From Sphingomonas vulcanisoli (GTDB lineage: Bacteria > Pseudomonadota > Alphaproteobacteria > Sphingomonadales > Sphingomonadaceae): a stretch of DNA of 64,000 bases. Positions 1 to 64,000 of the stretch are shown one piece after another. A program made the position numbers and the translations under genes. The notes under the pieces were generated by a model. The model did not search any database and was not told where the DNA came from. It saw only the letters and a list, made by a program, of their open reading frames with translations. How positions within the stretch are numbered: the first letter of the stretch is position 1; the number at the start of each line of letters is the position of its first letter. The stretch is taken from contig NZ_JAAOZC010000007.1 of assembly GCF_011761305.1 (NCBI RefSeq), positions 1-64,000 of the forward strand. Direction: 5' to 3'.

Positions 1-78
1 ATCGCCACCCGATACGATCGCATCCCACAAAACTATCTCGCCAGCCTCTACCTCGCCGCGCTCTCGTTCTGGTGCTGA
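1..78 (+). mobile_element. IS5-family transposase, C-terminal fragment
   Basis: Frame 1 is open from the first base to the TGA at 76-78 and reads IATRYDRIPQNYLASLYLAA followed by LSFWC. This matches the usual C-terminus of IS5-superfamily (IS427-like) DDE transposases, where a TRYDxxxxNYLA stretch ends in a short hydrophobic helix. The rest of the gene lies left of the window, so whether the element is intact cannot be told. The stop codon lies inside the terminal repeat described next, which is common in compact IS elements. Confidence 0.7.
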
Positions 79-95
79 ATGTCGATTCAGCCTAG
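74..95. repeat. Right terminal repeat of the IS element
   Basis: The segment GCTGAATGTCGATTCAGCC overlaps the transposase stop. Nearly the same string recurs at 7407-7426 and, inverted, at 7225-7242, which supports reading it as an IS end. It finishes at a CTAG (92-95) that is also the first four bases of the following palindrome. Group IS427 elements are known to prefer short CTAG/TA targets, so the IS may have inserted at the edge of the palindrome. Confidence 0.5.
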
Positions 96-121
96 CCCCT
101 CCCCTTAAGGGGAGGGGCTAG
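92..121. repeat. Family A palindrome (single hairpin)
   Basis: A perfect 30-base palindrome with arms CTAGCCCCTCCCCTT and its complement, bounded by CTAG at both ends. It is the simplest member of the GC-rich hairpin family that recurs between genes across the window. It lies just downstream of the minus-strand glycosyltransferase and could also act in transcription termination. Confidence 0.8.
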
Positions 122-126
122 TTTGC

Positions 127-1305
127 TCACTCCACCCTCGTCGTCCGGATCCAGGCGGGGGCTTCGGTGCCGCGCAGGATGCGGGTGTAGAGCATCAGCT
201 TCCAGACGAAATAGAGCGGCATCCTGACGAGCGCCGCGCCGGAGAGCATTGCGCGCCCGGCGATCGCCCAGGCCAGCAGCACCGCGCCGACCACCGCCAC
301 GGCAAGCAACAGCATCGCCGCCAGCAGCCCGGCCGGCGCGCCGAGCAGGACCAGCACGCCCCAGAGGAGGACCGCGGCGGCGTTGGCGATCAGCAGCAGG
401 GTCAGCGGCAGCGTGATCAGATTGAGGCCCAGCCACAGCATCGGCCAGCCGCCGTCGGTCAGCCCTTTGCCGATCAGCGGCAGGCCGAACTGGCGGGCGG
501 TGGCGAGAAAACCTCCCTCCCAGCGCGCGCGCTGCGTCTGCGTGCCCGCCGAAGTGCTGGGCGCGGACCAGATGATCGCGCGCTCCTCGAACCGGGGCGG
601 ATGGCACTCGCGGACAAGATCTACGCCGAGCGCGAGATCCTCGACGATGTTGCCCGTCGCGAGCGCGCGATCCGCGATCAGCGGCCAGGGGAAGGCCATG
701 CCCGATCCGGTCAGCAGCGCGGGACCGCCGAGCCGTGCGGCGCCGCGCTGGCGGAGCAGGTTCTTGACCAGGATCGCGAAATTCGAGACCTGCACCACCG
801 GCCCGTCGCCGGGTGCCGAGCGGAACAGGTAGCAGCCCTGGATCGCCCGGCCGGTTTGCAGCGCCTCGGCGGCGAGCGTGGCGATCGCACCGGGTTCGGG
901 CAGGCAATCGGCATCGATCGCCACCACCACATCAGGCGGATCGAGCGCGAGCCGGTCACGCCCGCCCGCCAGCGCATACCCCTTGCCGCGCTTGTCCGGC
1001 TGATCGAGTCGATAGACCTCCGCTCCGCCCGCCAGCGCCTCCTCGGCGGTCGCGTCGCTGCAATTGTGCGCGACGACGAGAATGCGCGCGCCCTCCGGCG
1101 CGGCGGCGCGCATCGCCTGCACGCTGGCGCGGATCGCGGTGGCCTCGTTGTGGGCGGGCACGAGCAGGGCGATTTTGCCGGGAACCGGGCCGATCGGCCG
1201 CTTGCGGGAGGGCGTGAGGCCAAACAGCAGCTCCGCCAGAAAAACCAGGTCGATCAGAACGAGCGGCAGCGTGGCGAGCGAAGCCAGCAGGACGATCAGA
1301 CTCAT
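127..1305 (-). CDS. Glycosyltransferase family 2, membrane-bound
   Basis: A 392-residue protein with an N-terminal membrane helix (about residues 3-30), a GT-A domain (ALLVPAHNEA at about 47, then DADC at about 130 as the DXD-like metal site, and the QRARWEGG acceptor-site motif near 255), and C-terminal hydrophobic segments from about 285 to 350. The layout is that of processive or cellulose-synthase-like GT2 enzymes that build envelope or exopolysaccharide glycans at the inner membrane. The start overlaps the stop of the upstream GT4 gene by 4 bp (1302-1305), so the two are translationally coupled. The sugar donor and product cannot be read from sequence. Confidence 0.88.
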   Translation of the reverse strand: MSLIVLLASLATLPLVLIDLVFLAELLFGLTPSRKRPIGPVPGKIALLVPAHNEATAIRASVQAMRAAAPEGARILVVAHNCSDATAEEALAGGAEVYRLDQPDKRGKGYALAGGRDRLALDPPDVVVAIDADCLPEPGAIATLAAEALQTGRAIQGCYLFRSAPGDGPVVQVSNFAILVKNLLRQRGAARLGGPALLTGSGMAFPWPLIADRALATGNIVEDLALGVDLVRECHPPRFEERAIIWSAPSTSAGTQTQRARWEGGFLATARQFGLPLIGKGLTDGGWPMLWLGLNLITLPLTLLLIANAAAVLLWGVLVLLGAPAGLLAAMLLLAVAVVGAVLLAWAIAGRAMLSGAALVRMPLYFVWKLMLYTRILRGTEAPAWIRTTRVE

Positions 1306-2489
1306 CGCGCGATCAGCTCGGCGAGCGCCGCCGCATTGGCGCGCGCGTCGTGCATCGCCAGCACGCGGGCGCGCCCGACCTCACCCATCGCGCGCAGCCT
1401 GACGGGATCTTCGGCGAGGACCGTCGCCATCGCGTCGGCCAGTGCCTCCACCGACCCAGCCGGGACGATCCAGCCGCACTCGGCATCGACCAGCTCGGGA
1501 ATGCCCGCGATCGCCGTGGTCAGCACAGGCACGCCCAGCGCCAGCGCCTCCATGATCACCACCGGCAGGCCTTCGGCGAAGCTCGGCAGCACCATCGCGC
1601 GCGACGTCTGGATCTTCTCGCGCACGCCCGCGGCGGAGAGATAGCCGGTGATCGTCACCATCATGCCCAGACCGGCGCGATCGATCATCGCTTCGATCTC
1701 GCTGCGCATCTCGCCATCGCCGACCAGGGTGAGGTGGAAGCTCACGCCGCGATCGCGGAGCAATTGCGCCGCCTCGATCAGCAGCGGCAGCCCCTTCTGC
1801 CCGCTGAGCCGTGCGACGCAGCACAGCGTCGCGGCTGGTTGCGGGGGCGCGACGGCGGCATCGGCGAAGGCTTCATCGACGCCGCAGCGCACGACCTGCA
1901 GCTTGGGCCAATCCCGATACGCCGCCCAGCGCATCAATTGGCTCCGCCCGAACGAGCTGATCGCCACGGTGAATTTGGCATCCGCGATCTTCTGTCCGAG
2001 CGCATAGCCGAGCGGGAAATCGAACTCTTCGGGGCCGTGGACAGTGAAGCTGTAGGGCACGCCCGAGAGAATATGGACCAGCCGGGCGACCGCAGCGGGG
2101 TTGGTGCCGAAATGGGCGTGGAGGTGATCGATGCCCTGCATCTGTTTTGCCAGCCATGCCGCCTCGACGAGATAGGCGAGGTGCCGGAGCTTGGGCTTGA
2201 GACCGTAGCCTGCCATCGCGAAGGCGGCGCGCAACGCCTTGAAGAAGCGCCCGGGTCGCCTGAACACCATTGCTAGCGATGTGCCGATCAAGGCGCCTGC
2301 GCCTTGATCGAGGACGATCCGTGTCCGCTCGCGCTCGCGCAGATCGGCGGGATCGGGAAGGTCGCCCGGCACCGGGCGGATCGAGAAGCGCACGACATCA
2401 TGCCCCAGCGCCTCCAGCCCCAAAATCTCCCGCCGGATGAAGCTGTGGCTCACCGCCGGGTAGCGATTGACGAGATAGGCGATGCGCAT
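1302..2489 (-). CDS. Glycosyltransferase family 4
   Basis: Encodes about 395 residues beginning MRIAYLVNRYPAVSHSF, the typical opening of GT4 colanic-acid-type glycosyltransferases. The ATG at 2489 fits this opening better than the in-frame start 51 bases upstream, which adds a low-quality leader. A GT-B fold is indicated by HAHFGTNPAAVARL in the N-terminal half, CVARLSGQKGLPLLIEA at the start of the nucleotide-binding half, and the LPSFAEGLPVVIMEALALG donor-site motif with the EX7E glutamates. It forms an operon with the overlapping GT2 gene. The likely role is exopolysaccharide or capsule glycan assembly; the exact product is unknown. Confidence 0.88.
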   Translation of the reverse strand: MRIAYLVNRYPAVSHSFIRREILGLEALGHDVVRFSIRPVPGDLPDPADLRERERTRIVLDQGAGALIGTSLAMVFRRPGRFFKALRAAFAMAGYGLKPKLRHLAYLVEAAWLAKQMQGIDHLHAHFGTNPAAVARLVHILSGVPYSFTVHGPEEFDFPLGYALGQKIADAKFTVAISSFGRSQLMRWAAYRDWPKLQVVRCGVDEAFADAAVAPPQPAATLCCVARLSGQKGLPLLIEAAQLLRDRGVSFHLTLVGDGEMRSEIEAMIDRAGLGMMVTITGYLSAAGVREKIQTSRAMVLPSFAEGLPVVIMEALALGVPVLTTAIAGIPELVDAECGWIVPAGSVEALADAMATVLAEDPVRLRAMGEVGRARVLAMHDARANAAALAELIAR

Positions 2490-2570
2490 TGCCCTCAAGG
2501 CTAATCGGGGGCGGGCAGTGCGTCCAGAGAGACACCACAATCCTCCCCTTGCAGGAGAGGACTTCTCGGG

Positions 2571-2963
2571 TCAGTCCTCTGTCCGCCCCGCTGCTTCCCG
2601 ATCGTGTTCATAATGGTGCGCGAGCGGGAACGGCGGCAGCCAGCCTTCGCGGCGGATCGTCCAAAGCTCGTAGGTCGGCCGGAACTGGTCGATCGCGTCA
2701 AGCGCGCCGATACTGACCTCGATTTCGTCACCGGAGCGGGCGAACACCGAACCGCCGCAGCGCGGGCAGAAATGTCGCGTGCCGAACGCGCGCGTCTCGC
2801 CGGTGATCGCCACCGCCTCCGCCGGAAAGATCGCCGAGGCGTGGAACAGCGCGCCATGATGCTTGCGGCAATCGAGGCAATGGCAGAGACCGACGCGATA
2901 GGGTGCGCCGGACGCCGTGACGCGGACATCGCCGCACAGACAGCCGCCGGTGATGTCGTTCAT
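2571..2963 (-). CDS. GFA / CENP-V-fold zinc protein
   Basis: A 130-residue protein with the cysteine layout of the GFA family: GGCLCG at the N-terminus, CHCLDCRKHHGA at about 28, and FCPRCGGSVF near 65. These bind zinc. The family was named for glutathione-dependent formaldehyde-activating enzyme, but most members, including small ones like this, have no proven reaction. The ATG at 2963 is preferred because AAGGAAAG lies just upstream; a TTG 15 bases earlier is the only longer option. It appears monocistronic, with palindromic repeats upstream. Confidence 0.82.
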   Translation of the reverse strand: MNDITGGCLCGDVRVTASGAPYRVGLCHCLDCRKHHGALFHASAIFPAEAVAITGETRAFGTRHFCPRCGGSVFARSGDEIEVSIGALDAIDQFRPTYELWTIRREGWLPPFPLAHHYEHDREAAGRTED

Positions 2964-2976
2964 CTCGCTTTCCTTC

Positions 2977-3106
2977 AATCCTCCCCCGTCAGGGGGAGGT
3001 GGCGCCGAAGGCGTCGGAGGGGGAGGTCAGCGAAACCTCTCGAGGGACACCTCTGTCCTCCCCCTCCGTCAGCTACGCTGACACTTCCCCCTGGCGGGGG
3101 AGGATT
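2977..3106. repeat. Family A paired palindromic repeat
   Basis: Two GC-rich hairpins in opposite orientation. Each arm begins AATCCTCCCCC and contains a self-complementary CCCCC...GGGGG stem. The inner parts (GGCGCCGAAGGCGTCGG on the left, a CGTCAGC...GCTGAC hairpin on the right) differ. It fills the gap between the GFA gene and ybaB. The same unit recurs with changes at 33926-34055 and 59573-59703. Confidence 0.85.
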
Positions 3107-3112
3107 GTCACC

Positions 3113-3445
3113 TCAAAACGGCATCTTGAAGCCCGGGGGCAGCGGCAGGCCGGCGCTCATCTTGCTCATCTCTTCGTTGCCCGCGGCATCGGCCTTGGCG
3201 CGCGCGTCGTTGATCGCGGCGGCGATGAGGTCTTCCAGCATCTGCTTCTCGCTCGGCACGATCAGGCTGTCGTCGATCGCGACGCCCAGGATGCGGCCCT
3301 TGGCGGTGGCGCGGATCGTGACGAGACCGCCACCGGCGGCGCCCTCCACTTCGATCTTGTCGAGATTGGCCTGGGCGCCGGCCATCTGGTTCTGGATGTT
3401 GGCGGCGGCTTCTTGCGCGGCCTTCATCAATTCATCCATGTTCAT
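3113..3445 (-). CDS. ybaB: YbaB/EbfC nucleoid-associated protein
   Basis: A 110-residue protein opening MNMDELMKAAQEAAANIQNQ, with the coiled N-terminal helix and the central strand (VEGAAGGGLVTIRATAKGRI) of the YbaB/EbfC family. These small dimers bind DNA without strong sequence preference. The gene lies directly downstream of dnaX on the same strand with a 16-bp gap, the conserved dnaX-ybaB arrangement of bacteria. A clear CAGGAGA precedes the ATG. recR, often third in this operon, is not here: the next gene on the strand is GFA. Confidence 0.93.
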   Translation of the reverse strand: MNMDELMKAAQEAAANIQNQMAGAQANLDKIEVEGAAGGGLVTIRATAKGRILGVAIDDSLIVPSEKQMLEDLIAAAINDARAKADAAGNEEMSKMSAGLPLPPGFKMPF

Positions 3446-3461
3446 TCGCGGTCTCCTGGGA

Positions 3462-5039
3462 TCACATCAACTGGGCATCGGGAAAGGCCGCCAGGGTGGC
3501 GGCGACGATCGGGCTTTCGAGGATAGCCTGGCGCGCGGCGGCTTCGCGGCCCTTCTCCTCATCCTGCAGGCTGGGCTTGCCGATGCCATCGACCACCGAG
3601 ATCGACCAGCGCGGCCCATCCTCGCCGAATTTGGGATTGAGACATTTTTCGAGATCGGCGGCAAAGGCGGCGTCCACCCCGCCGCGCGCGGACAGCACGA
3701 TCTCGGGCGGCGCGAAGCGGATCGGGCGCGCGGTTTCGAAACAGGCGGCAAGGCGGTGCGCGTTTTTGGCGATCAGCAGATCGTGGAGCTGCTGCGGCGT
3801 CTCGGGCAGCTGTGCGACGGCGGGGGGCAGGGGCGGGGCGGCCGGAGCGGCGGGCGTTGCAGCCGGGGCACTGACCTCACCCGATTCCAGACGGCGAACC
3901 AGCTCCGCCGGATCGGGCATCTGCCCGGCGTGCAGCACGCGCAGCAGCGCCATCTCGGCGGCTTCCTGCGGCAGCGCGGCGGAGATCACCTCGCCATGGC
4001 CCTTGAGCAGCAGCTGCCAGAGGCGATGCAGCGTCGCATAGCCCAATCGGCTCGCCCAATCGGCAAAGGCCTCGCGCTCTTCGACCGACAGCGCGGGATC
4101 GACCTTGCCGCCCGCCTTGGCGCGGGTGATGCCGTGGACGGTTTCGAGCAGGCCCTTGAGCAAGGACGCAGGCTCGACGCCGAGGCTGTGCTGCGTCTCG
4201 ACCGCCGCGAGCACCGCAGGCACGTCGCCGGAGAGGATGCTGCCGAACAAGCGCCGGATCGCGCCGCGATCGGAGAGGCCGAGCATGTCCCGCACTTGAT
4301 TGGCGGTGACGCCGCCGCTCTCCATCGATCCATGCGCGATCGCCTGATCGAGGATCGAGAGCCCGTCGCGCGCCGACCCTTCCGCCGCGCGCGCGATCAG
4401 CGCCAGCGCCTCGGGATCGGCCTCGACCTGCTCGGCGGCGACGACTTTGGTGAAATGCTCGGCCAGCAGATCGGCGGGGATACGGCGCAGATCGAAGCGC
4501 TGGCAGCGCGACAGCACCGTCACCGGCACCTTGTTCACCTCGGTGGTGGCGAACAGGAATTTGACGTGGGAGGGCGGCTCCTCGAGCGTCTTCAACAGCG
4601 CGTTGAAGGCATTCTTCGAGAGCATGTGGACTTCGTCGATGATGTAGATCTTGTAGCGCGCCGAGACCGCCGCATAGCGCACCGCCTCGATGATCTCACG
4701 GATATCGTCGACGCCGGTGTGGCTGGCGGCATCCATCTCCACCACGTCGATATGCCGCCCCTCGGCGATCGCTTTGCACGGCTCGCAGACGCCGCAAGGA
4801 TCGATCGTCGGGCCGCCATGCCCGTCCGGGCCGATGCAGTTGAGCGCCTTGGCGATCAGGCGGGCGGTCGATGTCTTGCCGACACCACGGACGCCGGTGA
4901 GCAGGAAGGCATGGGCGAGGCGATCACGCTTGATCGCATTGCCCAGCGTCTGGACCATCGCATCCTGGCCGATCAGCTCGGCAAAGGTCTGCGGCCGATA
5001 TTTGCGGGCGAGGACGCGATAGGGCTGGGATTCGGGCAC
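3462..5039 (-). CDS. dnaX: DNA polymerase III subunit gamma/tau
   Basis: A 525-residue clamp-loader ATPase. It starts at GTG with PYRVLARKYRPQTFAELIGQ, followed by Walker A GVRGVGKTST (about residue 50), a four-cysteine zinc module (CIGPDGHG...CGVCEPC), Walker B with the DEVH box (IIDEVHMLS), and sensor 1 (LFATTEVNKVP). The C-terminal part has a Pro/Ala-rich linker (about 395-415) and a short tau-like domain. It loads the sliding clamp and bridges polymerase cores at the fork. No AAAAAAG-type slippery site was noticed, so a separate gamma form by frameshifting is not supported. Confidence 0.97.
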   Translation of the reverse strand: MPESQPYRVLARKYRPQTFAELIGQDAMVQTLGNAIKRDRLAHAFLLTGVRGVGKTSTARLIAKALNCIGPDGHGGPTIDPCGVCEPCKAIAEGRHIDVVEMDAASHTGVDDIREIIEAVRYAAVSARYKIYIIDEVHMLSKNAFNALLKTLEEPPSHVKFLFATTEVNKVPVTVLSRCQRFDLRRIPADLLAEHFTKVVAAEQVEADPEALALIARAAEGSARDGLSILDQAIAHGSMESGGVTANQVRDMLGLSDRGAIRRLFGSILSGDVPAVLAAVETQHSLGVEPASLLKGLLETVHGITRAKAGGKVDPALSVEEREAFADWASRLGYATLHRLWQLLLKGHGEVISAALPQEAAEMALLRVLHAGQMPDPAELVRRLESGEVSAPAATPAAPAAPPLPPAVAQLPETPQQLHDLLIAKNAHRLAACFETARPIRFAPPEIVLSARGGVDAAFAADLEKCLNPKFGEDGPRWSISVVDGIGKPSLQDEEKGREAAARQAILESPIVAATLAAFPDAQLM

Positions 5040-5087
5040 GGTGCGGGAGATTAGCGGGTTGGAAGGGGCGCGTCACGGGCGCTTCAT

Positions 5088-5210
5088 CGATCCTCCCCTG
5101 CAAGGGGAGGTGGCAGCCCGCAGGGCTGACCGAGGGGTGTCACTCTCTCGATGGCGGGATACCCCTCCGACGCGCTGCGCGCGCCACCTCCCCTTGCAGG
5201 GGAGGATCGA
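5088..5210. repeat. Family A paired palindromic repeat
   Basis: Inverted arms CGATCCTCCCCTGCAAGGGG and its near-complement at the right end enclose an interior with ACCCCTCCGACGCGC. Each arm folds by itself (CCCCTGCAAGGGG) and the two arms also pair with each other. It separates the start of dnaX from the divergent lipoprotein gene. Confidence 0.85.
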
Positions 5211-5261
5211 TGCTACGCTGGCCACCAATCCCTCAAAATGTCCCAAATGCCGCAATGTGTC

Positions 5262-5290
5262 TTGACATAAATAACCATATCGGCTAAATG
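5262..5290 (+). promoter_or_regulatory. Sigma-70-like promoter with TSS at the ATG
   Basis: A perfect -35 box TTGACA (5262-5267) is followed by a 17-base spacer and TAAATG (5285-5290) as the -10. A start site about 7 bases on falls at 5297, which is the A of an in-frame ATG. This would give a leaderless transcript. The surroundings (ACATAAATAACCATAT) are clearly richer in A+T than the flanks. Confidence 0.5.
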
Positions 5291-5296
5291 ACGCAA

Positions 5297-6481
5297 ATGC
5301 GGTGCCTCCTGTTTCTCTTGGCCCTGGCGCTTTCCGCCTGTGCAACCCTGCCGGGCCCCAAGGCGACAAGGGCCACGGTCCGGGTGGCTTTCGACGCGCA
5401 TGGCGTCACTTCGGTGGGCGCCACAGGCTTCGCCGATCCGGCGACGCACCGCCCGGTCACCGCCGACGATCCCGTGCGCGTCGCCTCGATCTCCAAGCTG
5501 GTCACCGCCATCGCGGTGCTGCGGCTGGTCGAAGCGGGGACGCTCGATCTCGATGCGGATGTCGGCCAGCGCCTCGGCTACGCGGTGCGAAACCCGGCCT
5601 TTCCCGCGTCGCCGATCACGCTCGGGATGCTGCTCTCGCATACCAGTTCGCTGCGCGACGATGCGGGCTACGCGCTGCCGCTCGACGCCAAGATCGCCGA
5701 TACGCTCGCCGATCCCAAGGCCTGGGACGCGGCGCATGCCCCGGGCACCTGGTTCCACTATACCAACCTCAACCTTCCCGTGATTGCCAGCGTGATGGAG
5801 AAGGCAACGAGCGAGCGTTTCGATGCCCTCGTCCAGCGGCTGGTGCTGACCCCGCTCAAGCTCGACGCCTGCTTCAACTGGATCGCCTGCTCGGACGCGG
5901 CAGTCGCCCGCGCGGTGGTGCTGACCGACGACAAGGGCGTGCCGACCAAGGACGATCTCCACGGCCATCGCCCCGCCTGCCCGGTGACGCCCGCGAAGGA
6001 TGGCGGCTGCGACCTTACGATATGGCGGCCCGGCCTGAACGGCGCGATCTTCTCGCCCCAGGGCGGGCTGCGCATATCAATGCGCGATCTGGCTGTGATC
6101 GGCCGCCTGCTGATCGGTGATGGCGAAGTCGACGGCGTGCGCTTGCTGACGCCTGCTTCGATGGCGCTGCTGGAGCGTCCGGTCTGGACCTACGACGGCG
6201 CCAATGGCGACACCGACGAGGGTTTCAATTGCCGCTACGGGTTGGCGGTGCAGACGCTGGCGACGAAGGCAGCGGGCTGCCGCGACGATCCCTTCGGCGA
6301 CGGCAAGCCGCGCATCGGTCATGCCGGCGACGCCTACGGTTTGCGGGCCGGGTTATGGGTCGATCCGACAACAGGCACAGGTGTCGCCTTCTTCGCCACC
6401 GCCGTGGCGCCCGGCATCAGAGGAAAACGATCGGCCTTCAGCCCGCAAGAGGAACATCTAGGCCGAAACCACGATCGATAA
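5297..6481 (+). CDS. Beta-lactamase-fold serine hydrolase lipoprotein
   Basis: Read from ATG 5297 this starts [20 protein letters not shown], a lipoprotein signal with the lipidated Cys at 15. The class C beta-lactamase / DD-peptidase fold follows: SxxK in [10 protein letters not shown], YxN in FHYTNLN, and HxG in IGHAGDAYG near the C-terminus. The protein is about 394 residues. Such proteins hydrolyse D-amino-acid peptides or esters and are rarely true resistance enzymes. An alternative ATG lies at 5288 but would overlap the predicted -10 box. The gene ends in a QEEHL helix like its relatives, so it is probably complete. It stands alone. Confidence 0.85.
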
Positions 6482-6530
6482 CCGAGCTTGCAAGAAGGCC
6501 CCTAGTCAATTCGCTTAAAGCGGACTACAT

Positions 6531-6542
6531 AGTTATCTAACT
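6531..6542. promoter_or_regulatory. Candidate VapB operator
   Basis: AGTTATCTAACT is an inverted repeat with 5-bp arms and a 2-bp centre, lying 15 bp upstream of the antitoxin ATG in the only non-coding stretch before the pair. Toxin-antitoxin operons of this class are generally autorepressed through such sites. The dyad is short and could occur by chance. Confidence 0.35.
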
Positions 6543-6556
6543 GGTCAGGAACTGCC

Positions 6557-6799
6557 ATGGATGCCATAAGTCTCGCGGAAGCCAAGGCTCATCTGAGTGA
6601 ACTCGTTGATCGGGTGGAGGCTGGACACTCGATCGACATCACCCGCCGCGGCAAACCTGTCGCACGGCTGGTGACCGCGACGCACCCGCGCCAGCCGATC
6701 GACATTGCCCTGTTGCGCGCCCTGACGAGCGCGATGCCGCCACAGACCGAAAGCGCGGCGGAGATAGTGCGAGCGATGCGGGACGGCGATCGCTACTGA
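6557..6799 (+). CDS. Phd/YefM-type antitoxin
   Basis: An 80-residue protein: [20 protein letters not shown], then the [20 protein letters not shown] core typical of Phd/YefM antitoxins (AbrB-unlike DNA-binding N-terminus) and a helical, probably unstructured C-terminal tail for toxin binding. It is the first gene of a pair: its TGA and the toxin ATG share one base (TGATG at 6797-6801). The expected role is neutralising the PIN toxin and repressing the operon. Confidence 0.9.
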
Positions 6800-7224
6800 T
6801 GCTGTATCTCGATACGTCGCTGCTCATTGCGGCGCTTTCGAACGAGGCGATGACACAACAGGTACAGGCATGGCTGGCGGAACGGACACCGGGCGAATCG
6901 GCGATCAGCGAATGGACGATCACCGAAATTTCATCGGCTCTGGCGATCAAGCTTCGGACTGCTCAGATCGAACTTGATCACCGAGCCGCCGCGCTGGCGG
7001 CGTTCAACCGGCTTGCTGCCGAAAGCCTGGTGATCCTGCCGGTCAACGGCGGCCATTTCCGGGCGGCAGCCCGGATCGTCGATCAGGTCGAATTAGGGCT
7101 GCGCGCCGGGGACGCACTCCATCTGGCGATCGCGGCCGCGCAAGGCGCGACCATTTGGACGCTGGACCGGCGCCTCGCCCAGGCGGGGCCGGCGCTGGGT
7201 GTGCCTGCCCACCTGCTGAGCTAA
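6799..7224 (+). CDS. PIN-domain toxin (VapC family)
   Basis: A 141-residue PIN-domain ribonuclease. The four acidic positions are visible: D5 in [11 protein letters not shown], the E of [11 protein letters not shown], the D of [11 protein letters not shown] and the D of [10 protein letters not shown]. VapC toxins cleave tRNA or rRNA when released from antitoxin. The gene is translationally coupled to the antitoxin. The stop codon abuts the terminal repeat of the MITE-like element that follows, so an insertion may have set the present 3' end. Confidence 0.9.
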
Positions 7225-7423
7225 GCTGTATCGACATTCAGCTGAAATCCTCCCCTGGAAGGGGAGGTGGCAGCGCGCAGCGCTGACGGAGGGGTGTAAC
7301 CGCCGGCGGGGACACCCCTCCACCACCCTTCGGGCGGTCCCCCTCCCCTTACAGGGGAGGATTTTGTGGTCAGCCCGAACAAAGGTCCGCTAATTTCTCG
7401 AAAATCCTGAACGTCGATACAGC
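7225..7423. mobile_element. MITE-like element with IS-type ends
   Basis: Left end GCTGTATCGACATTCAGC (7225-7242) and right end CTGAACGTCGATACAGC (7407-7423) are inverted copies with one mismatch. They match the IS5-type end at 74-95. The 199-bp body has no gene. It carries a family A paired repeat (7245-7364) and about 40 bp of plain sequence. This is what a non-autonomous derivative moved by the IS transposase would look like. Confidence 0.55.
7245..7364. repeat. Family A paired palindromic repeat
   Basis: Arms AAATCCTCCCCTGGAAGGGG and the inverted AGGGGAGGATTTT flank an inner GCGCGCAGCGCTGAC hairpin and GTGTAACC...GGGACACCCC. It sits wholly inside the MITE-like element, the only clear case in the window of a family A unit framed by IS-like ends. 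Confidence 0.8.
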
Positions 7424-7451
7424 CTAGGCTTGGCTCCAGGCCGCAGCACGC

Positions 7452-8972
7452 TCAAGCGCCCTCTAGCAATCGCTCCCGCGCGATCTTCTCGCGCCACACC
7501 AGCGGGCCGGTGTTATGAACGCTGGTGCCGGTCGCATCCACCGCCACGGTCACCGGCATATCGCGCACCTCGAATTCGTAGATCGCTTCCATGCCGAGAT
7601 CGGCGAAGCCGACGACCTTGGCTCCCTTGATCGCGCGCGCCACCAGATAGGCGGCGCCGCCGACCGCCATCAGATAGGCGCTCTTGGCTTCCTTGATCGC
7701 CGCGATCGCCGCCGGGCCACGCTCGGCCTTGCCGACCATCGCGAGCAGGCCCTGATCGAGCATCATCTTGGTGAAGCTGTCCATCCGCGTGGCAGTCGTG
7801 GGGCCGGCGGGACCGACGACCTCGTCGCGCACCGGATCGACCGGGCCGACATAATAGATCACGCGGCCAGCGAACTCGACCGGCAGCGACTCGCCCTTGG
7901 CCAGCATATCCTGGATGCGCTTGTGCGCGGCATCGCGGCCGGTGAGCATCTTGCCGTTGAGGAGCAGGCGATCGCCGGGTTGCCAGCTCGCCACGACTTC
8001 GGGGGTGAGCGTATCGAGATCGACGCGGATCGATTCCTTGCTCGGCGCCCATTCGACCTTGGGCCAATCCTTGAGCTTGGGCGGCTCTAGGTAGGCGGGG
8101 CCGGAGCCATCGAGGTGGAAATGGGCGTGGCGGGTAGCGGCGCAATTGGGGATCATCGCGATCGGCTTCGATGCGGCGTGGGTCGGCCAGTCCATGATCT
8201 TGACGTCGAGGATGGTGGCGAGCCCGCCCAGCCCCTGTGCGCCGATGCCGAGCGCGTTGACCTTATCGAAAATTTCGATGCGCAGTTCTTCGATCTTGGT
8301 CTGGGGGCCGCGCGCCTTCAATTGCGCCATATCGATATCGCCCATCAGCGATTCCTTGGCGAGGATCACGGCTTTCTCCGCCGTGCCGCCGATGCCGATG
8401 CCGAGCATGCCGGGCGGACACCAGCCCGCGCCCATTTGCGGCACCATCTCCAGCACCCAATCGACGATGCTGTCCGAGGGGTTGAGCATCTTGAACTTGC
8501 TCTTGTTTTCACTGCCGCCGCCCTTGGCCGCGACGGTCACCTCGACATGATGGCCGGGGACCATCTCGACATGCAGCACGCTCGGGGTGTTGTCCTTGGT
8601 GTTCACCCGGCTGAACGCGGGATCGGCGAGGATCGAGGCACGCAGCGGGTTCTCGGGATTGCGGTAGGCGCGGCGCACGCCCTCATCGATGACTTCCTGC
8701 AGGCTCCGCGCGCTTTCCAGCCGACAATCCTGGCCCCACTTCACGAAGACGGTGACGATGCCCGTATCCTGACAGATCGGACGGTGGCCCTCGGCGCACA
8801 TCCGCGAATTGGTGAGGATCTGCGCGATCGCGTCCTTGGCCGCCGGGCCCTGCTCGGCCTCATACGCCGCGCCCAGCGCGCGGATATAATCCATCGGATG
8901 ATAGTAAGAGATATATTGCAGCGCATCGGCAACGCTATCGATCAAATCTTCTTCGCGGATGGCGATCATCAT
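7452..8972 (-). CDS. Fumarate hydratase, class I (Fe-S)
   Basis: Encodes 506 residues from ATG 8972 (MMIAIREEDLIDSVADALQY). The class I fumarase layout is complete, with both alpha and beta parts in one chain. Candidate [4Fe-4S] ligands are the Cys in CQDTGIVTVF (about 105), in GAGWCPPGMLG (about 225) and in IPNCAATRH (about 320). The beta part carries the GPTTATRMD and SVHNTGPL regions. It interconverts fumarate and malate in the TCA cycle and is oxygen sensitive. The open frame continues far upstream, but that extension is low-quality sequence and is not included. No strong Shine-Dalgarno is seen. Confidence 0.93.
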   Translation of the reverse strand: MMIAIREEDLIDSVADALQYISYYHPMDYIRALGAAYEAEQGPAAKDAIAQILTNSRMCAEGHRPICQDTGIVTVFVKWGQDCRLESARSLQEVIDEGVRRAYRNPENPLRASILADPAFSRVNTKDNTPSVLHVEMVPGHHVEVTVAAKGGGSENKSKFKMLNPSDSIVDWVLEMVPQMGAGWCPPGMLGIGIGGTAEKAVILAKESLMGDIDMAQLKARGPQTKIEELRIEIFDKVNALGIGAQGLGGLATILDVKIMDWPTHAASKPIAMIPNCAATRHAHFHLDGSGPAYLEPPKLKDWPKVEWAPSKESIRVDLDTLTPEVVASWQPGDRLLLNGKMLTGRDAAHKRIQDMLAKGESLPVEFAGRVIYYVGPVDPVRDEVVGPAGPTTATRMDSFTKMMLDQGLLAMVGKAERGPAAIAAIKEAKSAYLMAVGGAAYLVARAIKGAKVVGFADLGMEAIYEFEVRDMPVTVAVDATGTSVHNTGPLVWREKIARERLLEGA

Positions 8973-9104
8973 CGGATTGGGCGCTCTGTTTGAAGGTTTG
9001 CGGCTCCATAGGGCCGTGCGCCGCAAAAATGCCAGCTTTTCGGTTGGTCGCAGCGGCGAAGCGAGCCGATTGCGGTGGAAAGGCGCGCTCTGTAGCGCGG
9101 GCGC

Positions 9105-9884
9105 GTGACGACGCCCGCTTCGCAACCCTCCTCCGGCTATGGCAACGAATGGTCGTTCCGGCAGCGGGCGGCGGCGTTCGTCATCTCCGTCCTGATCAAT
9201 CTGCTGATCTTGTGGATACTGCTGACACTGGCGCCGCGCGTCGCCGGGGTGCCGGGGGGTCAGGGTAGGACGCTGACCTTCAACGTCTCCAACGACAACA
9301 GCAACAGCAACGCCGCCAAATCCCCCGCCAAGGCCGCAAGGGCCGCGAAATCGCAGGCGCACAAGAGTTCGCCGGTGCCGCAGCCGGTGGTGCCGCCGCC
9401 GATCCCGCTGCCGCCGCGCGAGCTCTCGCCGTTCATCGAGCTCAGTCAGGAGGATTTCCACAAGAGCGACATCGGCAAGATCCAGTCCTCCTCCTCGAAC
9501 GACAAGGGCGAGACGGCGGCGACGGGCGGCGGCGCGGGCGATTCGCAGGCCTCGGGCAGCGCGCCCAATGGCGAGCCGCTGTATAACGCCGAATGGTATC
9601 GCCGCCCGACCGATGCCGAGATCAACGGCTATATGCCCAAGCGCAATCTGCCGCCGGGCGCCTGGGCGGAGATCGCCTGCAAGACGATGCCGCGCTTTCA
9701 TGTCGATGAGTGCGTGGCGCTGGGGGATTCGCCGCCGGGCTACGGCCTGGCGCGCGCGATCCAGCAGGCGGGATGGCAGTTCCTCGTCCGGCCACCGCGC
9801 GTCGGGGGCAAGATGCTGGTCGGCGCGTGGGTGCGTATCCGCATCGATTTCTATGAGAAGCGCGGGCGGGACGAGGAGCCCTAG
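9105..9884 (+). CDS. TonB-like single-pass membrane protein
   Basis: A 259-residue protein starting at GTG. It has a short cytoplasmic tail, one membrane helix (about 25-45: FVISVLINLLILWILLTLAP), an Asn/Ser/Lys/Ala spacer, a proline-rich stretch (VPPPIPLPPRE, about 100) and a C-terminal globular domain ending GAWVRIRIDFYEKRG. Two cysteines (CKTMP, DECVAL) could form a periplasmic disulfide. The order helix, Pro-rich spacer and small C-terminal domain is that of TonB-like energy transducers, but no canonical TonB C-terminal motif is present, so function is not assigned. It is divergent from the fumarase gene. Confidence 0.65.
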   Translation: MTTPASQPSSGYGNEWSFRQRAAAFVISVLINLLILWILLTLAPRVAGVPGGQGRTLTFNVSNDNSNSNAAKSPAKAARAAKSQAHKSSPVPQPVVPPPIPLPPRELSPFIELSQEDFHKSDIGKIQSSSSNDKGETAATGGGAGDSQASGSAPNGEPLYNAEWYRRPTDAEINGYMPKRNLPPGAWAEIACKTMPRFHVDECVALGDSPPGYGLARAIQQAGWQFLVRPPRVGGKMLVGAWVRIRIDFYEKRGRDEEP

Positions 9885-9932
9885 CCGGCGTTCGCTAGGG
9901 TCGACGAGGCGCGGAGACTTTGGCTTGCTTCG

Positions 9933-10745
9933 CTAATCGCGCGCGGGCTCCGGTCCGACATGGACGTCGATCGTCAGCGCCTCGTCGCCGCCGCCGGTGC
10001 GCAGGCCCGAGAGCGGCGCGGCTTCACGATGATCGAGGCCGATCGCCACGCGGATGTAATTGTCGGTCGGGCAGCGGCCTTCCGATGGATCGAAGCCGAT
10101 CCAGCCATAGCCTTCGATAAAGAGTTCGGCCCAACCATGCGCCGCGTGGCTGTCGATTGCCTCGGGCCGATAGACATGACCCGCGACATAGCGCGCCGGA
10201 AATCCCGCCGCGCGCGCGGCGGCGATCAGGACGTGGGCCGCACCCTGCGGATCGGCGGCCTTGGCTGCGAAGCAGGCGATGGCGTCATGATCGGCGGCGA
10301 TGGCGGTCGGCTGGTGGTCGAGCGCCTCGGCAATCGTATCCGCCAGCAAGTGTGCCCGATCGAGCCCGCTGCCGCCGTCGGTGTCCGCGGTGGCGATCGC
10401 TTGGATCGCGGCGTCCGCTTTGGTCAGCGGCGTGTCTTGCAGGAAATAGGAGGGCGGCAGCGGCTCGGGCGCGCCGATCACCATCCCGGCGCGATCCTCG
10501 GTCAGTACCTCTCCAGTCACGTCCAGGGTGATGCGATCGATCGGCCCGTCGATATAGAGCATCGTCGCCTGATTGCCGTAGCCGTCGCGCATCGGCTTCA
10601 GCCGCGCGTCGCGGTCGACATCGATCCACCAGGACACCACGCTCTGCCCGGCATGATCGCGCGGCGTGAGGCGCAGCAACTGGACGAGCCGCGCCTGCGG
10701 CTGGGAAAAGCTATATTCGCTGCGGTGGCGGACGAAGAGGCGCAT
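9933..10745 (-). CDS. Transglutaminase-like protein lacking the catalytic Cys
   Basis: A 270-residue protein of the bacterial transglutaminase-like family: an N-terminal beta domain (MRLFVRHRSEYSFSQP) and a core with DPQGAAHVLIAAARAAGFPA, AAHGWAELF and GWIGFDPSEG. His203 and Asp219 of the expected Cys-His-Asp triad are present. The family's GVCQDFAH motif reads ADPQGAAH here, so the nucleophile position is Pro166; the nucleotide sequence confirms this. It is the third gene of a cluster with an alpha-E protein and an ATP-grasp protein. It should be a pseudoenzyme or act as a binding protein. Confidence 0.85.
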   Translation of the reverse strand: MRLFVRHRSEYSFSQPQARLVQLLRLTPRDHAGQSVVSWWIDVDRDARLKPMRDGYGNQATMLYIDGPIDRITLDVTGEVLTEDRAGMVIGAPEPLPPSYFLQDTPLTKADAAIQAIATADTDGGSGLDRAHLLADTIAEALDHQPTAIAADHDAIACFAAKAADPQGAAHVLIAAARAAGFPARYVAGHVYRPEAIDSHAAHGWAELFIEGYGWIGFDPSEGRCPTDNYIRVAIGLDHREAAPLSGLRTGGGDEALTIDVHVGPEPARD

Positions 10746-10761
10746 AGCTCGCCTCTTTACT

Positions 10762-10840
10762 CCGTTCGTGTCGAGCGAAGTCGAGACACGTCATGCGAAG
10801 CGCCTGTTGCAGGTCCCTCGACTACGCTCGGGACGAACGG
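10762..10840. repeat. Family B-like inverted repeat
   Basis: CCGTTCGT (10762-10769) and ACGAACGG (10833-10840) bound an interior with TCGAGCGAAGTCGA and CCTCGACTACGCTCGGGA. This is a diverged relative of the CTGAGCTTGTCGAAG repeats elsewhere. It lies between the alpha-E gene and the transglutaminase-like gene, so it would be transcribed if the three are one operon. Confidence 0.6.
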
Positions 10841-10863
10841 GAACGGGTTCATGCTGAGCGCGC

Positions 10864-11799
10864 TCACCCGAACTTGAATTGCGCGGCGATCGCGCGATCG
10901 ATCATCGCATTCTCGATCAGGAAGCTTTCGAGATATTCGTGCAATCCGCGCGCGAACACGCTGTCGATCGAGGTGTTGCCGAGCTTGTCGAGCCGGCGGC
11001 GCGCAAGCCGATCGGCCTCGCCCTGGCGGCTCAGCAATTTGCCGATAAACGCGAGGTGGCCGACGACTTCGAGCGCCGATCCCGCGAGGCTGCGCGGCAG
11101 TTCCCGGCGGCAGATCAGCATATCGGCGACCAGCCAAGGCTTGAGTTCCTCGCGGTAGAGCCAGCGATAGGCGGTGTTGGCGGAGACGGTGTGCAGGATC
11201 GTCGTCCACTGATCGCGATCGATGATGCCGCCGACGATTTCGCCCTCGGGCAGCAGCAAATGATATTTCACGTCGATCAGCCGCGCGGTATTGTCCGCCC
11301 GCTCGATCGCCGCGCCGAGCCCGAGGAACGCATAGGCTTCGTTGCGCAGCATCCGGCCCAGCGCACCTTCGAAGCCGCGCGTTTCGGCGCGCACCCGCTC
11401 GATCATCGCCAGCGTCGCACGGCTGTCGCCCATGTCGCTGATGTTGCGCAGGCCCAGCCAGGCGCGATTGATCGTCTCCCAGGCATCGCGGGTCAGCGCG
11501 GTGCGCACCGATTTCGCGTTCCAGCGCGCGCTATCGAGGCAGGATCGGATCGAGCTCGGGTTATCGGGCGCGACGCTGAGAAAGGCGCTGACTTCGCGCT
11601 GACCCGTCTCCGCGCCGGTCGCGGCAAAGCCCGCCTCCGCGCCGACGACGAGCAATGCGCTTTCCCACGCGGTCTTGCCGGCCGGGCGCGCGGAGAGCGC
11701 ATCGAGGCGGAGCGTTGCCTCGATCAGCCGCGCGGTGAACTCGGCGCGCTCGACATAGCGGCCGATCCAGTAGAGCGATGCGGCGGTGCGCGAGAGCAT
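10864..11799 (-). CDS. Alpha-E domain protein (DUF403)
   Basis: A 311-residue, almost fully helical protein beginning MLSRTAASLYWIGRYVERAE, the signature opening of the alpha-E family, with YHLLLPEGE and WLYREELKPWLVADML later. The family is nearly always encoded beside a circularly permuted ATP-grasp protein and a transglutaminase-like protein, as here. A role in making or handling a peptide-type metabolite has been suggested but not shown. It is separated from the ATP-grasp gene by a family A repeat. Confidence 0.93.
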   Translation of the reverse strand: MLSRTAASLYWIGRYVERAEFTARLIEATLRLDALSARPAGKTAWESALLVVGAEAGFAATGAETGQREVSAFLSVAPDNPSSIRSCLDSARWNAKSVRTALTRDAWETINRAWLGLRNISDMGDSRATLAMIERVRAETRGFEGALGRMLRNEAYAFLGLGAAIERADNTARLIDVKYHLLLPEGEIVGGIIDRDQWTTILHTVSANTAYRWLYREELKPWLVADMLICRRELPRSLAGSALEVVGHLAFIGKLLSRQGEADRLARRRLDKLGNTSIDSVFARGLHEYLESFLIENAMIDRAIAAQFKFG

Positions 11800-11803
11800 C
11801 AGC

Positions 11804-11916
11804 TAAGCCCCTCCCCTTCAGGGGAGGGGGTGGGGGTGGGGGAGTCTGATCGCGGCTGGGTTATATGAGTGGGGGCGGTCCCCACCCCAACCCCTCCCCT
11901 GAAGGGGAGGGGCTTA
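11804..11916. repeat. Family A paired palindromic repeat (long-G form)
   Basis: Arms TAAGCCCCTCCCCTTCAGGG and the matching right arm enclose GGTGGGGGTGGGGG and CCCCACCCCAACCCC. Each arm is itself a hairpin (CCCCTCCCCTTCAGGGGAGGGG). The same sub-type, split and with a gene between its halves, makes the DUF559 cassette at 47680-48177. Confidence 0.85.
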
Positions 11917-11932
11917 TGCGTTGCGCGCGCCA

Positions 11933-13408
11933 TCACCCTTGCCCCTGCATCTGGCCGCCGAAACCCTGGCTCTGCCACTGTCCGGGCACGTTGCTGAGGA
12001 TGAGGCTGTCCTTGGTGCCACCGCCCTGGCTGGAATTCACCACCAGCGAGCCTTCCTTCAGCGCCACCCGCGTCAGCCCGCCGGGGACGATATGGACGCC
12101 CTTGGAGCCGGTCAGGACGAAGGGCCGGAAGTCGACATGGCGGGGGGCTACGCCCTGCTCGGTCAGCGTCGGCACCGTGGAGAGCGCGAGCGTCGGCTGC
12201 GCGATGTAGCGGTGCGGCTCGGCGATCAGCGCGGCGCGGAATTCCTCGATCTGGGCTTTGGCCGCGGTAGGGCCGACGAGCATCCCGTAGCCGCCCGATC
12301 CATCGACCAGCTTCACCACCAGTTTCTCGAGATTATCGAGCGTATATTGCAGCGCCGAGGCTTCGCGGCAGCGATAGGTCTCGACATTGGGCAGCTTCGC
12401 GTCCTGGCCCGAATAATATTTCACGATCTCGGGCATATAGCTGTAGATCGCCTTATCGTCGGCGATGCCCGTGCCGGGCGCGTTGACCAGCGCGACGTTG
12501 CCCGCGAGATAGGCGGCGATCAGCCCGGGCACGCCGAGCATGCTGTCCGCCTTGAACACCAACGGATCGATATAATCGTCATCGATGCGGCGATAAATGA
12601 CGTCGACGCGGACGCGACCGTCGATCGTCCGCATCCAGACGATATCGTCATCCACCTCGAGATCGGCGGGCTCGACAAGCTCGATCCCCATCGTATCGGC
12701 GAGGAAGCTATGTTCGTAGAAGGCCGAGTTGAAGTGGCCGGGCGTCAGCACCACGCACACCGGCTCACTGCCGCCGCGCGGCGCGACCGAGCGCAAGGTC
12801 TCGCGCAGCGCATCGGGATAGCGATCGACCGGGCAGACGCTGAAGCGATGGAAGATTTCCGGGCACAGCCGTAGCATCGCCTCGCGGTTTTCCAGCATAT
12901 AGCTGACGCCCGAAGGCGTGCGGGCATTGTCTTCCAGCACGAAGAAATCGTCGGGCCCGGTGCGGACCAGATCGATGCCGCAGATATGTGCGAACACGCC
13001 GTGCGGCGGCTTTTGCCCATCGAGCATGCCGCGGAATTGCGGATTGCCGAGCACCAGCGCCTCCGGCACCACGCCGTCGGCGATGATCTTCCGCTCCCCA
13101 TAAACATCGCGGAGGAAGGCATTGATCGCCTCGGTGCGCTGGACCAGGCCCTCGCTCAGCTTGGTCCATTCGCGGTGCGTGAAGATGCGCGGCACGATAT
13201 CGAAGGGAATGATCCGCTCGGCGCTGTCCTCATCGCCATAGACGGCGAAGGTGATGCCCAATTGGCGGAAGGCGGCCTCCGCGGCCTTCTGGCGGCGATC
13301 CAGTTCCTCGCCCGGCGTTTCGTCCAACCAGGCGCCCAGCGCGGCGAACTCGTCGCGGGGCGTACTGCCGCTCGTTCCAAAAATCTCGTCGAAGGCAGGC
13401 GGCGTCAT
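11933..13408 (-). CDS. Circularly permuted ATP-grasp protein
   Basis: A 491-residue protein of the circularly permuted ATP-grasp type 2 family (DUF404/DUF407), with FDEIFG at the N-terminus, the IPFDIVPRIFTHREW motif, LEDNARTPSGVSYMLENR and a C-terminal GSGGYGMLVGP nucleotide loop. ATP-grasp enzymes join a carboxylate to an amine at the cost of ATP, so this is the likely ligase of the three-gene cluster. CAGGAG precedes the ATG. The cluster order is ATP-grasp, alpha-E, transglutaminase-like, all on the minus strand. Confidence 0.93.
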   Translation of the reverse strand: MTPPAFDEIFGTSGSTPRDEFAALGAWLDETPGEELDRRQKAAEAAFRQLGITFAVYGDEDSAERIIPFDIVPRIFTHREWTKLSEGLVQRTEAINAFLRDVYGERKIIADGVVPEALVLGNPQFRGMLDGQKPPHGVFAHICGIDLVRTGPDDFFVLEDNARTPSGVSYMLENREAMLRLCPEIFHRFSVCPVDRYPDALRETLRSVAPRGGSEPVCVVLTPGHFNSAFYEHSFLADTMGIELVEPADLEVDDDIVWMRTIDGRVRVDVIYRRIDDDYIDPLVFKADSMLGVPGLIAAYLAGNVALVNAPGTGIADDKAIYSYMPEIVKYYSGQDAKLPNVETYRCREASALQYTLDNLEKLVVKLVDGSGGYGMLVGPTAAKAQIEEFRAALIAEPHRYIAQPTLALSTVPTLTEQGVAPRHVDFRPFVLTGSKGVHIVPGGLTRVALKEGSLVVNSSQGGGTKDSLILSNVPGQWQSQGFGGQMQGQG

Positions 13409-13519
13409 CGGGCTCCTGAGGTTCGGGCGTCGGTGAGAGACTGCAACGGCAGCAAGCGCCGCGCAAGGATGTTCGCAAAAACGCCAAAAGCGGCGGGAAG
13501 TTGCGGCGCCGAAGGGCCG

Positions 13520-15661
13520 TCAGGCGCTGTCGGCGGGTGCGGAGACGATCACGCGCAAGCCGGGATGGTTGTCGCTCAGCTCGATCGTTCCGCTCAGCCG
13601 CTGGACCATCGCGTTCATCATCCGCGTGCCAAAGCCTTCGCGCGTCCGCGTCTGGCCCTTGCCGCTGTCGGCAACGATCAGGCGGAACTGGTTGCGGTAC
13701 GGCTCCAGCGTGATCGCGATCGGGCCGGCGCCGCCGTCATAGGCATATTTGTTGGCGTTGATCACCAGCTCGGTCAGGATCAGCCCGACGCTGACCGCGC
13801 GATCGGCGGAGATCAGGATGGGCGCCAGATCGAGTTTCAGCGCATCGGCCCATTCGGGGCCCATCGATTCGCGCATGTCGACGATCAGATCTTCGAGATA
13901 GCGGGCGAGATCGACGGTATCGACCTGATCGGCCTGGTAAAGCCGACGGTGGACGAGCGCGACCGCCGAGATGCGCCGCTGCGCTTCCCGCAGCACGTCC
14001 TTGCTGCCCCCTTCCTCCGTGGCGCGCTCCTGGAGGCCCAGGAACGCCTGGACGAGCTGCAGGCTGTTCTGCACGCGATGGTTCACCTCACCCAGCAGAT
14101 GATCCTTCTGGTGGATCAGCGCCTCCTTGTCGCGGATCGTCGCGGCAAGCTCCCGGTTCAGTTCGCGCAGGCGGCGGCTCTGCCGGCTTTCGAACAGCTG
14201 GCGGCGCAGGCGTCCCGCGGCCTCGGTTTCGGAGAGTGTCCAGGCGCGCGAACGGCCGCGGACCTCTTCGCTCCACGCCTCGAAACTGTTGCGCGGCGTC
14301 AGGATCGCATCGGGATCGGCGCTCAGATCCTTATGGGGATTGCCCGCCCATTCCACGGTCTCGCGCTCCTCGGCGCGAAACCAGATCATCGTTATCGGCG
14401 TATCGGTGAGGATGCCGATCGCGAGCACGCCCGATGCGATCTCGGCATAGGCTTCGGCGGCGGGATGGATCGCGGGCAAGCTGCGCGTGGTGAAGGTATC
14501 GGCGGCGAGCCGGGGCTGCAGCCAGCGGTCGAGATCGATCAGATCGGCGCCCGTCGGCACGCGGCCGCTGGTGATGATTCGCGATCCCTGGATCGCCGCG
14601 AAGCCATCTCCGCCCATCATGCGGCGCAGCTCCTCGCGCATCAGTTCGATGAAATTCTCGAAATTCTCCTCAAGCCCGACGCGGCCGAGAATCAGGTCTT
14701 CGGACGAGCGCAGCCGGATGCGCTCGCGATAGGCTTCGGCTTCCTCCTTGGCGCGGATCTGGCGCGCCAGCCCGCTTGCCAGCGCCGCGCAGGCGGCGCG
14801 CGTTTCGTAGGATAGGGTGCGGGGCGTCATGTGGTGGCAGGCGATCAGCCCCCACAGCAGACCGTCCTTGATGATCGAAACCGATGCCGAGGCGGACACG
14901 CCCATGTTGCGGAGATATTGGAGATGGATGGGCGAAACGCTGCGGATGCCGACATCGGTGAGATTGATCCCCGCCATGTCCGCGGGCCGGATCGGTGCGG
15001 GCGCGTAGCGCACGTCCGGTATGACGCGGGTGCGGTTGCGCACGTAGAGCGCGCGCGCCTGGCGCGGAATATCGGCCGCAGGAAAGTGATGATTGAGAAA
15101 GCCGTGGAGATCCGGATCCTTGTCTTCGGCGATCACCACCCCGGCGCCATCGTCGAGAAAACGGTAGATCATCACCCGATCGAAGCCGGTCAACTCCCGA
15201 AAGACCGGCGCCGCGCGCTCGCACAGCGAGACGAGATCGGTCGCGCGTTCGAACGCGGCGGCGGCGCGATCGAGCTTGGCGAGCAGCTGGGCAGCGGAGA
15301 GCGGTGCCTCGTCTACAGGCTCCAGCTCGATGGCGAGCCGATGATCGGCGCAATGCAGCAGGGCGCTGAAATTTTCGGTCCGCCCCGGCACCACCGCCAG
15401 CGGCACCGCCATGCCGGGCTCGATCTGCGTCAGCGCGGCGCTGAGGTCCTGCGCCAACAGGGCATCGATCCGTCGGCCGAGCCACGTCGGCGTCAACCGC
15501 CCCTCGATATCGCCGGCGCCCCCCAGCACCTCCAGCGTATCGATGTCCGCGATCAGGAGCAGGCCGTGGGGCTGGATTGATCCGGGAATATGGATGGGCT
15601 CGCGATCGCAGGCCGTAAGATCCATCAGACCTTCGGCCGCGCTGCTGCACTCTGTTTGCAC
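13520..15661 (-). CDS. Bacteriophytochrome histidine kinase
   Basis: A 713-residue red/far-red photoreceptor. The N-terminal Cys18 in ACDREPIHIPGSIQPHG is the usual biliverdin attachment site. PAS, GAF (HHFPAADIPRQA, a PASDIP variant with its Asp, and the SPIHLQYLRNMG His) and PHY (PRNSF tongue motif, WAGNPHKDL) domains follow. The transmitter has the HisKA_2 H box LLGEVNHRVQNSLQLVQAFL and an HATPase with TELVINANKYAY and GFGTRMM. The start is GTG 15661; an ATG at 15625 with GAAGG in front is a shorter option that still keeps the Cys. No heme oxygenase or response regulator is adjacent. Confidence 0.93.
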   Translation of the reverse strand: MQTECSSAAEGLMDLTACDREPIHIPGSIQPHGLLLIADIDTLEVLGGAGDIEGRLTPTWLGRRIDALLAQDLSAALTQIEPGMAVPLAVVPGRTENFSALLHCADHRLAIELEPVDEAPLSAAQLLAKLDRAAAAFERATDLVSLCERAAPVFRELTGFDRVMIYRFLDDGAGVVIAEDKDPDLHGFLNHHFPAADIPRQARALYVRNRTRVIPDVRYAPAPIRPADMAGINLTDVGIRSVSPIHLQYLRNMGVSASASVSIIKDGLLWGLIACHHMTPRTLSYETRAACAALASGLARQIRAKEEAEAYRERIRLRSSEDLILGRVGLEENFENFIELMREELRRMMGGDGFAAIQGSRIITSGRVPTGADLIDLDRWLQPRLAADTFTTRSLPAIHPAAEAYAEIASGVLAIGILTDTPITMIWFRAEERETVEWAGNPHKDLSADPDAILTPRNSFEAWSEEVRGRSRAWTLSETEAAGRLRRQLFESRQSRRLRELNRELAATIRDKEALIHQKDHLLGEVNHRVQNSLQLVQAFLGLQERATEEGGSKDVLREAQRRISAVALVHRRLYQADQVDTVDLARYLEDLIVDMRESMGPEWADALKLDLAPILISADRAVSVGLILTELVINANKYAYDGGAGPIAITLEPYRNQFRLIVADSGKGQTRTREGFGTRMMNAMVQRLSGTIELSDNHPGLRVIVSAPADSA

Positions 15662-15734
15662 TTGCGGCAGGATGCGTCTCCGTTTGGCCCCCGCCGGGGC
15701 TTGATCCTAATGTTAATTGTTACGGTTGCAACCG

Positions 15735-16625
15735 CTAATCGGCTTGTTCGGCAAGTAGATAGGCGCCGAGCAACCCGGGCGCTTCGGCGCAGGCGGGCGG
15801 CACGATGCGCTGCGCCAGTGCTGCCTCATCGGCATCGCGGACGTAATCGGCGATCAGCGCGGCGGTGCGCTTGCGAATCGGCGGGAACAGCGCCGGCTGG
15901 CTCATCACGCCGCCGCCGAGCACGATCGTCGCCGGGGAGGTCGTCAGCAGCAACATTGCGCAGAGCTGGGCGATATGCTCGGCCTCGGCGGCCCAGGCGG
16001 GGTGATCGGGGGGCAGCGTATCGAGACCCGCACCCCAGCGCGCCGCGATCGCGGGGCCGGCGGCGATACCCTCCAGACAATCCCCGTGCGAAGGACAGAC
16101 GCCCTTGAACTCGCCGAGGCTCTTGTGGCGGCGCACGAAGATATGGCCGGCCTCGGGATGCAATGAGCCGTGCACGGTCCGGCCGCCGATCACCAGCCCG
16201 ACGCCGATGCCCGTGCCGATCGTAACGTAAGCGAGATCGTCGCTGCGGCCGCGCCCGGCGCCCAGCCTGGCTTCCGCCAGCGCGGCGGCGTTGACGTCGG
16301 TATCGATCGCGATCGGGGCGTCGATCACCGTCGCCATCCGCCCGACGAGATCGGCGCCGCGCCAGGCGATCTTGGGGGTTTCGAGGATGTGACCGTAGCT
16401 CTGGCTGGAGCGATCGAGATCGACCGGACCGAAACTGGCAATGCCGACGCCGGCATAACCGTCCGTCGGCGCATTTTCGGCGAAAAAGGCGGCAATGTCG
16501 GCAAAGGTCGCGTCGGGATCGCGGGTTTCGATCCGCCGCGTGATCCGCGATCCGCCCGCGGCCGATCCCACGCCTGCAACGAACTTGGTGCCGCCCGTCT
16601 CGACGCCTGCGTAGAGCTTGCTCAA
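15735..16625 (-). CDS. ROK-family sugar kinase (fructokinase-like)
   Basis: About 296 residues: LYAGVETGGTKFVAGVG (phosphate-binding DxGxT-like loop), GVGIASFGPVDL, TIGTGIGVGLVIGG, the ROK zinc motif HPEAGHIFVRRH...CPSHGDCLEGIAAGPA, and VLGGGVMSQ. This fits fructokinase/glucokinase ROK members. A TTG start at 16625 overlaps the stop of the efflux pump gene by 4 bp, which makes coupled translation the best reading; the frame is open far upstream but only as antisense-quality sequence. It closes the efflux operon, an odd partner for a sugar kinase. Confidence 0.88.
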   Translation of the reverse strand: MSKLYAGVETGGTKFVAGVGSAAGGSRITRRIETRDPDATFADIAAFFAENAPTDGYAGVGIASFGPVDLDRSSQSYGHILETPKIAWRGADLVGRMATVIDAPIAIDTDVNAAALAEARLGAGRGRSDDLAYVTIGTGIGVGLVIGGRTVHGSLHPEAGHIFVRRHKSLGEFKGVCPSHGDCLEGIAAGPAIAARWGAGLDTLPPDHPAWAAEAEHIAQLCAMLLLTTSPATIVLGGGVMSQPALFPPIRKRTAALIADYVRDADEAALAQRIVPPACAEAPGLLGAYLLAEQAD

Positions 16626-18172
16626 TCCGCCACCACCACGTGCTGCGAGGGCTGGGCGCGCCGCGAGAACCAGACCACCGCGATCAGCGCGATTGATATC
16701 CATCCCGAGACGTAGAAGATCTCTGTGGAGGCGAGCAGATAGCTCTGATCGATCACGCTGCGCAGGATCGATCCGTTGGCCTGCGCCATTGTCATTCCGT
16801 GCGCCTGCATCTGATCCGTGGCCTGCTGATAAACCGGAGACCATGGATTGGCGTTCTCCACAAGCCGCGTCTGGTGCAGCGTTTCGCGCCGCGACCATAA
16901 GGTCGTGATGATCGATGCGCCGAAGCTGCCCGCGGTGATGCGCACGAAGTTCGAAAGGCCGCTGGCCGAAGGCACCTGATCGGCGCGCAGACCACCGAGC
17001 ATGATCGTGAGCAGGGGAACGAAGAACATCGCGGCGCCCACGCCCTGAACGATCTGCGGGAGGGTCAGCGCCCAGAAGCTGGCGTCCGGCGTGTAACGGG
17101 CGCGCAGCAGATAGCAGATGCCGTAGCCGAGGAAGGCAATTGTCGCGACGATGCGCGAATCCAGGTTGCGCGTCCTGCTCAGCAAGGGTGACAGCACTAC
17201 GGCCATCAGCCCGGCCGGCGCCGCGACCAGCCCGGCATAGGTCGCGGTATAACCCATCTGCTGCTGCAGCCAGAGCGGCAGCAGCAGATTGTTGCCGAAC
17301 ATCACCGCATAGCCGAGCGCCAGTGCGATATTGGCGAGCAGGAAATTGCGCGTCTTGAACAGCCGGAGATCGACGGCCGGCTGGCGATCGGTCAGCTCCC
17401 AGATCACCCAGGCGACGAAACCTACCGCCGCGCAGCACGACAGCGCCACGATGAGATTATTGTGAAACCAGTCGCGGTCCTTGCCGAGATCAAGGACCAC
17501 CTGCAGGCTGAACACCCAGATGGCGAGCAGGATCAGGCCGACGGTATCGAACTTCACCTTGACGATCGGCGTATCGCGGGTGCGCAGTCCCAGCCAGCTG
17601 ATCAAAGCAACGACGATCCCCACCGGCACGTTGATCAGGAAGATCCAGCCCCAGTGATAATGATCAGAGATGAAGCCGCCCAGCACGGGGCCGAGCACCG
17701 GCGCGCCCATCGTCATCACCGACCAGATCGAAAGCGCCAAAGCACGCTTGTTGGCCGGGAAGATCATCAGCAGCAGCGCCTGGCTGCCCGGGATCATCGG
17801 CCCCGAACAGGCCCCCTGCAGGATGCGAAACAGGATTAGTGATGGCAGATCCCAGGCGATCCCGCACAGCAGCGAAGCGAGCGTGAAGGCGGTAACCGAG
17901 ACGCAGAAGGTCTTGACGACGCCGAAGCGGCCCATCAGCCAGCCGGTCAGCGGCACCGTGACGCCGTTCGCCACCGCGAAGCTGGTGATGATCCAGACGC
18001 CATTATCGGACGAAATGCCGAGGTTGCCCGCTATGGTGGGCAGCGAGACGTTGGCGATGGTGCCGTCCAGCACCTGCATGAAGGTGCCGGTCGCCAGCGC
18101 CAGCGCCACGATCCACAGGATCACGCCGACAAGCGGTGGCGGCTCGGCGGCCGTCGCGGCCGATCCGCTCAT
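16622..18172 (-). CDS. emrB: DHA2-family drug:H+ antiporter (EmrB/QacA type)
   Basis: A 516-residue MFS protein with about 14 membrane segments. Motif A is NGVTVPLTGWLMGRFGVVKT and motif C is in MTMGAPVLGPVLGGFISDHYHWGWIFLINVP, the classic DHA2 sequence. With the overlapping HlyD-type and outer-membrane genes it would form a tripartite pump spanning both membranes. Substrates are unknown; hydrophobic weak acids, uncouplers or antibiotics are usual for EmrAB. Confidence 0.95.
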   Translation of the reverse strand: MSGSAATAAEPPPLVGVILWIVALALATGTFMQVLDGTIANVSLPTIAGNLGISSDNGVWIITSFAVANGVTVPLTGWLMGRFGVVKTFCVSVTAFTLASLLCGIAWDLPSLILFRILQGACSGPMIPGSQALLLMIFPANKRALALSIWSVMTMGAPVLGPVLGGFISDHYHWGWIFLINVPVGIVVALISWLGLRTRDTPIVKVKFDTVGLILLAIWVFSLQVVLDLGKDRDWFHNNLIVALSCCAAVGFVAWVIWELTDRQPAVDLRLFKTRNFLLANIALALGYAVMFGNNLLLPLWLQQQMGYTATYAGLVAAPAGLMAVVLSPLLSRTRNLDSRIVATIAFLGYGICYLLRARYTPDASFWALTLPQIVQGVGAAMFFVPLLTIMLGGLRADQVPSASGLSNFVRITAGSFGASIITTLWSRRETLHQTRLVENANPWSPVYQQATDQMQAHGMTMAQANGSILRSVIDQSYLLASTEIFYVSGWISIALIAVVWFSRRAQPSQHVVVAD

Positions 18173-19404
18173 TTCCCGCGGCCGAGATTCGCTTGGATGA
18201 TCTGGCGGATGCGCGCGTCGACAGCGGCATTGCCCGCGAAGCTCGCCTGGCGGCCGCCGGCGGGCGGCGCGCTGGCCGAAACCATCGGGCCCGATTGATC
18301 GGCGGTGTCGACCGACGCGGTGACGCTCAGGCCGATGCGCAGCGGATGCTGGCGCAACTCATTGGGATCGAGCGCGATGCGCACCGGAACGCGCTGCACG
18401 ATCTTGATCCAGTTGCCGGTCGCATTCTGCGCGGGCAGCAGCGCGAAGGCCGCGCCCGATCCCGCGCCCAGGCCCAGCACCTTGCCGTGAAAGACGACAC
18501 TCGATCCATAGGCATCGGCCTTGATCGTCACCGGCTGGCCGACGCGGATGCGCTGAAGCTGGGTTTCGCGGAAATTGGCGTCGATCCACAGCGAATCGAG
18601 CGGCACCACGGCCATCAGCGGCGTGCCCGCGGCGACGCGCTGGCCAAGCTGCACGGTGCGTTGCGCAACGATGCCGGCGACGGGCGCGAACACATCCATA
18701 TAGCTGCGGCTGATCGCAGCGCGGCGCAAATTGGCGATCGCGGCGAGCACCGCCGGATTGTTGGCGACATCGGTGCCCGCAATCGAGCTTTCGGCCTGTG
18801 CGCGGCGCGCGTCGGCGAGAGTCAGGGCGGCCTGCGCCGTGGTCACGGCATCCTGCGCGTGGCTGAGTTCCTCGCCCGAAACGGCGCCATCCTTGGCGGC
18901 GGCGCTGCGGCGGCGGTAATCGCTGCGCGCCCGATCGAGATTGGCCTGCGCCTGCGCGATCTCGGCGCTCGCCTCATCGACCGCGGAGCGATCGGCGCGG
19001 ATCGAGCGCACCGCCCGGCCAAGATCGGCCTCGGCGGACGCGACCGCGACATCCTGCACGGCGGGGTCGAGCTCGATCAGCTTCTGGCCGCGAGTGACCT
19101 GTTGGGTATTGTCCGCGTTGAGCGCCAGCACCGTGCCGCCCTCGCGCGCGGTGATCGCGACGATATCACCGCCGACATAGGCATCGTCGGTCGATTGCAC
19201 CGATCCTGCCAGCAGCCGCATGATTAGATAGCCGATCGCGGCAAGCACCACGATCGCGCCCAGGATCAGGAACGCGCGTTTGCGCGTGTTCGGGCGCGCG
19301 GGCTCGGGCGGCTGCGGCAGATCGGGCCGGGTCATCGTCTCGGCGGGGGTGAGATCGGCCTCTGCGACCGTGCTCTTGTCGAAATTGTGCGTGCTGTCGT
19401 TCAT
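18169..19404 (-). CDS. emrA: HlyD/EmrA periplasmic adaptor
   Basis: A 411-residue membrane-fusion protein: a cytoplasmic tail, one membrane helix (about 46-67), a barrel-sandwich domain (TDDAYVGGDIVAITAREGGTV), a coiled-coil hairpin (about 120-210) and LQRIRVGQPVTIKADAYG. It links the EmrB-like pump to the outer-membrane channel. It overlaps both neighbours by 4 bp. The C-terminus has a short extra tail after QSGPMVSASAPP. Confidence 0.94.
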   Translation of the reverse strand: MNDSTHNFDKSTVAEADLTPAETMTRPDLPQPPEPARPNTRKRAFLILGAIVVLAAIGYLIMRLLAGSVQSTDDAYVGGDIVAITAREGGTVLALNADNTQQVTRGQKLIELDPAVQDVAVASAEADLGRAVRSIRADRSAVDEASAEIAQAQANLDRARSDYRRRSAAAKDGAVSGEELSHAQDAVTTAQAALTLADARRAQAESSIAGTDVANNPAVLAAIANLRRAAISRSYMDVFAPVAGIVAQRTVQLGQRVAAGTPLMAVVPLDSLWIDANFRETQLQRIRVGQPVTIKADAYGSSVVFHGKVLGLGAGSGAAFALLPAQNATGNWIKIVQRVPVRIALDPNELRQHPLRIGLSVTASVDTADQSGPMVSASAPPAGGRQASFAGNAAVDARIRQIIQANLGRGK

Positions 19405-20825
19405 GATCTTTTGTCCGAAGCGGGGGCGGCCGCGGTGGTGACGGGGGCGGGAGCGAAGCCGCCGCCCAAGGCTGTGATAAGCTGGATGCGGCGGCTGAGC
19501 GTATCGGCCTGCAGGCCGACGAGCTGCTGTTCGGCCTCCAGCAGGCGGAAGCCGCTTTCGATCGCATCGAGCTGGGTGCCGAGGCCGGTGCGCGTCCGCA
19601 CGCCATTGAGCCGCACGGTATCGCGCAAGCCTGCGACGACCTTCTCCTGCGTGGCGAGATCGGCGTCGGCCGAGCGGACGTTGGTGATGGCGTCGGCGCT
19701 GTCGCGGACGGCGGCGAGCACCGCATCGTTATAGTCGGCGATGGCGCGATCGAGATCGGCGGTGGCGCCGCGATACTGTGCGCGCAGCTTGCCGCCGTCG
19801 AAGATCGGCAGCGTGATCGCCGGCCCGCCGCCGCCCATCGCCGATCCGGCGCTGACGAGATGGCTGAGGCCCATCGAGGCGATACCGGCGAAGGCGCTGA
19901 TATCGATGTTGGGATAGAAAGCCGCGCGCGCCACGCGCCGGTTGGCGACCGAAGCATCGATCCGCGCCTGCGCGGCGAGCAGATCGGGGCGGCGGCCGAG
20001 CAGATCGGCGGGCAGCAGCTGCGGCACCGGCGGCGCGGCGTTCAGCGCCAGCGTCGGCGCGGTAACCTGCGGATAGAAATCCGCCCCCCGGCCGACCAGC
20101 GCGGCCAGCGCATGGACCAGAAGATCGCGCTGGCGCAGCGCACGCACCTGCGATTGCTGAGCCTCGGCGAGCAGGGTCTGCGCGGTGCGCAGATCGAACT
20201 GGCTGGCAAGCTGATCGCGGATGCGCGTCTGGACAAAGCCAAGCGCCTGCTGGCGGGTCGCGGCGAAATCATTGGCGACGCGGATCTGCTGCTCGGCCTG
20301 TGCCAGCCCGACATAGGCCTGCGCGATCGAGGAGGCGAGCATCAGCCGTGCGCCCGCCGCATCCAGATCGGCGGCGGCGGCATTGCCGCGCGCCCGATCC
20401 ACCGAAGCATGCAGCCGGCCGAACAGATCGAGGTTCCAGCTGAGGCTGCCGGTGACGAGGCCGATCGTCGACCAGCCGCCTTCGCCGATGAAATGATCGC
20501 CAAGATGCGATTCCTGCACCGTGCCGATGCCGGTCACTTGCGGATCGAGCTGCGCGCGCGCCGCGCCGAGCTGGGCATCGGCGACCCGGACGCGGGCGAG
20601 CGCGCCCTGCAGCGAGGGATTGTCCGCAAGCCCGGTCTCGATCAGGCGATCGAGCTGCGGATCGCCGAACGCGCTCCACCAGTTCGCGCTGATCGCAGGC
20701 GTCTCCGCGGCAAGGCCGAGCGACGCGGGCGCGACCCGGGCAAGCTGCGGATCGCCATGCGGCACGCCGGCGCAGCCGGCGAGGAGCAGCATGGCTGCCC
20801 CGCTCAGCAGAGAACGCTGTCTCAT
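19401..20825 (-). CDS. NodT-family outer-membrane efflux lipoprotein
   Basis: A 474-residue TolC-like protein with a lipoprotein signal (MLLLAGCAGVPHGDPQ, lipidated Cys near 18). Both RND/MFS outer-membrane factor repeats are visible (WWSAFGDPQLDRLIETGLADN, and AIADYNDAVLAAVRDSADAI). It is the outer-membrane channel of the pump and is coupled by 4-bp overlaps to marR upstream and emrA downstream. Confidence 0.94.
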   Translation of the reverse strand: MRQRSLLSGAAMLLLAGCAGVPHGDPQLARVAPASLGLAAETPAISANWWSAFGDPQLDRLIETGLADNPSLQGALARVRVADAQLGAARAQLDPQVTGIGTVQESHLGDHFIGEGGWSTIGLVTGSLSWNLDLFGRLHASVDRARGNAAAADLDAAGARLMLASSIAQAYVGLAQAEQQIRVANDFAATRQQALGFVQTRIRDQLASQFDLRTAQTLLAEAQQSQVRALRQRDLLVHALAALVGRGADFYPQVTAPTLALNAAPPVPQLLPADLLGRRPDLLAAQARIDASVANRRVARAAFYPNIDISAFAGIASMGLSHLVSAGSAMGGGGPAITLPIFDGGKLRAQYRGATADLDRAIADYNDAVLAAVRDSADAITNVRSADADLATQEKVVAGLRDTVRLNGVRTRTGLGTQLDAIESGFRLLEAEQQLVGLQADTLSRRIQLITALGGGFAPAPVTTAAAPASDKRS

Positions 20826-21304
20826 GCGCCCACCGCCTCATTCAGCGCACCTGCGGCTTTGCGTTCGGCCGCCTTCAACAGCCGGTTGAGCAGCCCGACG
20901 AGCAGTTCGCCCTCGTCATCGTTGAATTCCTCCAGCACGTCGTTCCAGGGATCGAGCACTTCGGGCGCGAGCGCGTTGAGCTGGGCGGCGCCTTCGTCTG
21001 TCAGCACGAGGCTGACCACGCGCCGATCGCCCGCGGCGCGATCCCGCGCCATCAGGCCCCGCTGTTCAAGCCCATCGATCAGCCGCGTGACCGCACCCGT
21101 CGAATAGCCGAGGTCGCGCGCCAGCATGCCAGGATTGCTGGCATAGCCATCGGCGACCAGCTTGAGCGCCACCCACTGCGAATAGCTCAGGCCATGCGCA
21201 GCAAGCCGATCATCGATCCAGACGGTCATTGTCTTGTCGATCCGGCGGATCAATCGGCCCGGGGAAACGGACGACGAACAATCAGCAATGGAAAATCGTC
21301 TCAT
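20822..21304 (-). CDS. MarR-family repressor
   Basis: About 160 residues from ATG 21304 (MRRFSIADCSSSVSPGRLIR). The winged-helix region YSQWVALKLVADGYASNPGMLARDLGYSTGAVTRLIDGLEQRGLMAR and the wing DRRVVSLVLTDEGAAQL are clear. A longer reading from 21358 would begin inside the -35 box of the predicted promoter, so 21304 is preferred. As first gene of a five-gene overlapping operon it most likely represses the pump until a ligand binds. Confidence 0.92.
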   Translation of the reverse strand: MRRFSIADCSSSVSPGRLIRRIDKTMTVWIDDRLAAHGLSYSQWVALKLVADGYASNPGMLARDLGYSTGAVTRLIDGLEQRGLMARDRAAGDRRVVSLVLTDEGAAQLNALAPEVLDPWNDVLEEFNDDEGELLVGLLNRLLKAAERKAAGALNEAVGA

Positions 21305-21335
21305 GCCTGCCTCGAAAGTATCTTCATAGGCAGAT

Positions 21336-21358
21336 ATATCGCAGAGAGATATTGTCAA
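21336..21358 (-). promoter_or_regulatory. Promoter with embedded MarR-type operator
   Basis: On the minus strand TTGACA (21358-21353) is a perfect -35 box, followed about 16 bases later by TATCTG as a possible -10. Between them ATATC (21352-21348) and GATAT (21340-21336) make an inverted repeat with a 7-bp centre, a size that suits a MarR dimer. Repressor binding there would block RNA polymerase directly. Confidence 0.5.
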
Positions 21359-21388
21359 GGCATGGAAATGCCTGAAGCTGCGATTTGG

Positions 21389-22780
21389 CTATCGCCGGAA
21401 GCCGAGCAGCACATTGCCCTCCGTGCTGAGATAGTTGCGTCGGTAATCGAAGCGCGGCGTATCGGCGAAGATCAGGTAGTAATATTTCATCTGCTCGGAC
21501 CACCAATAGCCGGGGCAATGATCGGCCTGAGTCTTGGGATCGGCGGTCATGTCGGCGATATCGGTGAAGCCGTAGGCGGCCTTGTTCCACTTGAGCATCG
21601 CCCGGAAATGATCGGCGCAGACCTGCCGCCAGCGCGGATTGCGATCGAGCAGCCAGAGGTTGAAGGCGGCGTCGGCCAACTCGGGGCGGAGCGCGTTGGT
21701 CACCTGCGTCGGCTTGCCCGCGAGATAATCATAGCCTTCGGGCAAGATGCCGTAGCGGGCCTGCAGCGATGCCCAGCTCTCGGTCAGCGCCGCCCCAGTC
21801 GCCGCCGCGCCGCCTTGGGCGAGCAGGCCGCCGTAGAAAGCCGAAAGCTCGTCCTGCTCGGTCGACATGATCTCGCCCGTCTCGAAATCCACGTCGCTGA
21901 TCCACAGCTTGCCGCCGACATGCACCTGCTGACAGCGCAGGATGCCTGCCGTGCAGACGTCGTACATCCGCTTCATCTCGGCATCGCCGAACAGCTGCCA
22001 GCTATCCCAGAGAGTTTCGTAAAAACTGTCCGCATAGGCGCCGACCGTGGCGCGCCCGTCGAGCCATTCGCCGCTCAGCGCATCGATCTGCGTGGCGAGG
22101 AGATCGCGCTTCGATCGTTTCTCGAACAGCGCCACCACCGCCTTGCGCGGCACGTCGTGAAAGCGTTTGTCCCCGGTCAGCCGCGCGAGCGTGCCCCATT
22201 CCGGCAGAAAAGTGCCGATCTCCGCCGGATTGGTCGCGGTATCGTGGCGCGTCCCGGTCTTGAGGTTGATCGTGCGATAGGGAAAGCCGGTCGGCGTATC
22301 GAAGGCGGGCAGCAGCCGCTCGGCGAGGTCGCGCGCCTTGGCGAGCAGCACCGGATCGCCGCAGGCATGATGCGCGGAGAGCAGCCCTCCGACGATGCGG
22401 ATCGATGTCTCGAACACCGAAACCTCGCCATCCACATTGAAGTCGGCATTGGCCTTCACCCAATCGACGCCCTCGCGGAACTGCGCGTCGAGCCCCATCA
22501 CCCACAAGGTATCGAGCGCCTCGATCAGGCTGAGGCCGAGGTGGTGGCCCTTCATCGGGAAGCTGGAGCTGGTGCCGCTGACCGGCTTGATCTCGTCCTT
22601 GCCCCAGGCGCGTTCGCGGTAATGGCCCCAGGCCCAGGCCATCGCCGCCTTCACCTGTTCGGCAAGCGCGGACCAATTCTCCTGCGCGGGCGTGGCACGA
22701 AGAGGAGCGGCGGCGAGACCGGCCAGCGCGGCGCGGCGGCTGATCCGCACCTCAGTGCGCCGAGGATATCGGGAGGACAC
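21389..22780 (-). CDS. Glycoside hydrolase family 47 (class I alpha-mannosidase)
   Basis: A 463-residue exported protein with a Tat-like leader (ISRRAALAGLAAAPLRATPA). The GH47 signatures are conserved: AWAWGHYRERAWGKDEIKP, LIEALDTLWVMGLDAQF, SVFETSIRIVGGLLSAHH, LPEWGTLARLTGD and GAYADSFYETL. The three catalytic acids of the family correspond to E124, D251 and E367 (LRPE), and the calcium-binding Thr to T453 in LSTEGN. It should trim alpha-1,2-mannose. GH47 is mainly eukaryotic; Caulobacter-type bacteria are known exceptions. The partner glycan is not evident from the neighbours. Confidence 0.88.
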   Translation of the reverse strand: MSSRYPRRTEVRISRRAALAGLAAAPLRATPAQENWSALAEQVKAAMAWAWGHYRERAWGKDEIKPVSGTSSSFPMKGHHLGLSLIEALDTLWVMGLDAQFREGVDWVKANADFNVDGEVSVFETSIRIVGGLLSAHHACGDPVLLAKARDLAERLLPAFDTPTGFPYRTINLKTGTRHDTATNPAEIGTFLPEWGTLARLTGDKRFHDVPRKAVVALFEKRSKRDLLATQIDALSGEWLDGRATVGAYADSFYETLWDSWQLFGDAEMKRMYDVCTAGILRCQQVHVGGKLWISDVDFETGEIMSTEQDELSAFYGGLLAQGGAAATGAALTESWASLQARYGILPEGYDYLAGKPTQVTNALRPELADAAFNLWLLDRNPRWRQVCADHFRAMLKWNKAAYGFTDIADMTADPKTQADHCPGYWWSEQMKYYYLIFADTPRFDYRRNYLSTEGNVLLGFRR

Positions 22781-22907
22781 GGGCGAAACGGTGCAAGGCT
22801 TATCCTCTCGATCGATTTTGCACGCTTATGCGTGGGGCAGGCTGCTCCGCCAAGCTTGCCGTCATGCAGAACTTGTTTCAGCATTCCCTGCAACACAAAC
22901 GGCCGCC

Positions 22908-24353
22908 GTGCGGCGTGCCGCCAAGCCGCAGCAAGGGAGTCGTATCATCTTCGGACCTCGCATCGCGCTCGACGCGCTGATCCGCCCGGACAAGGAGCAC
23001 CGCCTCGCCAAGACCTTGAGCTGGCCGCACCTGATCGCGCTCGGCGTCGGCGCGATCGTCGGCACAGGCATCTATACGCTGATCGGTGTCGGCGCGGAGC
23101 GGGCGGGGCCGGCGGTGATCCTGTCGTTCGTGATCGCGGGGCTGGTCTGCGCCTGCGCGGCCCTGGCCTATGCCGAACTGGCGACGATGATCCCCGCGGC
23201 GGGCAGCGCCTATACGTTCAGCTATGCGGCGCTGGGCGAGGGGGTCGCCTGGGTGGTCGGCTGGAGCCTGATCCTCGAATATTCGCTGGCCTGCTCCACG
23301 GTCGCGGTCGGATGGTCGGGCCATGCGATGGGCTGGCTCGGCGCGGTGGGTGTCCATCTGCCGCACGCCTTGCTGGTCGGGCCCTCGGGCGGCGGCGTCG
23401 TCAATCTGCCCGCCGTGGCGGTGGCGCTGGCGGTGATGGGGATGCTGATCGCGGGCACGAAGGAAAGCGCGACGCTCAACATCGTGCTGGTCGTCATCAA
23501 GCTGGTCGCGCTGGCGGTGTTCGTGATCGTCTCGTTGCCCGCCTTTCAGAGCGCCAACCTTCACCCCTTCATGCCTTATGGCTTCGCGGGCACCGAGCAG
23601 GGCGGCATGAAGCGCGGGGTGATGGCGGCGGCGGCGATCGTCTTCTTCGCTTTCTACGGCTTCGATGCGGTGGCGACCTCGGCCGAAGAGGCCAAGAACC
23701 CCGGCCGCGATCTCACCATCGGCATCGTCGGATCGATGCTGGTCTGCACCGGAATTTATATGCTCGTCGCGGTGGCCGCGATCGGGGCGCTGCCCTACGG
23801 CATCCTCGGCGGATCGAGCGAGCCGCTGGCGCTGGTGCTCAAGACGCTCCAGCATCCGCTCGCTGCGCACCTGATCGAGCTGGCCGCGATCGTCGCGCTG
23901 CCATCGGTGATCCTGGTGTTCATGTACGGGCAGAGCCGCATCTTCTTCGTGATGGCGCGCGATGGCCTGCTGCCGCGCGGCCTCGCCAAGGTTTCGCCAC
24001 GGACCGGCGCGCCGACGCGGATCACCATCCTCACCGGTATCGCCATCGCGATCATCGCCGGGCTGTTCCGCCTCGATGAGATTGCCGAACTGGCCAATGC
24101 GGGGACGTTGCTGGCCTTCATCGCGGTCGGCGCCTGCCTGATGGTGCTGCGCAAGCGATCACCTGAAATGCCGCGCCTGTTTCGCTGCCCGGCGCCTTAT
24201 GTCGTCGGCACGCTGGCGATCCTCGGCTGCCTCTATCTGCTCGCCAGCCTGCCGACGATGACGATCGTCCGCTTCCTGATCTGGAACGCGATCGGGCTGG
24301 CGATCTATTTCGCCTACAGCCGGGATTCGAGCGAGGTGCGGCGGGCGGGCTGA
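22908..24353 (+). CDS. APC-family amino-acid permease
   Basis: About 481 residues with 12 or so membrane helices. The first is ALGVGAIVGTGIYTLIGVGA, the helix-1 substrate motif of cationic amino-acid/YfnA-type APC transporters, and FFAFYGFDAVATSAEEAKNP marks helix 6. The start is uncertain: GTG 22908 is the nearest standard codon, but AAGGGAG at 22933-22939 is ideally placed for ATC at 22947, which would give the family's usual FGPRIALDALI opening. A stem-loop follows the stop. Confidence 0.85.
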   Translation: MRRAAKPQQGSRIIFGPRIALDALIRPDKEHRLAKTLSWPHLIALGVGAIVGTGIYTLIGVGAERAGPAVILSFVIAGLVCACAALAYAELATMIPAAGSAYTFSYAALGEGVAWVVGWSLILEYSLACSTVAVGWSGHAMGWLGAVGVHLPHALLVGPSGGGVVNLPAVAVALAVMGMLIAGTKESATLNIVLVVIKLVALAVFVIVSLPAFQSANLHPFMPYGFAGTEQGGMKRGVMAAAAIVFFAFYGFDAVATSAEEAKNPGRDLTIGIVGSMLVCTGIYMLVAVAAIGALPYGILGGSSEPLALVLKTLQHPLAAHLIELAAIVALPSVILVFMYGQSRIFFVMARDGLLPRGLAKVSPRTGAPTRITILTGIAIAIIAGLFRLDEIAELANAGTLLAFIAVGACLMVLRKRSPEMPRLFRCPAPYVVGTLAILGCLYLLASLPTMTIVRFLIWNAIGLAIYFAYSRDSSEVRRAG

Positions 24354-24360
24354 CACGTGA

Positions 24361-24392
24361 AGGGCTTCCACAGCTTTCGCTGCGGAAGCCCT
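24361..24392 (+). terminator. Stem-loop after the permease gene
   Basis: AGGGCTTCC pairs with GGAAGCCCT, and after one mismatch CAGC pairs with GCTG around a TTTC loop. The stem is strong but is followed by ACTTGT rather than a T run, so it may be a weak or bidirectional terminator. Confidence 0.5.
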
Positions 24393-24396
24393 ACTT

Positions 24397-24472
24397 GTGC
24401 TCCGGCGTAGGCCGGAGCGCTGGCGGCAAGCGCCACACGTTCGTCTCCACGCTCCGGCCTACGCCGGAGCAC
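24397..24472. repeat. Family C palindromic repeat
   Basis: GTGCTCCGGCGTAGGCCGG with its continuation GAGCG (24397-24419) and its inverted copy (24450-24472) flank a 30-base spacer. Each arm is itself a hairpin (CTCCGGC...GCCGGAG). A second copy lies at 28837-28912 with the same arms and an unrelated spacer. Confidence 0.85.
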
Positions 24473-24476
24473 CAAA

Positions 24477-26654
24477 TCAGACGTCAAACCGATCGAGGTT
24501 CATCACCTTGGTCCACGCTTTGACGAAGGCCGCGATGAACTTCGTTTCGGCGTCGTCGGTGGCATAAGCCTCTGCCAGCGCGCGCAGCTGCGCGTTGGAG
24601 CCGAAGATCAGATCGACGCGGGTTCCGGTCAGCTTTGCCTCGCCCGTCGCGCGGTCCTTGGCGACGAACACGTCCGCCTCGTCGGCCTTGGGCTCCCACT
24701 TCATGCTGGTGCTCGTGCGCAGCAGCGTCTTGAGGAAGTCGTTGGACAAGGTCTCCGGCCGATCGGTGAACACGCCATGCTTCGATCCGCCATGGTTGGC
24801 GCCGAGCACGCGCAGCCCCGCCACCAGCACGGTCATCTCGGGCGCGGTCAGCGTCAGCAGGTGCGATCGATCGAGCAGCAGTTCCTCCGCCGAATAGACC
24901 GAAGGTTCGCCCTGATAATTGCGGAAGCCGTCGGTCTTGGGCTCCAAAGGATCGAAGGAGAGCGCGTCGGTCTGTTCCTCGGTCGCGTCGGTGCGGCCGG
25001 GGGTAAAGGGCACGGTGATATCGTGACCGGCCTTCTTCGCTGCGGCTTCGATCGCCGCCGTGCCGCCGAGCACGATCAGATCGGCAATGCTGACGGTTCC
25101 CGCGAAGTCGGCCTTGATATCTTGATAAACGCTAAGCGCCTTGGCGAGCTCGGCCGGCTCGTTGACCGCCCAATCCTTCTGCGGCGCGAGCCGGATACGC
25201 GCGCCATTGGCGCCGCCGCGCTTGTCCGAACCCCGGAACGTCGAGGCCGAGGCCCAGGCGGTCGTCACCAGACGGCTGATTGACAGGCCCGAACTGAGCA
25301 GCTTCTCCTTGAGCGCGGCGATATCGGCCTCGCTCAACGTGCCGGTCGGTGCGGGCACCGGATCCTGCCAGATGCGGGGCTCGGCGGGCACGTCCTTGCC
25401 GAGCAGCAGGCGGTGCGGCCCCATGTCGCGGTGGGTCAGCTTATACCAGGCTTCGGCGAACGCCTTGCCGAACGCTTCGTGATCCTCGGCGAAACGGCGC
25501 GAAATCTTGGCATATTCGGGATCGAAGCGCAGCGCGAGATCGGTGGTCAGCATCGTCGGGCGGTGCGTCCTGCCCGCGATGTGCGCATCGGGCACGTCCT
25601 CGGCGGCATCCTTCGCCACCCACTGATGCGCGCCGGCCGGGCTCTTGGTCAGCTCCCACTCATGCGCGAACAGATTCTTGAAGAAGAGGTTGGTCCACTT
25701 GGCGGGCTCCTGCGTCCAGGTGACTTCGAGGCCGCTGGTGATCGTGTGTGCGCCGTTGCCGGGGCCGTAGCTGTTCGCCCAGCCGAGGCCCTGCTGCTCG
25801 ATGCCCGCGCCCTCGGGCTCCGCGCCGACATAGTCGTCGGGGCTGGCCGCGCCGTGCGTCTTGCCGAAGGTGTGGCCGCCGGCGATCAGTGCGACGGTCT
25901 CCTCGTCGTTCATCGCCATGCGCGCGAAGGTCTCGCGGATGTCGTGCGCCGCCGCCAGCGGATCGGGATTGCCGCCCGGGCCTTCGGGATTAACGTAGAT
26001 CAGGCCCATCTGCACGGCGGCGAGCGGGTGCGCGAGATCGCGCTCGCCCGAATAGCGCTCGTCCTTCAGCCACTCGCGCTCGGGGCCCCAATAGACGTCC
26101 TTCTCGGGCTCCCACACATCGACACGCCCGCCGCCGAAGCCCGCGGTCTCCAGTCCCATATCCTCCAGCGCGACGGTGCCGGCGAGGACGAGCAGATCCG
26201 CCCAGCTCAGCTTGCGGCCGTACTTCTCCTTGATCGGCCAGAGCAGATGGCGCGCCTTGTCGAGATTGGCGTTGTCGGGCCAACTGTTGAGCGGCGCGAA
26301 CCTCTGCTGCCCCGCGCCGGCACCACCGCGCCCGTCGCCGATGCGATAGGTGCCCGCGGCGTGCCACGACATGCGGATGAACAGCGGCCCATAATGGCCG
26401 AAATCGGCGGGCCACCAATCCTGGCTGGTCTTCATCAGCGTCTTGAGATCGGCCTTCACCGCATCAAGATCGAGCGTCTTGAACTCCGCCGCATAGTCGA
26501 AATCCGGGTCCATCGGGTCGCCGGCCGCCGGGTTCTGGTGGAGGATCGAGAGATCGAGCGTGTTCGGCCACCACAGCCGGTTGGTCATCTCAAACAGGAC
26601 GGCCTTGCCGTCGACCTTGCCGCCCCTGAAGGGGCATTGGGATTCCGCGTTCAT
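24477..26654 (-). CDS. katG: Catalase-peroxidase
   Basis: A 725-residue KatG. The distal haem pocket is [20 protein letters not shown] (Arg, Trp, His), and the proximal His lies in [10 protein letters not shown]. The Trp-Tyr-Met cross-link needed for catalase activity is supported by the W of MSWH, the Y of [10 protein letters not shown] and the M of RMAMND. Both the active N-terminal and the degenerate C-terminal halves are complete. AGGAGA precedes the ATG. It removes hydrogen peroxide in the cytoplasm and sits divergently to an organic hydroperoxide reductase gene. Confidence 0.97.
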
Positions 26655-26766
26655 TACGCTCTCCTTTTGAAATTCGATGCGGCTTTTTGCCCCCGCGCTT
26701 GCGAGTCGTCCAAGCGCTTGTTGTGATGAGACTGATCGATCAAATCACTTAGAAGATCATCGATTG

Positions 26767-26781
26767 AGTGACCATGTCACT
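26767..26781. promoter_or_regulatory. Dyad in the katG-ohr intergenic region
   Basis: AGTGACCATGTCACT is a perfect inverted repeat (6-bp arms, 3-bp centre) in the 192-bp divergent control region. The area also contains the repeated motif GATCGAT/ATCGAT. A redox regulator such as an OhrR or OxyR type could bind here, but the dyad does not match their classic consensus sites. Confidence 0.3.
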
Positions 26782-26846
26782 GATCGACGCCCGGCACTAT
26801 CGGCCTGCCAGGTCGTTGGGAGGGCGAGTTTGCAAGGAGCGATCCA

Positions 26847-27272
26847 ATGTCTGTCGATGTGAAGTACAAGACCCGCGCCACCGCCAAGGGCGGACGAGAT
26901 GGCGAATCCAGGACCGAGGACGGCAAGGTCTCGGTCAAGCTCTCCACGCCCAAGGAGTTGGGCGGCGCGGGCGGCGACGGCACCAATCCGGAGCAGCTTT
27001 TCGCAGCGGGCTATGCGGCCTGCTTCATCGGCGCGATGAAAGTCGCAGGAATGCAGCTCAAGCTCAAGGTGCCGGACGACACCACCGTCACCGCCACGGT
27101 CGGCATCGGCCCGCGCAGCGAGGGCGGCTTCGGCATCACCGCCGATCTTGAAGTAAACCTCCCCGGCCTCGACAAGGCCGACGCCCAGAAACTGGTCGAT
27201 ACCGCGCACCAGATCTGCCCGTACTCGAACGCCACGCGCAACAATGTCGATGTCGGGCTGACGCTGGCCTGA
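26847..27272 (+). CDS. ohr: Organic hydroperoxide reductase (Ohr)
   Basis: A 141-residue Ohr/OsmC protein. The two redox cysteines are C59 (AAGYAACFIGAMK) and C124 (HQICPYSNATRNN), placed as in Ohr rather than OsmC; the catalytic Arg is probably the R20-region residue (RDGESR). It reduces lipid and organic peroxides using dihydrolipoamide. GCAAGGAGC lies just upstream of the ATG. Its position opposite katG makes a small peroxide-defence locus. Confidence 0.93.
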   Translation: MSVDVKYKTRATAKGGRDGESRTEDGKVSVKLSTPKELGGAGGDGTNPEQLFAAGYAACFIGAMKVAGMQLKLKVPDDTTVTATVGIGPRSEGGFGITADLEVNLPGLDKADAQKLVDTAHQICPYSNATRNNVDVGLTLA

Positions 27273-27275
27273 CCA

Positions 27276-27299
27276 ATCCTCCCCCTGGCGAGGGAGGAT
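27276..27299 (+). repeat. Family A single hairpin
   Basis: ATCCTCCC and GGGAGGAT pair around CCTGGCGA. It lies 3 bp after the ohr stop and may serve as its terminator; no T run follows. Confidence 0.6.
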
Positions 27300-27340
27300 G
27301 CACGTTGCTTTTGTACGCCATTCGCGTATAGGCGCCAGCA

Positions 27341-27415
27341 ACCGGGCGGAGCTCTACGCTTCCGCCCGGTTTGATTTTGACGGCATTCCTTCAGGAGTGT
27401 CGTCCTTTGGACGAC
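27341..27415 (+). promoter_or_regulatory. rpsF leader with two hairpins
   Basis: A 10-bp stem ACCGGGCGGA / TCCGCCCGGT (27341-27370) is followed by TTGATTTTGA, and a perfect 7-bp stem GTCGTCC-TTT-GGACGAC lies at 27399-27415, ahead of AAGCCGGAGGGGCG. Leaders of rpsF operons in many bacteria bind S6:S18 for feedback control. The pieces here could form such an element, or the first hairpin could simply end upstream transcripts. I could not match the published consensus with certainty. Confidence 0.35.
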
Positions 27416-27470
27416 AAGCCGGAGGGGCGTCGCATGGGGCGGCGTCAGCGATCGGCAGGAGAAATGGAAC

Positions 27471-27902
27471 ATGGCTCTGTACGAGCATGTCTTCCTCGCG
27501 CGCCAGGATCTGGCCCAAGCGCAGGTGGACGCACTGGCCGAACTGGTCACGGGCATCGTTACCGAAAAGGGCGGCAAGGTCGTCAAGACGGAGACCTGGG
27601 GTCTGCGCTCGATCGCCTATCGCATCGCGAAGAATCGCAAGGCGCATTATGTGCTGCTCGAGATCGACGCGCCGGGCGATGTCGTCGCCGAGATCGAGCG
27701 TCAGCTCGGCATCAACGAAGATATCATCCGCTTCATGACCATCCGCGTCGATGCGCACGAAGCCGGCCCCTCGGCGATGATGCGCCGTGGCGAGCGCGAT
27801 CGTGAGCGCAGCCGCGATCGCGGTGACCGCAGCGAGCGTGGCGGCGATCGCCCCCGCCGTGACGATGGCGAGCGTGGCGGCTTCAGCCGCGACGCGGCGT
27901 AA
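27471..27902 (+). CDS. rpsF: 30S ribosomal protein S6
   Basis: A 143-residue protein opening [20 protein letters not shown], with [20 protein letters not shown] and the [12 protein letters not shown] end of the conserved fold at about residue 100. A tail of about 40 residues rich in Arg, Gly, Asp and Ser ([20 protein letters not shown]) follows, longer than usual. First gene of the rpsF-rpsR-rplI operon; AGGAG lies upstream. Confidence 0.97.
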
Positions 27903-27914
27903 GGAGTAGAGACT

Positions 27915-28139
27915 ATGGCACGCGCATTTTTCCGCCGCCGCAAGAGCTGCCCCTTCTCCGCGAAGGACGCTCCCCGGATCGATTATAAGGATGTCCGTCT
28001 GCTCCAGGGCTTCGTGTCCGAGCGCGGCAAGATCGTGCCGAGCCGCATCACCGCGGTTTCGGCCAAGAAGCAGCGCGAACTCGCCACGGCGATCAAGCGC
28101 GCCCGTCATCTGGGCTTGCTGCCCTACCTCGTGAAGTAA
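27915..28139 (+). CDS. rpsR: 30S ribosomal protein S18
   Basis: A 74-residue protein with the S18 core: [40 protein letters not shown] and [11 protein letters not shown]. It begins [20 protein letters not shown] and has one conserved Cys. It sits 12 bp after rpsF, preceded by AAGGAG. Confidence 0.98.
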
Positions 28140-28151
28140 GGAGCGGACGAC

Positions 28152-28748
28152 ATGGAAGTTATCCTGCTCGAGCGCGTCGAGAAACTCGGCGCCATCGGTG
28201 ACGTCGTCACCGTGAAGAACGGCTTCGCCCGCAATTTCCTGCTGCCGAACAAGAAGGCGCTCCGCGCCAACGAAGCCAATCGCAAGGTGTTCGAATCGAA
28301 CAAGGCGCAGATCGTTGCCGATAACGATGCCCGCCGCGGTGAGGCCGAAAAGGCTTCGAAGGACATCGACGGCAAGACGATCACCCTGATCCGTCAGGCA
28401 TCGAACACCGGCCAGCTTTACGGTTCGGTTTCGGCCCGCGATCTGGCCGAGCTGCTTGCCGAGGACGGCGCCAAGGTCACCAAGAGCCAGGTCGTGCTCG
28501 ATAAGCCGATCAAGGCGATCGGCGTTTCGGTGGTGAAGATCGTGCTGCATCCCGAGGTCGCGGTGACGATCAAGGTCAACGTCGCGCGCTCGCCTGAAGA
28601 GGCCGAGATGCAGGCGCAGGGCGTCGATGTTCGTGCGCAGATGTTCGAGCGTGATGAAGCCGGCTTCATCGAGGACTATGATCCCAACGCCGAGCCGGGC
28701 GAGATCATCTCCGATGCGGCTCCCGCCGAAGAGCAGGCCGAGGGCTGA
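28152..28748 (+). CDS. rplI: 50S ribosomal protein L9
   Basis: A 198-residue L9: MEVILLERVEKLGAIGDVVT, the signature GFARNFLLPNKKALRA, the long connecting helix, and the C-terminal domain (LYGSVSARDLAELL, VVKIVLHPEVAVTIKVNVA). An acidic 40-residue C-terminal extension is common in alphaproteobacteria. Last gene of the operon; a rho-independent terminator follows. Confidence 0.98.
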   Translation: MEVILLERVEKLGAIGDVVTVKNGFARNFLLPNKKALRANEANRKVFESNKAQIVADNDARRGEAEKASKDIDGKTITLIRQASNTGQLYGSVSARDLAELLAEDGAKVTKSQVVLDKPIKAIGVSVVKIVLHPEVAVTIKVNVARSPEEAEMQAQGVDVRAQMFERDEAGFIEDYDPNAEPGEIISDAAPAEEQAEG

Positions 28749-28778
28749 GGCCTTTCGGCTTTGCGTGAAACAGAAGAG

Positions 28779-28811
28779 GCCGTCCGGGGTGACCCGGGCG
28801 GCTTTTTTCTT
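28779..28811 (+). terminator. Rho-independent terminator of rpsF-rpsR-rplI
   Basis: GCCG-T-CCGGG pairs with CCCGG-G-CGGC around GTGA and is followed by TTTTTTCTT. It is the best terminator in the window and lies 30 bp after the rplI stop. Confidence 0.92.
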
Positions 28812-28836
28812 GTGAACGCCTGCTTTGGGAAATGCT

Positions 28837-28912
28837 GTGCTCCGGCGCAGGCCGGAGCGTTGGATGGAGAGCGCTCCGAATGCCGCCAACGCTCCGGCCT
28901 TCGCCGGAGCAC
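28837..28912. repeat. Family C palindromic repeat
   Basis: Inverted arms beginning GTGCTCCGGCGCAGGCCGG, identical in layout to the copy at 24397-24472 (one arm position differs) but with a different spacer of the same length. It lies between two convergent genes, rplI and the sirtuin, 2 bp from the sirtuin stop. Confidence 0.85.
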
Positions 28913-28913
28913 G

Positions 28914-29612
28914 TCACTGCCTGGAAAGTAGTTCCTCCACCCACTCCGGCACCAGCACGCTTGCCGGGCCATAGCGCCGCTCGTCGAACAGGAAGCTCCC
29001 CTCGCTCGGCTCGAGATTGAGCTCCAGCGTCTGCGCGCCGACCGCGCGCGCCAGCCGCACGAACCCCGCCGCCGGATAGACCGCCCCCGAAGTCCCGATC
29101 GAAACGAACAGGTCCGCCGCCTGCACGGCAGCTTCGATCCGCTCCATATCGTAGGGAATTTCGCCGAAGAAGACGATGTCCGGCCGCAGTCGGTTTACCG
29201 CGCCGCAGCCCGCGCATACCGTCCCGCCCAGCATCGCGCCCGCAAACCGCTCCCGCCCGCCGCAGCCCTCGCACAATGCCGACAGCAGCTCGCCATGGAT
29301 ATGGATCAGCCGCTCCGCCCCGGCGCGCTCGTGCAGATCATCGACATTCTGGGTGACGATCAGCAACCCGCCCCGCCATTCGGCATCCAGCTTCGCCAGC
29401 GCCTGATGCGCGGCATTGGGCGCGACCGTCGCCAGCGCTGCGCGCCGTTCGTCATAAAAACGCAGCACCGTCTCCCGATCGCGCGCCAGCGCCTCGGGCG
29501 TACAGACATCTTCGACGCGATGTCCCTCCCACAGTCCGTCCGGCCCGCGAAACGTGGCGAGCCCGGACTCGGCGGAGATGCCCGCGCCGGTAAGGATGAC
29601 GATGTTGGCCAT
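28914..29612 (-). CDS. cobB: Sir2-family NAD-dependent deacylase
   Basis: A 232-residue sirtuin from ATG 29612: MANIVILTGAGISAESGLAT (NAD loop GAGIS), TFRGPDGLW, TQNVDDLHERAG, catalytic His in IHIHGEL, and zinc cysteines CEGC and CAGC. RFYDERR carries the Tyr and Arg that in class III sirtuins (SIRT5, CobB) favour succinyl-lysine, so desuccinylase as well as deacetylase activity is plausible. A longer start at 29648 is possible but unlike the family. Confidence 0.92.
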   Translation of the reverse strand: MANIVILTGAGISAESGLATFRGPDGLWEGHRVEDVCTPEALARDRETVLRFYDERRAALATVAPNAAHQALAKLDAEWRGGLLIVTQNVDDLHERAGAERLIHIHGELLSALCEGCGGRERFAGAMLGGTVCAGCGAVNRLRPDIVFFGEIPYDMERIEAAVQAADLFVSIGTSGAVYPAAGFVRLARAVGAQTLELNLEPSEGSFLFDERRYGPASVLVPEWVEELLSRQ

Positions 29613-29654
29613 GACGCCACGATAAGAGCGCAGCGGCGTCATGGCCATGCAAGA

Positions 29655-30488
29655 TCAGGCGGCGGCGATCGCCCGGTTGCGTCGGCGCATCGCGCTCCCG
29701 ATCAGGCCGAAGCCGCCGACCATCATCGCCCAGCTCGCCGGTTCGGGCACCGTCGCCGCGCTGGCGCTGGTCGCGGTCAGCGAAAAATCATCGACCGCGA
29801 GGCCATTGTCGCCGCCGGTGACGTCCAGATCGCGCCAGCGGATCGCGAAACTCTGGCCCGATGCGATCGAAAGATCGCCCAGCAGCCCGCTGATCGCCGC
29901 CTGGTTCGCGGCGTCGTTGCCGTCGAGCGCCGCTCCGGTGCTGGTGCCGCCCGCCTTCACGCTGGCGAAATTGAGCGCGGAGAAGGTCTGCCAGGTGCCG
30001 CCCGCATCGGAGACGTCGGTCGCATCGGTCGAATATTGGAAGGTGAGCGAATCGCTGGCGGCGTTCGACAGGCGCCATTGCTCGCCGGTATAGCCGATAT
30101 TGAGCGCGGTGATGGTGCCGCCCGTATCATTGGAGAAGATGAAGCCGAAGCTGACGGGCGAGTTGGTGCCGCTCGTCAGGCTGCCCAGCGCCCGATCCGT
30201 GCTGCCGTTCGCGCCATAGCTATAGGCGTTGCCCGCGTTCGCGCTGCCGTTGTTGGCGGTATAGCTGCCGTCGGCCGCGCTGCTGGTGCCGGTTTCGGAA
30301 ATCTGCCAGCCGACGGGCAGGACATTACTGGTGCCGGTGTTGGCGAGCGTATCGAAATTCTGCGTGTAGCCTGTGCTCGTCAGCGATGCGGTGGTGAGTG
30401 GAGAAACTTGAGTCGCCGCCAGCGAAGGTTCGGCAAGAAGAAACGCGCCGCCGATCAGGGCGAGCGCACGGAGGCTTGTGCTCAGCAT
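29655..30488 (-). CDS. PEPxxWA-CTERM sorted exported protein
   Basis: A 277-residue protein with a signal peptide (MLSTSLRALALIGGAFLLAE), a Ser/Thr/Gly-rich beta-type body (DTGGTITALNIGYTGEQWRL, WRDLDVTGGDNGLAVDDFSL) and a C-terminal sorting signal VPEPASWAMMVGGFGLIGSA followed by MRRRNR. The variant motif is typical of Sphingomonadales and implies processing by an exosortase, not present here. It lies 21 bp after another such gene, so the two are probably co-transcribed. Confidence 0.92.
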   Translation of the reverse strand: MLSTSLRALALIGGAFLLAEPSLAATQVSPLTTASLTSTGYTQNFDTLANTGTSNVLPVGWQISETGTSSAADGSYTANNGSANAGNAYSYGANGSTDRALGSLTSGTNSPVSFGFIFSNDTGGTITALNIGYTGEQWRLSNAASDSLTFQYSTDATDVSDAGGTWQTFSALNFASVKAGGTSTGAALDGNDAANQAAISGLLGDLSIASGQSFAIRWRDLDVTGGDNGLAVDDFSLTATSASAATVPEPASWAMMVGGFGLIGSAMRRRNRAIAAA

Positions 30489-30509
30489 ATCGATGTCCTT
30501 GATCGAGGG

Positions 30510-31175
30510 TCAGGCGAAGGTGGCGGTGGCGCGGCGGCGGCGAAGCGTGGCGCCCAGCAGAGCGAAGCCGCCGACCATCATCGCCCAGCTCGCCGGCTCG
30601 GGCACCGCGGCGGCGTCGCCGGTGGTGGTGAAGCGGAAGTTGGTATCGCAGATATTGTTGCCGGCGGCGCAAGGGCTGCTCAGCGTCTGCGAGGTGACGA
30701 TCTCGCCGCCGGTGTAAGCGTCGCCGCCGAGCACCGCGCCGGTATAGATGTTGACGTCGGGCCCATAGACGATGCCGAGCAGCGAGGAGCTGGTCGACAG
30801 CAACGCCGTATAGGTCGCGCCCGCGGTCAGCGCGGTGCCGGTGAAATCGAAATCATACCAGTGATTGTCGCGATCATAGGGAATCGTCGGCAGCGTCATC
30901 GTCCGCGATGCGACAATCGCGCCCGTCAGCCCATCGCCGCTGCGGAGGGTCAGGGTAACGGGCGTGTTGGCCTGGCCCTGATTGAAAGTCTGGAAATCGA
31001 AGCCGAACGAGGTAAGCTCGGTGCCGGCCGAGATGAAGCTCTGGCCGACCGGGCTGTAATAAGCGATCTGCAGCGCCCGGATGCCCGATCCCGACATGAC
31101 GGTGGTGGTGGCCGCCTGCAGGGCAGGCGTGGCAACGGCCGCCAGAACGGCGGCGGCAAGAAAATGACGAAGCAT
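30510..31175 (-). CDS. PEPxxWA-CTERM sorted exported protein
   Basis: A 221-residue protein: signal peptide (MLRHFLAAAVLAAVATPALQ), a beta-rich body with two cysteines (SPCAAGNNICD) and VPEPASWAMMVGGFALLGAT ending in LRRRRATATFA. It is the first of two adjacent genes whose bodies differ but whose sorting signals are almost the same. A striking inverted repeat lies about 60-85 bp upstream of the start. Confidence 0.92.
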   Translation of the reverse strand: MLRHFLAAAVLAAVATPALQAATTTVMSGSGIRALQIAYYSPVGQSFISAGTELTSFGFDFQTFNQGQANTPVTLTLRSGDGLTGAIVASRTMTLPTIPYDRDNHWYDFDFTGTALTAGATYTALLSTSSSLLGIVYGPDVNIYTGAVLGGDAYTGGEIVTSQTLSSPCAAGNNICDTNFRFTTTGDAAAVPEPASWAMMVGGFALLGATLRRRRATATFA

Positions 31176-31233
31176 GGAAGACCCCTACAAAGTGCGCCGG
31201 GAGGCCTTCGCAGGTCGGTGTGACGGTTCGCGT

Positions 31234-31260
31234 ACTTTCTTATGACATTGATAAGAAAGT
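31234..31260. promoter_or_regulatory. Perfect A+T-rich dyad upstream of the PEP-CTERM pair
   Basis: ACTTTCTTAT and ATAAGAAAGT (10-bp arms, 7-bp centre GACATTG) lie between the end of pepN and the first PEPxxWA-CTERM gene. The low G+C stands out from the surroundings. No T run follows on the minus strand, so a protein-binding operator is more likely than a pepN terminator. Confidence 0.5.
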
Positions 31261-31280
31261 TAATTTCGCCTTAACAACGA

Positions 31281-33878
31281 TCAGCCCAGACTTTTGCTGA
31301 CTTGCTCGAACACATCCTTCGAAAGGCCCGGCGCATCGAGGATGCGGCGCAGCTCCGCCTGCATCAGCGCCTGCCGCTTGGGCTCGAACTTGCGCCACCG
31401 CCCCAAACTGGGGATCAGCCGCGCGGCGGCCTGCGGATTGAGTTTGTCCACCGCCAGCACCATATCCGCGACGAAACGGTAGCCGCGCCCCGAAGGATCG
31501 TGGAAGGCGCGCTGGTTGACCGCGAAGGCGCCGACCAGACTGCGCAGGCGGTTGGGATTGGCGATGGTGAAATCGGGGTGCGTGGCCAGAGCCTCGACCG
31601 TCCCCACCGTATCGCCGTGGCTGGCGAGCGCCTGCGTGGTGAACCATTTGTCGATGACCAGTGGATCGGCGCGGTAGCGTTCGTAAAAATCCGCCAGCGC
31701 CTGCTCACGCTCCGGGGCTGCATTGTTGGTGAGTACCCCCAACGCGCCGATCGTATCGGTCATATTGTCGGCGTCGCGATATTGCGTCAGTGCGAGGCTC
31801 GCCCAATCCTCATCGCCCGAAACCGCGATATACCCAAGCGCGACGGAACGCAGGCGGCGCGAGCCCTTGGCCGAGGGCGTATATTCGTAACGGTTGGCGC
31901 GGTTGCGCGCATAAATCTCCTGCCAGAGATCGGCGAGTTCGGTGCCGAGCGTGCGGCGCAGGCTTTCGCGCACCTCGGCGATGGCGTCGGGATCGATCTC
32001 GTCCAGCTGTTCGGCGATGAAGGCCTCGGACGGCAGCAGCACCGCTTCGCCGACGAAAGCGGCGTCCAGCCCGGGATCGGTCAGCGTGTTGCGCACCGCC
32101 TTGACCACCGACTCGCTTTCCACGGTGCCGGTGCGCACGCCTGCGAGCAGGGTATCCAGCATCAGCTGCTGCATCGCCTCGTAGCGGGCGAAGGGATCAG
32201 GATCGTGGGCGGAGAGAAAGGCGAGATCGGCGGCGGAGCGATCCGTTTCCAGGCAGATCGGTGCGGAGAAGCCGCGGTTGATCGACAGCACCGGCGCCTC
32301 GCTCAGCCCATCGAACAACACCTCGCTCTCCGCCTCGTCCAGCACGATGAGACGTTCCGGCCCCAGCGGTTTGCCGCTCTGCGCGCCGAGCAGGGCGACG
32401 CGCAGCGGGATCGGCATCGGCTGCTTGGTATCCTGCCCCGGCGTCGGCGGCACGGTCTGGCTGAGTGTGAGGCGGGCGCGGCCGCCGGTCGGCTCGGCGA
32501 TCAGCGAGGCTTTGACGCGCGGCGTGCCCGCTTGGGCATACCAGCGGCGGAAGTGGGTGAGGTCGGCGCCGCTGGCGTCCTCCATCGCCGTGACGAAATC
32601 CTCGCAGGTTGCCGCCTGGCCATCATGGCGCTCGAAATAGAGATCGGTGCCGGCGCGGAACGCCTCTTCGCCCAGGATCAGCTTGAGCATCCGGATGATC
32701 TCGGCGCCCTTGTTGTAGATCGTCGCGGTGTAGAAATTGGTGATCTCGATATAGGATTCGGGCCGGATCGGGTGCGCGAGCGGCCCCGCGTCCTCGGGGA
32801 ATTGCGCGGCGCGCAGCGCGCGGACATCCTCGATCCGCTTGACCGCGGCGCTGCCCTGATCGGCTGAGAATTGCTGATCGCGGAAGACGGTGAAGCCCTC
32901 CTTCAGCGAGAGTTGGAACCAGTCCCGGCAGGTGACGCGGTTTCCCGACCAATTGTGGAAATATTCGTGCGCCACCACGCCCGCGATCGCGTCATAATCG
33001 CCATCGGTCGCGGTCTCGGGATCGGCGAGGATGTAGCGCGAGTTGAAGATGTTGAGGCCCTTGTTCTCCATCGCCCCGAAGTTGAAATCGTCGACCGCGA
33101 CGATGTTGAACACCGCCAGATCATATTCGCGCCCATAGGTGCGCTCGTCCCACGCCATCGATGCCTTGAGCGCGTCCATCGCATGTTCGGTGCGGGGCAG
33201 ATCGGCCGAGCGCACCCAGATGCCGAGATCGATGTTCCGCCCCGACATGGTGGTGAAGCTATCGCGGTTGGCGGCGAGATCGCCTGCGACCAAAGCGAAG
33301 AGGTAGCAGGGCTTGAGAAAGGGATCGCGCCACAGCGCATAATGCCGCCCGCCCGCCAGTTCGCCGCCATCGACATGATCGCCGTTGGACAGCAGCACGG
33401 GGAAAGCGGCCTGATCCGCCTCCATCCGCACCGTGTAGCGGCTGAGCACATCGGGCCGATCGGGGAAGAAGGTGATGCGGCGGAAGCCCTCGGCCTCGCA
33501 CTGCGTGCAGAGCAGCCCGCCGGAAGCATAGAGCCCCATCAGCTTGCTGTTGGTTTCGGGCGAAAGCTGGACTTCGGTTTCGATGAGATGATCGTCGCCC
33601 GCCAGATCGATGACCAGCGCGGGCCCGTCCATTCGCCAGGCATCGTGCAGTTCTTCGCCATCGACCGAAACCGAGAGCGGCGCGATCTCATCACCATCGA
33701 GGCGGAGCGGATGGGTGTGAACGCCGTTGCGGCGGACGGTCAGCCGCGCGGTGACCCTGGTGGCTGCGGGATCGAGCCGGAAATCGAGCGCGATCTCGGG
33801 CACCAGCCAATCGGGCGCGCGATAATCCTCGCGGCGGATGATGGCGGGGGTGGTGACGGCGGTGGCGGCATCTAGCAT
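31281..33878 (-). CDS. pepN: Aminopeptidase N (M1)
   Basis: An 865-residue M1 metallopeptidase starting at ATG 33878 (MLDAATAVTTPAIIRREDYR). The exopeptidase motif FGAMENKGLNIFNS lies at about 267, and the zinc site VAHEYFHNW with the second Glu in SLKEGFTVF at about 304-328. The length and C-terminal helical domain match the E. coli PepN type. It removes N-terminal residues from peptides in the cytoplasm. The reading frame is open upstream through a family A repeat, which is not coding. Confidence 0.96.
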   Translation of the reverse strand: MLDAATAVTTPAIIRREDYRAPDWLVPEIALDFRLDPAATRVTARLTVRRNGVHTHPLRLDGDEIAPLSVSVDGEELHDAWRMDGPALVIDLAGDDHLIETEVQLSPETNSKLMGLYASGGLLCTQCEAEGFRRITFFPDRPDVLSRYTVRMEADQAAFPVLLSNGDHVDGGELAGGRHYALWRDPFLKPCYLFALVAGDLAANRDSFTTMSGRNIDLGIWVRSADLPRTEHAMDALKASMAWDERTYGREYDLAVFNIVAVDDFNFGAMENKGLNIFNSRYILADPETATDGDYDAIAGVVAHEYFHNWSGNRVTCRDWFQLSLKEGFTVFRDQQFSADQGSAAVKRIEDVRALRAAQFPEDAGPLAHPIRPESYIEITNFYTATIYNKGAEIIRMLKLILGEEAFRAGTDLYFERHDGQAATCEDFVTAMEDASGADLTHFRRWYAQAGTPRVKASLIAEPTGGRARLTLSQTVPPTPGQDTKQPMPIPLRVALLGAQSGKPLGPERLIVLDEAESEVLFDGLSEAPVLSINRGFSAPICLETDRSAADLAFLSAHDPDPFARYEAMQQLMLDTLLAGVRTGTVESESVVKAVRNTLTDPGLDAAFVGEAVLLPSEAFIAEQLDEIDPDAIAEVRESLRRTLGTELADLWQEIYARNRANRYEYTPSAKGSRRLRSVALGYIAVSGDEDWASLALTQYRDADNMTDTIGALGVLTNNAAPEREQALADFYERYRADPLVIDKWFTTQALASHGDTVGTVEALATHPDFTIANPNRLRSLVGAFAVNQRAFHDPSGRGYRFVADMVLAVDKLNPQAAARLIPSLGRWRKFEPKRQALMQAELRRILDAPGLSKDVFEQVSKSLG

Positions 33879-33925
33879 GGGGGCGATGTATGAAGGTTGG
33901 CGCGCGAACGCTAGGCGTATCCGCC

Positions 33926-34055
33926 AATCCTCCCCCCGCCAGGGGGAGGTGTCAGCGCAGCTGACGGAGGGGGAGGTTGGAGATGCCTTTGATAATTCGC
34001 CGCCGTCCTCCCCCTCCGACGCCTTCGGCGCCACCTCCCCCTGGCGGGGGAGGAT
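33926..34055. repeat. Family A paired palindromic repeat
   Basis: CAATCCTCCCCCCGCCAGGG on the left, GGCGGGGGAGGAT on the right, with GTCAGCGCAGCTGACGG and GACGCCTTCGGCGCC hairpins inside. Close to the copies at 2977 and 59573. It fills the gap between phoD and pepN. Confidence 0.85.
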
Positions 34056-34083
34056 CAGTAGGCCGCGACACCTCAGTCTCCGC

Positions 34084-35637
34084 TCAAGCCGTCTCCGCGA
34101 TCCCGGGCCGGCCGGCCTCCACCGTGAAGCGCTTCACATCGAAGATATCGCTCATCGGCTTTGTCGCATCGCGGACGCCGCGGAAGGTGATCTCGGCGAC
34201 CTCGGGGGTGAGATCGACGCGGCCGTAGCCGCGAACCTCATTCTCGGAATACGTGCCGCCGCTGCGTGCCGCTTCCAGCTTGAGATAAGGATCGTGGAAC
34301 AGGCTGGTGATCGATCCGCCGACGAATTCGGCGGCGATCGGCGGGCCATCGGGCGAAAGCCGCATGTCTCCCGCGAAGAAGCTGTGGATGTCCCCGCCCA
34401 GCGCGATCGGGTTGGGGGTTCTGGCGTCCGCCCAGCGTTGCAGGATGCGATCCCGCGCCGGCTGGTAGGTGGACCAGGTATCGCCCGAATAGACGGGCTC
34501 CGGGCTTTTGGGATGGTCGGGATCGACGCGCTTCAGCGTCGTCATCAGCGTCTGCTGGGTCAGCAGATTCCAACGCGCCCGGCTGCTGCCGAGCTTGCCG
34601 TTGAGCCAGGCTTCCTGCGCGCTTCCCAGCATCGTCCGCCGCGGATCGTGGATTTCGGGGCAGTCTGGCACATAGACCTGATATTGCTTGTGCGCGGCGA
34701 TCAGCTCCGGGGGCTGGCAGGCGCGATGGCTGCGGAACTGGCGATCGTCGACCACCTGGAATTGCGCGAGCCCGCCCCAGTCGATCGTCCGATACAGCGT
34801 GGTCAAGCCGTCCGGCGCGGGCCGAGCATGGGCGCGCAGCGGCAGATGTTCGTAATAGACATGATAGGCGGCGGCGCGCCGCTTGAGGAACGCCATCGGG
34901 TCCGAATTCTTCTCGTCGAGATCGTCGGCATAATCGTTGGCGACTTCATGATCGTCCCACGTCGTTACCCACGGCGCGGCGGCATGCGCGGCCTGGAGAA
35001 GCGGATCGGTCTTGTACTGCGCATAGCGGACGCGATAGCCGGGCACGTCCTTGGGCTCGGGATTGGCGTGGAGCCGGACCTGACCCTTTTCGGGCGCGCC
35101 TTCGTAGATATAGTCGCCGAGGAAGAGGATCATGTCGGGATCCTCCGCCACCATGTGATGATAGGCGGAATAATAGCCGACCTCCCACTTCTGGCAGGAG
35201 CCGTAACAGAAGCGCGCGCGATCGACCTTCGCGCCGGGGGTCGGCGCGGTGCGCGTGCGGCCGACCGGGCTGACCGCGCCGCCGGCGATGAACCGATACC
35301 AATAGGGCCGGCCAGGGAGCAGGCCCGTGAGTTCGACATGCACCGAATGGCCCCAGGCGGGTTCGGCAATCGCGGTGCCGTGGCGCAGCAGGCGGCGGAA
35401 CTGCGGATCGGCCGCCAGCTCCCATCGCACCGGTACGGGCCGCGCGGGCATGCCCCCGTCGCTTGTGAGCGGATCGGGCGCGAGCCGCGTCCACAGCACC
35501 ATGCCATCGGGCCAGGGATCGCCCGACGCCACGCCCAGCGTGAACGGATCGCGCGGCCCGATCGCGGCCGATCGCGTGGCCAGCGCGAGCAGGGCAGGGG
35601 CGGCGATCAGATCGCGTCGTGTGAAGTCGGTCATCAT
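34084..35637 (-). CDS. phoD: PhoD-type alkaline phosphatase / phosphodiesterase
   Basis: A 517-residue Tat substrate (MTDFTRRDLIAAPALLALAT). The PhoD layout is clear: FTLGVASGDPWPDGMVLWTR, FCYGSCQKWE, FLGDYIYEGAP, VTTWDDHEVANDY, LGGDIHSFF and a C-terminal VGGSITS. The DD-H and GDIH residues bind calcium and iron. It releases phosphate from esters in the periplasm or outside. Start ATG 35637; the TTG one codon earlier is less likely. Confidence 0.93.
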   Translation of the reverse strand: MMTDFTRRDLIAAPALLALATRSAAIGPRDPFTLGVASGDPWPDGMVLWTRLAPDPLTSDGGMPARPVPVRWELAADPQFRRLLRHGTAIAEPAWGHSVHVELTGLLPGRPYWYRFIAGGAVSPVGRTRTAPTPGAKVDRARFCYGSCQKWEVGYYSAYHHMVAEDPDMILFLGDYIYEGAPEKGQVRLHANPEPKDVPGYRVRYAQYKTDPLLQAAHAAAPWVTTWDDHEVANDYADDLDEKNSDPMAFLKRRAAAYHVYYEHLPLRAHARPAPDGLTTLYRTIDWGGLAQFQVVDDRQFRSHRACQPPELIAAHKQYQVYVPDCPEIHDPRRTMLGSAQEAWLNGKLGSSRARWNLLTQQTLMTTLKRVDPDHPKSPEPVYSGDTWSTYQPARDRILQRWADARTPNPIALGGDIHSFFAGDMRLSPDGPPIAAEFVGGSITSLFHDPYLKLEAARSGGTYSENEVRGYGRVDLTPEVAEITFRGVRDATKPMSDIFDVKRFTVEAGRPGIAETA

Positions 35638-35694
35638 CAAAGTTTTGCACGGGAAAGTGACGCTTATACGACATCCTCCCTGTCGTCCCCCGCA

Positions 35695-35786
35695 CTCCGT
35701 TCGTGCTGAGCTTGTCGAAGCATCGTCCTTCTCTTCAAGGGCGGTCGGAAGAGGGGCAATGCTTCGACAAGCTCAGCATGAGCGGT
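35695..35786. repeat. Family B palindromic repeat
   Basis: CTCCGTTCGTGCTGAGCTTG followed by TCGAAGCA, with an inverted copy TGCTTCGACAAGCTCAGCAT on the right. The spacer holds unrelated sequence. Its right end abuts the stop of the nucleotidyltransferase gene. Confidence 0.85.
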
Positions 35787-36611
35787 TCAGGAAGCTTCGC
35801 GGGTCATCAAAATCGCCTCAGCCAGCGCGTGATCGCTCGGCTTATCGATGTCGATCCCCGCCTCCGCGAAGGGCAGCGCGATCGGCACGGCGCGGAAGCC
35901 GAGCCGCTTTGAGGCCTGCGCCAGCGCGCCCGCCAGCGTGATCGTCCGGGTCGCGGCGCGGATCGCCAGCAGCGGGCCGAAATGCCAGAGCAGCTTGAGC
36001 GCCTTCTTGCGATCGCGCTCGACCGCGCTCCACGCCTCCAGCGCCAGCTTGGCCTTGGGCGTGCCGAGCGCGAACAGATTGGCCCCCGTCCAAGCCTCGC
36101 CCCGGAAGCGCAGCCAGGTGCGCTTGTTGTCCGGGTAAGCGGCCAGCAAGGTGCTGGCCGCGACCATGCCGACGCCGACGTCCGCATCGCCCAGCCCGGC
36201 CATCGCCGCCTCCACCATCGCGGGAGTCAGCAAAGGGTGATCGGCGGTGGTGAGCAGCACTGGAAAGGGCGTTGCGGCGCTTCCCGCGAGCGCCGCGACG
36301 CTGGCGGCAATGCCGGAGGTGGAGCGGGCGGTCGTCACTTTGGGCTCGTCGGCCAGCCACGCGCAATCGCCGGTGAACAGCGCCTCGGGCTCCTGCGCCA
36401 GCACCACGATGCGATCGATCCCCGGCGTTCCCAGCAAGGTCTTGGCTACCCGCGAGAGCATCGCTTCGCCTGCGATTCGGACCTGCGCCTTCCACGTCTC
36501 ACCGAAGGCCTCGGCCAGTGGATCGACGCCGGGCCGCTGCCCCGCGAGCAGGATGGCGGTCCAGCCGGGGCCCCCAAAAAGCGGAGCTTTTTGGGGTGGG
36601 ATCCTGCTCAT
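35787..36611 (-). CDS. Nucleotidyltransferase (MobA-like NTP transferase)
   Basis: A 274-residue GT-A-type nucleotidyltransferase: WTAILLAGQRPGVDP (a reduced LAGG-type loop), VLLTTADHPLLTPAMVEAAM (metal Asp) and a C-terminal IDIDKPSDHALAEAIL. The overlap of 4 bp with the CDP-alcohol phosphatidyltransferase gene suggests that it makes the CDP-alcohol that enzyme uses. Such pairs are known for inositol-phosphate and related lipid head groups. The true substrate is not shown by sequence. Confidence 0.82.
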   Translation of the reverse strand: MSRIPPQKAPLFGGPGWTAILLAGQRPGVDPLAEAFGETWKAQVRIAGEAMLSRVAKTLLGTPGIDRIVVLAQEPEALFTGDCAWLADEPKVTTARSTSGIAASVAALAGSAATPFPVLLTTADHPLLTPAMVEAAMAGLGDADVGVGMVAASTLLAAYPDNKRTWLRFRGEAWTGANLFALGTPKAKLALEAWSAVERDRKKALKLLWHFGPLLAIRAATRTITLAGALAQASKRLGFRAVPIALPFAEAGIDIDKPSDHALAEAILMTREAS

Positions 36612-37690
36612 CCGAGCCAGCTCCGCACCTCGCCGCCCCGCGCCCGCACCATCAAAGCCTGGACCAACTGCACCACGTGGACGAGCAGCGACAGGATCGT
36701 CCAGATTGCCACCGCCTCCAGCCCCCAGTCGGGCCGCCCGATCATCAGGAAGGCGAGCAGGATCGGCATGTTGGGGTTGCGCCGCGCGGTGATCAGCCGG
36801 AACCAGCTATCGAACCGCCGCCAGACATGGATGTGGATGCCGAACAGGGTGATGAACGCGCCCTCGATCAGCCGCTGGATGACATAGCCGCCGAGGATCG
36901 CGGCCATGCACCACAGAAAGACATCCTCGGGCAGGGGGCGGCCATAATAGTACAGGCCGACGCCCCAGCCCCACCACCAGAAGGGCGGATGGACCAGATC
37001 CATCCCGTGATCGAAGATATTGCCCCATTTGGAGGAGGTGATCGTGCAGCGCGCGAGCTTACCATCGACGGTATCGAGGATCATCATGAACAGGCCCGTC
37101 GCCAGACCGATCCAGTAGAAGCCGCGAAAGAAGGCAAGCGTGGCGATCAGGCAGAAGATCGCGCTGATCCCGGTCACCATATTGGGCGTCAGACGCCAGC
37201 GTGCCGCGAGGCGGGTCAGGTGGTACGCCCATTCCGGCCAGAGATATTTGGTGAGGATATCGGTGACGCCCTTGTAGGCGCCCGCATAGCTCGCGCGCTC
37301 GATCGCGGGCACGGTCTCGGGGGTCAGCCGCTCGATGAACGGCCGCTCGCGCTTGCGCAGCGCGACATTCTCGATCTCGCTGGTTTCCTGCGCGATGCGG
37401 GAGAGCGCCTCTAAGCCGGGATCCTCCTTACGGACATGCGCGATCACCGGGATGCCGCCGCGCGTCACCGCCTGCCCCGGATGTGCCGCCGCCCAGCGCA
37501 GCCATTGCGGATCGAACGCATAGCCGAGATCGACGCGCAGGCACGGACCGGGGCTGTGATCCGCCATCGACAGCCCCTGCGCCGCGGCGATCCGGCGCAG
37601 CCGCTCCAGGCTGGTCATGCCCCAGAGCAAGGTGCGGTTCACACCGAAGGGGACAATGGTAGGGGATTGTTGCAGCGCGGCGTCGGTCAC
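36608..37690 (-). CDS. CDP-alcohol phosphatidyltransferase with N-terminal extra domain
   Basis: A 360-residue integral membrane enzyme. The family motif is complete: D206-x2-D209-G210-x2-A213-R214, then G223-x3-D227-x3-D231 (DTVDGKLAR...GNIFDHGMD). Several membrane helices surround it. Residues 1-150 form an additional soluble domain (CLRVDLGYAFDPQWLRWAAA, GGIPVIAHV) that looks like the remnant of a sugar-nucleotidyltransferase. It transfers a phospho-alcohol from CDP-alcohol to a lipid acceptor. First gene of the minus-strand pair; divergent from the hydroxylase gene. Confidence 0.88.
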   Translation of the reverse strand: MTDAALQQSPTIVPFGVNRTLLWGMTSLERLRRIAAAQGLSMADHSPGPCLRVDLGYAFDPQWLRWAAAHPGQAVTRGGIPVIAHVRKEDPGLEALSRIAQETSEIENVALRKRERPFIERLTPETVPAIERASYAGAYKGVTDILTKYLWPEWAYHLTRLAARWRLTPNMVTGISAIFCLIATLAFFRGFYWIGLATGLFMMILDTVDGKLARCTITSSKWGNIFDHGMDLVHPPFWWWGWGVGLYYYGRPLPEDVFLWCMAAILGGYVIQRLIEGAFITLFGIHIHVWRRFDSWFRLITARRNPNMPILLAFLMIGRPDWGLEAVAIWTILSLLVHVVQLVQALMVRARGGEVRSWLG

Positions 37691-37811
37691 TTGGCAGGCC
37701 TACAGAGGATGGGCGGCGGTGGCGAGGCCGTAAATCCGCCGCATTGCGCGGGCAGCGGCGTTGACCATATGGTAGGCAGGCGTGCGCGCCGGCGTTTCAG
37801 GGACGGATAGA

Positions 37812-38576
37812 GTGGCGAGTAAGGCTTTGAAGGGCGGTTTCTGGAGCCGGCGGCATCATCTCGATCGGATGACGCTGCGTGAGCTCGTCATCGCCTATTT
37901 CCAATATCCCGCGATCATCGCCTATCTCGGCGGCGCGATCATCATGGCTGTCGTCTATGCTTATCGCCCGGCACCGCTCGGCCAGACCTTGCTGGCGATG
38001 GCGGCGGCGATCGTCGCCTTCCCGATCGCCTGGTACGGCCTGCACCGCTGGGTGTTGCACGGCAGCTGGATGTACAAGATCAAGCCGCTGGCCGCGACGT
38101 GGAAGCGCATCCATTACGATCATCATCAGGATCCGAACCACCTTGAAGTGCTGTTCGGCGGCTTGCACACCACGATCCCGACCGTAGCGATCTTCACGCT
38201 GCCTTTGGGCTATGCGATCGGCGGCGTCGGCGGGGCGGCGGCGGCGTTCGGCACGGGCCTCGTCCAGACCGCGTTCAACGAATTCTGCCACTGCATCCAG
38301 CATCTGAGCTATACGCCCAAGAACAAGTGGCTGCTCAACATGAAGCAGCGCCACATGCAGCATCATTTCCATAATGAGGGCGGCAATTACGGCATCACCA
38401 ATTTCTGGTGGGATCGCCTCGGCGGCACCTATTTCGGCAAGGTCAGCGATCAGCAGAAGAGCCCGACCGTCTTCAACCTCGGCTACACGCCCGAAGTCGC
38501 TGAGAAATGGCCGACCGTGGCCGAGCTTTCCGGCGGCGTCGCCACCGGCCATCCCGCCACGCGCATCAGGCAATAG
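37812..38576 (+). CDS. Fatty-acid/sterol hydroxylase-superfamily membrane enzyme
   Basis: About 254 residues from GTG 37812 (ASKALKGGFWSRRHHLDR); an internal ATG at 37869 is possible. Four helices hold a full di-iron histidine set: H78-x4-H83, H101-x2-H104-H105, H160-x3-H164 and H181-x2-H184-H185-x-H187 (HMQHHFHNEGGNYGI). The superfamily hydroxylates fatty acids, ceramides, sterols or carotenoids. With a ceramide-synthase-like gene 8 bp downstream, hydroxylation of a sphingolipid acyl chain or base is the favoured reading. A carotenoid hydroxylase is the main alternative. Confidence 0.85.
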   Translation: MASKALKGGFWSRRHHLDRMTLRELVIAYFQYPAIIAYLGGAIIMAVVYAYRPAPLGQTLLAMAAAIVAFPIAWYGLHRWVLHGSWMYKIKPLAATWKRIHYDHHQDPNHLEVLFGGLHTTIPTVAIFTLPLGYAIGGVGGAAAAFGTGLVQTAFNEFCHCIQHLSYTPKNKWLLNMKQRHMQHHFHNEGGNYGITNFWWDRLGGTYFGKVSDQQKSPTVFNLGYTPEVAEKWPTVAELSGGVATGHPATRIRQ

Positions 38577-38584
38577 AGGATAGA

Positions 38585-39754
38585 ATGAGCCAAGAGATCG
38601 TGATCCGCCCGGCGAACACCAAGGCGGACCGCAAGGCCTTCGTCGATCTCCCCTTCCGGCTCTACAAGGATGATCCCAACTGGATCCCGCCGCTGAAGGG
38701 CGAAGCCTATGGCGTGATCACGCCGGGCAAGAACCCCTTCTTCGAACATGCCGAGGTCCAGCTCTATCTCGCCGAACGCGATGGCCAGGTCGTCGGCCGC
38801 ATTTCCGCGCACATCGATCGCCTCTGGCAGGGCATGCCGGTGGAGAAGGGCGGCGGCGCCGACAGCGGCAATTGGGGCTTCCTGGATGCCGAGAGCGAGG
38901 AGATCGCCGATCTATTGATCGCCAAGGCCGAGGAATGGCTGCGCGGCATGGGGGTCAAGCGCGTACTCGCCCCGGTCAGCCTGTCGATCTGGGAGGAGCC
39001 CGGCCTGCTGATCAAGGGCCACGATCATCCCCCGCTGGTGATGATGGGGCATGACGATCCGCGCTACGAGGCGTGGGTCGAGGGCGCCGGCTATGCCAAG
39101 GTCAAGGATCTGCACACCTGGGATATCGATATCCGCATCCCGTATAATGAGATGCTCCAGCGCGTCATCGCCGCCGGCCACAAGAATCCGCGCATCAGCT
39201 TCCGCAAGGTCAACAAGAAGAAATTCGATGAGGAAGCGGCGATCATCCTCGACATTTTGAACGATGCGTGGAGCAGCAATTGGGGCTTCGTGCCGATCAC
39301 GCCGAGCGAGATTGCCTTCACGGGCAAGAAACTGAAGCCGATCGTGTTCGAGGATCTGATCATGATCGCCGAATATGATGGCGAGCCCGTCGCCTTCATG
39401 ATGACCCTGCCCGATGTTCACGAGCTGCAGGCGGATCTGAAGGGCAATCTTTTCCCGTTCAATTTCGTCAAATTGCTGTGGCGGCTCAACGGCGGCCTGT
39501 CGGGCAAACCCAAGACCAAATCGGTGCGCGTGCCGCTGATGGGCGTGCGCAAGAAATTGCAGTCCACCCGCATGGCCAGCCAGCTCGTCTTCACGATGAT
39601 CGAACAGACCCGCATTGACGCGCACAAGCTTTACGGCGCCGATCGCGCCGAGATCGGCTGGATCCTCGAGGACAATCAGGGCATGAATTCGATCGCCGAG
39701 ACGATCAAGGCGAAGATCAACAAGACCTATCGTATCTACGAGAAAGCGATCTAA
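38585..39754 (+). CDS. YghO/bacterial ceramide synthase-like N-acyltransferase
   Basis: A 389-residue GNAT-superfamily protein: EIVIRPANTKADRKAFVDLP, FRLYKDDPNWIPPL, NPFFEHAEVQLYLAERDGQV, LIKGHDHPPLVMMGHDDPRY and a C-terminal GADRAEIGWILEDNQGMNSI. This is the family of E. coli YghO and of the Caulobacter bacterial ceramide synthase, which N-acylates a sphingoid base with acyl-CoA. Family assignment is from memory of motifs. Sphingomonads use glycosphingolipids in place of LPS, so such an enzyme is expected. A GAGGAT site precedes the ATG. Confidence 0.75.
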   Translation: MSQEIVIRPANTKADRKAFVDLPFRLYKDDPNWIPPLKGEAYGVITPGKNPFFEHAEVQLYLAERDGQVVGRISAHIDRLWQGMPVEKGGGADSGNWGFLDAESEEIADLLIAKAEEWLRGMGVKRVLAPVSLSIWEEPGLLIKGHDHPPLVMMGHDDPRYEAWVEGAGYAKVKDLHTWDIDIRIPYNEMLQRVIAAGHKNPRISFRKVNKKKFDEEAAIILDILNDAWSSNWGFVPITPSEIAFTGKKLKPIVFEDLIMIAEYDGEPVAFMMTLPDVHELQADLKGNLFPFNFVKLLWRLNGGLSGKPKTKSVRVPLMGVRKKLQSTRMASQLVFTMIEQTRIDAHKLYGADRAEIGWILEDNQGMNSIAETIKAKINKTYRIYEKAI

Positions 39755-39759
39755 GGTCA

Positions 39760-39851
39760 GCACCGGCCCGCTCCCCACCCGGCCTCCCAACGGATATGCT
39801 ATGGGAGGCCGGGTGGGGGAGCGGGCCGGTGCCGCCATCCGCGAGAGCGGA
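39760..39851. repeat. Family D palindrome
   Basis: Near-perfect arms of about 30 bp beginning GCACCGGCCCGCTCCCCACC enclose a 14-base centre (ACGGATATGCTATG). A short hairpin ATCCGC-GAGA-GCGGAT follows at 39836-39851. The second copy at 49150-49245 has the same parts with the centre in the opposite orientation. It could terminate the lipid gene pair. Confidence 0.85.
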
Positions 39852-39870
39852 TCAAACAAGGAGAAGCGCG

Positions 39871-39981
39871 ATGGCCAAGGGTCAGATGAAGAGCAACAAG
39901 GAAGCCAAGAAGCCGAAGAAAGAGGTCAAGAAGACCATCGCGGCCAATCCTTCGACCAAGGGTGCGATCAAGGCGGATTGA
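39871..39981 (+). CDS. Small lysine-rich protein, 36 aa
   Basis: MAKGQMKSNKEAKKPKKEVK continuing KTIAANPSTKGAIKAD. An excellent AAGGAG lies 7 bp before the ATG, and the composition (Lys, Ala, Asn) is unlike a chance reading of the flanking repeats. Very short, highly basic proteins of this kind are frequent in sphingomonads but have no known job; RNA or DNA binding is possible. Confidence 0.65.
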   Translation: MAKGQMKSNKEAKKPKKEVKKTIAANPSTKGAIKAD

Positions 39982-39997
39982 CCGGAACTACCAATCC

Positions 39998-40082
39998 CGT
40001 CTGGCCTGAGCCTTTCGAAGGCCTGTCCTTCTTGGATGGCGAAACAGACAGCAGCCCTTCGACAAGCTCAGGGCGTACGGAG
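39998..40082. repeat. Family B palindromic repeat
   Basis: CCTGAGCCTTTCGAAGG on the left and CCCTTCGACAAGCTCAGGGC on the right with a 40-base spacer. It separates two small genes and provides the bases just upstream of the second. Confidence 0.8.
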
Positions 40083-40088
40083 CGAAAA

Positions 40089-40268
40089 ATGGCAGAAGGT
40101 TTCGTCCGCCACCGCCAGCCCTGGACCAGCGACGAAATCCAGAAGCTCCACCGCCTCGCCGCCAAGGGCATGGCGCTGAAAGCGATCGGCAAGGCGATGA
40201 CGCGCAGCGAAGAATCGATCCAGGAGCGCGCCAAGCTCGACGGGCTGAAGATCAGCAAGCTGCGCTAA
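40089..40268 (+). CDS. Small Myb/SANT-like helix-turn-helix protein
   Basis: A 59-residue protein: MAEGFVRHRQPWTSDEIQKL then HRLAAKGMALKAIGKAMTRS and EESIQERAKLDGLKISKLR. PWTxxEIxxL, the middle KAIGKAMTRSEESI and the third helix resemble one Myb/SANT or GcrA-like repeat, so DNA binding is likely. There is no strong Shine-Dalgarno because the 5' flank is a repeat. Confidence 0.7.
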   Translation: MAEGFVRHRQPWTSDEIQKLHRLAAKGMALKAIGKAMTRSEESIQERAKLDGLKISKLR

Positions 40269-40405
40269 AATCTCCTCTCCCGCTTTCGCGGGAGAGGAGG
40301 GGCCCGCTCGCGAAGCGAGTGGGAGGTGAGGGTCTTCTTCTTTCGTCGCTGTGGCCGAAGAAGAAGACCCTCACCCAACCCTCTCCCGCGAAAGCGGGAG
40401 AGGGC
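40269..40405. repeat. Family A' paired palindrome
   Basis: Arms CTCTCCCGCTTTCGCGGGAG and the inverted CTCTCCCGCGAAAGCGGGAG, with CCCGCTCGCGAAGCGAGTGGG and the pair GGGTCTTCTTCTTTCG / CGAAGAAGAAGACCC inside. This is the CTCTCCCGC variant, also at 62839-63005. It lies between the small gene and polA. Confidence 0.85.
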
Positions 40406-40475
40406 TTTGGTCCAATCCCTCCACTCGCCGAAAGCCGCCTCGCCTCGCCAACCGCTCCCTGCTAGATGGCGGGCG

Positions 40476-43226
40476 ATGGCTGCCAACCACCTCTATCTGA
40501 TCGATGGCTCGGGCTATATTTTCCGGGCCTATCACCGCCTCCCGCCGCTCACCAATCGCCACGGCCAGCCCGCGGGTGCGGTCTATGGCTTCACGACGAT
40601 GTTGTGGAAGCTGGTCGAGGAGCTGAACGCGGCCGATGGGCCGACGCACCTCGCGGTGATCCTCGATGCCTCGTCGCATACGTTCCGCAACGATATGTAC
40701 GATCAGTATAAGGCGCACCGCCCGCCGCCGCCCGAAGACCTCGTCCCGCAATTCCCGCTGATCCGCACCGCCACCCGGGCCTTCTCCCTGCCGTGCATCG
40801 AAGAGGAAGGGTTGGAGGCGGACGACATCATCGCCTGCTACACCACCGCCGCGCTCGCGGAGGGCTGGCGGGTCACGATCGTCTCGTCCGACAAGGATCT
40901 GATGCAGCTGATCGATGCCGAAGATCGCGTCGATCTGTTCGATACGATGAACAACCGGCGGCTGGGCCGGGAGCATGTCCGCGAGAAGTTCGGCGTCGAG
41001 CCCGAGCAATTGGGCGACGTGCTCGCGCTGATGGGCGACAGCGTCGACAATGTGCCGGGGGTGCCGGGCGTCGGCCCCAAGACCGCGAGCGAGCTGATCA
41101 AGACCTATGGCACGCTGGAGGCGGTGCTGGCCGCCGCGCCCGAGATCAAGAAACCCAAGCTTTCGCAATCGCTGATCGACCATGCCGACAACGCGCGCCT
41201 CAGCCGCGAACTCGTCCGGCTGGTCTGTGATCGCGCGCTGCCCGAGCCGCTGGAAGCGCTGGCGATGAAGGGCATTCCCGAGGAGCCGCTGCGCGAATTC
41301 CTCACCGAACAGGGCTTCCGCTCTTTGCTTGGCAAGCTGGGCGGCGTCGAAGCCGCGGCGGCGATGCCGACCCGCGTCGAGGACGAGCCGCCGTTCGTCC
41401 ATAAGGAGTATGAGACGGTCACCACCGAGGCCGATCTCGATCGCTGGATCGCGGCGGGGTTCGCGGCGGGCGTGGTGGCGGTGGATACCGAGACCGACGC
41501 GCTCGATTGCATCAGCGCGGGCCTGGTCGGCGTCAGCCTCGCACATGCTTCGGGCAAGGCCTGCTACATCCCCATCGCGCATGGCGCGGCTGGCGGCGAT
41601 CTGCTCAGCGAGAAGCCCGCGCAATTGGCGCTCGATCTGGTGATGGCCAAGCTCAAGCCGCTGCTGGAGGATCCGGCGGTGCTCAAGATCGGCCAGAACC
41701 TCAAATATGATCTGATCATGTTCCGCCGCCACGGCGTCGATATCGCGCCCTATGATGACACGATGCTGCTGAGCTACGATCTCGATGCGGGCCTGGGCGG
41801 GCATGGCATGGACGATCTCGCCAAGCGGCACCTCGATCACGCCTGTATCGAGTTCAAGGCGGTGTGCGGCACGGGCAAAGCGCAGATCAGCTTCGATCAG
41901 GTGCCGCTCGATCGTGCCACCGAATATGCGGCTGAAGATGCGGACGTTACGCTGCGGCTGTGGAAGCGGCTCAAGCCGCGCCTGACGCGCGAGGCGGCAT
42001 CGCGCGTGTACGAGCTGGTCGATCGGCCGCTGGTGCCCGTCGTCGCCGAGATGGAGCGCGCTGGCATCCTCGTCGATCGCGCCGAGCTGCATAAGCTCTC
42101 CACCGAGTTCGGCGAGGCGATCATAAAGCTCGAGGCGCGCGTCCACGAAGCGGCGGGCGGGCCGTTCCCGATCGGCAGCCCCAAGCAATTGGGCGAAGTG
42201 CTGTTCGATCGCCTCGGCCTCACCGGCGGGCGCAAGGGCAAGTCGGGCGTCTATTCGACCGACGTCACCGAACTGGAGCGATTGGCGGCGGAGGGCATCG
42301 AGGTCGCGCGGCTGGTGCTCGACTGGCGGCAGCTGACCAAGCTCAAGTCTACCTACACCGATGCGCTGCAGGAAGAGATCAACACAACGACGGGCCGCGT
42401 CCACACCTGTTTCAGCCTCGCGGTGGCGCAGACCGGGCGGCTGTCCTCCACCGATCCCAACCTGCAGAACATCCCGATCCGCACCGAGGAAGGCCGCCGG
42501 ATCCGCGAGGCGTTCGTCGCGCCGCCGGGCCATGTCCTGCTCTCGGCCGATTATTCGCAGATCGAGCTGCGGCTCGCCGCGCACATGGCCGATGTACCGC
42601 AACTGCGCGAAGCGTTCGCGGCGGGCACCGACATCCACAATCTCACCGCCGAAGAATTGTTCGGCGAGGTCAACCGCGACACGCGCGGCAAGGCGAAGAC
42701 GATCAACTTCGCGATCCTCTACGGCATCTCCTCCTGGGGGCTGGCGGGGCGGCTGGGCGTCGATCGCGGCGAGGCGCAGGCGATCATCGATCGCTATTTC
42801 GATCGTTTCCCCGGCGTGAAGAATTATATCGCCGCGACGATCAACGAAGTCCGCGAGAAAGGCTTCGTCACCACGCTCTTCGGCCGCAAGACGCACCTGC
42901 CCGGCATCAAGGGCAAGACGGTCGGCGAGCGCCAGTCGGCCGAGCGTCAGGCGATCAACGCCCCGATCCAGGGCACCTGCGCGGACATCATCAAGCGCGC
43001 GATGGTGCGGATGCCGGCGGCGCTGATGGAGGCGGGGCTGAGCGGCACGCGGATGCTGCTGCAGGTGCATGACGAACTGGTGTTCGAGGTGCCGGATGCG
43101 GAGGTGGAAACCGCCAAGGCAACGATCCGCGCGGTGATGGCAAACGCCGCCGAGCCGCATGTCTCGCTGTCGGTGCCGCTGGGCGTCGAGATCGGCACCG
43201 GCCTTAGCTGGGGCGCGGCGCATTGA
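40476..43226 (+). CDS. polA: DNA polymerase I
   Basis: A 916-residue enzyme from ATG 40476 (MAANHLYLIDGSGYIFRAYH). All three activities look intact: 5' nuclease (N-terminal 290 residues), 3'-5' exonuclease (DTETD, GQNLKYD, YAAEDAD), and polymerase (ADYSQIELR motif A, the O helix RGKAKTINFAILYGIS, and LQVHDELVFEVP motif C). It fills gaps in repair and removes Okazaki primers. The reading frame runs back into the upstream repeat, but that part is not coding. Confidence 0.98.
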   Translation: MAANHLYLIDGSGYIFRAYHRLPPLTNRHGQPAGAVYGFTTMLWKLVEELNAADGPTHLAVILDASSHTFRNDMYDQYKAHRPPPPEDLVPQFPLIRTATRAFSLPCIEEEGLEADDIIACYTTAALAEGWRVTIVSSDKDLMQLIDAEDRVDLFDTMNNRRLGREHVREKFGVEPEQLGDVLALMGDSVDNVPGVPGVGPKTASELIKTYGTLEAVLAAAPEIKKPKLSQSLIDHADNARLSRELVRLVCDRALPEPLEALAMKGIPEEPLREFLTEQGFRSLLGKLGGVEAAAAMPTRVEDEPPFVHKEYETVTTEADLDRWIAAGFAAGVVAVDTETDALDCISAGLVGVSLAHASGKACYIPIAHGAAGGDLLSEKPAQLALDLVMAKLKPLLEDPAVLKIGQNLKYDLIMFRRHGVDIAPYDDTMLLSYDLDAGLGGHGMDDLAKRHLDHACIEFKAVCGTGKAQISFDQVPLDRATEYAAEDADVTLRLWKRLKPRLTREAASRVYELVDRPLVPVVAEMERAGILVDRAELHKLSTEFGEAIIKLEARVHEAAGGPFPIGSPKQLGEVLFDRLGLTGGRKGKSGVYSTDVTELERLAAEGIEVARLVLDWRQLTKLKSTYTDALQEEINTTTGRVHTCFSLAVAQTGRLSSTDPNLQNIPIRTEEGRRIREAFVAPPGHVLLSADYSQIELRLAAHMADVPQLREAFAAGTDIHNLTAEELFGEVNRDTRGKAKTINFAILYGISSWGLAGRLGVDRGEAQAIIDRYFDRFPGVKNYIAATINEVREKGFVTTLFGRKTHLPGIKGKTVGERQSAERQAINAPIQGTCADIIKRAMVRMPAALMEAGLSGTRMLLQVHDELVFEVPDAEVETAKATIRAVMANAAEPHVSLSVPLGVEIGTGLSWGAAH

Positions 43227-43233
43227 TTTGCCC

Positions 43234-43329
43234 GAACCCGTTTGCCCTGAGCCTGTCGAAGGGCTGCTCTTCCTTTCTGCTCGGTGGAGAAAAGAAGGAC
43301 AGTGCTTCGACAAGCTCAGCACGAACGGA
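43234..43329. repeat. Family B palindromic repeat
   Basis: GCCCTGAGCCTGTCGAAGGG and inverted GTGCTTCGACAAGCTCAGCA with GAAAAGAAGGACA between. It lies immediately after polA and ends 17 bp before the flippase start. Confidence 0.85.
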
Positions 43330-43346
43330 TTTTATCTGCTCCAACC

Positions 43347-44912
43347 GTGACTGATCCCGAAGCCCCTGCACCCCCCACCGGCCCCGGCGATATCGATGCG
43401 CTGGCCAAGGGCGGGCGGACCAATTTCTTCGGCTTCCTCCTCCGCCTCGCGGCGCGGCTGCCCTTCCTGTTCATCGCCGGCCGCTGGTACGGCGCCGACG
43501 CGCTCGGCCGCTTCGCCTACGCCACGATCATCGTTGAATTCGCGGGCCAGCTCGCAACGATGGGGCTGAAGCGCGGGCTCGCGCAGCAGCTTTCGCTCAC
43601 GCATCGCGAACATGCCCATGTCGTCTGGGATGGGATTCTGGTCGGCTTCCTCGCCTCGATCGTCGCATCGGCGGTGCTGATCGCGGTGCCGCAGATCATG
43701 TTCCCCAACAGCCCGATCAACGGGCGCGATCGGATGCTGGCGCTGAGCATCTTTTGCTGGGCTGGCTCCGATATCGCGCTGGCGGCGATGGCCTATCGGC
43801 AGGATATCGGCGCGACGGTGCGAGCGCGTTCACTGATCGAACCGTGGGTAATCAGCATCGCCGCCTTCGGCTTCGCTTTCTATTCGAAGCGGGATGGGCT
43901 GATTCTGGCATACGGCGCGTCCGCCATCGCCGCGCTCGTCGCCTCGCTGTGGCCGCTGATCCGCAGCTACGGCTGGCCGAAGGGCTGGCGGCCCGAGCCG
44001 CTGCGCCTGCAGAAGATCGCGATGAAGAATCTGCCTTTGGCGGGCGCGGATGCGATCGAGTGGGGATCGCGCCGCCTGGATATCGCGATGCTGGGGCTGT
44101 TCTTCACCCCCGCGATCGTCGGTATCTATTATGTCGCGCAGCAGGTCGCTTCCTTGCCGCAGAAGCTCAAGACCAGCTTCGATCCGATCCTCGGGCCGGT
44201 GATCACCCAGAATCTGGCGGACGACAACAAGGCAGCGGTCGCCAAGCAGGTTCGGCAGGTCGGCTTCTGGATCATCGCCGCGCAGGTCGGCATCGCGCTT
44301 GCGCTCTCGATCCCCGGCAAGGCGGTGATGGGGCTGGTCGGGCCGAGCTTTGTCGGCGGCACGGGCGCGCTGGCCGTGCTGCTCGCGGCCGAGGCGATCG
44401 CCGCCACCGCGGTCGTATCGGAGGCCGCGCTGATCTATGTCGCGCCCAAGCGCAACCTGCTGATCTCGACCGCGATGATCGTGCTGCAGGTGGTTTTCTC
44501 GGTAATCTTTGTCTGGATGCTGCGCGCGGCGCTGCCGCATCTGGCGGCGGAAGGCTGGGTCGCGCCCCGGCCCGCGCCAAAGGACGATGCCATCGCCGCC
44601 GCCGGGCCCGCTATCGCGCTGATGCTGGGCTTGGGGCTCGCCTCGATCGCCAAGGCGTGGCTGCTCGCCCGGCTGCTCGGCGCGCGGGTAAATGGCTGGC
44701 GATGGCCGCTGGTCGGCGCCGCTCTGGTGGCGGGCGTGGTCGGCTGGGCGGTGACGCGGCTGCAGCATAAGCTCGAGTGGGTGGAGCTGGCGGTCGGCGT
44801 GCCGGTGATTCTCGGAACCTACGGTGCGATCATCTGGTATTGGGGATTCAAGGAACAGGATCGCGCGCTGTTCCGCTTCAAGAAGGACGCGCGGGCGGGA
44901 GCGACGGCATGA
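43347..44912 (+). CDS. Polysaccharide flippase-like MOP-superfamily protein
   Basis: A 521-residue protein with 12 to 14 membrane helices, starting at GTG 43347 (VTDPEAPAPPTGPGDIDALA), the first start after the family B repeat. Helix-rich segments such as AGRWYGADALGRFAYATIIVEFAGQL and the central VAQQVASLPQKLKTSFDPIL resemble Wzx/MurJ-like oligosaccharide flippases. It probably moves a lipid-linked glycan across the inner membrane. Its stop overlaps the cyclophilin ATG by 4 bp, an unexpected pairing. Confidence 0.85.
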   Translation: MTDPEAPAPPTGPGDIDALAKGGRTNFFGFLLRLAARLPFLFIAGRWYGADALGRFAYATIIVEFAGQLATMGLKRGLAQQLSLTHREHAHVVWDGILVGFLASIVASAVLIAVPQIMFPNSPINGRDRMLALSIFCWAGSDIALAAMAYRQDIGATVRARSLIEPWVISIAAFGFAFYSKRDGLILAYGASAIAALVASLWPLIRSYGWPKGWRPEPLRLQKIAMKNLPLAGADAIEWGSRRLDIAMLGLFFTPAIVGIYYVAQQVASLPQKLKTSFDPILGPVITQNLADDNKAAVAKQVRQVGFWIIAAQVGIALALSIPGKAVMGLVGPSFVGGTGALAVLLAAEAIAATAVVSEAALIYVAPKRNLLISTAMIVLQVVFSVIFVWMLRAALPHLAAEGWVAPRPAPKDDAIAAAGPAIALMLGLGLASIAKAWLLARLLGARVNGWRWPLVGAALVAGVVGWAVTRLQHKLEWVELAVGVPVILGTYGAIIWYWGFKEQDRALFRFKKDARAGATA

Positions 44913-45580
44913 GGATCTGGATCGCGGCATTGGCCCTATCGGTTGCGGCGCCCGCGTTCGCACAGGTGCCGCCCGCCGAGCCGACAGCGCCACCCCCCGT
45001 CACCGCGCCGCCGCCCACCGCTGCGACGCCGACCCCGCCGTCGCCGCCGGCTTATGCCGTCGTCCACGTCCGCCTCACCACCAGCGAGGGCCCGATTACG
45101 CTGGCGATCGAGAAGCAGCGCGCGCCGATCTCGGCGGGCTATTTCCTCAAATATGTTGATCAGAAGCGGCTCGATGGCACCGTTTTCTATCGGGCGGTCA
45201 AGGTCGCGCCCGGCTACGGGCTGATCCAGGGCGGCCCGCGCAACGATCCCAAGCGCGTCCTCCCCGCCATCCCGCATGAGCCGACCAGCAAGACCGGCCT
45301 CAGCCATACCGATGGCACGATCAGCTTCGCGCGCGGCGCGCCGGGGACGGCGACGGGCGATTTCTTCATTGTCATCGGCGATCTCTCGACGATGGACGCC
45401 GATCCCAAGCAGCCCGGCGACAATCAGGGTTTCGCCGCCTTCGGCCATGTCATCGAGGGCATGGATATCGTGAAAAGGATTCTCGACGAGCCGACGTCCG
45501 CCACCGCCGGGCCTGCAACGATGAAAGGCCAGATGCTCGTCCAGCCAATCAAGATATTGACCGCGCGCCGCACTGATTGA
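44909..45580 (+). CDS. Periplasmic cyclophilin-type peptidyl-prolyl isomerase
   Basis: A 223-residue exported protein: signal peptide (MRIWIAALALSVAAPAFAQV), a Pro/Thr-rich spacer (about 22-50), then a cyclophilin domain with LTTSEGPITLAIEKQRAPIS, TVFYRAVKVAPGYGLIQGG and GDFFIVIGDL. The active-site Arg is present in FYRAV; the usual FxMQGGD reads LIQGGPRND, a divergence near the catalytic pocket. It assists folding in the periplasm. Coupled to the flippase gene by a 4-bp overlap. Confidence 0.92.
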   Translation: MRIWIAALALSVAAPAFAQVPPAEPTAPPPVTAPPPTAATPTPPSPPAYAVVHVRLTTSEGPITLAIEKQRAPISAGYFLKYVDQKRLDGTVFYRAVKVAPGYGLIQGGPRNDPKRVLPAIPHEPTSKTGLSHTDGTISFARGAPGTATGDFFIVIGDLSTMDADPKQPGDNQGFAAFGHVIEGMDIVKRILDEPTSATAGPATMKGQMLVQPIKILTARRTD

Positions 45581-45641
45581 CCGGGCGGGACAGGCCCCCT
45601 AGTCCGCGCCGCCTGACATTCACGGGACATCGGAAAGAATC

Positions 45642-45881
45642 ATGAGCGACATCATCGCGGCCGATCAGCTGCGCCTCTTCATCGAGCGGATCGAGCGGCT
45701 GGAGGAAGAGAAGAAGGGCATGGCCGACGATATCCGCGACGTTTACAGCGAGGCGAAGAGCCAGGGCTACGATACCAAGACCATGCGCGCGATCGTTCGC
45801 CTGCGGAAAATGGAAAAGCATGCCCGCGATGAGGCGGAGGCTTTGCTCGACACCTACAAGGCGGCACTGGGGCTGAGCTGA
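45642..45881 (+). CDS. gapR: GapR-family nucleoid protein (DUF2312)
   Basis: A 79-residue protein: [20 protein letters not shown], then [20 protein letters not shown] and [16 protein letters not shown]. This is the DUF2312 family whose Caulobacter member GapR clamps overtwisted DNA ahead of forks and RNA polymerase. The helical composition and length fit. GGAAAG lies before the ATG. It appears monocistronic. Confidence 0.93.
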
Positions 45882-45894
45882 ACGGTTACATCAA

Positions 45895-45982
45895 ATCCGT
45901 TCGTGCTGAGCTTGTCGAAGCACTGTTCTTTTTGTTGAGCTCAAGGAAGTACGGCCCTTCGACAAGCTCAGGGCAAACGGAG
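45895..45982. repeat. Family B palindromic repeat
   Basis: CCGTTCGTGCTGAGCTTGTC then GAAGCAC on the left; GGCCCTTCGACAAGCTCAGG on the right. It lies 13 bp after gapR and just before the candidate structured RNA. Confidence 0.85.
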
Positions 45983-45984
45983 TG

Positions 45985-46199
45985 GGGGTCGGAGGCGCAG
46001 AGGCCCCTGTTACGCCGCCGCAACATTGGCGACATTTGGCGGCAAATCATGCGCGGGAAGGGCGGTCAGCCATGCTCTGCCCCCCAGGGGAGCTGGTGCG
46101 GATATGCGGACTGGCCGGCCGCATGTGACGGGCCCCTACCCCGTCGGTAACTGGACCCTCCGTCCAGTCCCCGCCCGGCTTTCGCCTCGCGGGATTTTT
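45985..46199 (+). ncRNA. Candidate structured RNA between gapR and the next gene
   Basis: About 215 bp without a convincing gene but with ordered stems in one strand: GCCGCC/GGCGGC (46014-46043), ATGCGG/CCGCAT (46104-46124), ACTGGAC/GTCCAGT (46150-46168), and a terminator hairpin ending in five T residues (46170-46199). No 6S, SRP, tmRNA or RNase P signature was recognised. Its own promoter was not located; a 5' end near 45985 is a guess. It could also be a long 3' region of gapR. Confidence 0.4.
46170..46199 (+). terminator. Rho-independent terminator
   Basis: CCCGC (46170-46174) pairs with GCGGG (46189-46193), with an inner GGC-TTTC-GCC stem, then ATTTTTC. It is 290 bp past the gapR stop, too far to be only that gene's terminator unless a long 3' region is made. 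It could also serve the minus-strand gene in reverse less well. Confidence 0.75.
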
Positions 46200-46204
46200 C
46201 GTCG

Positions 46205-46780
46205 TCATGCGGTCGCGTTGACCAGCAGGTTCTGCGTGAGGCTGCCCGCGCTCGTCCCGCTGGCAGTGTAATTGGTCGCGCTGCTGGTCGCGGTTTCGAG
46301 CTGTTTCAGCGCCGTGATCAGGTTTTCGATGCTCGCGGTCAGACTGTCCGTGTTCGAGGAACCCGTGCTGCTCGAAGAGGCAGAGGTGCCGGTCGCGGTG
46401 AGGCTCGTCGGATCGGTATCGGTCGATGTTATATCGTCGATCGCGCTGCTGTCGCCGGAGGCTTTGACGTGGTGCCCGTGATGATGGCCCGCGCCCTGGG
46501 TCGCCTTGGCGAATAGCTGCTTCAGCTCATCGGCCTGATCGCTGGTGAGCTTGCCGTCTTTCACCTCCTGATCGACGAGTCCGTCGACCTTGCTCTTCAT
46601 GCTGGAGGGGGTCAGCGCCGTGGACGAGGGGCCGCCCGATTGCAGCGCCGTATCGATATCGGTGATCGCGCCGGAGAGGGCGCCCTGGTCGGCGGTTTTG
46701 ACCGTGCCCGATGTGACAGCGGATTGCAGCATCTGCTGGATCCGGTCACTGGGCGACATGCTTCCGGAAATGGAGGTCAT
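46205..46780 (-). CDS. Hypothetical Ser/Thr/Ala-rich protein with His cluster
   Basis: About 191 residues from ATG 46780 (MTSISGSMSPSDRIQQMLQS). Residues 1-85 are helical with DGLVDQEVKDGKLTSDQADE, reminiscent of EF-hand-like small regulatory proteins. A metal-binding-looking GHHHGHH cluster lies near residue 95, and the rest is a low-complexity Ser/Thr/Ala tail with no signal peptide. I do not recognise a family. The His cluster and acidic DDITSTDTD stretch suggest cation binding. Confidence 0.6.
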   Translation of the reverse strand: MTSISGSMSPSDRIQQMLQSAVTSGTVKTADQGALSGAITDIDTALQSGGPSSTALTPSSMKSKVDGLVDQEVKDGKLTSDQADELKQLFAKATQGAGHHHGHHVKASGDSSAIDDITSTDTDPTSLTATGTSASSSSTGSSNTDSLTASIENLITALKQLETATSSATNYTASGTSAGSLTQNLLVNATA

Positions 46781-46927
46781 GGCCTGTCCTTTCGGGGCGG
46801 GATTGCCCCGCGCGCAGGCATGGCGAAACATGGTTAGCAGATGGTTTATGGCGCGCTCGATTGAAGCGCGGGCGCGGCGGCGCTAGACCGCGCGCCATTC
46901 CATCGAAACAGAGCGAGACGAGCGGCA

Positions 46928-47671
46928 ATGGCCGGCCATTCCAAATATAAGAACATCATGTACCGCAAGGGCGCGCAGGATAAGAAGCGCTCCACCCTTT
47001 TCTCCAAGCTCAGCCGCGAGATCACTGTCGCCGCCAAGGCGGGGCTGCCCGATCCGGACATGAACGCCCGGCTGCGCTCGGCGGTGATCGCGGCGCGCGC
47101 GCAATCGATGCCCAATGACAATATCAAGCGCGCGATCGACAAGGCCTCGGGCTCCGACATGGAGAATTACGAGGAGATCCGCTACGAAGGCTTCGGCCCC
47201 GCCGGCGTCGCGCTGATCGTCGAGACGCTGACGGACAACCGCAACCGCACCGCCACCAACGTCCGCCTCGCCTTCTCCAAGAACGGCGGCAATTTGGGCG
47301 CGCCGGGATCGGTGAGCCACGGCTTCGATCGGCTCGGCCTGATCAGCTATCCGGCGGGGGCAGGGGACGCCGATACGGTGTTCGAGGCCGCGCTGGAGGC
47401 GGGTGCCGACGATGTCGAGAGTGGCGAGGAAGGGCATTCGGTCTGGACCGCGCCCGAAAGCCTGCACGAAGTCGCCAAGGCGCTGGAAGCCAGCCTGGGC
47501 GCGCCCGAAGGCATCAAACTCGCCTGGCGCCCGCAGACCCACGCGCCCGTGGACGAGGCCGAGGCCACCACGCTGATCAAGCTGATCGACGCGCTGGAGG
47601 ACGATGATGACGTCCAGACCGTCTGGGGCAATTACGAGATTTCCGACGAAGTGATGGAGAAACTGGCGTAA
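46928..47671 (+). CDS. yebC: YebC/PmpR family translation/transcription factor
   Basis: A 247-residue protein opening [20 protein letters not shown], with [23 protein letters not shown] and [18 protein letters not shown]. All three domains of the family are present. Members were described as transcription regulators and more recently as factors that help ribosomes at proline stretches. In alphaproteobacteria it commonly precedes ruvC; here a 498-bp cassette separates them. Confidence 0.96.
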
Positions 47672-47679
47672 CAAGCACT

Positions 47680-48177
47680 AAGCCCCTCCCCTTCAGGAGT
47701 TGCAGGTCGGCCATGCTCCCAGCATGGCCTAAACAGCGTGGGACGCTGTTTACCTGCAACTGGGTTGGGGTGGGGGCGACAATGAAGCGAAATCCCGAAC
47801 TCGCCGATCATGCAAAGGCAATGCACCGCAACCCCACCGAGCCGGAGAAGCGGCTTTGGCGCAGCCTTTCGAATTCCCAATTGGGCGGCTTCAAGTTTCG
47901 CCGTCAGACTACGATCGATCCCTTTATCGCGGATTTCTTATGCCCCGCGAAAGCCGTGATCGTCGAGATTGATGGCGATACACATCAGGATATCGGGCGC
48001 GACCAGCGACGCGATGCCTATCTGGGATCGCTCGGCTATCGAGTGATCCGCTTCACGAATGCTGACGTGATGGGCAACATCGATGGGGTTCTAGAAGTCC
48101 TGCTCTCATCCCTGCAGGCTGCGCCGGATCGCCGCTGGCGTCCCCACCCCAACCCCTCCCCTGAAGGGGAGGGGCTT
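47680..48177. mobile_element. DUF559 gene cassette bounded by palindromic inverted repeats
   Basis: Left arm AAGCCCCTCCCCTTCAGG continues, after a 64-bp insert, as GGGTTGGGGTGGGG. The right arm (48141-48177) reads, reverse-complemented, AAGCCCCTCCCCTTCAGG-GGAG-GGGTTGGGGTGGGG. The arms therefore match except that the insert replaces GGAG. Between them lies one gene, DUF559. The cassette exactly fills the space from 9 bp after the yebC stop to 5 bp before the ruvC ATG. The same arms without a gene occur at 11804-11916. Confidence 0.7.
47698..47761. repeat. 64-bp cruciform element
   Basis: Outer 10-bp arms AGTTGCAGGT / ACCTGCAACT enclose two perfect hairpins: GGCCATGCT-CCC-AGCATGGCC (47709-47729) and AAACAGCGT-GGG-ACGCTGTTT (47731-47751). 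The whole forms a three-way junction with 28 paired positions and almost no free bases. It sits inside the left arm of the DUF559 cassette and is the only copy in the window. Confidence 0.85.
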
Positions 48178-48186
48178 GGGCGATGA
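47782..48186 (+). CDS. DUF559 (Vsr/PD-(D/E)xK-like) endonuclease
   Basis: A 134-residue protein: [40 protein letters not shown], then [20 protein letters not shown] and [15 protein letters not shown]. The Asp of IADF and the ExD of VEIDGD are the PD-(D/E)xK metal residues, so a DNA nickase or nuclease is likely. The last 14 residues ([14 protein letters not shown] and the final R) are encoded by the right palindromic arm. The stop overlaps the ruvC start by 4 bp. Confidence 0.88.
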
Positions 48187-48674
48187 TCATCCTCGGCCTC
48201 GATCCTGGTCTCGGCACGACCGGCTGGGGCGTGATCGCGGCGGAGGGGAATCGGCTCAGTCACATCGCCAACGGGCAGGTTCGCACCGACGCCAAGGAAG
48301 CGCTGTCTGCGCGGCTGTTGGCGCTGCACGATGCGCTCCACGATCTGATGCTCCTGCACCAGCCGAGCGGCGCCGCAGTCGAGGAAGTGTTCGTAAATAC
48401 CAACGCGCAATCGACGCTCAAGTTGGGTCAGGCGCGGGGCGTGATCCTATTGGTCGCGGCGCGCGCGGGCGTGGAAGTCGGCGAATATGCGCCGCGGTTG
48501 GTCAAGAAGGCCGTGGTCGGCACCGGCGCGGCGGAAAAGGTGCAGGTGCATGCGATGGTGTCACGCCTGCTGCCCGGCGTTAAGATCGCGGGTGCCGATG
48601 CCGCCGATGCGCTCGCGGTGGCGATCGCCCACGCCCATCATCTGGCGAGCGCCAGACGGAGCGTGGGCCGGTAG
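48183..48674 (+). CDS. ruvC: Holliday junction resolvase RuvC
   Basis: A 163-residue Ruv[21 protein letters not shown]. The four acidic catalytic residues correspond to D7, E67, D139 and D142 ([17 protein letters not shown]). It cuts four-way junctions during recombination. The GGGGAGGGG of the cassette's right arm lies where a Shine-Dalgarno would be. ruvA and ruvB, usually next, are not here; an opposed small gene follows. Confidence 0.97.
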
Positions 48675-48681
48675 GATCGTC

Positions 48682-48888
48682 CTAGCGCCAGCCGTGGTAG
48701 CGGTGGCCGTGGCGATAATACCAATAGCCGCGGCGGTGGTGATAGGGGCCGTGGCTCCAGCGGTGGCGCTCATAGCCGCGATGCGCACCGCCATGGCGAT
48801 AATTGTCATGCCCCCGCTTCGCTTCGGCGGCACTCGCGCCGGTCACAAGCGTGGCCGCGGCGAGCAGGCCCAACATCAGTGTCTTCAT
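48682..48888 (-). CDS. Small secreted His/Arg/Tyr-rich protein
   Basis: A 68-residue protein: signal peptide MKTLMLGLLAAATLVTGASA, then a mature part with HDNYRHGGAHRGYERHRWSH and GPYHHRRGYWYYRHGHRY. Nearly every residue is His, Arg, Tyr, Gly or Trp. Such small exported proteins are common in sphingomonads and may bind metal or envelope polymers. No catalytic motif. Confidence 0.75.
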   Translation of the reverse strand: MKTLMLGLLAAATLVTGASAAEAKRGHDNYRHGGAHRGYERHRWSHGPYHHRRGYWYYRHGHRYHGWR

Positions 48889-48905
48889 TGAACGTCTCCC
48901 TGAAT

Positions 48906-49085
48906 TTAGCTGGTGATATCGCGGTCGCCGCGATGGTTGGTGCCGCCCGTGCCGCTGGTGCCGCCGTCAGTGCCGGCGCTGTCCTCGATGCTTTCGCGCG
49001 GGGTGCCTTCGGTCGATACGGTCTCGACATCGTCGGACTCGGCGGGTGGCGCCGAATCGGGGTGGGCGTCGGGTGTGCTGGCCAT
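48906..49085 (-). CDS. Small acidic low-complexity protein
   Basis: A 59-residue protein: MASTPDAHPDSAPPAESDDV then ETVSTEGTPRESIEDSAGTD. It is rich in Asp, Glu, Ser, Thr and Gly with no signal peptide and is probably disordered. AAGGAGAG 7 bp before the ATG supports translation. It is 17 bp upstream of the His-rich gene on the same strand, so the two may be co-transcribed. Function unknown. Confidence 0.65.
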   Translation of the reverse strand: MASTPDAHPDSAPPAESDDVETVSTEGTPRESIEDSAGTDGGTSGTGGTNHRGDRDITS

Positions 49086-49149
49086 GCTGTCTCTCCTTGA
49101 TCGGGGCTCCAACGCATGAGTTTTCGATTCAGCTACGCAATAGAGTGCC

Positions 49150-49245
49150 GCACCGGCCCGCACCACCACCCGGCCTCCCATATGATACTGCCGTTGGGAG
49201 GCCGGGTGGGGGTGCGGGCCGGTGCCGCCATCCGCGCGAGCGGAT
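49150..49245. repeat. Family D palindrome
   Basis: Arms beginning GCACCGGCCCGCACCACCAC and the inverted copy, centre TATGATACTGCCGT, then ATCCGC-GCGA-GCGGAT at 49230-49245. The order of parts is the same as at 39760-39851, but the centre reads the other way round. Confidence 0.85.
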
Positions 49246-49319
49246 CCAGAATACTCCCCCGCGCGCACCTTGCTCTCGCCCCACGCCTGCTATAGGGACG
49301 CCCGCCTGACCGGCCTGAC

Positions 49320-49404
49320 GCGGGCGTGGCGGAACTGGTAGACGCAGCAGGTTTAGGTCCTGCCATCGCAAGATGTGGGGGTTCGAGTCCCTTCGCCCGC
49401 ACCA
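49320..49404 (+). tRNA. tRNA-Leu (anticodon UAG)
   Basis: The acceptor stem GCGGGCG pairs with CGCCCGC. The anticodon stem-loop is CAGG-TTTAGGT-CCTG, giving TAG. It has a long variable arm (GCCATCGCAAGATGTGGGG region), the T-loop GGTTCGAGTCC, and CCA encoded in the DNA. The large variable arm is typical of class II tRNA-Leu. It reads CUN codons, mainly CUA and CUG. Confidence 0.96.
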
Positions 49405-49450
49405 GTTGCGAAGACGGAAAATGTCCGGCGGACATTTTCGGCTTCGCAAC
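49405..49450. repeat. Long hairpin abutting the tRNA 3' end
   Basis: GTTGCGAAG (49405-49413) pairs with CTTCGCAAC (49442-49450), and GAAAATGTCC with GGACATTTTC inside, 19 bp in all, with a 3-base loop. It begins at the base after CCA. No T run follows, so it is a processing signal, a terminator of unusual kind, or an inserted palindromic element. Confidence 0.8.
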
Positions 49451-49502
49451 TCCCGAGCGCAAGCGAAGGGGTCCCCGCCGAAAGAGAGATAGAAACGAGA
49501 CC

Positions 49503-51116
49503 ATGCAGACTGTCGAGACGTTGAACCAGGGCCTCAAGCGCGCCTACACGCTGACCATTCCGGCGAAGGACATCATCGCCAAGGTCGATGCCGAAGTCGC
49601 CAAGGCCGCGCCGCAGATCAAGATGCCGGGCTTCCGCCCCGGCAAGGTGCCCGCCAACCTCATCAAGAAGATGCACGGCCCGGCGATGGAGCGCGAGGCG
49701 CTGAACACCGCCGTTCAGGAAGGCGTGCAGAATCTGATGGCCGAAAAGGGCCTGCGTCCGGCGATGCAGCCCGAAGTCCAGCTCGATGAGGATTACACCT
49801 CCGGCAAGGATGTCGAGGTCAAGGTTGCGCTCGAAGTGCTGCCGCAGGTGCCGACGCCCTCGATAGAAGGGCTTAAGCTGGAGCGGCTGACCGTGGCCGC
49901 GCCCGAGGCCGAGGTTGACGCGCAGGTCGAGCGGTTCGCCTCCCAGCAGAAGAGCTGGGCCGCGGCGCCCGAGGGCCATCCCGCGATCGAAGGCGATACG
50001 GTGGTGGTCGATTTCGTCGGCAAGACCGCCGATGGCGTCGCCTTCCCGGGCGGCACCGGCACCGATATGGCGGTCGAGCTCGGCGCGGGTCGCTTGATCC
50101 CCGGTTTCGAGACGCAGCTCGAAGGCGCCAAGGTCGGCGACGAGCGCACGCTCAACGTTACCTTCCCCAAGGATTATGGCGAGAAGAGCCTGGCCGGTAA
50201 GCCCGCGACCTTCGACGTCGTGGTCAAGGAAGTGAAGGTCGCCAAGGAAGCGACCGTCGACGATGAGTTCGCCAAGACGCTCGGCCTCGAAAGCCTCGAC
50301 AAGCTCAAGGAGCTGTTCAAGGGGCAGGTCGAGCAGGAGCTCAACGGCCTCACCCGCACGCACATGAAGCGCAAGCTGCTCGATCAGCTCGCCGGCTCGC
50401 ACGATTTCGAAGTGCCGCCGTCGATGGTCGAGGCCGAATTCGCGCAGATCTGGCAGCAGCTGGAGCATGAGGTGACGCACGAAGCCGATCAGGAGGCCGC
50501 GCGCGCCGAGCTGGAAGCCGACCGCGAGGATTATCGCAAGATCGCCGAGCGCCGCGTGCGGCTGGGCCTGCTGCTGTCCGAGATCGGCCAGCAGAACAAT
50601 GTCCAGATTTCGGATCAGGAGATGCAGCGCCTCGCCTTCCAGGCGGCGCAGCAGTACCGCCCCGAGGATCAGAAGCGCTTCATCGAATATATCCAGAGCG
50701 ATCCGATCGCCGCCGCCCAGCTGCGCGCGCCGCTCTATGAGGACAAGGTCGTCGATTTCCTGTTTGAAAAGGCCGAGATCAGCGATCGCCAAGTGACGCG
50801 CGAGGAGCTGGAAGCCGCGATCGAGGAAATCGAGAGCGACGACATCAAGCCGCACGTCCACGGCCCCGATTGCGGCCATGATCATGACGAGCATGATCAC
50901 GATCACTCGGCTGAAGCCAAGCCAGTCAAGAAGCCAGCGGCGAAGAAGGCGGCTGCGGCCAAGGCCGATGAAGCGGTGGTGGCCGAGGACAAGCCTGCCG
51001 CGAAGAAGAAGGCTGCGCCCAAGAAGGCCGCTGCGGAAGAGGCTCCAGAGCTGGCCGATGCGCCTGCCGAGAAGCCCAAGGCAAAGAAGGCAGCTAAGCC
51101 GAAGGCCGAGGGCTAA
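49503..51116 (+). CDS. tig: Trigger factor with long His- and Lys/Ala-rich tail
   Basis: A 537-residue protein from ATG 49503 (MQTVETLNQGLKRAYTLTIP). Ribosome-binding motif GFRPGKVPANLI, PPIase domain (GDTVVVDFVGKTADGVAFPG, GAGRLIPGFETQLEGAKVGD) and the helical substrate-binding domain are complete by about residue 445. The tail holds a histidine run (HGPDCGHDHDEHDHDHS) and then KPAAKKA-type repeats like histone H1. Typical trigger factors end near 430-460. It binds nascent chains at the ribosome exit. Confidence 0.96.
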   Translation: MQTVETLNQGLKRAYTLTIPAKDIIAKVDAEVAKAAPQIKMPGFRPGKVPANLIKKMHGPAMEREALNTAVQEGVQNLMAEKGLRPAMQPEVQLDEDYTSGKDVEVKVALEVLPQVPTPSIEGLKLERLTVAAPEAEVDAQVERFASQQKSWAAAPEGHPAIEGDTVVVDFVGKTADGVAFPGGTGTDMAVELGAGRLIPGFETQLEGAKVGDERTLNVTFPKDYGEKSLAGKPATFDVVVKEVKVAKEATVDDEFAKTLGLESLDKLKELFKGQVEQELNGLTRTHMKRKLLDQLAGSHDFEVPPSMVEAEFAQIWQQLEHEVTHEADQEAARAELEADREDYRKIAERRVRLGLLLSEIGQQNNVQISDQEMQRLAFQAAQQYRPEDQKRFIEYIQSDPIAAAQLRAPLYEDKVVDFLFEKAEISDRQVTREELEAAIEEIESDDIKPHVHGPDCGHDHDEHDHDHSAEAKPVKKPAAKKAAAAKADEAVVAEDKPAAKKKAAPKKAAAEEAPELADAPAEKPKAKKAAKPKAEG

Positions 51117-51120
51117 TCTC

Positions 51121-51213
51121 CTTTCCGTTTGTGCTGAGCTTGTCGAAGCACCGTCCTTCTGCCAGCCTTGGTCAAGAAGAACGGCCCTTCGACAGGCTCA
51201 GGGCGAACGGTTT
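51121..51213. repeat. Family B palindromic repeat
   Basis: CCGTTTGTGCTGAGCTTGTC then GAAGCAC, and inverted GGCCCTTCGACAGGCTCAGG. It separates trigger factor from the glycosyltransferase gene. Confidence 0.85.
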
Positions 51214-51234
51214 AGATGGGCAGGCTCCAACAGC

Positions 51235-52176
51235 ATGACGAAGCCCCGCATCGCGGTCATTCTGCCCTGCTATAACGAGGAAGCCGCGATCGCGCAGACC
51301 GTGCGCGATTTCCGCGCCGCGCTGCCCGATGCGGCCATATATGTTTACGATAACAGCAGCACCGATCGCACCGCCGAGGTGGCGCGCGCCGCCGGCGCGA
51401 TCGTCCGTCGGGAGGCGATGCAGGGCAAGGGCCATGTCGTCCGCCGCATGTTCGCCGATGTCGAGGCGGACGTCTATGTGATGGCCGATGGCGATGCGAC
51501 CTACGATGCCGCCTCCTCGCCCGCGATGGTGGCGCGGCTGACCGGCGAACAACTCGATATGGTCGTGGGCGCGCGTCAGGATCAGGTGGAGGAGGCGTAT
51601 CGCCGCGGCCACCGCTTCGGCAATGCCTTGCTCACCGGCATCCTCGCGCAGATTTTCGGGCGTACCTTCAGTGATATTCTCTCGGGCTACCGCGTCTTCT
51701 CGCGCCGCTTCGTGAAGAGCTTCCCGATCCTCTCCACCGGCTTCGAGATCGAGACCGAGATCAGCGTTCACGCGCTGGAACTGCGGATGCCGGTTGCCGA
51801 GATCACCACCCATTATGCGGCGCGGCCCGAGGGATCGGCGAGCAAGCTTTCCACCTATCGCGATGGCTGGCGCATCCTGCGCACCATCCTCACCCTGTTC
51901 CGTCTCGAGCGGCCCGTGCTGTTCTTCGGATCGATCGGTGCGCTGCTGACGCTGGCCGCGCTCGGCATCAGCCTCGATCTCTTCATCACTTATGCGCGCA
52001 CAGGCCTCGTGCCGCGCCTGCCGACCGCCGTGCTCGCCACCGGGCTGGTGATCATCGGCGTGCTCTGTTTCTTTACCGGTCTGATCCTGGACACGGTGGT
52101 GCGCGGCCGGCGCGAGGTGCGGCGGCTGGCGTATCTGGGCCTGCCGGCGCCGGGCGGAGACGCGGACCCGGCTTGA
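51235..52176 (+). CDS. GT2 polyprenyl-phosphate sugar transferase-like
   Basis: A 313-residue protein: RIAVILPCYNEEAAIAQTVR, YDNSSTDRTAEVARAAGAIV, DGDATYD as the metal site, and DILSGYRVFSRRFVKSFP. Two C-terminal helices (about 225-245 and 260-285) anchor it. It resembles dolichol-phosphate-mannose synthase-like GT2 enzymes that load a sugar on a polyprenyl phosphate. First of three genes with a second GT2 and a large membrane protein between. Confidence 0.9.
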   Translation: MTKPRIAVILPCYNEEAAIAQTVRDFRAALPDAAIYVYDNSSTDRTAEVARAAGAIVRREAMQGKGHVVRRMFADVEADVYVMADGDATYDAASSPAMVARLTGEQLDMVVGARQDQVEEAYRRGHRFGNALLTGILAQIFGRTFSDILSGYRVFSRRFVKSFPILSTGFEIETEISVHALELRMPVAEITTHYAARPEGSASKLSTYRDGWRILRTILTLFRLERPVLFFGSIGALLTLAALGISLDLFITYARTGLVPRLPTAVLATGLVIIGVLCFFTGLILDTVVRGRREVRRLAYLGLPAPGGDADPA

Positions 52177-52224
52177 CCGGCAAAGCGGCGCGCGCCACGC
52201 TCGGCGCGCGCTTTGGGGGGTAAT

Positions 52225-53748
52225 TTGACCGGCGATCTTCAGGGGCTTCCGATCCGGCGCTGGGGGCTGCATCTGCTCGGCCTGCTGGCGCTGATGTGGC
52301 CGCCCTTGGTCAACGGCCAGCCGTTCTTCTTCTCCGATACCACGGCCTATGTGCGCGCCGCCGATCTCGCCGTGCAGATCGCCAGCCGCCATCATATCCG
52401 CACCGCCTGGAGCCGCCCCGAGGCCGCACCGGCGCCCGCTGGGTCCGCTCCCGCAGTTGGCCCGATCGCCGCGCCGCAGGTCCATGCCAGCGATGGCCAG
52501 AACGGCGGCAGCGTGATGGCGGGCCGCTCGCCCTATTTCGGGATGCTGCTCTACCTCGGCTATGTGACGAGCGGCTTCTGGCTGTTCGTGCTGGGGCAGG
52601 CGATGACCGCCTGGTGGCTGATCGGGCTGGCCCAGCGCGCGATGGGCAGCCGGTCGCTGGCCGTCCGCCTCGGCATCGCGGTCATTCTCGCCTTGCTGTC
52701 TCCGCTCGCTTTCTATCTCGGCCTGCTGCTGGCCGATGCGCTGGCGGGCTTCGGCATCCTTGCCTTCCTGCTTATCGCCCGGCCGCCGCCCGATCTGCGG
52801 CGGTGGGAAAGGCCGGCGCTCATGCTGCTGCTGCTGGTCTCGGCCGCCGCGCACCTCACCCACATCGTTATCATCGCGGGGATGACCGCGCTGCTCGGCC
52901 TGCTGGCGCTGGTCCGGGCGGTGCCGTGGCGGACGGCGAAGCCCGCCGTGCTGATTGGCGGTGCGGTAACGGTGCTGGCATTGCTGTCGGTGATGGTGAC
53001 CAATTTCGCGGTCAAGAGGGCGCTGGGCAAGCCGCCCGCCGCCGCCCCTGTGCTCACCGCGCGCTTCATCGTCGATGGCCCGGGCCGCGCCTTTATCGCC
53101 AATGGCTGCGGTGGCGACCAGCAATTCGCGGCCTGCACCCGGCCGACCGCCGTTCCGGATAGCGATCTCTGGCTGTGGTCGCCCGATCCCAAGATCGGCG
53201 GCTTCCTCGCCGCCGATGCCGATACGCGCGCGCGGCTCTCGGCCGAGGACAGCCGCTTTGCCCGCGCGGTGTTTACCGCTTACCCACTGTGGCAGGCAGG
53301 GATGATGGCACGCAACACGCTGGATCAACTCACCCGTTTCGATCTGCTGATCCTCAACGAACATTGCTTCGCCGATCAGGGCTGCTCGGGCGTCGACTTC
53401 CCCGATGCCGGGCGCGCGACGATGCGGCGCACGATTGCGGGGCGCAATCTCTGGCCCACGCGGCTCCTTGCCGCCCTCGATGCCGCGGCCACGGTGGCGG
53501 CGATCGCGCTGCTGGCAATCTCGATCCGCAGGCTCGGGCGGGAGCGGGACGAGGCGCGCAAGACTCTGCTGCTGTGGGTGGCGCTCACCGCCGCCGCCTT
53601 CCTGATCAACGCCTTTCTCGGCGGGGCGATCTCCAATCCGCAGACCCGCTATCAGGAGCGGATCGTATGGATCGTGCCGCTGCTGGCGATGATCGCCGCC
53701 ATCCGCGCCTTCCGCACCTCCTCCGAACCGGCTAGACCCCGCGCATGA
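52225..53748 (+). CDS. Multi-pass membrane protein, possible GT-C glycosyltransferase
   Basis: About 507 residues starting at TTG 52225 with GGGGGG upstream; a TTG at 52213 is an alternative. About ten membrane helices and two large periplasmic loops. An early FFSDTTAYVRAADLAVQIA after helix 1 puts an Asp where GT-C enzymes keep a catalytic acid. The second loop has four cysteines (NGCGGDQQFAACT, NEHCFADQGCSG). No database family is recognised with confidence. It lies between two GT2 genes and overlaps the second by 4 bp (ATGA). Confidence 0.75.
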   Translation: MTGDLQGLPIRRWGLHLLGLLALMWPPLVNGQPFFFSDTTAYVRAADLAVQIASRHHIRTAWSRPEAAPAPAGSAPAVGPIAAPQVHASDGQNGGSVMAGRSPYFGMLLYLGYVTSGFWLFVLGQAMTAWWLIGLAQRAMGSRSLAVRLGIAVILALLSPLAFYLGLLLADALAGFGILAFLLIARPPPDLRRWERPALMLLLLVSAAAHLTHIVIIAGMTALLGLLALVRAVPWRTAKPAVLIGGAVTVLALLSVMVTNFAVKRALGKPPAAAPVLTARFIVDGPGRAFIANGCGGDQQFAACTRPTAVPDSDLWLWSPDPKIGGFLAADADTRARLSAEDSRFARAVFTAYPLWQAGMMARNTLDQLTRFDLLILNEHCFADQGCSGVDFPDAGRATMRRTIAGRNLWPTRLLAALDAAATVAAIALLAISIRRLGRERDEARKTLLLWVALTAAAFLINAFLGGAISNPQTRYQERIVWIVPLLAMIAAIRAFRTSSEPARPRA

Positions 53749-54734
53749 CCGAGGCGCCAACCCCCGGCGAGGCAGCGATCACTCTATCGCTGATCGTCCC
53801 CGTCAAGGATGAGGAGGAGGCGATCCGGCCCTTCTTCACGCGCGTCCTGCCGATCCTGGAGGGGTTGCGCACGCAGCACGGGCCGGGCTTTGGCTGGGAA
53901 ATCCTGTTCATCGATGATGGCAGCAGCGATGCGACGCTCGCCGAGATCATCGCCGCGCACAATCGTGACCCGCGCATTCGCGGCCTCTCCTTCTCGCGCA
54001 ACTTCGGCAAGGAGGCGGCGCTGACCGCGGGCCTCGATCATGTCCGCGGGCAGGCGGTCGTGCCGATGGACGTCGATCTGCAGGATCCGCCCGAAGTGCT
54101 GGGCGCGATGATCGACAAATGGCGTGAGGGTTATGACGTGGTCTACGGCGTCCGCGCCAACCGCATGAGCGATTCGCTCCCCAAACGCCTCACCGCCGAT
54201 CTCTATTACCGCGCGCACAATTGGCTTTCGGACGACAAGATCCCCGAACATGCCGGCGATTTCCGCCTGCTCGATCGCAAGGTGGTCGATGTCATCAAGC
54301 AATTGCCTGAGCGCAACCGCTTCATGAAAGGCCTGTTCGCCTGGGGCGGCTTCCGCCAGACCGCGGTGGAATATGACCGGACCGAGCGCAAAGTCGGCAC
54401 CACCAAGTTCAATTATGTCCGGCTGTGGAAGCTGGCGGTGGATGGCATTACGTCGGCGTCGACGGTGCCGCTCCGGGTATGGAGCTATGTCGGCGCGATG
54501 ATCGCGATCGTCGCCATTTTCTATGCGCTTTACCTTGTCGGCCGCACGATCCTGTTCGGGATCGACGTCGCGGGCTATGCCTCGATGATGGTCGCCGTGC
54601 TGTTCCTGGGCGGCGTACAATTGCTCAGCCTGGGCGTGCTCGGCGAATATGTCGGGCGCATCCTGGTCGAGGCCAAGCACCGCCCGATTTATGTCGTCCG
54701 CCAGCGTATCGGCGATCCCGCAGGCGACGCCTGA
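53745..54734 (+). CDS. GT2 GtrB/ArnC-like polyprenyl-phosphate glycosyltransferase
   Basis: A 329-residue protein: LSLIVPVKDEEEAIRPFFTR, LFIDDGSSDATL, RGLSFSRNFGKEAALTAGLD, DVDLQDPPEV as metal site, and FRLLDRKVV with RNRFMKGLFAWGGFRQT. Two C-terminal helices follow. This is the undecaprenyl-phosphate glucose/aminoarabinose transferase type that provides donors for GT-C enzymes. Last of the three-gene unit. Confidence 0.93.
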   Translation: MTEAPTPGEAAITLSLIVPVKDEEEAIRPFFTRVLPILEGLRTQHGPGFGWEILFIDDGSSDATLAEIIAAHNRDPRIRGLSFSRNFGKEAALTAGLDHVRGQAVVPMDVDLQDPPEVLGAMIDKWREGYDVVYGVRANRMSDSLPKRLTADLYYRAHNWLSDDKIPEHAGDFRLLDRKVVDVIKQLPERNRFMKGLFAWGGFRQTAVEYDRTERKVGTTKFNYVRLWKLAVDGITSASTVPLRVWSYVGAMIAIVAIFYALYLVGRTILFGIDVAGYASMMVAVLFLGGVQLLSLGVLGEYVGRILVEAKHRPIYVVRQRIGDPAGDA

Positions 54735-54755
54735 GCCCGCCCCCCAAAGCCGCCC

Positions 54756-54785
54756 CTTGAACATGCGCCGCCGAAGCGCGATCTC
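54756..54785 (+). promoter_or_regulatory. Possible heat-shock promoter of clpP
   Basis: CTTGAA (54756-54761) about 50 bp before the clpP ATG matches the -35 element of RpoH-type promoters, with CGATCT about 17 bases on as a weak -10. clpP is commonly heat-shock controlled. The -10 match is poor. Confidence 0.3.
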
Positions 54786-54811
54786 TTGACCATCATTCAC
54801 AGGAAGACCCA

Positions 54812-55450
54812 ATGAGCACTCCCGATCACGTCGATATCGTCTCCGGCCTCGTTCCCATCGTCATCGAACAATCGAATCGCGGCGAGCGCAGCTTCGATAT
54901 CTATTCGCGTCTGCTGCGTGAGCGGATCGTGTTCGTCACCGGCCAGGTCGAGGATCATATGGCCTCGCTGATCACCGCCCAATTGCTCTTCCTGGAATCC
55001 GAAAATCCCAAGAAAGACATCTATATGTACATCAACAGCCCGGGCGGCGTGGTCACCGCCGGGCTCGCGATCCACGATACGATGCACTACATCCGGCCAG
55101 AGGTCGGCACGGTCTGCATCGGGCAGGCGGCATCGATGGGCAGCTTCCTTTTGGCGGCCGGTGAGAAGGGCAAGCGCGTCGCGCTCACCAACAGCCGGAT
55201 CATGATCCACCAGCCTTCGGGCGGCGCGCAGGGCATGGCGGCGGATATCGAAATCCAGGCGCGCGAGATCCTGCGCATGCGCCACTCGCTCAATTCGCTC
55301 TATGCCAAATATACCGGCAAGCCGATCGAGGAGATCGAGCGCGCCATGGACCGCGACAAGTTCCTGGAAGCCGACGAGGCCAAGGAATTCGGCCTGATCG
55401 ACGAGGTCTTCGACAAGCGCCCCGCGCCGTCCGAGGATGGCGCCGCCTGA
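54812..55450 (+). CDS. clpP: ATP-dependent Clp protease proteolytic subunit
   Basis: A 212-residue ClpP. The catalytic Ser lies in [14 protein letters not shown], His in [15 protein letters not shown], and the Asp in the region of AMDRDKFL. The N-terminal axial loop and [20 protein letters not shown] are intact. It degrades proteins with ClpX or ClpA. Its usual partner clpX is 1.5 kb downstream beyond an opposed gene. Confidence 0.98.
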
Positions 55451-55550
55451 TCTGTTGCTCCTCCCCTTGGCCGTCAGAACGGCCGAGGGGGCGATTGTCG
55501 GCAAGGTGCGTTGGCGCCCTCGATAGTCCGGGCTGACCTGTCTTAAGCGA

Positions 55551-56573
55551 TCACGCCCGCCCGGTCAGCTCCAGGATATGGCGAATCGTCGCGCGCATTG
55601 AGACCTCTTCGGTGCAATGCGTTTGCGCAAAGCCCTGTGCTACGTCGCCCAGCCTGCGGCGCAAATCCGGCTCGTCCCACAGCCGCTCTATCGCCGCCGC
55701 GAACGCCGCCGCGTCTTGAACGGGAACGAGCAGGCTATTCTGTTCGCTTGTCAAATAATCGCGAATGCCGGATGAATCGGTCACGACCATGGCTTTGCCG
55801 AGGTGGGCTGCGCCGACAATCGTGACGATGCCGTTGGGCGTATCGGACGATCGCAGGGGGATCGCCATGGCATCGGCATGGGCCGCAAGCGACCATGTCT
55901 GGTCCCAGGGTAAATTGACCAATATCGTCAGGTTTGCAGGAGCTTCGATATTTTGGAAGCTGTGCGGACGAACGACGGCGACGAAGCGGCGCTTCGGCAA
56001 TCGCTTGGCCACGGCCGCCAGCGTTTCATAATCCCGCGCTTCCCCCCCGATCGCCACGACATAAGGCTCGGCGATCGTGCGGGGCAGCGGCGCAGCGATC
56101 GGCGGCGCAACGCCCCACGGGTCAAAATGAAATCGCTCGACGGGAAGATCGAACAGCCGCGCATAGAGCTCGCGTTCCATCCGGCTGAAGACGCCGAAAC
56201 GATCGATACGGGCAAAGCTGCGCCGCATCGCATCAAGCCGCATTCCCGTGGGAAGGTCCGTGAAATTAAACCCGGTCGCCAGATGCGGTACGCCCTCGGC
56301 ATGAGGCCGTGCGATGGCCGAGGTATAGTGACTGAGCCGCGGCATGCTGCTGGCGACGAGATCGATGCCGCCGCGTCTGATCGTCCCGCGCAGTTGCAAC
56401 GCGATGCCGATGCGCCCCCAGCTCAGGCCGGGCAATCGATTGATCCATTTGCTGGATGGCGTTCTGAAAAATCGGAAGTCGATCGGAGGTTCGCCATCGT
56501 ACAGCGGCTCGATCCAACGCCACGGCTCGGGAAAATCGGCGATACTCGCGACGCAAAGCGGGCGGTCGATCAC
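55551..56573 (-). CDS. Glycosyltransferase family 4-like protein
   Basis: A 340-residue protein starting GTG 56573 (MIDRPLCVASIADFPEPWRW). A GT-B C-terminal half is suggested by PYVVAIGGEARDYETLAAVA, IPLRSSDTPNGIVTIVGAAHLGKAMVVTDSSGI and the tail RRLGDVAQGFAQTH. It lacks strong GT4 acceptor motifs and looks like a divergent member. It lies alone on the minus strand between clpP and clpX. Codon use seems a little less G+C-rich than neighbours. An envelope glycan role is assumed. Confidence 0.78.
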   Translation of the reverse strand: MIDRPLCVASIADFPEPWRWIEPLYDGEPPIDFRFFRTPSSKWINRLPGLSWGRIGIALQLRGTIRRGGIDLVASSMPRLSHYTSAIARPHAEGVPHLATGFNFTDLPTGMRLDAMRRSFARIDRFGVFSRMERELYARLFDLPVERFHFDPWGVAPPIAAPLPRTIAEPYVVAIGGEARDYETLAAVAKRLPKRRFVAVVRPHSFQNIEAPANLTILVNLPWDQTWSLAAHADAMAIPLRSSDTPNGIVTIVGAAHLGKAMVVTDSSGIRDYLTSEQNSLLVPVQDAAAFAAAIERLWDEPDLRRRLGDVAQGFAQTHCTEEVSMRATIRHILELTGRA

Positions 56574-56928
56574 TCTACAACAAATCTTGGGCGACGAAGG
56601 CGCCGGACTGAAGCCGATAAAGGAATAGGGTCATCACCACTCTTGAAAGCGCCCGCTAATGTGAACGACATACCCAAGATGAAGATCGTCACGCAAGCGA
56701 TCCTGCTCCATGATTGCCTCGGCGCGCTGGTCGTGGCCCGGATGGGGAACCGTCGTGCCCGGCATCCGTTCGCTTCGTCGCCGGGCGCTTGTTTAACCGG
56801 CTCCGCGATCACATATCGCTTGCCCGGTAAACCCGCTGGCAAGGGATGCCGCGATATATGATTTGCCCGCTGCCGAGGCAGAGGGCTACCATGCCACCCG
56901 ACTCGGGCGGCCGAGGAACAGGAAGAAG
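56574..56928. other. Intergenic region upstream of clpX
   Basis: No convincing gene. A 90-codon minus-strand reading (56842-56570) contains one hydrophobic stretch and its stop overlaps the glycosyltransferase GTG, but its composition is unlike the neighbours' coding sequence. The region presumably holds the clpX and glycosyltransferase promoters; no clear boxes were found. Confidence 0.5.
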
Positions 56929-58197
56929 ATGACCAAACTCAGCGGCGGCGACTCCAAGAGCACGCTCTATTGCTCCTTCTGCGGCAAGAGCCAGCATGAG
57001 GTGCGCAAGCTCATCGCCGGCCCGACCGTGTTCATCTGCGACGAGTGCGTCGAGCTCTGCAACGACATCATCCGCGAAGAGACCAAGGCGACTTTGGTCA
57101 GCCGCAAGGATGGCGGCGTGCCGAGCCCGCAGGAAATCTGCAGCGTGCTCGATGATTATGTCATCGGCCAGATGCGCGCCAAGCGCGTGCTCTCGGTGGC
57201 GGTCCACAACCATTACAAGCGGCTCGCGCACGGCGCGAAGGGCGCCGAGGTTGAGCTCGCCAAATCGAACATCCTGCTCGTCGGCCCCACCGGCTGCGGC
57301 AAGACTTTGCTCGCGCAGACGCTGGCCAAGACCTTCGATGTGCCCTTCACCATGGCCGACGCGACGACGCTGACCGAAGCCGGTTACGTGGGCGAGGATG
57401 TGGAGAACATCATCCTCAAGCTGCTCCAGGCCTCCGACTATAATGTCGAGCGGGCGCAGCGCGGCATCGTCTATATCGACGAGATCGACAAGATCAGCCG
57501 CAAGGCCGACAATCCCTCGATCACGCGCGACGTCTCGGGCGAGGGCGTGCAGCAGGCGTTGCTCAAGCTGATGGAAGGCACCACCGCCTCCGTGCCCCCG
57601 CAGGGCGGCCGCAAGCATCCGCAGCAGGAATTCCTGCAGGTGGACACGACCAACATCCTGTTCATCTGTGGCGGCGCGTTCGCGGGCCTCGAAAAGATCA
57701 TCGGCGATCGCCTGCAGGGCAAGTCGATCGGCTTCGGCGCCTTCGTCGCCGCCCCCGACGAGCGCCGCACCGGCGAGGTGCTGCGCCAGTGCGAGCCCGA
57801 GGATCTGCTCAAGTTCGGCCTGATCCCCGAATTCGTCGGCCGTCTGCCCGTGATCGCCACGCTGGAGGATCTCGACGAGCCGGCTCTGGTCAAGATCCTG
57901 GGCGAGCCCAAGAATGCGCTGGTCAAACAGTATCAGAAGCTGTTCGAGATGGAGGGCGTCAGCCTCAGCTTCACCGACGAGGCGCTGTCCGCGGTCGCCA
58001 AGAAGGCGATCCAGCGCAAGACCGGCGCGCGCGGCCTGCGTTCGATCCTCGAGGGCATGCTGCTCGATACGATGTTCGATCTGCCCTCGATGGATGGCGT
58101 CGACGAGATCGTGATCGACAAGGATGTGGTCGAGGGCCGCAAGGATCCCGTCCGCGTCTTCGCCAAGAAAGCCGAACAAGCGGGCGACGCGGCCTAA
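56929..58197 (+). CDS. clpX: ATP-dependent Clp protease ATP-binding subunit ClpX
   Basis: A 422-residue AAA+ unfoldase. The four-Cys zinc-binding domain ([22 protein letters not shown]), Walker A GPTGCGKT, pore GYVGEDV, Walker [10 protein letters not shown] and the IGF-type ClpP-docking loop region ([10 protein letters not shown]) are all seen. Start ATG 56929 with AGGAAG upstream. It unfolds tagged proteins and feeds ClpP. The protein is complete even though the operon is split. Confidence 0.98.
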
Positions 58198-58200
58198 AAA

Positions 58201-58320
58201 ATCCTTCCCCTTGGGGGGAGGTGGCGCGCGGAGCGCGTCGGAGGGGTGACTGCACCCTCGATAGCGCGACACCCCTCCGTCATCGCTGACGCGATGCCAC
58301 CTCCCCTTGCAGGGGAGGAT
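58201..58320. repeat. Family A paired palindromic repeat
   Basis: ATCCTTCCCCTTGGGGGGAG on the left and CCACCTCCCCTTGCAGGGGA on the right, with GGCGCGCGGAGCGCGTCGG inside. It lies 4 bp after clpX, in the place of a terminator. Confidence 0.85.
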
Positions 58321-58387
58321 TTGAACGCCGCCAAAGTCACCTTGCTTGGCCGTTGCAGCGTAATGGTGCACCCCTTATAGCCACGCT

Positions 58388-59059
58388 ATGGTTCGCTTTT
58401 CGTTCTGTGGCGTCGAACTGGCGCTTCTCCCCGCGGGCGCGCTGTTCTGGCCCGATCGGCAGGCGCTGCTCGTCGCGGATCTGCATTTCGAAAAGGCCAG
58501 TTTCTATGCCGGCAGCGGCCAGATGCTGCCACCCTATGACAGCATCGCCACGCTGACCGAACTGACCAAGCTCGCCGAAGCGACGGCGGCCCGCGAGATC
58601 TGGTGCCTGGGCGACAGTTTTCACGACAAGGCGGGTTGCGAACGGCTGCCCGCGCAGGCGCAGGCGATGCTCCGCGCGCTGACCGGCGCGACCGACTGGA
58701 CGTGGATCAGCGGCAATCACGATATCGCCGCGCGCGGCATCGCCGATCATTGCGGCGGCCGCGTGCTGGACGAGATCGCAATCGGTGGGCTGCTGCTGCG
58801 CCACGAGGCCGATCCCCGTGATCGCCGTCCCGAACTTTCAGGCCATTATCATCCCAAGCTGCGGCTGCATCTGCGGGGGCGGCAGGTGGCGCGGCGCTGC
58901 TTCATCGCCGGTGGCACCAAGCTCATCCTGCCCGCCTTCGGCACGCTGACCGGCGGCCTGGACGCGCACGATCCCGCGATTCGCAAGGCCGTCGGGCCGC
59001 GTGCGCAGGCTTTGGTCCCTCTGGCCGATCGATTGCTGCGGTTCCCACTCGCGGCCTGA
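58388..59059 (+). CDS. pdeM: Ligase-associated DNA-repair endonuclease PdeM
   Basis: A 223-residue metallophosphoesterase: LLVADLHFEKASFYAGSGQM (D-x-H), CLGDSFHDKAG (GD), ISGNHDIAARG (GNHD) and LSGHYHPKLRL (GHxH). The FEKAS motif after the first metal site is typical of PdeM, the phosphoesterase often encoded with a Lhr-type helicase, a ligase and an exonuclease. None of these is beside it here. No good Shine-Dalgarno is visible because the preceding DNA is a repeat. Confidence 0.88.
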   Translation: MVRFSFCGVELALLPAGALFWPDRQALLVADLHFEKASFYAGSGQMLPPYDSIATLTELTKLAEATAAREIWCLGDSFHDKAGCERLPAQAQAMLRALTGATDWTWISGNHDIAARGIADHCGGRVLDEIAIGGLLLRHEADPRDRRPELSGHYHPKLRLHLRGRQVARRCFIAGGTKLILPAFGTLTGGLDAHDPAIRKAVGPRAQALVPLADRLLRFPLAA

Positions 59060-59179
59060 ATGCGCTGGAGAAATACCACAACGGACATTTAGTGGGAAAT
59101 CAACGAACCAATAAGGTTGCAATTTCTTGGATTATCTGGTAGAGGCACCGTCCGAACACACATCCGGAAGGGTCGGATA

Positions 59180-59845
59180 ATGCAAGGTCTCGCCACAGTT
59201 CCCGGCGTCATCGATCTCGGCACCACCGCCCGGCGCGATGGCTGGACGAACCGGCGCCGCTGCCGCTTCCTGGCGCTGCTCGTCGAGGGGCGGCAGGTGG
59301 CTGCGGCGTGCCGCGCGGTCGGGCTGTCGGTGGCGTCGGCCTATGCGTTGCGGGGCAGGGCGGGCGGCGAGGCCTTCGCCCGCGCCTGGCGCGCCGCCCG
59401 CGCGTTCGCCCGTAATCGCTGCTCCGGCATCGTCACCAGCCGCGCGATCGATGGCGTCAGCGTGACCCGCGTCGGCGCCGATGGCGTGGCGGTAACCCAC
59501 CACCGCCTCGATAACCGCGCCGCACTGGCGCAGCTCCGGCGGCTCGACCGGATGGCGGAGGCGCCTCAATCAATCCTCCCCCGCCAAGGGGGAGGTGGCG
59601 CCGAAGGCGTCGGAGGGGGAGGACGGCGGCGAACTATCCAAGACATTCCTGACCTCCCCCTCCGTCAGGCTGAAGCCTGCCACCTCCCCCTGGCGGGGGA
59701 GGAGTGGGGAAAACCCGTCACAAGCCTCAACTTCTTCAACTTCGGCGATGGCAGGGGATACGAAAACTCCCTCTCCCCTGTGGGGTGTGCGGGCGTTTTT
59801 GTGTTCGTCCGGGGACGAACACTCGCCCGCACAGGTTGGGGTTAG
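59180..59845 (+). CDS. Helix-turn-helix-like protein, 3' end altered by repeat insertion
   Basis: Residues 1-130 look genuine: RRDGWTNRRRCRFLALLVEG, AAACRAVGLSVASAYALRGR and AFARAWRAARAFARNRCSG resemble a phage terminase small-subunit-like or resolvase-like helix-turn-helix seen in sphingomonad hypotheticals. After RMAEAPQS the frame enters a family A repeat (59573) and gives QGGGGAEGVGGGG and other repeat-encoded residues up to a stop at 59845. The original C-terminus has probably been replaced. Confidence 0.55.
   Translation: MQGLATVPGVIDLGTTARRDGWTNRRRCRFLALLVEGRQVAAACRAVGLSVASAYALRGRAGGEAFARAWRAARAFARNRCSGIVTSRAIDGVSVTRVGADGVAVTHHRLDNRAALAQLRRLDRMAEAPQSILPRQGGGGAEGVGGGGRRRTIQDIPDLPLRQAEACHLPLAGEEWGKPVTSLNFFNFGDGRGYENSLSPVGCAGVFVFVRGRTLARTGWG
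59573..59703. repeat. Family A paired palindromic repeat inside an ORF
   Basis: AATCCTCCCCCGCCAAGGGG on the left and CCCCCTGGCGGGGGAGGA on the right, with GGCGCCGAAGGCGTCGG and GTCAGGCTGAAGCCTG inside. It interrupts the gene starting at 59180 without a stop in that frame. Confidence 0.85.
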
Positions 59846-59926
59846 GGGGCGAGGGCGTCAGCCCGAGCTCCCAGCCATCAATGGCGGGTCACCCTCACCC
59901 AACCCTCTCCCTCAAGGGAGAGGGCT
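59767..59926. repeat. Family A' related palindromic repeat (degraded)
   Basis: CTCCCTCTCCCCTGTGGGG and CCTCTCCCTCAAGGGAGAGG bound the unit, with two inverted pairs inside: GTGCGGGCG / CGCCCGCAC and GTTCGTCC / GGACGAAC. The outer arms match imperfectly. It separates the previous gene from the convergent fliA. Confidence 0.7.
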
Positions 59927-59932
59927 TCGCGC

Positions 59933-60664
59933 TCACATCGCGTCGCTCAAATCCCTGCGCAGTTTATCCAGCGCCGCCTTCTTGATCTGGCAGACCCGCG
60001 CCGCGCCGACGTTCAGCACTTGGCCGATCTCATCGAGGTTCATCTCCTCGACGAAATACAGCTGGAGCACCATCGCCTCGCGCTCGGGCAGATCGGCGAT
60101 GCGGGACGCGAGCAACCGTCCCAGTTCCTCGCGCTCCAGCGTCTCGTCGATCCGCTCCTCGACGTCGGCGAACCACAGGCTCTGGTCCGAATAGACCTCG
60201 TCGAGCGATTCCTGGCGCATGCCGGCCGAGCTGTCGGTCACTTCGCGGTATTCGGACGCGCTCAGCCCCATCGCCTGTGCAACCTCGCCCTCCGAAGGCT
60301 CGCGGCCGAGGGTGGCGCGTAAGCCGGCGCTGACCTTGCCGATCTCCTTGCGCTTGGCCATCGCCGATCGGCAGATCGTCGCGTGGCGGCGGAGGTGATC
60401 GATCATGTTGCCGCGGATGCGCAGCGTCGCATAGGTCGCGAAAGCGTGGCCCCGGTCTTCGTAGCTGTTGGCTGCCTCGACCAGCGCGACCATGCCGATC
60501 TGCACCAGATCCTCGATATCGATGGCCGAGGAGACGCGGCCGTGGACGTGCCAGGCGATCTTGCGGACCAGCTGCATATGCGTGCGGGCGAGCGCGGCGG
60601 GATCGGCCCGCGTCGGCTTGCGCCCATAGGTCGCACCCATATCGTAGGCGAGCGCGGCACTCAT
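59933..60664 (-). CDS. fliA: Flagellar sigma factor FliA (sigma-28)
   Basis: A 243-residue sigma-70 family protein: region 2 (RTHMQLVRKIAWHVHGRVSS, IDIEDLVQIGMVALVEAANSYE, FATYATLRIRGNMIDHLRR), region 3 (MGLSASEYREVTDSS) and region 4 (REAMVLQLYFVEEMNLDEIGQVLNVGAARVCQIKKAAL). Lengths and motifs fit FliA. It transcribes late flagellar genes and is held by FlgM, encoded 3 kb upstream. The start overlaps the flhA stop by 4 bp. Confidence 0.95.
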   Translation of the reverse strand: MSAALAYDMGATYGRKPTRADPAALARTHMQLVRKIAWHVHGRVSSAIDIEDLVQIGMVALVEAANSYEDRGHAFATYATLRIRGNMIDHLRRHATICRSAMAKRKEIGKVSAGLRATLGREPSEGEVAQAMGLSASEYREVTDSSAGMRQESLDEVYSDQSLWFADVEERIDETLEREELGRLLASRIADLPEREAMVLQLYFVEEMNLDEIGQVLNVGAARVCQIKKAALDKLRRDLSDAM

Positions 60665-62784
60665 TGCGCCATCTCCAATCGTGGCCGAGCCGATGCCGGC
60701 GCCTCGCCGGACTTGCCGCCGACGATCGCCACCACCTCGACAGCCTTGCCGTCCGGAATCTCCAGGAAGCTCATCACCGGACTATCGGGCAGATGTGGTT
60801 TAAGAAGTCTTGAGAGCGCCCTCCGCGCGATCGGCGATGTCACCAAGGCGAAGCGGCTGGCGGCATTGACCATCGGCGCGGCGGCATCGGAAACGGCGGA
60901 AACGATGCGTTGCGCGAGCGCGGGCTCGAACGGATGCTGCGCATTGGGGCCGACGCGAATCGCCTGGGCGAGCAGGCCTTCGAGCTCGGCATCCAGCGTG
61001 ATCACCGGCAGCGGCATCCGCACCGGCACCACCGTCTGCACGATCAGCGCGCCGATTCGCTGGCGCACCGCCTCGACCAGTGGCACCAGCTCGGTCGTCT
61101 CGCGCGCGGCATCGACGATCGCCTCGGCGATCCGGCGGAAGTCCTTGAGCGGCACACCCTCCACCAGCAGCAGCCGGCTGACCGCGGCGAGTTGGGCGAG
61201 GCTGAGCGGGGCGGGGGTGAGGCCCGCAACGAGCTGCGGCGCATTCTCCTTGAGCGCGTCGAGCAGCTTCTGCATCTCGTCCATGCCGAACAGATCGCTC
61301 GCCGCGTTGGCGACGAGTTGATTGAGATGCGTGGCGATCACCGTCGCGGCATCGACCACGGTATAGCCCGCGACCACCGCCTCGCCGCGCTGGGCGGGAT
61401 TGATCCACACCGCCTCCAGCCCAAAGCTCGGATCGCGGCAGGCGCGGCCTTCGACCGTGGCGGTGAGATCGCCGCTGTCGAGCGCGAGCAGATCCTCCGG
61501 CCAGCACTCATCCTCACCGACGACGACGCCCGCGACGCTGATCCGATAGGCGTTGGGCCCGAGCGCAAGATTGTCGCGGACGCGGACCAGCGGGACGACG
61601 AAGCCGAGTTCGCGGCTCAACTGGCGGCGTATGCCGGTGATCCGCGCCATCAGGGGCGCCCCCTTGCGATCGTCGACCAGGCCGACCAGGCCATAGCCGA
61701 GCTCCAGGCTCAGCGGCGCGCCGTCCGAAACCTCGTCCCATTTGATCGCGCTGGGATTGGCGATGGCGGCCGGCGGGGGCGCGGCGGCGGCGATCGCGGC
61801 AATCTTCTTATTCTTGTTGAGCTTCCAGGCGATCCCGGCCGCGCTGGCGGCGGCGGGGATCATGATCAGGTGCGGCATGCCGGGCAGGAGCCCGAGGAAG
61901 CCGAGAATGCCCGCGACGGGCGTCCAGGCCTTGGCCGAACCGAACTGGCTGGTGATCTGGTTGGAGAGGTCGAGCGGGCTGGACACGCGCGTCACGATCG
62001 CGGCGGCGGCGATCGACAGCAGCAGCGCCGGGATCTGCGCGACCAGCGCGTCGCCGATCGCCAGCTGGATATAGGTGGAGGCGGCATCGCCCACCGCCAT
62101 CTTGTGGCTGACGACGCCGAGCACGAGGCCGCCGAGGATGTTGATCGCCAGGATCAGCACGCCCGCGACGGCATCGCCCTTCACGAATTTGGAGGCACCG
62201 TCCATCGATCCGTAGAAATCGGCTTCGGTGGCGACTTCCTGACGGCGGGCCTTGGCTTCCTCAGGCGTGACGAGGCCGGCGTTGAGATCTGCGTCGATCG
62301 CCATCTGCTTGCCGGGCAAGGCATCGAGGGTGAAGCGTGCGGAGACTTCGGAGACGCGGCCCGCGCCCTTGGTGATCACCACCAGGTTGATGATCATCAG
62401 AATGCCGAACACGAACAGGCCGACGACATAATCGCCGCCGATCAGGAAGTGGCCGAACGCTTCGATCACATGACCCGCCGCTGCGGCGCCGGTGTGGCCA
62501 TTGACCAGCACCACGCGCGTCGAGGCGACGTTGAGGCCGAGGCGCAGCAGGGTCGCGAACAGCAGCACGGTGGGGAAGGCGGAGAAATCGAGCGGCTTGG
62601 CGGCGTTGAGCGCGACCATCAGCACGGCGAGGCTGATCATGATATTGATGATGAAGCCGACATCGAGCAGGAAGCTCGGCACCGGCACGATCATCAGCCC
62701 GACCAGCGCCAAGGTCGCCATCGGCAGGATGGCGCCCTTGATCGATCCCACCCAGAGCTTCCGCTTAATCGCGTCCGTCGCCAT
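60661..62784 (-). CDS. flhA: Flagellar export gate protein FlhA
   Basis: A 707-residue protein from ATG 62784 (MATDAIKRKLWVGSIKGAIL). About eight membrane helices with LLLFATLLRLGLNVASTRVVL and the FHIPEP-type cytoplasmic loop (GAGRVSEVSARFTLDALPGKQMAIDADLNAG), then the large cytoplasmic domain. It is the core of the type III flagellar export gate. The internal start at 62811 is less likely. Coupled to fliA. Confidence 0.97.
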   Translation of the reverse strand: MATDAIKRKLWVGSIKGAILPMATLALVGLMIVPVPSFLLDVGFIINIMISLAVLMVALNAAKPLDFSAFPTVLLFATLLRLGLNVASTRVVLVNGHTGAAAAGHVIEAFGHFLIGGDYVVGLFVFGILMIINLVVITKGAGRVSEVSARFTLDALPGKQMAIDADLNAGLVTPEEAKARRQEVATEADFYGSMDGASKFVKGDAVAGVLILAINILGGLVLGVVSHKMAVGDAASTYIQLAIGDALVAQIPALLLSIAAAAIVTRVSSPLDLSNQITSQFGSAKAWTPVAGILGFLGLLPGMPHLIMIPAAASAAGIAWKLNKNKKIAAIAAAAPPPAAIANPSAIKWDEVSDGAPLSLELGYGLVGLVDDRKGAPLMARITGIRRQLSRELGFVVPLVRVRDNLALGPNAYRISVAGVVVGEDECWPEDLLALDSGDLTATVEGRACRDPSFGLEAVWINPAQRGEAVVAGYTVVDAATVIATHLNQLVANAASDLFGMDEMQKLLDALKENAPQLVAGLTPAPLSLAQLAAVSRLLLVEGVPLKDFRRIAEAIVDAARETTELVPLVEAVRQRIGALIVQTVVPVRMPLPVITLDAELEGLLAQAIRVGPNAQHPFEPALAQRIVSAVSDAAAPMVNAASRFALVTSPIARRALSRLLKPHLPDSPVMSFLEIPDGKAVEVVAIVGGKSGEAPASARPRLEMAQ

Positions 62785-62838
62785 GTTCACCCTCACTGTG
62801 CACGAGGGCAAAGAAGCAAGAGGCGTGCCAGAACTTTT

Positions 62839-63005
62839 TCCCCTCTCCCGCTTCGCGGGAGAGGGAGGGGTCCGCGTTTCGAGCGAAGCGAGAAAGGTGG
62901 GAGGGTGAGGGTCTTCTTCTTCAGCCGAGATCGAAAGGAAGAAAGACCCTCACCTCCCACGCTGCGCGAGCGGGCCCCTCCTCTCCCGCGAAAGCGGGAG
63001 AGGGT
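62839..63005. repeat. Family A' paired palindrome
   Basis: CCCTCTCCCGCTTCGCGGGA and the inverted CTCTCCCGCGAAAGCGGGAG; GGGTCTTCTTCTTCAG and GGAAGAAAGACCC pair inside. Same class as 40269-40405. It lies between flhA and the flgN-like gene within a one-strand flagellar run, so it may be transcribed. Confidence 0.8.
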
Positions 63006-63038
63006 ATTACACCACGATATTGAGGAAGCCCGAAGGCG

Positions 63039-63356
63039 TCAGCTCAGCCGGCCGCTGCGTCCGTAGGCGGGGGCGAGGGGCGCGCCGGTCAGCGTCGCCA
63101 GGCGATCGAGCTTGCGGCGGTTGCGATCGGCGAGGAAGTTGATTCGGCCCTTGGCAGCCTCGGCGAGCTTCACCGCCTGGATCACGCGCTCTCCGACCTC
63201 GACGCGATTGTGCCAGGCGCCAATCGCGGCAAGCTCGATCAGCGCGGCGCGCATTGCGTCGGTAGAGCTTTCGATCTGCGTCACGTCCTGACCATCGAGC
63301 GCGGCGATCAGGGCCTCTTCGCGCGCGATCAGCGTGTCGAGAGCGGCGGCGCTCAT
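63039..63356 (-). CDS. flgN: FlgN-like flagellar chaperone
   Basis: A 105-residue all-helical protein: MSAAALDTLIAREEALIAAL, then RAALIELAAIGAWHNRVEVG and GRINFLADRNRRKLDRLATL. There is no sharp motif, but size, helical heptads and a 4-bp overlap with flgM match flgN, which escorts hook-filament junction proteins to the export gate. Named mainly from context. Confidence 0.6.
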   Translation of the reverse strand: MSAAALDTLIAREEALIAALDGQDVTQIESSTDAMRAALIELAAIGAWHNRVEVGERVIQAVKLAEAAKGRINFLADRNRRKLDRLATLTGAPLAPAYGRSGRLS

Positions 63357-63628
63357 GCCTTGGCCGGAATATCCAGCGCGATCATCTTGGCGGCGATCGC
63401 CTCCGGATCGGCCTTGTAGCTGCCGTTGGCGATGCCTGCCTTGATCTGCGCGACCTTGTCGAGATCGACCGGTGCGCCCGCCGCGGCAAGGCCGCTCGCG
63501 GTCGAAACCGGCGCGGTGTCCGCGTCGTCCGATGCAGCCGGAAGGGTGGCGGCCTTCGGCGCGGGCTTTTCGGTACGGAGCTGGTCGAGAGGGCGGCTGC
63601 CCGTCGCCCCAATGCCCGTGATCATCAT
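63353..63628 (-). CDS. flgM: Anti-sigma-28 factor FlgM
   Basis: About 91 residues from ATG 63628 with GGAAGGA upstream. The C-terminal half VDLDKVAQIKAGIANGSYKA and DPEAIAAKMIALDIPAKA is the FlgM signature (V.RIKAxIAxGxYxVDxxxIAxKM). The N-terminal half is Ala/Pro-rich and disordered. It binds FliA until export through the completed hook. A start one codon later is equally possible. Confidence 0.9.
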   Translation of the reverse strand: MMITGIGATGSRPLDQLRTEKPAPKAATLPAASDDADTAPVSTASGLAAAGAPVDLDKVAQIKAGIANGSYKADPEAIAAKMIALDIPAKA

Positions 63629-63698
63629 GAAATCCTTCCGCATGATACCGCCACCGATCGAACGCCTACTTGTTCGATGATAACGGCAAAACGTCCAA

Positions 63699-64000
63699 TC
63701 AGTTAAATCCCGGTAATCTGACGCGCCCCTGCTCGATCACCTCGGCGAACAGGATCTGGCCCTGAGGCCGCCGTTCACCACCATCGGTCTTCACCCGGAT
63801 GCGAGAGCCCTGCGCGCCGTCTTCCTGCGCGACGGCCCCTACCGAGACGCTGAACCCGCTGGACGTGGCGACGAGATCGACCGGATCGCCCTTGCGGACG
63901 ATCATATCGGCCTTGGGCGCTGCGGCGGATGCGATATTTGGAGCGCCGGCGAAGCGGACCAGCGGCACACGGATCTTCCACCCCACCGCCGGGCAGCGCA
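63699..64000 (-). CDS. flgA: FlgA, P-ring assembly chaperone (5' part outside the window)
   Basis: The C-terminal 100 or so residues: RCPAVGWKIRVPLVRFAGAP, DMIVRKGDPVDLVATSSGFS and SRIRVKTDGGERRPQGQILF, the SAF-like domain of FlgA. The frame stays open to the window end, so the start lies beyond 64000. FlgA helps the P ring form in the periplasm. It is the first flagellar gene of the visible run (flgA, flgM, flgN-like, flhA, fliA). Confidence 0.85.
   Translation of the reverse strand, partial: RCPAVGWKIRVPLVRFAGAPNIASAAAPKADMIVRKGDPVDLVATSSGFSVSVGAVAQEDGAQGSRIRVKTDGGERRPQGQILFAEVIEQGRVRLPGFN

Follow-up and report, generated by a model that had tools for sequence, protein, structure and literature searches.

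A DUF559 nuclease gene between inverted, putatively triplex-forming repeats in Sphingomonas vulcanisoli, and the case for a mobile element

The locus between yebC and ruvC

We analyzed a window of 64,000 nucleotides from Sphingomonas vulcanisoli (the window being the whole stretch of DNA under study), which forms part of a 3.27-Mb genome (G000). The interval between yebC and ruvC holds a single gene, encoding a DUF559 protein, with inverted arms on either side (47680-47776 and 48142-48177; Table 1). The initial annotation had read the locus as one DUF559 gene enclosed by inverted arms, and we can confirm this: the outer parts of the arms (47680-47697 and 48160-48177) form a perfect 18-nt inverted pair with 100% complementarity, the inner parts (47762-47781 and 48136-48155) show 90% inverted pairing, and Pfam profiles match all three genes. 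In most arms, a hairpin made from strands a and a' is followed by a third block, a''. The right arm, read on the minus strand, has the order a, loop, a', TT, a'', and our triplex-motif finder detects it on this strand with its start at 48174. The arm copies that we read start with AAGCCCC or TAGCCCC. In its best reading, the DUF559 open reading frame extends from an ATG at 47782 to a stop codon at 48186; the C terminus is thus translated through the right arm, and the stop codon overlaps the start of ruvC. The right arm is coding sequence for the protein C terminus in most close relatives as well. A scan of the locus for promoters and terminators found none, and an Rfam search returned nothing except one miRNA match below threshold.

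Table 1. Features of the yebC-ruvC locus and of a gene-free copy, in window coordinates
Feature	Position	Strand	Basis or content
yebC, host gene, left neighbor	46928..47671	+	Pfam PF01709/PF20772
Left arm, outer part	47680..47697	+	AAG, pyrimidine strand a (CCCCTCCCC), loop, first GG of a'
64-nt three-way-junction hairpin module, splits a' of left arm	47698..47761	+	predicted fold
Left arm, inner part	47762..47776	+	remainder of a' and third strand a'' (GGGTTGGGGTGGGGG)
DUF559 gene, 134 aa, PD-(D/E)xK, predicted Vsr/EDxHD-like nuclease	47782..48186	+	PF04480
Right arm, inverted	48142..48177	-	CCCCACCCC AA CCCCTCCCC TGAA GGGGAGGGG CTT
ruvC, host gene, right neighbor	48183..48674	+	Pfam PF02075; start overlaps DUF559 stop
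Gene-free inverted pair, same arm family (putative passenger copy)	11805..11915	.	motif-finder matches 11808 (+), 11912 (-)

What had been set aside as an insert in the left arm is a hairpin module of 64 nt. As this module interrupts the arm, a triplex could not form there as drawn. Hairpin modules of 46-64 nt are found at the equal arm position in the window (47698-47761), in L002 (1520-1583), in L234 (3360-3423), and in L233 and L150. The 64-nt copies in the window, L002 and L234 share one common fold, a three-way junction, with much of the stem sequence different: all 78 of 78 cells of the 26 base pairs are paired, and 13 pairs have both sides changed. The 64-nt module is a structure that has been retained while its sequence was rewritten.

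The window protein matches PF04480 with an E-value of 7.4e-32 (109.9 bits; cut-off, 20.6 bits) and lies below the Vsr profiles (18.9 versus 97.85 bits in NCBIfam and 11.7 versus 27 bits in Pfam). Its closest named DUF559 homologues come mostly from Sphingomonas. An AlphaFold2 model of the protein (pLDDT 82) was compared to known structures with Foldseek, which placed 3hrl first (1.3e-8) and the catalytic domain of I-Bth0305I second (1.4e-4), with Vsr scoring weaker. I-Bth0305I belongs to the EDxHD class of homing endonucleases. The window protein is thus predicted to adopt a fold resembling I-Bth0305I and Vsr. The E, D and ExDG..H residues are at least 98% conserved among 131 armed DUF559 domains, which speaks for an active enzyme. 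According to PMC1189080, the E. coli DUF559 protein YcjD had already been matched to Vsr by profile. The likeness to Vsr and I-Bth0305I lies in the predicted fold; Vsr is a mismatch-repair nicking enzyme (PMC12907096) and I-Bth0305I a homing endonuclease, and in these sources triplex repeats are mentioned for neither.

The gene-free copy that the initial annotation had noted elsewhere in the window is present (Table 1), and about 30 gene-free pairs are found in the genome. A search of the genome with window positions 47600-48250 yielded at least 73 matches including the self-match, a lower bound as 40 of 124 candidates were scored. The 72 non-self matches listed comprise 31 close pairs and 10 unpaired copies. 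Among these listed matches, 30 of the 31 close pairs are in -/+ orientation, the remaining one (L002) is inverted too on reading, and inner gaps measure 19-68 nt, except for one of 293 nt. Gene-free pairs are mostly ~95-110 bp in size and consist of an arm, a short variable spacer and an inverted arm, as judged from 20 copies retrieved from the genome plus the window copy. One gene-free pair (L006 ~1505-1880; G000:C3:166376-166749) carries a spacer of ~290 nt rich in G and C runs, which is either an assembly artifact or a real expansion.

Altogether, the motif finder reports 17 triplex-motif matches within the 64-kb window. Apart from the copies in Table 1, they are located at 2980, 5205, 7249/7360, 33929/34053, 40272/40404, 58318, 59575/59702, 59924 and 62841/63003, and several of them resemble, by eye, the arms of the remaining DUF559 genes of this genome. 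The source genome encodes five DUF559 genes; GC-rich palindromes adjoin all five, with a different arm sequence each time. One of these five, L013, has a full inverted pair on its left and only a possible remnant on its right, and fails our score (see below).

Inverted arms at DUF559 genes

We scored each DUF559 gene by aligning its left flank locally with its inverted right flank (250-270 nt each) and taking the best score, with a threshold of at least 18. Family, class and phylum groups were drawn around the source genome and taken as Sphingomonadaceae, Alphaproteobacteria and Pseudomonadota, respectively. The sample consisted of the search loci and 80 of 112 further full-domain rows (32 were left unfetched). 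Of 193 loci, 192 contained the domain; after removal of one duplicate, 178 of the resulting 191 loci were usable, the rest having a partial domain or a short flank. As the loci are the best matches of a search, the sample leans toward strong DUF559 matches, and as several loci represent one site in related species, the counts are not independent. L225 and L151 apparently come from one genome and were not summed.

Matched inverted arms enclose 132 of the 159 usable DUF559 genes with a domain-HMM score of at least 75, a cut picked after the result was seen. By group, 26/28 usable loci pass in the genus (7 genomes), 61/87 in the family (0/18 low-scoring and 61/69 others) and 45/63 in class and phylum. 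None of the 19 divergent genes scoring below 75, 18 of which come from the family, has matched arms. These family genes (L171-L188) are armless, and several have homologous neighbors. Among the 27 of 159 genes lacking a matched pair by score, 23 still have a hairpin on one or both sides.

Several controls were run alongside. Shuffled flanks never scored above 14 (178 flanks, one shuffle each). Mispaired flanks reached the threshold in 8.7% of cases in the first set and in 14.6% in a later set, because the arms of different families are alike. Of 296 control genes, which are script-called, unannotated open reading frames from 20 random 20-kb stretches in 19 DUF559-containing genomes, a single one reached 18. 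This control is an IS transposase by reading of its sequence, has its own terminal repeats and serves as a positive control. A C-rich hairpin of 8 bp is found on none, one or both sides in 15, 44 and 100 of the 159 DUF559 genes, in 19, 0 and 0 of the 19 low-scoring ones, and in 529, 20 and 2 of 551 control genes. These findings together show that the arms are associated with DUF559 genes.

The later set was drawn from another class (that of G203, taken as Gammaproteobacteria); 32 of its 46 usable loci (from 48) pass, and 14 lack a matched pair. Loci from named genomes pass in 13 of 15 cases. From a plasmid collection we fetched 6 of 43 records: those from Sphingomonas (L259) and Deinococcus (L263) pass, one from Picosynechococcus (L261) scores 17, and those from E. 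coli (L260), N. gonorrhoeae (L262) and Photobacterium (L264) fail the score, each with a similar motif by eye on one side. In the plasmid of Picosynechococcus, a cyanobacterium, palindromes of a different sequence type (CCCCTAAATCCCCAATTTGGGG) lie on both sides of the DUF559 gene. The arrangement is thus widespread in the phylum and also found beyond it.

The triplex motif itself was counted in random 20-kb stretches. DUF559-positive genomes, a group that includes one genome (G063) carrying a low-scoring DUF559 gene only, contain 21 motifs in 800 kb, located in 10 of 40 stretches from 39 genomes; the other 30 stretches contain zero. Genomes without a PF04480 match contain 1 motif in 760 kb, in 1 of 38 stretches from 18 genomes. 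In one batch of 20 stretches, two did not exist. The difference has a Fisher p of 0.007, which ignores phylogeny and the fact that stretches within one genome are not independent. At a GC content of at least 0.58, the counts are 10/39 versus 1/27 stretches.

Arm type follows protein type. Protein identity predicts arm likeness among 107 armed loci with a Mantel r of 0.44 (largest of 2,000 permutation values, 0.11), and with an r of 0.40 after removal of same-site pairs (largest of 1,000 permutation values, 0.14). When permuted within genomes, best matches of at least 50% identity retain an effect of 0.111, compared to a null maximum of 0.032 in 300 permutations. The effect is modest, with 70% of 1,023 within-genome comparisons positive at this identity and 57% of all 3,609. 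It had been considered that the arms might be unrelated to DUF559 genes elsewhere; this is contradicted by the 132 matched loci and by the way in which arm likeness tracks protein likeness.

Arm sequences and known repeat families

Block a'' of the arms is the mirror image of a', in which G is kept and A is either kept or replaced by T. Examples of a' and a'' are GGGGAGAAGG with GGATGAGGGG, GGGAGAGGG with GGGTGAGGG and GGGGAGGGG with GGGGTGGGG. In the reverse-Hoogsteen purine-motif code, triplets are of the types G*G:C, A*A:T and T*A:T. As a'' mirrors a' under this code, which is in keeping with PMC4666352, one strand is able to fold back on itself into a.a'*a''. The code is perfect in 155 of 234 unique arms, representing 41 different a' cores, and the fit of these arms to their own a'' is 0.932, compared to 0.82 with a' swapped (maximum of 50 swaps, 0.831). 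For 173 asymmetric a' cores, the correct (mirror) orientation is favored 113 to 8. When only G is used to set the register, the partners of A are A in 170, T in 127, G in 23 and C in 11 cases in 179 arms of the first set, and A in 44, T in 30, G in 4 and C in 2 cases in 38 arms of the later set. These counts take arms with clean purine hairpins only (213/262 in the first set and 47/64 in the later set), for 179 and 38 of which a register was obtained. The rule was noticed on the first-set loci, for which it is post hoc, and then tested on the new loci of the later set.

We considered two other accounts of the third block. A direct repeat of a' was rejected as the main rule: in the first set, the mirror fits better in 109 cases and the direct repeat in 14, with 74 ties; in the later set, the mirror leads 19 to 6, with 12 ties. 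The four G-runs of the window arm family would permit a G-quadruplex, which may be an additional fold of the arms; as an explanation it was rejected, as the mirror asymmetry of 113 to 8 is not what a quadruplex requires.

On the basis of these three purine-motif blocks (a, a' and a''), most arms can be assigned to the BoxC/PIT/TM repeats. Hoyne et al. reportedly worked on BoxC/PIT elements in 2000. In PMC4666352 (Holder et al. 2015), the consensus is given as CCCTCNCCC N3-6 GGGNGAGGG N3 GGGNGAGGG. According to this study, TM repeats date back to the 1990s in the literature, are present in >260 genomes and are linked to genome instability, and CD and NMR show that the TM of E. coli forms a stable triplex in vitro; double-stranded DNA gave duplex and not triplex, and methylation in vivo was unblocked at the triplex guanines (PMC4666352). 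This main TM study reports no mobility gene linked to the repeats. The arms share with BoxC/PIT/TM the CCCTCNCCC-loop-GGGNGAGGG-linker-GGGNGAGGG architecture, the intergenic location, the partial arrangement in inverted pairs and the purine-motif triplex code; they differ in that the repeat pair encloses a nuclease gene here and in that many arm families lie outside the E. coli consensus. One of the 23 TM repeats published for E. coli K-12, no. 9 at 1351239-1351204 (PMC4666352), is located between fabI and ycjD. In MG1655, its sequence starts at 1351204, next to ycjD (annotated as DUF559) at 1351407-1351760, which has the motif on its 3' side only. In two genomes without ycjD, other genes lie beside sapF, and there is thus no clean ycjD empty site.

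The arms also recall REP/REPIN-RAYT (TnpREP) systems, which, according to PMC3116915, likewise have palindromes in inverted pairs, gene-free passengers and an enzyme gene near its own repeats. Indeed, a REPIN-like doublet with a short spacer is present in the 31 inverted pairs listed, and would be the putative replicating unit. The differences are that the enzyme here is of PD-(D/E)xK and not of Y1 HUH type, that a GTAG tag next to the stem is absent in the arm copies read, and that the arms follow the triplex code. The DUF559 gene sits between both arms; REPs or terminal repeats flank some RAYT genes too. A RAYT as mover was rejected: the only Y1 match in the source genome (PF01797; L039, C10:495-851) appears on reading to be of IS200 type, its flanks lack DUF559-type arms, and its own hairpins adjoin it. 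The initial remark that no Y1 transposase is seen is thus corrected in that the genome does have one Y1 match.

Alphaproteobacterial REPs with a CGTC tag have been reported without a dedicated transposase (PMC3733652, Di Nocera et al. 2013). They resemble the arms as alphaproteobacterial palindromes arranged in dimers. By the features stated there, namely a CGTC tag, a stem opening with A/T pairs and a CCA tail, membership was rejected; the window arms are C-rich with a G-rich mirror tail and thus represent a class other than the CGTC-REPs. Finally, IS200/IS605 and other insertion sequences with MITEs have an autonomous gene copy and gene-free inverted-repeat derivatives. The arms share with these the gene-bearing copy and gene-free derivatives, and differ in lacking a transposase of known class and in that no target-site duplication was seen. 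Searches of open-licence literature listed no paper whose title or start of abstract connects DUF559/COG2852 with REP, palindromic or transposing repeats; such a link may be in print elsewhere. The name DUF559 occurs in only 14 papers of this literature.

Mobility and the role of the nuclease

We compared DUF559 sites between related genomes. Close homologues of the window protein carry similar arms in at least six unrelated flank groups (L225 and L226; L229 and L230; L231, L232 and L234; L227; L228; and the yebC-ruvC gap with L224, L233 and L236). One such element, carried by a plasmid of Sphingomonas parapaucimobilis, separates sufB from sufC. L224, L233 and L236 are all armed, the pair of L233 scoring only 15.5 with its right arm split by a module. 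In six congeners, the yebC-ruvC gap measures 0 to 148 nt and contains DUF559 in none: two have no gap, one has ~31 nt, two have a short hairpin and one has a 148-nt gene-free pair of another family. An armless DUF559 gene at this place in relatives, against which the initial annotation had wished its reading to be checked, was thus found in 0/6 congeners.

In a second genus, we looked at two DUF559 sites of G185 in the relatives G166, G170 and G236, whose flanks are 79-97% identical. The first site is empty in G236, and in G166 and G170 it is taken by a leftover arm together with a gene-free pair from another family. At the second, G170 retains a lone geneless arm, and G166 and G236 have gene-free pairs of another family. 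A third G185 site (L118) is occupied in the relatives also, and several sites of the family are common to species. These two sites, and the yebC-ruvC gap in 7 genomes, display the insertion polymorphism expected of an autonomous transposable element, gain and loss being indistinguishable in these comparisons. The genome G050 contains two 98%-identical elements (L168 and L169) at different places. Their likeness runs ~40 and 30 nt past the arms, and they thus seem to sit in, or to travel with, another shared stretch. Searches with joined flanks for an empty site in G050 and G004 gave nothing beyond the two copies already known and some weak, partial matches, and no target-site duplication was readable in the G050 elements, the gene-free copies or the two G185 sites. 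Mobility is supported by comparison. The analysis shows that arms and gene travel as one unit, from which it does not follow that DUF559 is the catalyst; catalysis could instead come from homologous recombination between repeats or from a host enzyme.

That DUF559 mobilizes the arms, with gene-free copies as passengers, was proposed in the initial annotation and is now the best-supported reading, though one that we infer. The stretch 47680-48177 is probably a mobile element whose sole gene encodes a Vsr-like nuclease and whose gene-free passengers are moved by this enzyme in trans. In such an element, an arm, made of a hairpin with C-rich a and G-rich a' and of the third block a'', would fold as a.a'*a'' on one strand. 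The DUF559 protein would recognize the folded arm in single-stranded DNA, as it arises in replication or repair, and the nuclease would cut at its base. The cut would allow the unit between two inverted arms to move or to be copied to other intergenic sites. The gene-free inverted pairs (~30 found here, most ~95-110 bp) would be passengers using the enzyme in trans. We infer that DUF559 would be the enzyme of movement, that its target would be the triplex rather than a hairpin or duplex, and that the route would be one of cutting and rejoining.

The alternative that survives best is that DUF559 is a repair nuclease, either of Vsr type or one that resolves triplexes and hairpins, which protects the cell at the repeats and is co-selected with them, another agent spreading the repeats. 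The modeled fold close to Vsr would fit such a role, as would the Caulobacter DUF559 protein, which is read as a Vsr-like repair enzyme and reported to cause an SOS response in a methylase mutant (PMC12907096); co-occurrence of gene and repeat would be expected too. We nevertheless consider it unlikely, because it leaves unexplained why the gene lies between matched inverted arms at 132/159 loci, why arm type follows protein type, and why the five copies in the source genome are different and do not share an arm type.

It is more doubtful still that DUF559 is mere cargo, carried along between two repeats that spread by homologous recombination, slippage or a host enzyme. Other genes are rarely found between matched arms (1/296, with both-sided hairpins in 2/551), conservation of the catalytic-type residues reaches 98% or more across the 131 armed domains, and the sampled genomes that lack DUF559 seldom contain the motif; in its favor, arms and gene would move as a unit whatever the motor, and DUF559 is a putative catalyst.

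We see similarly little room for a homing-type element, in which the nuclease would cut cognate empty intergenic sites and recombination would copy the element in, the arms acting only in end protection or as recombination substrates. Close homologues in at least six unrelated flank groups and two near-identical copies within one genome argue against it, and homing at one allele does not yield dozens of gene-free copies, even though the catalytic domain of I-Bth0305I ranks second among the structural matches, the yebC-ruvC site is occupied at three other named loci and some other sites are common to species. That many genes are flanked by chance, simply because intergenic regions are repeat-rich, is hardly conceivable: repeats are frequent here, with 17 motif matches in the window, but the controls contradict it (1/296 open reading frames, both-sided hairpins in 2/551 and 8.7% of mispaired flanks).

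Returning to DUF559 as the mobilizing enzyme, a wider generalization has, in our estimate, an even chance of being right. The elements would form a separate class of mobile DNA with intramolecular triplex ends and with a triplex-recognizing Vsr/EDxHD nuclease as their only gene. The BoxC/PIT/TM repeats throughout bacteria, including those of E. coli, would be gene-free descendants, and many DUF559 'repair' proteins, such as E. coli YcjD and perhaps Caulobacter VsrA, would be resident or domesticated enzymes.

Beyond the initial annotation, the palindrome can now be assigned to the known triplex-forming BoxC/PIT motif, and our findings suggest that the spread of these repeats, long without an explanation, is driven by DUF559 as the partner that had been missing. 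A consistently linked nuclease gives the unexplained BoxC/PIT repeats a gene that can be deleted in experiments. If the enzyme reads the folded triplex, it would provide a natural example of a non-B DNA structure acting as a transposon end and, if this is true, a large protein family of unknown function, DUF559, would be re-labeled.
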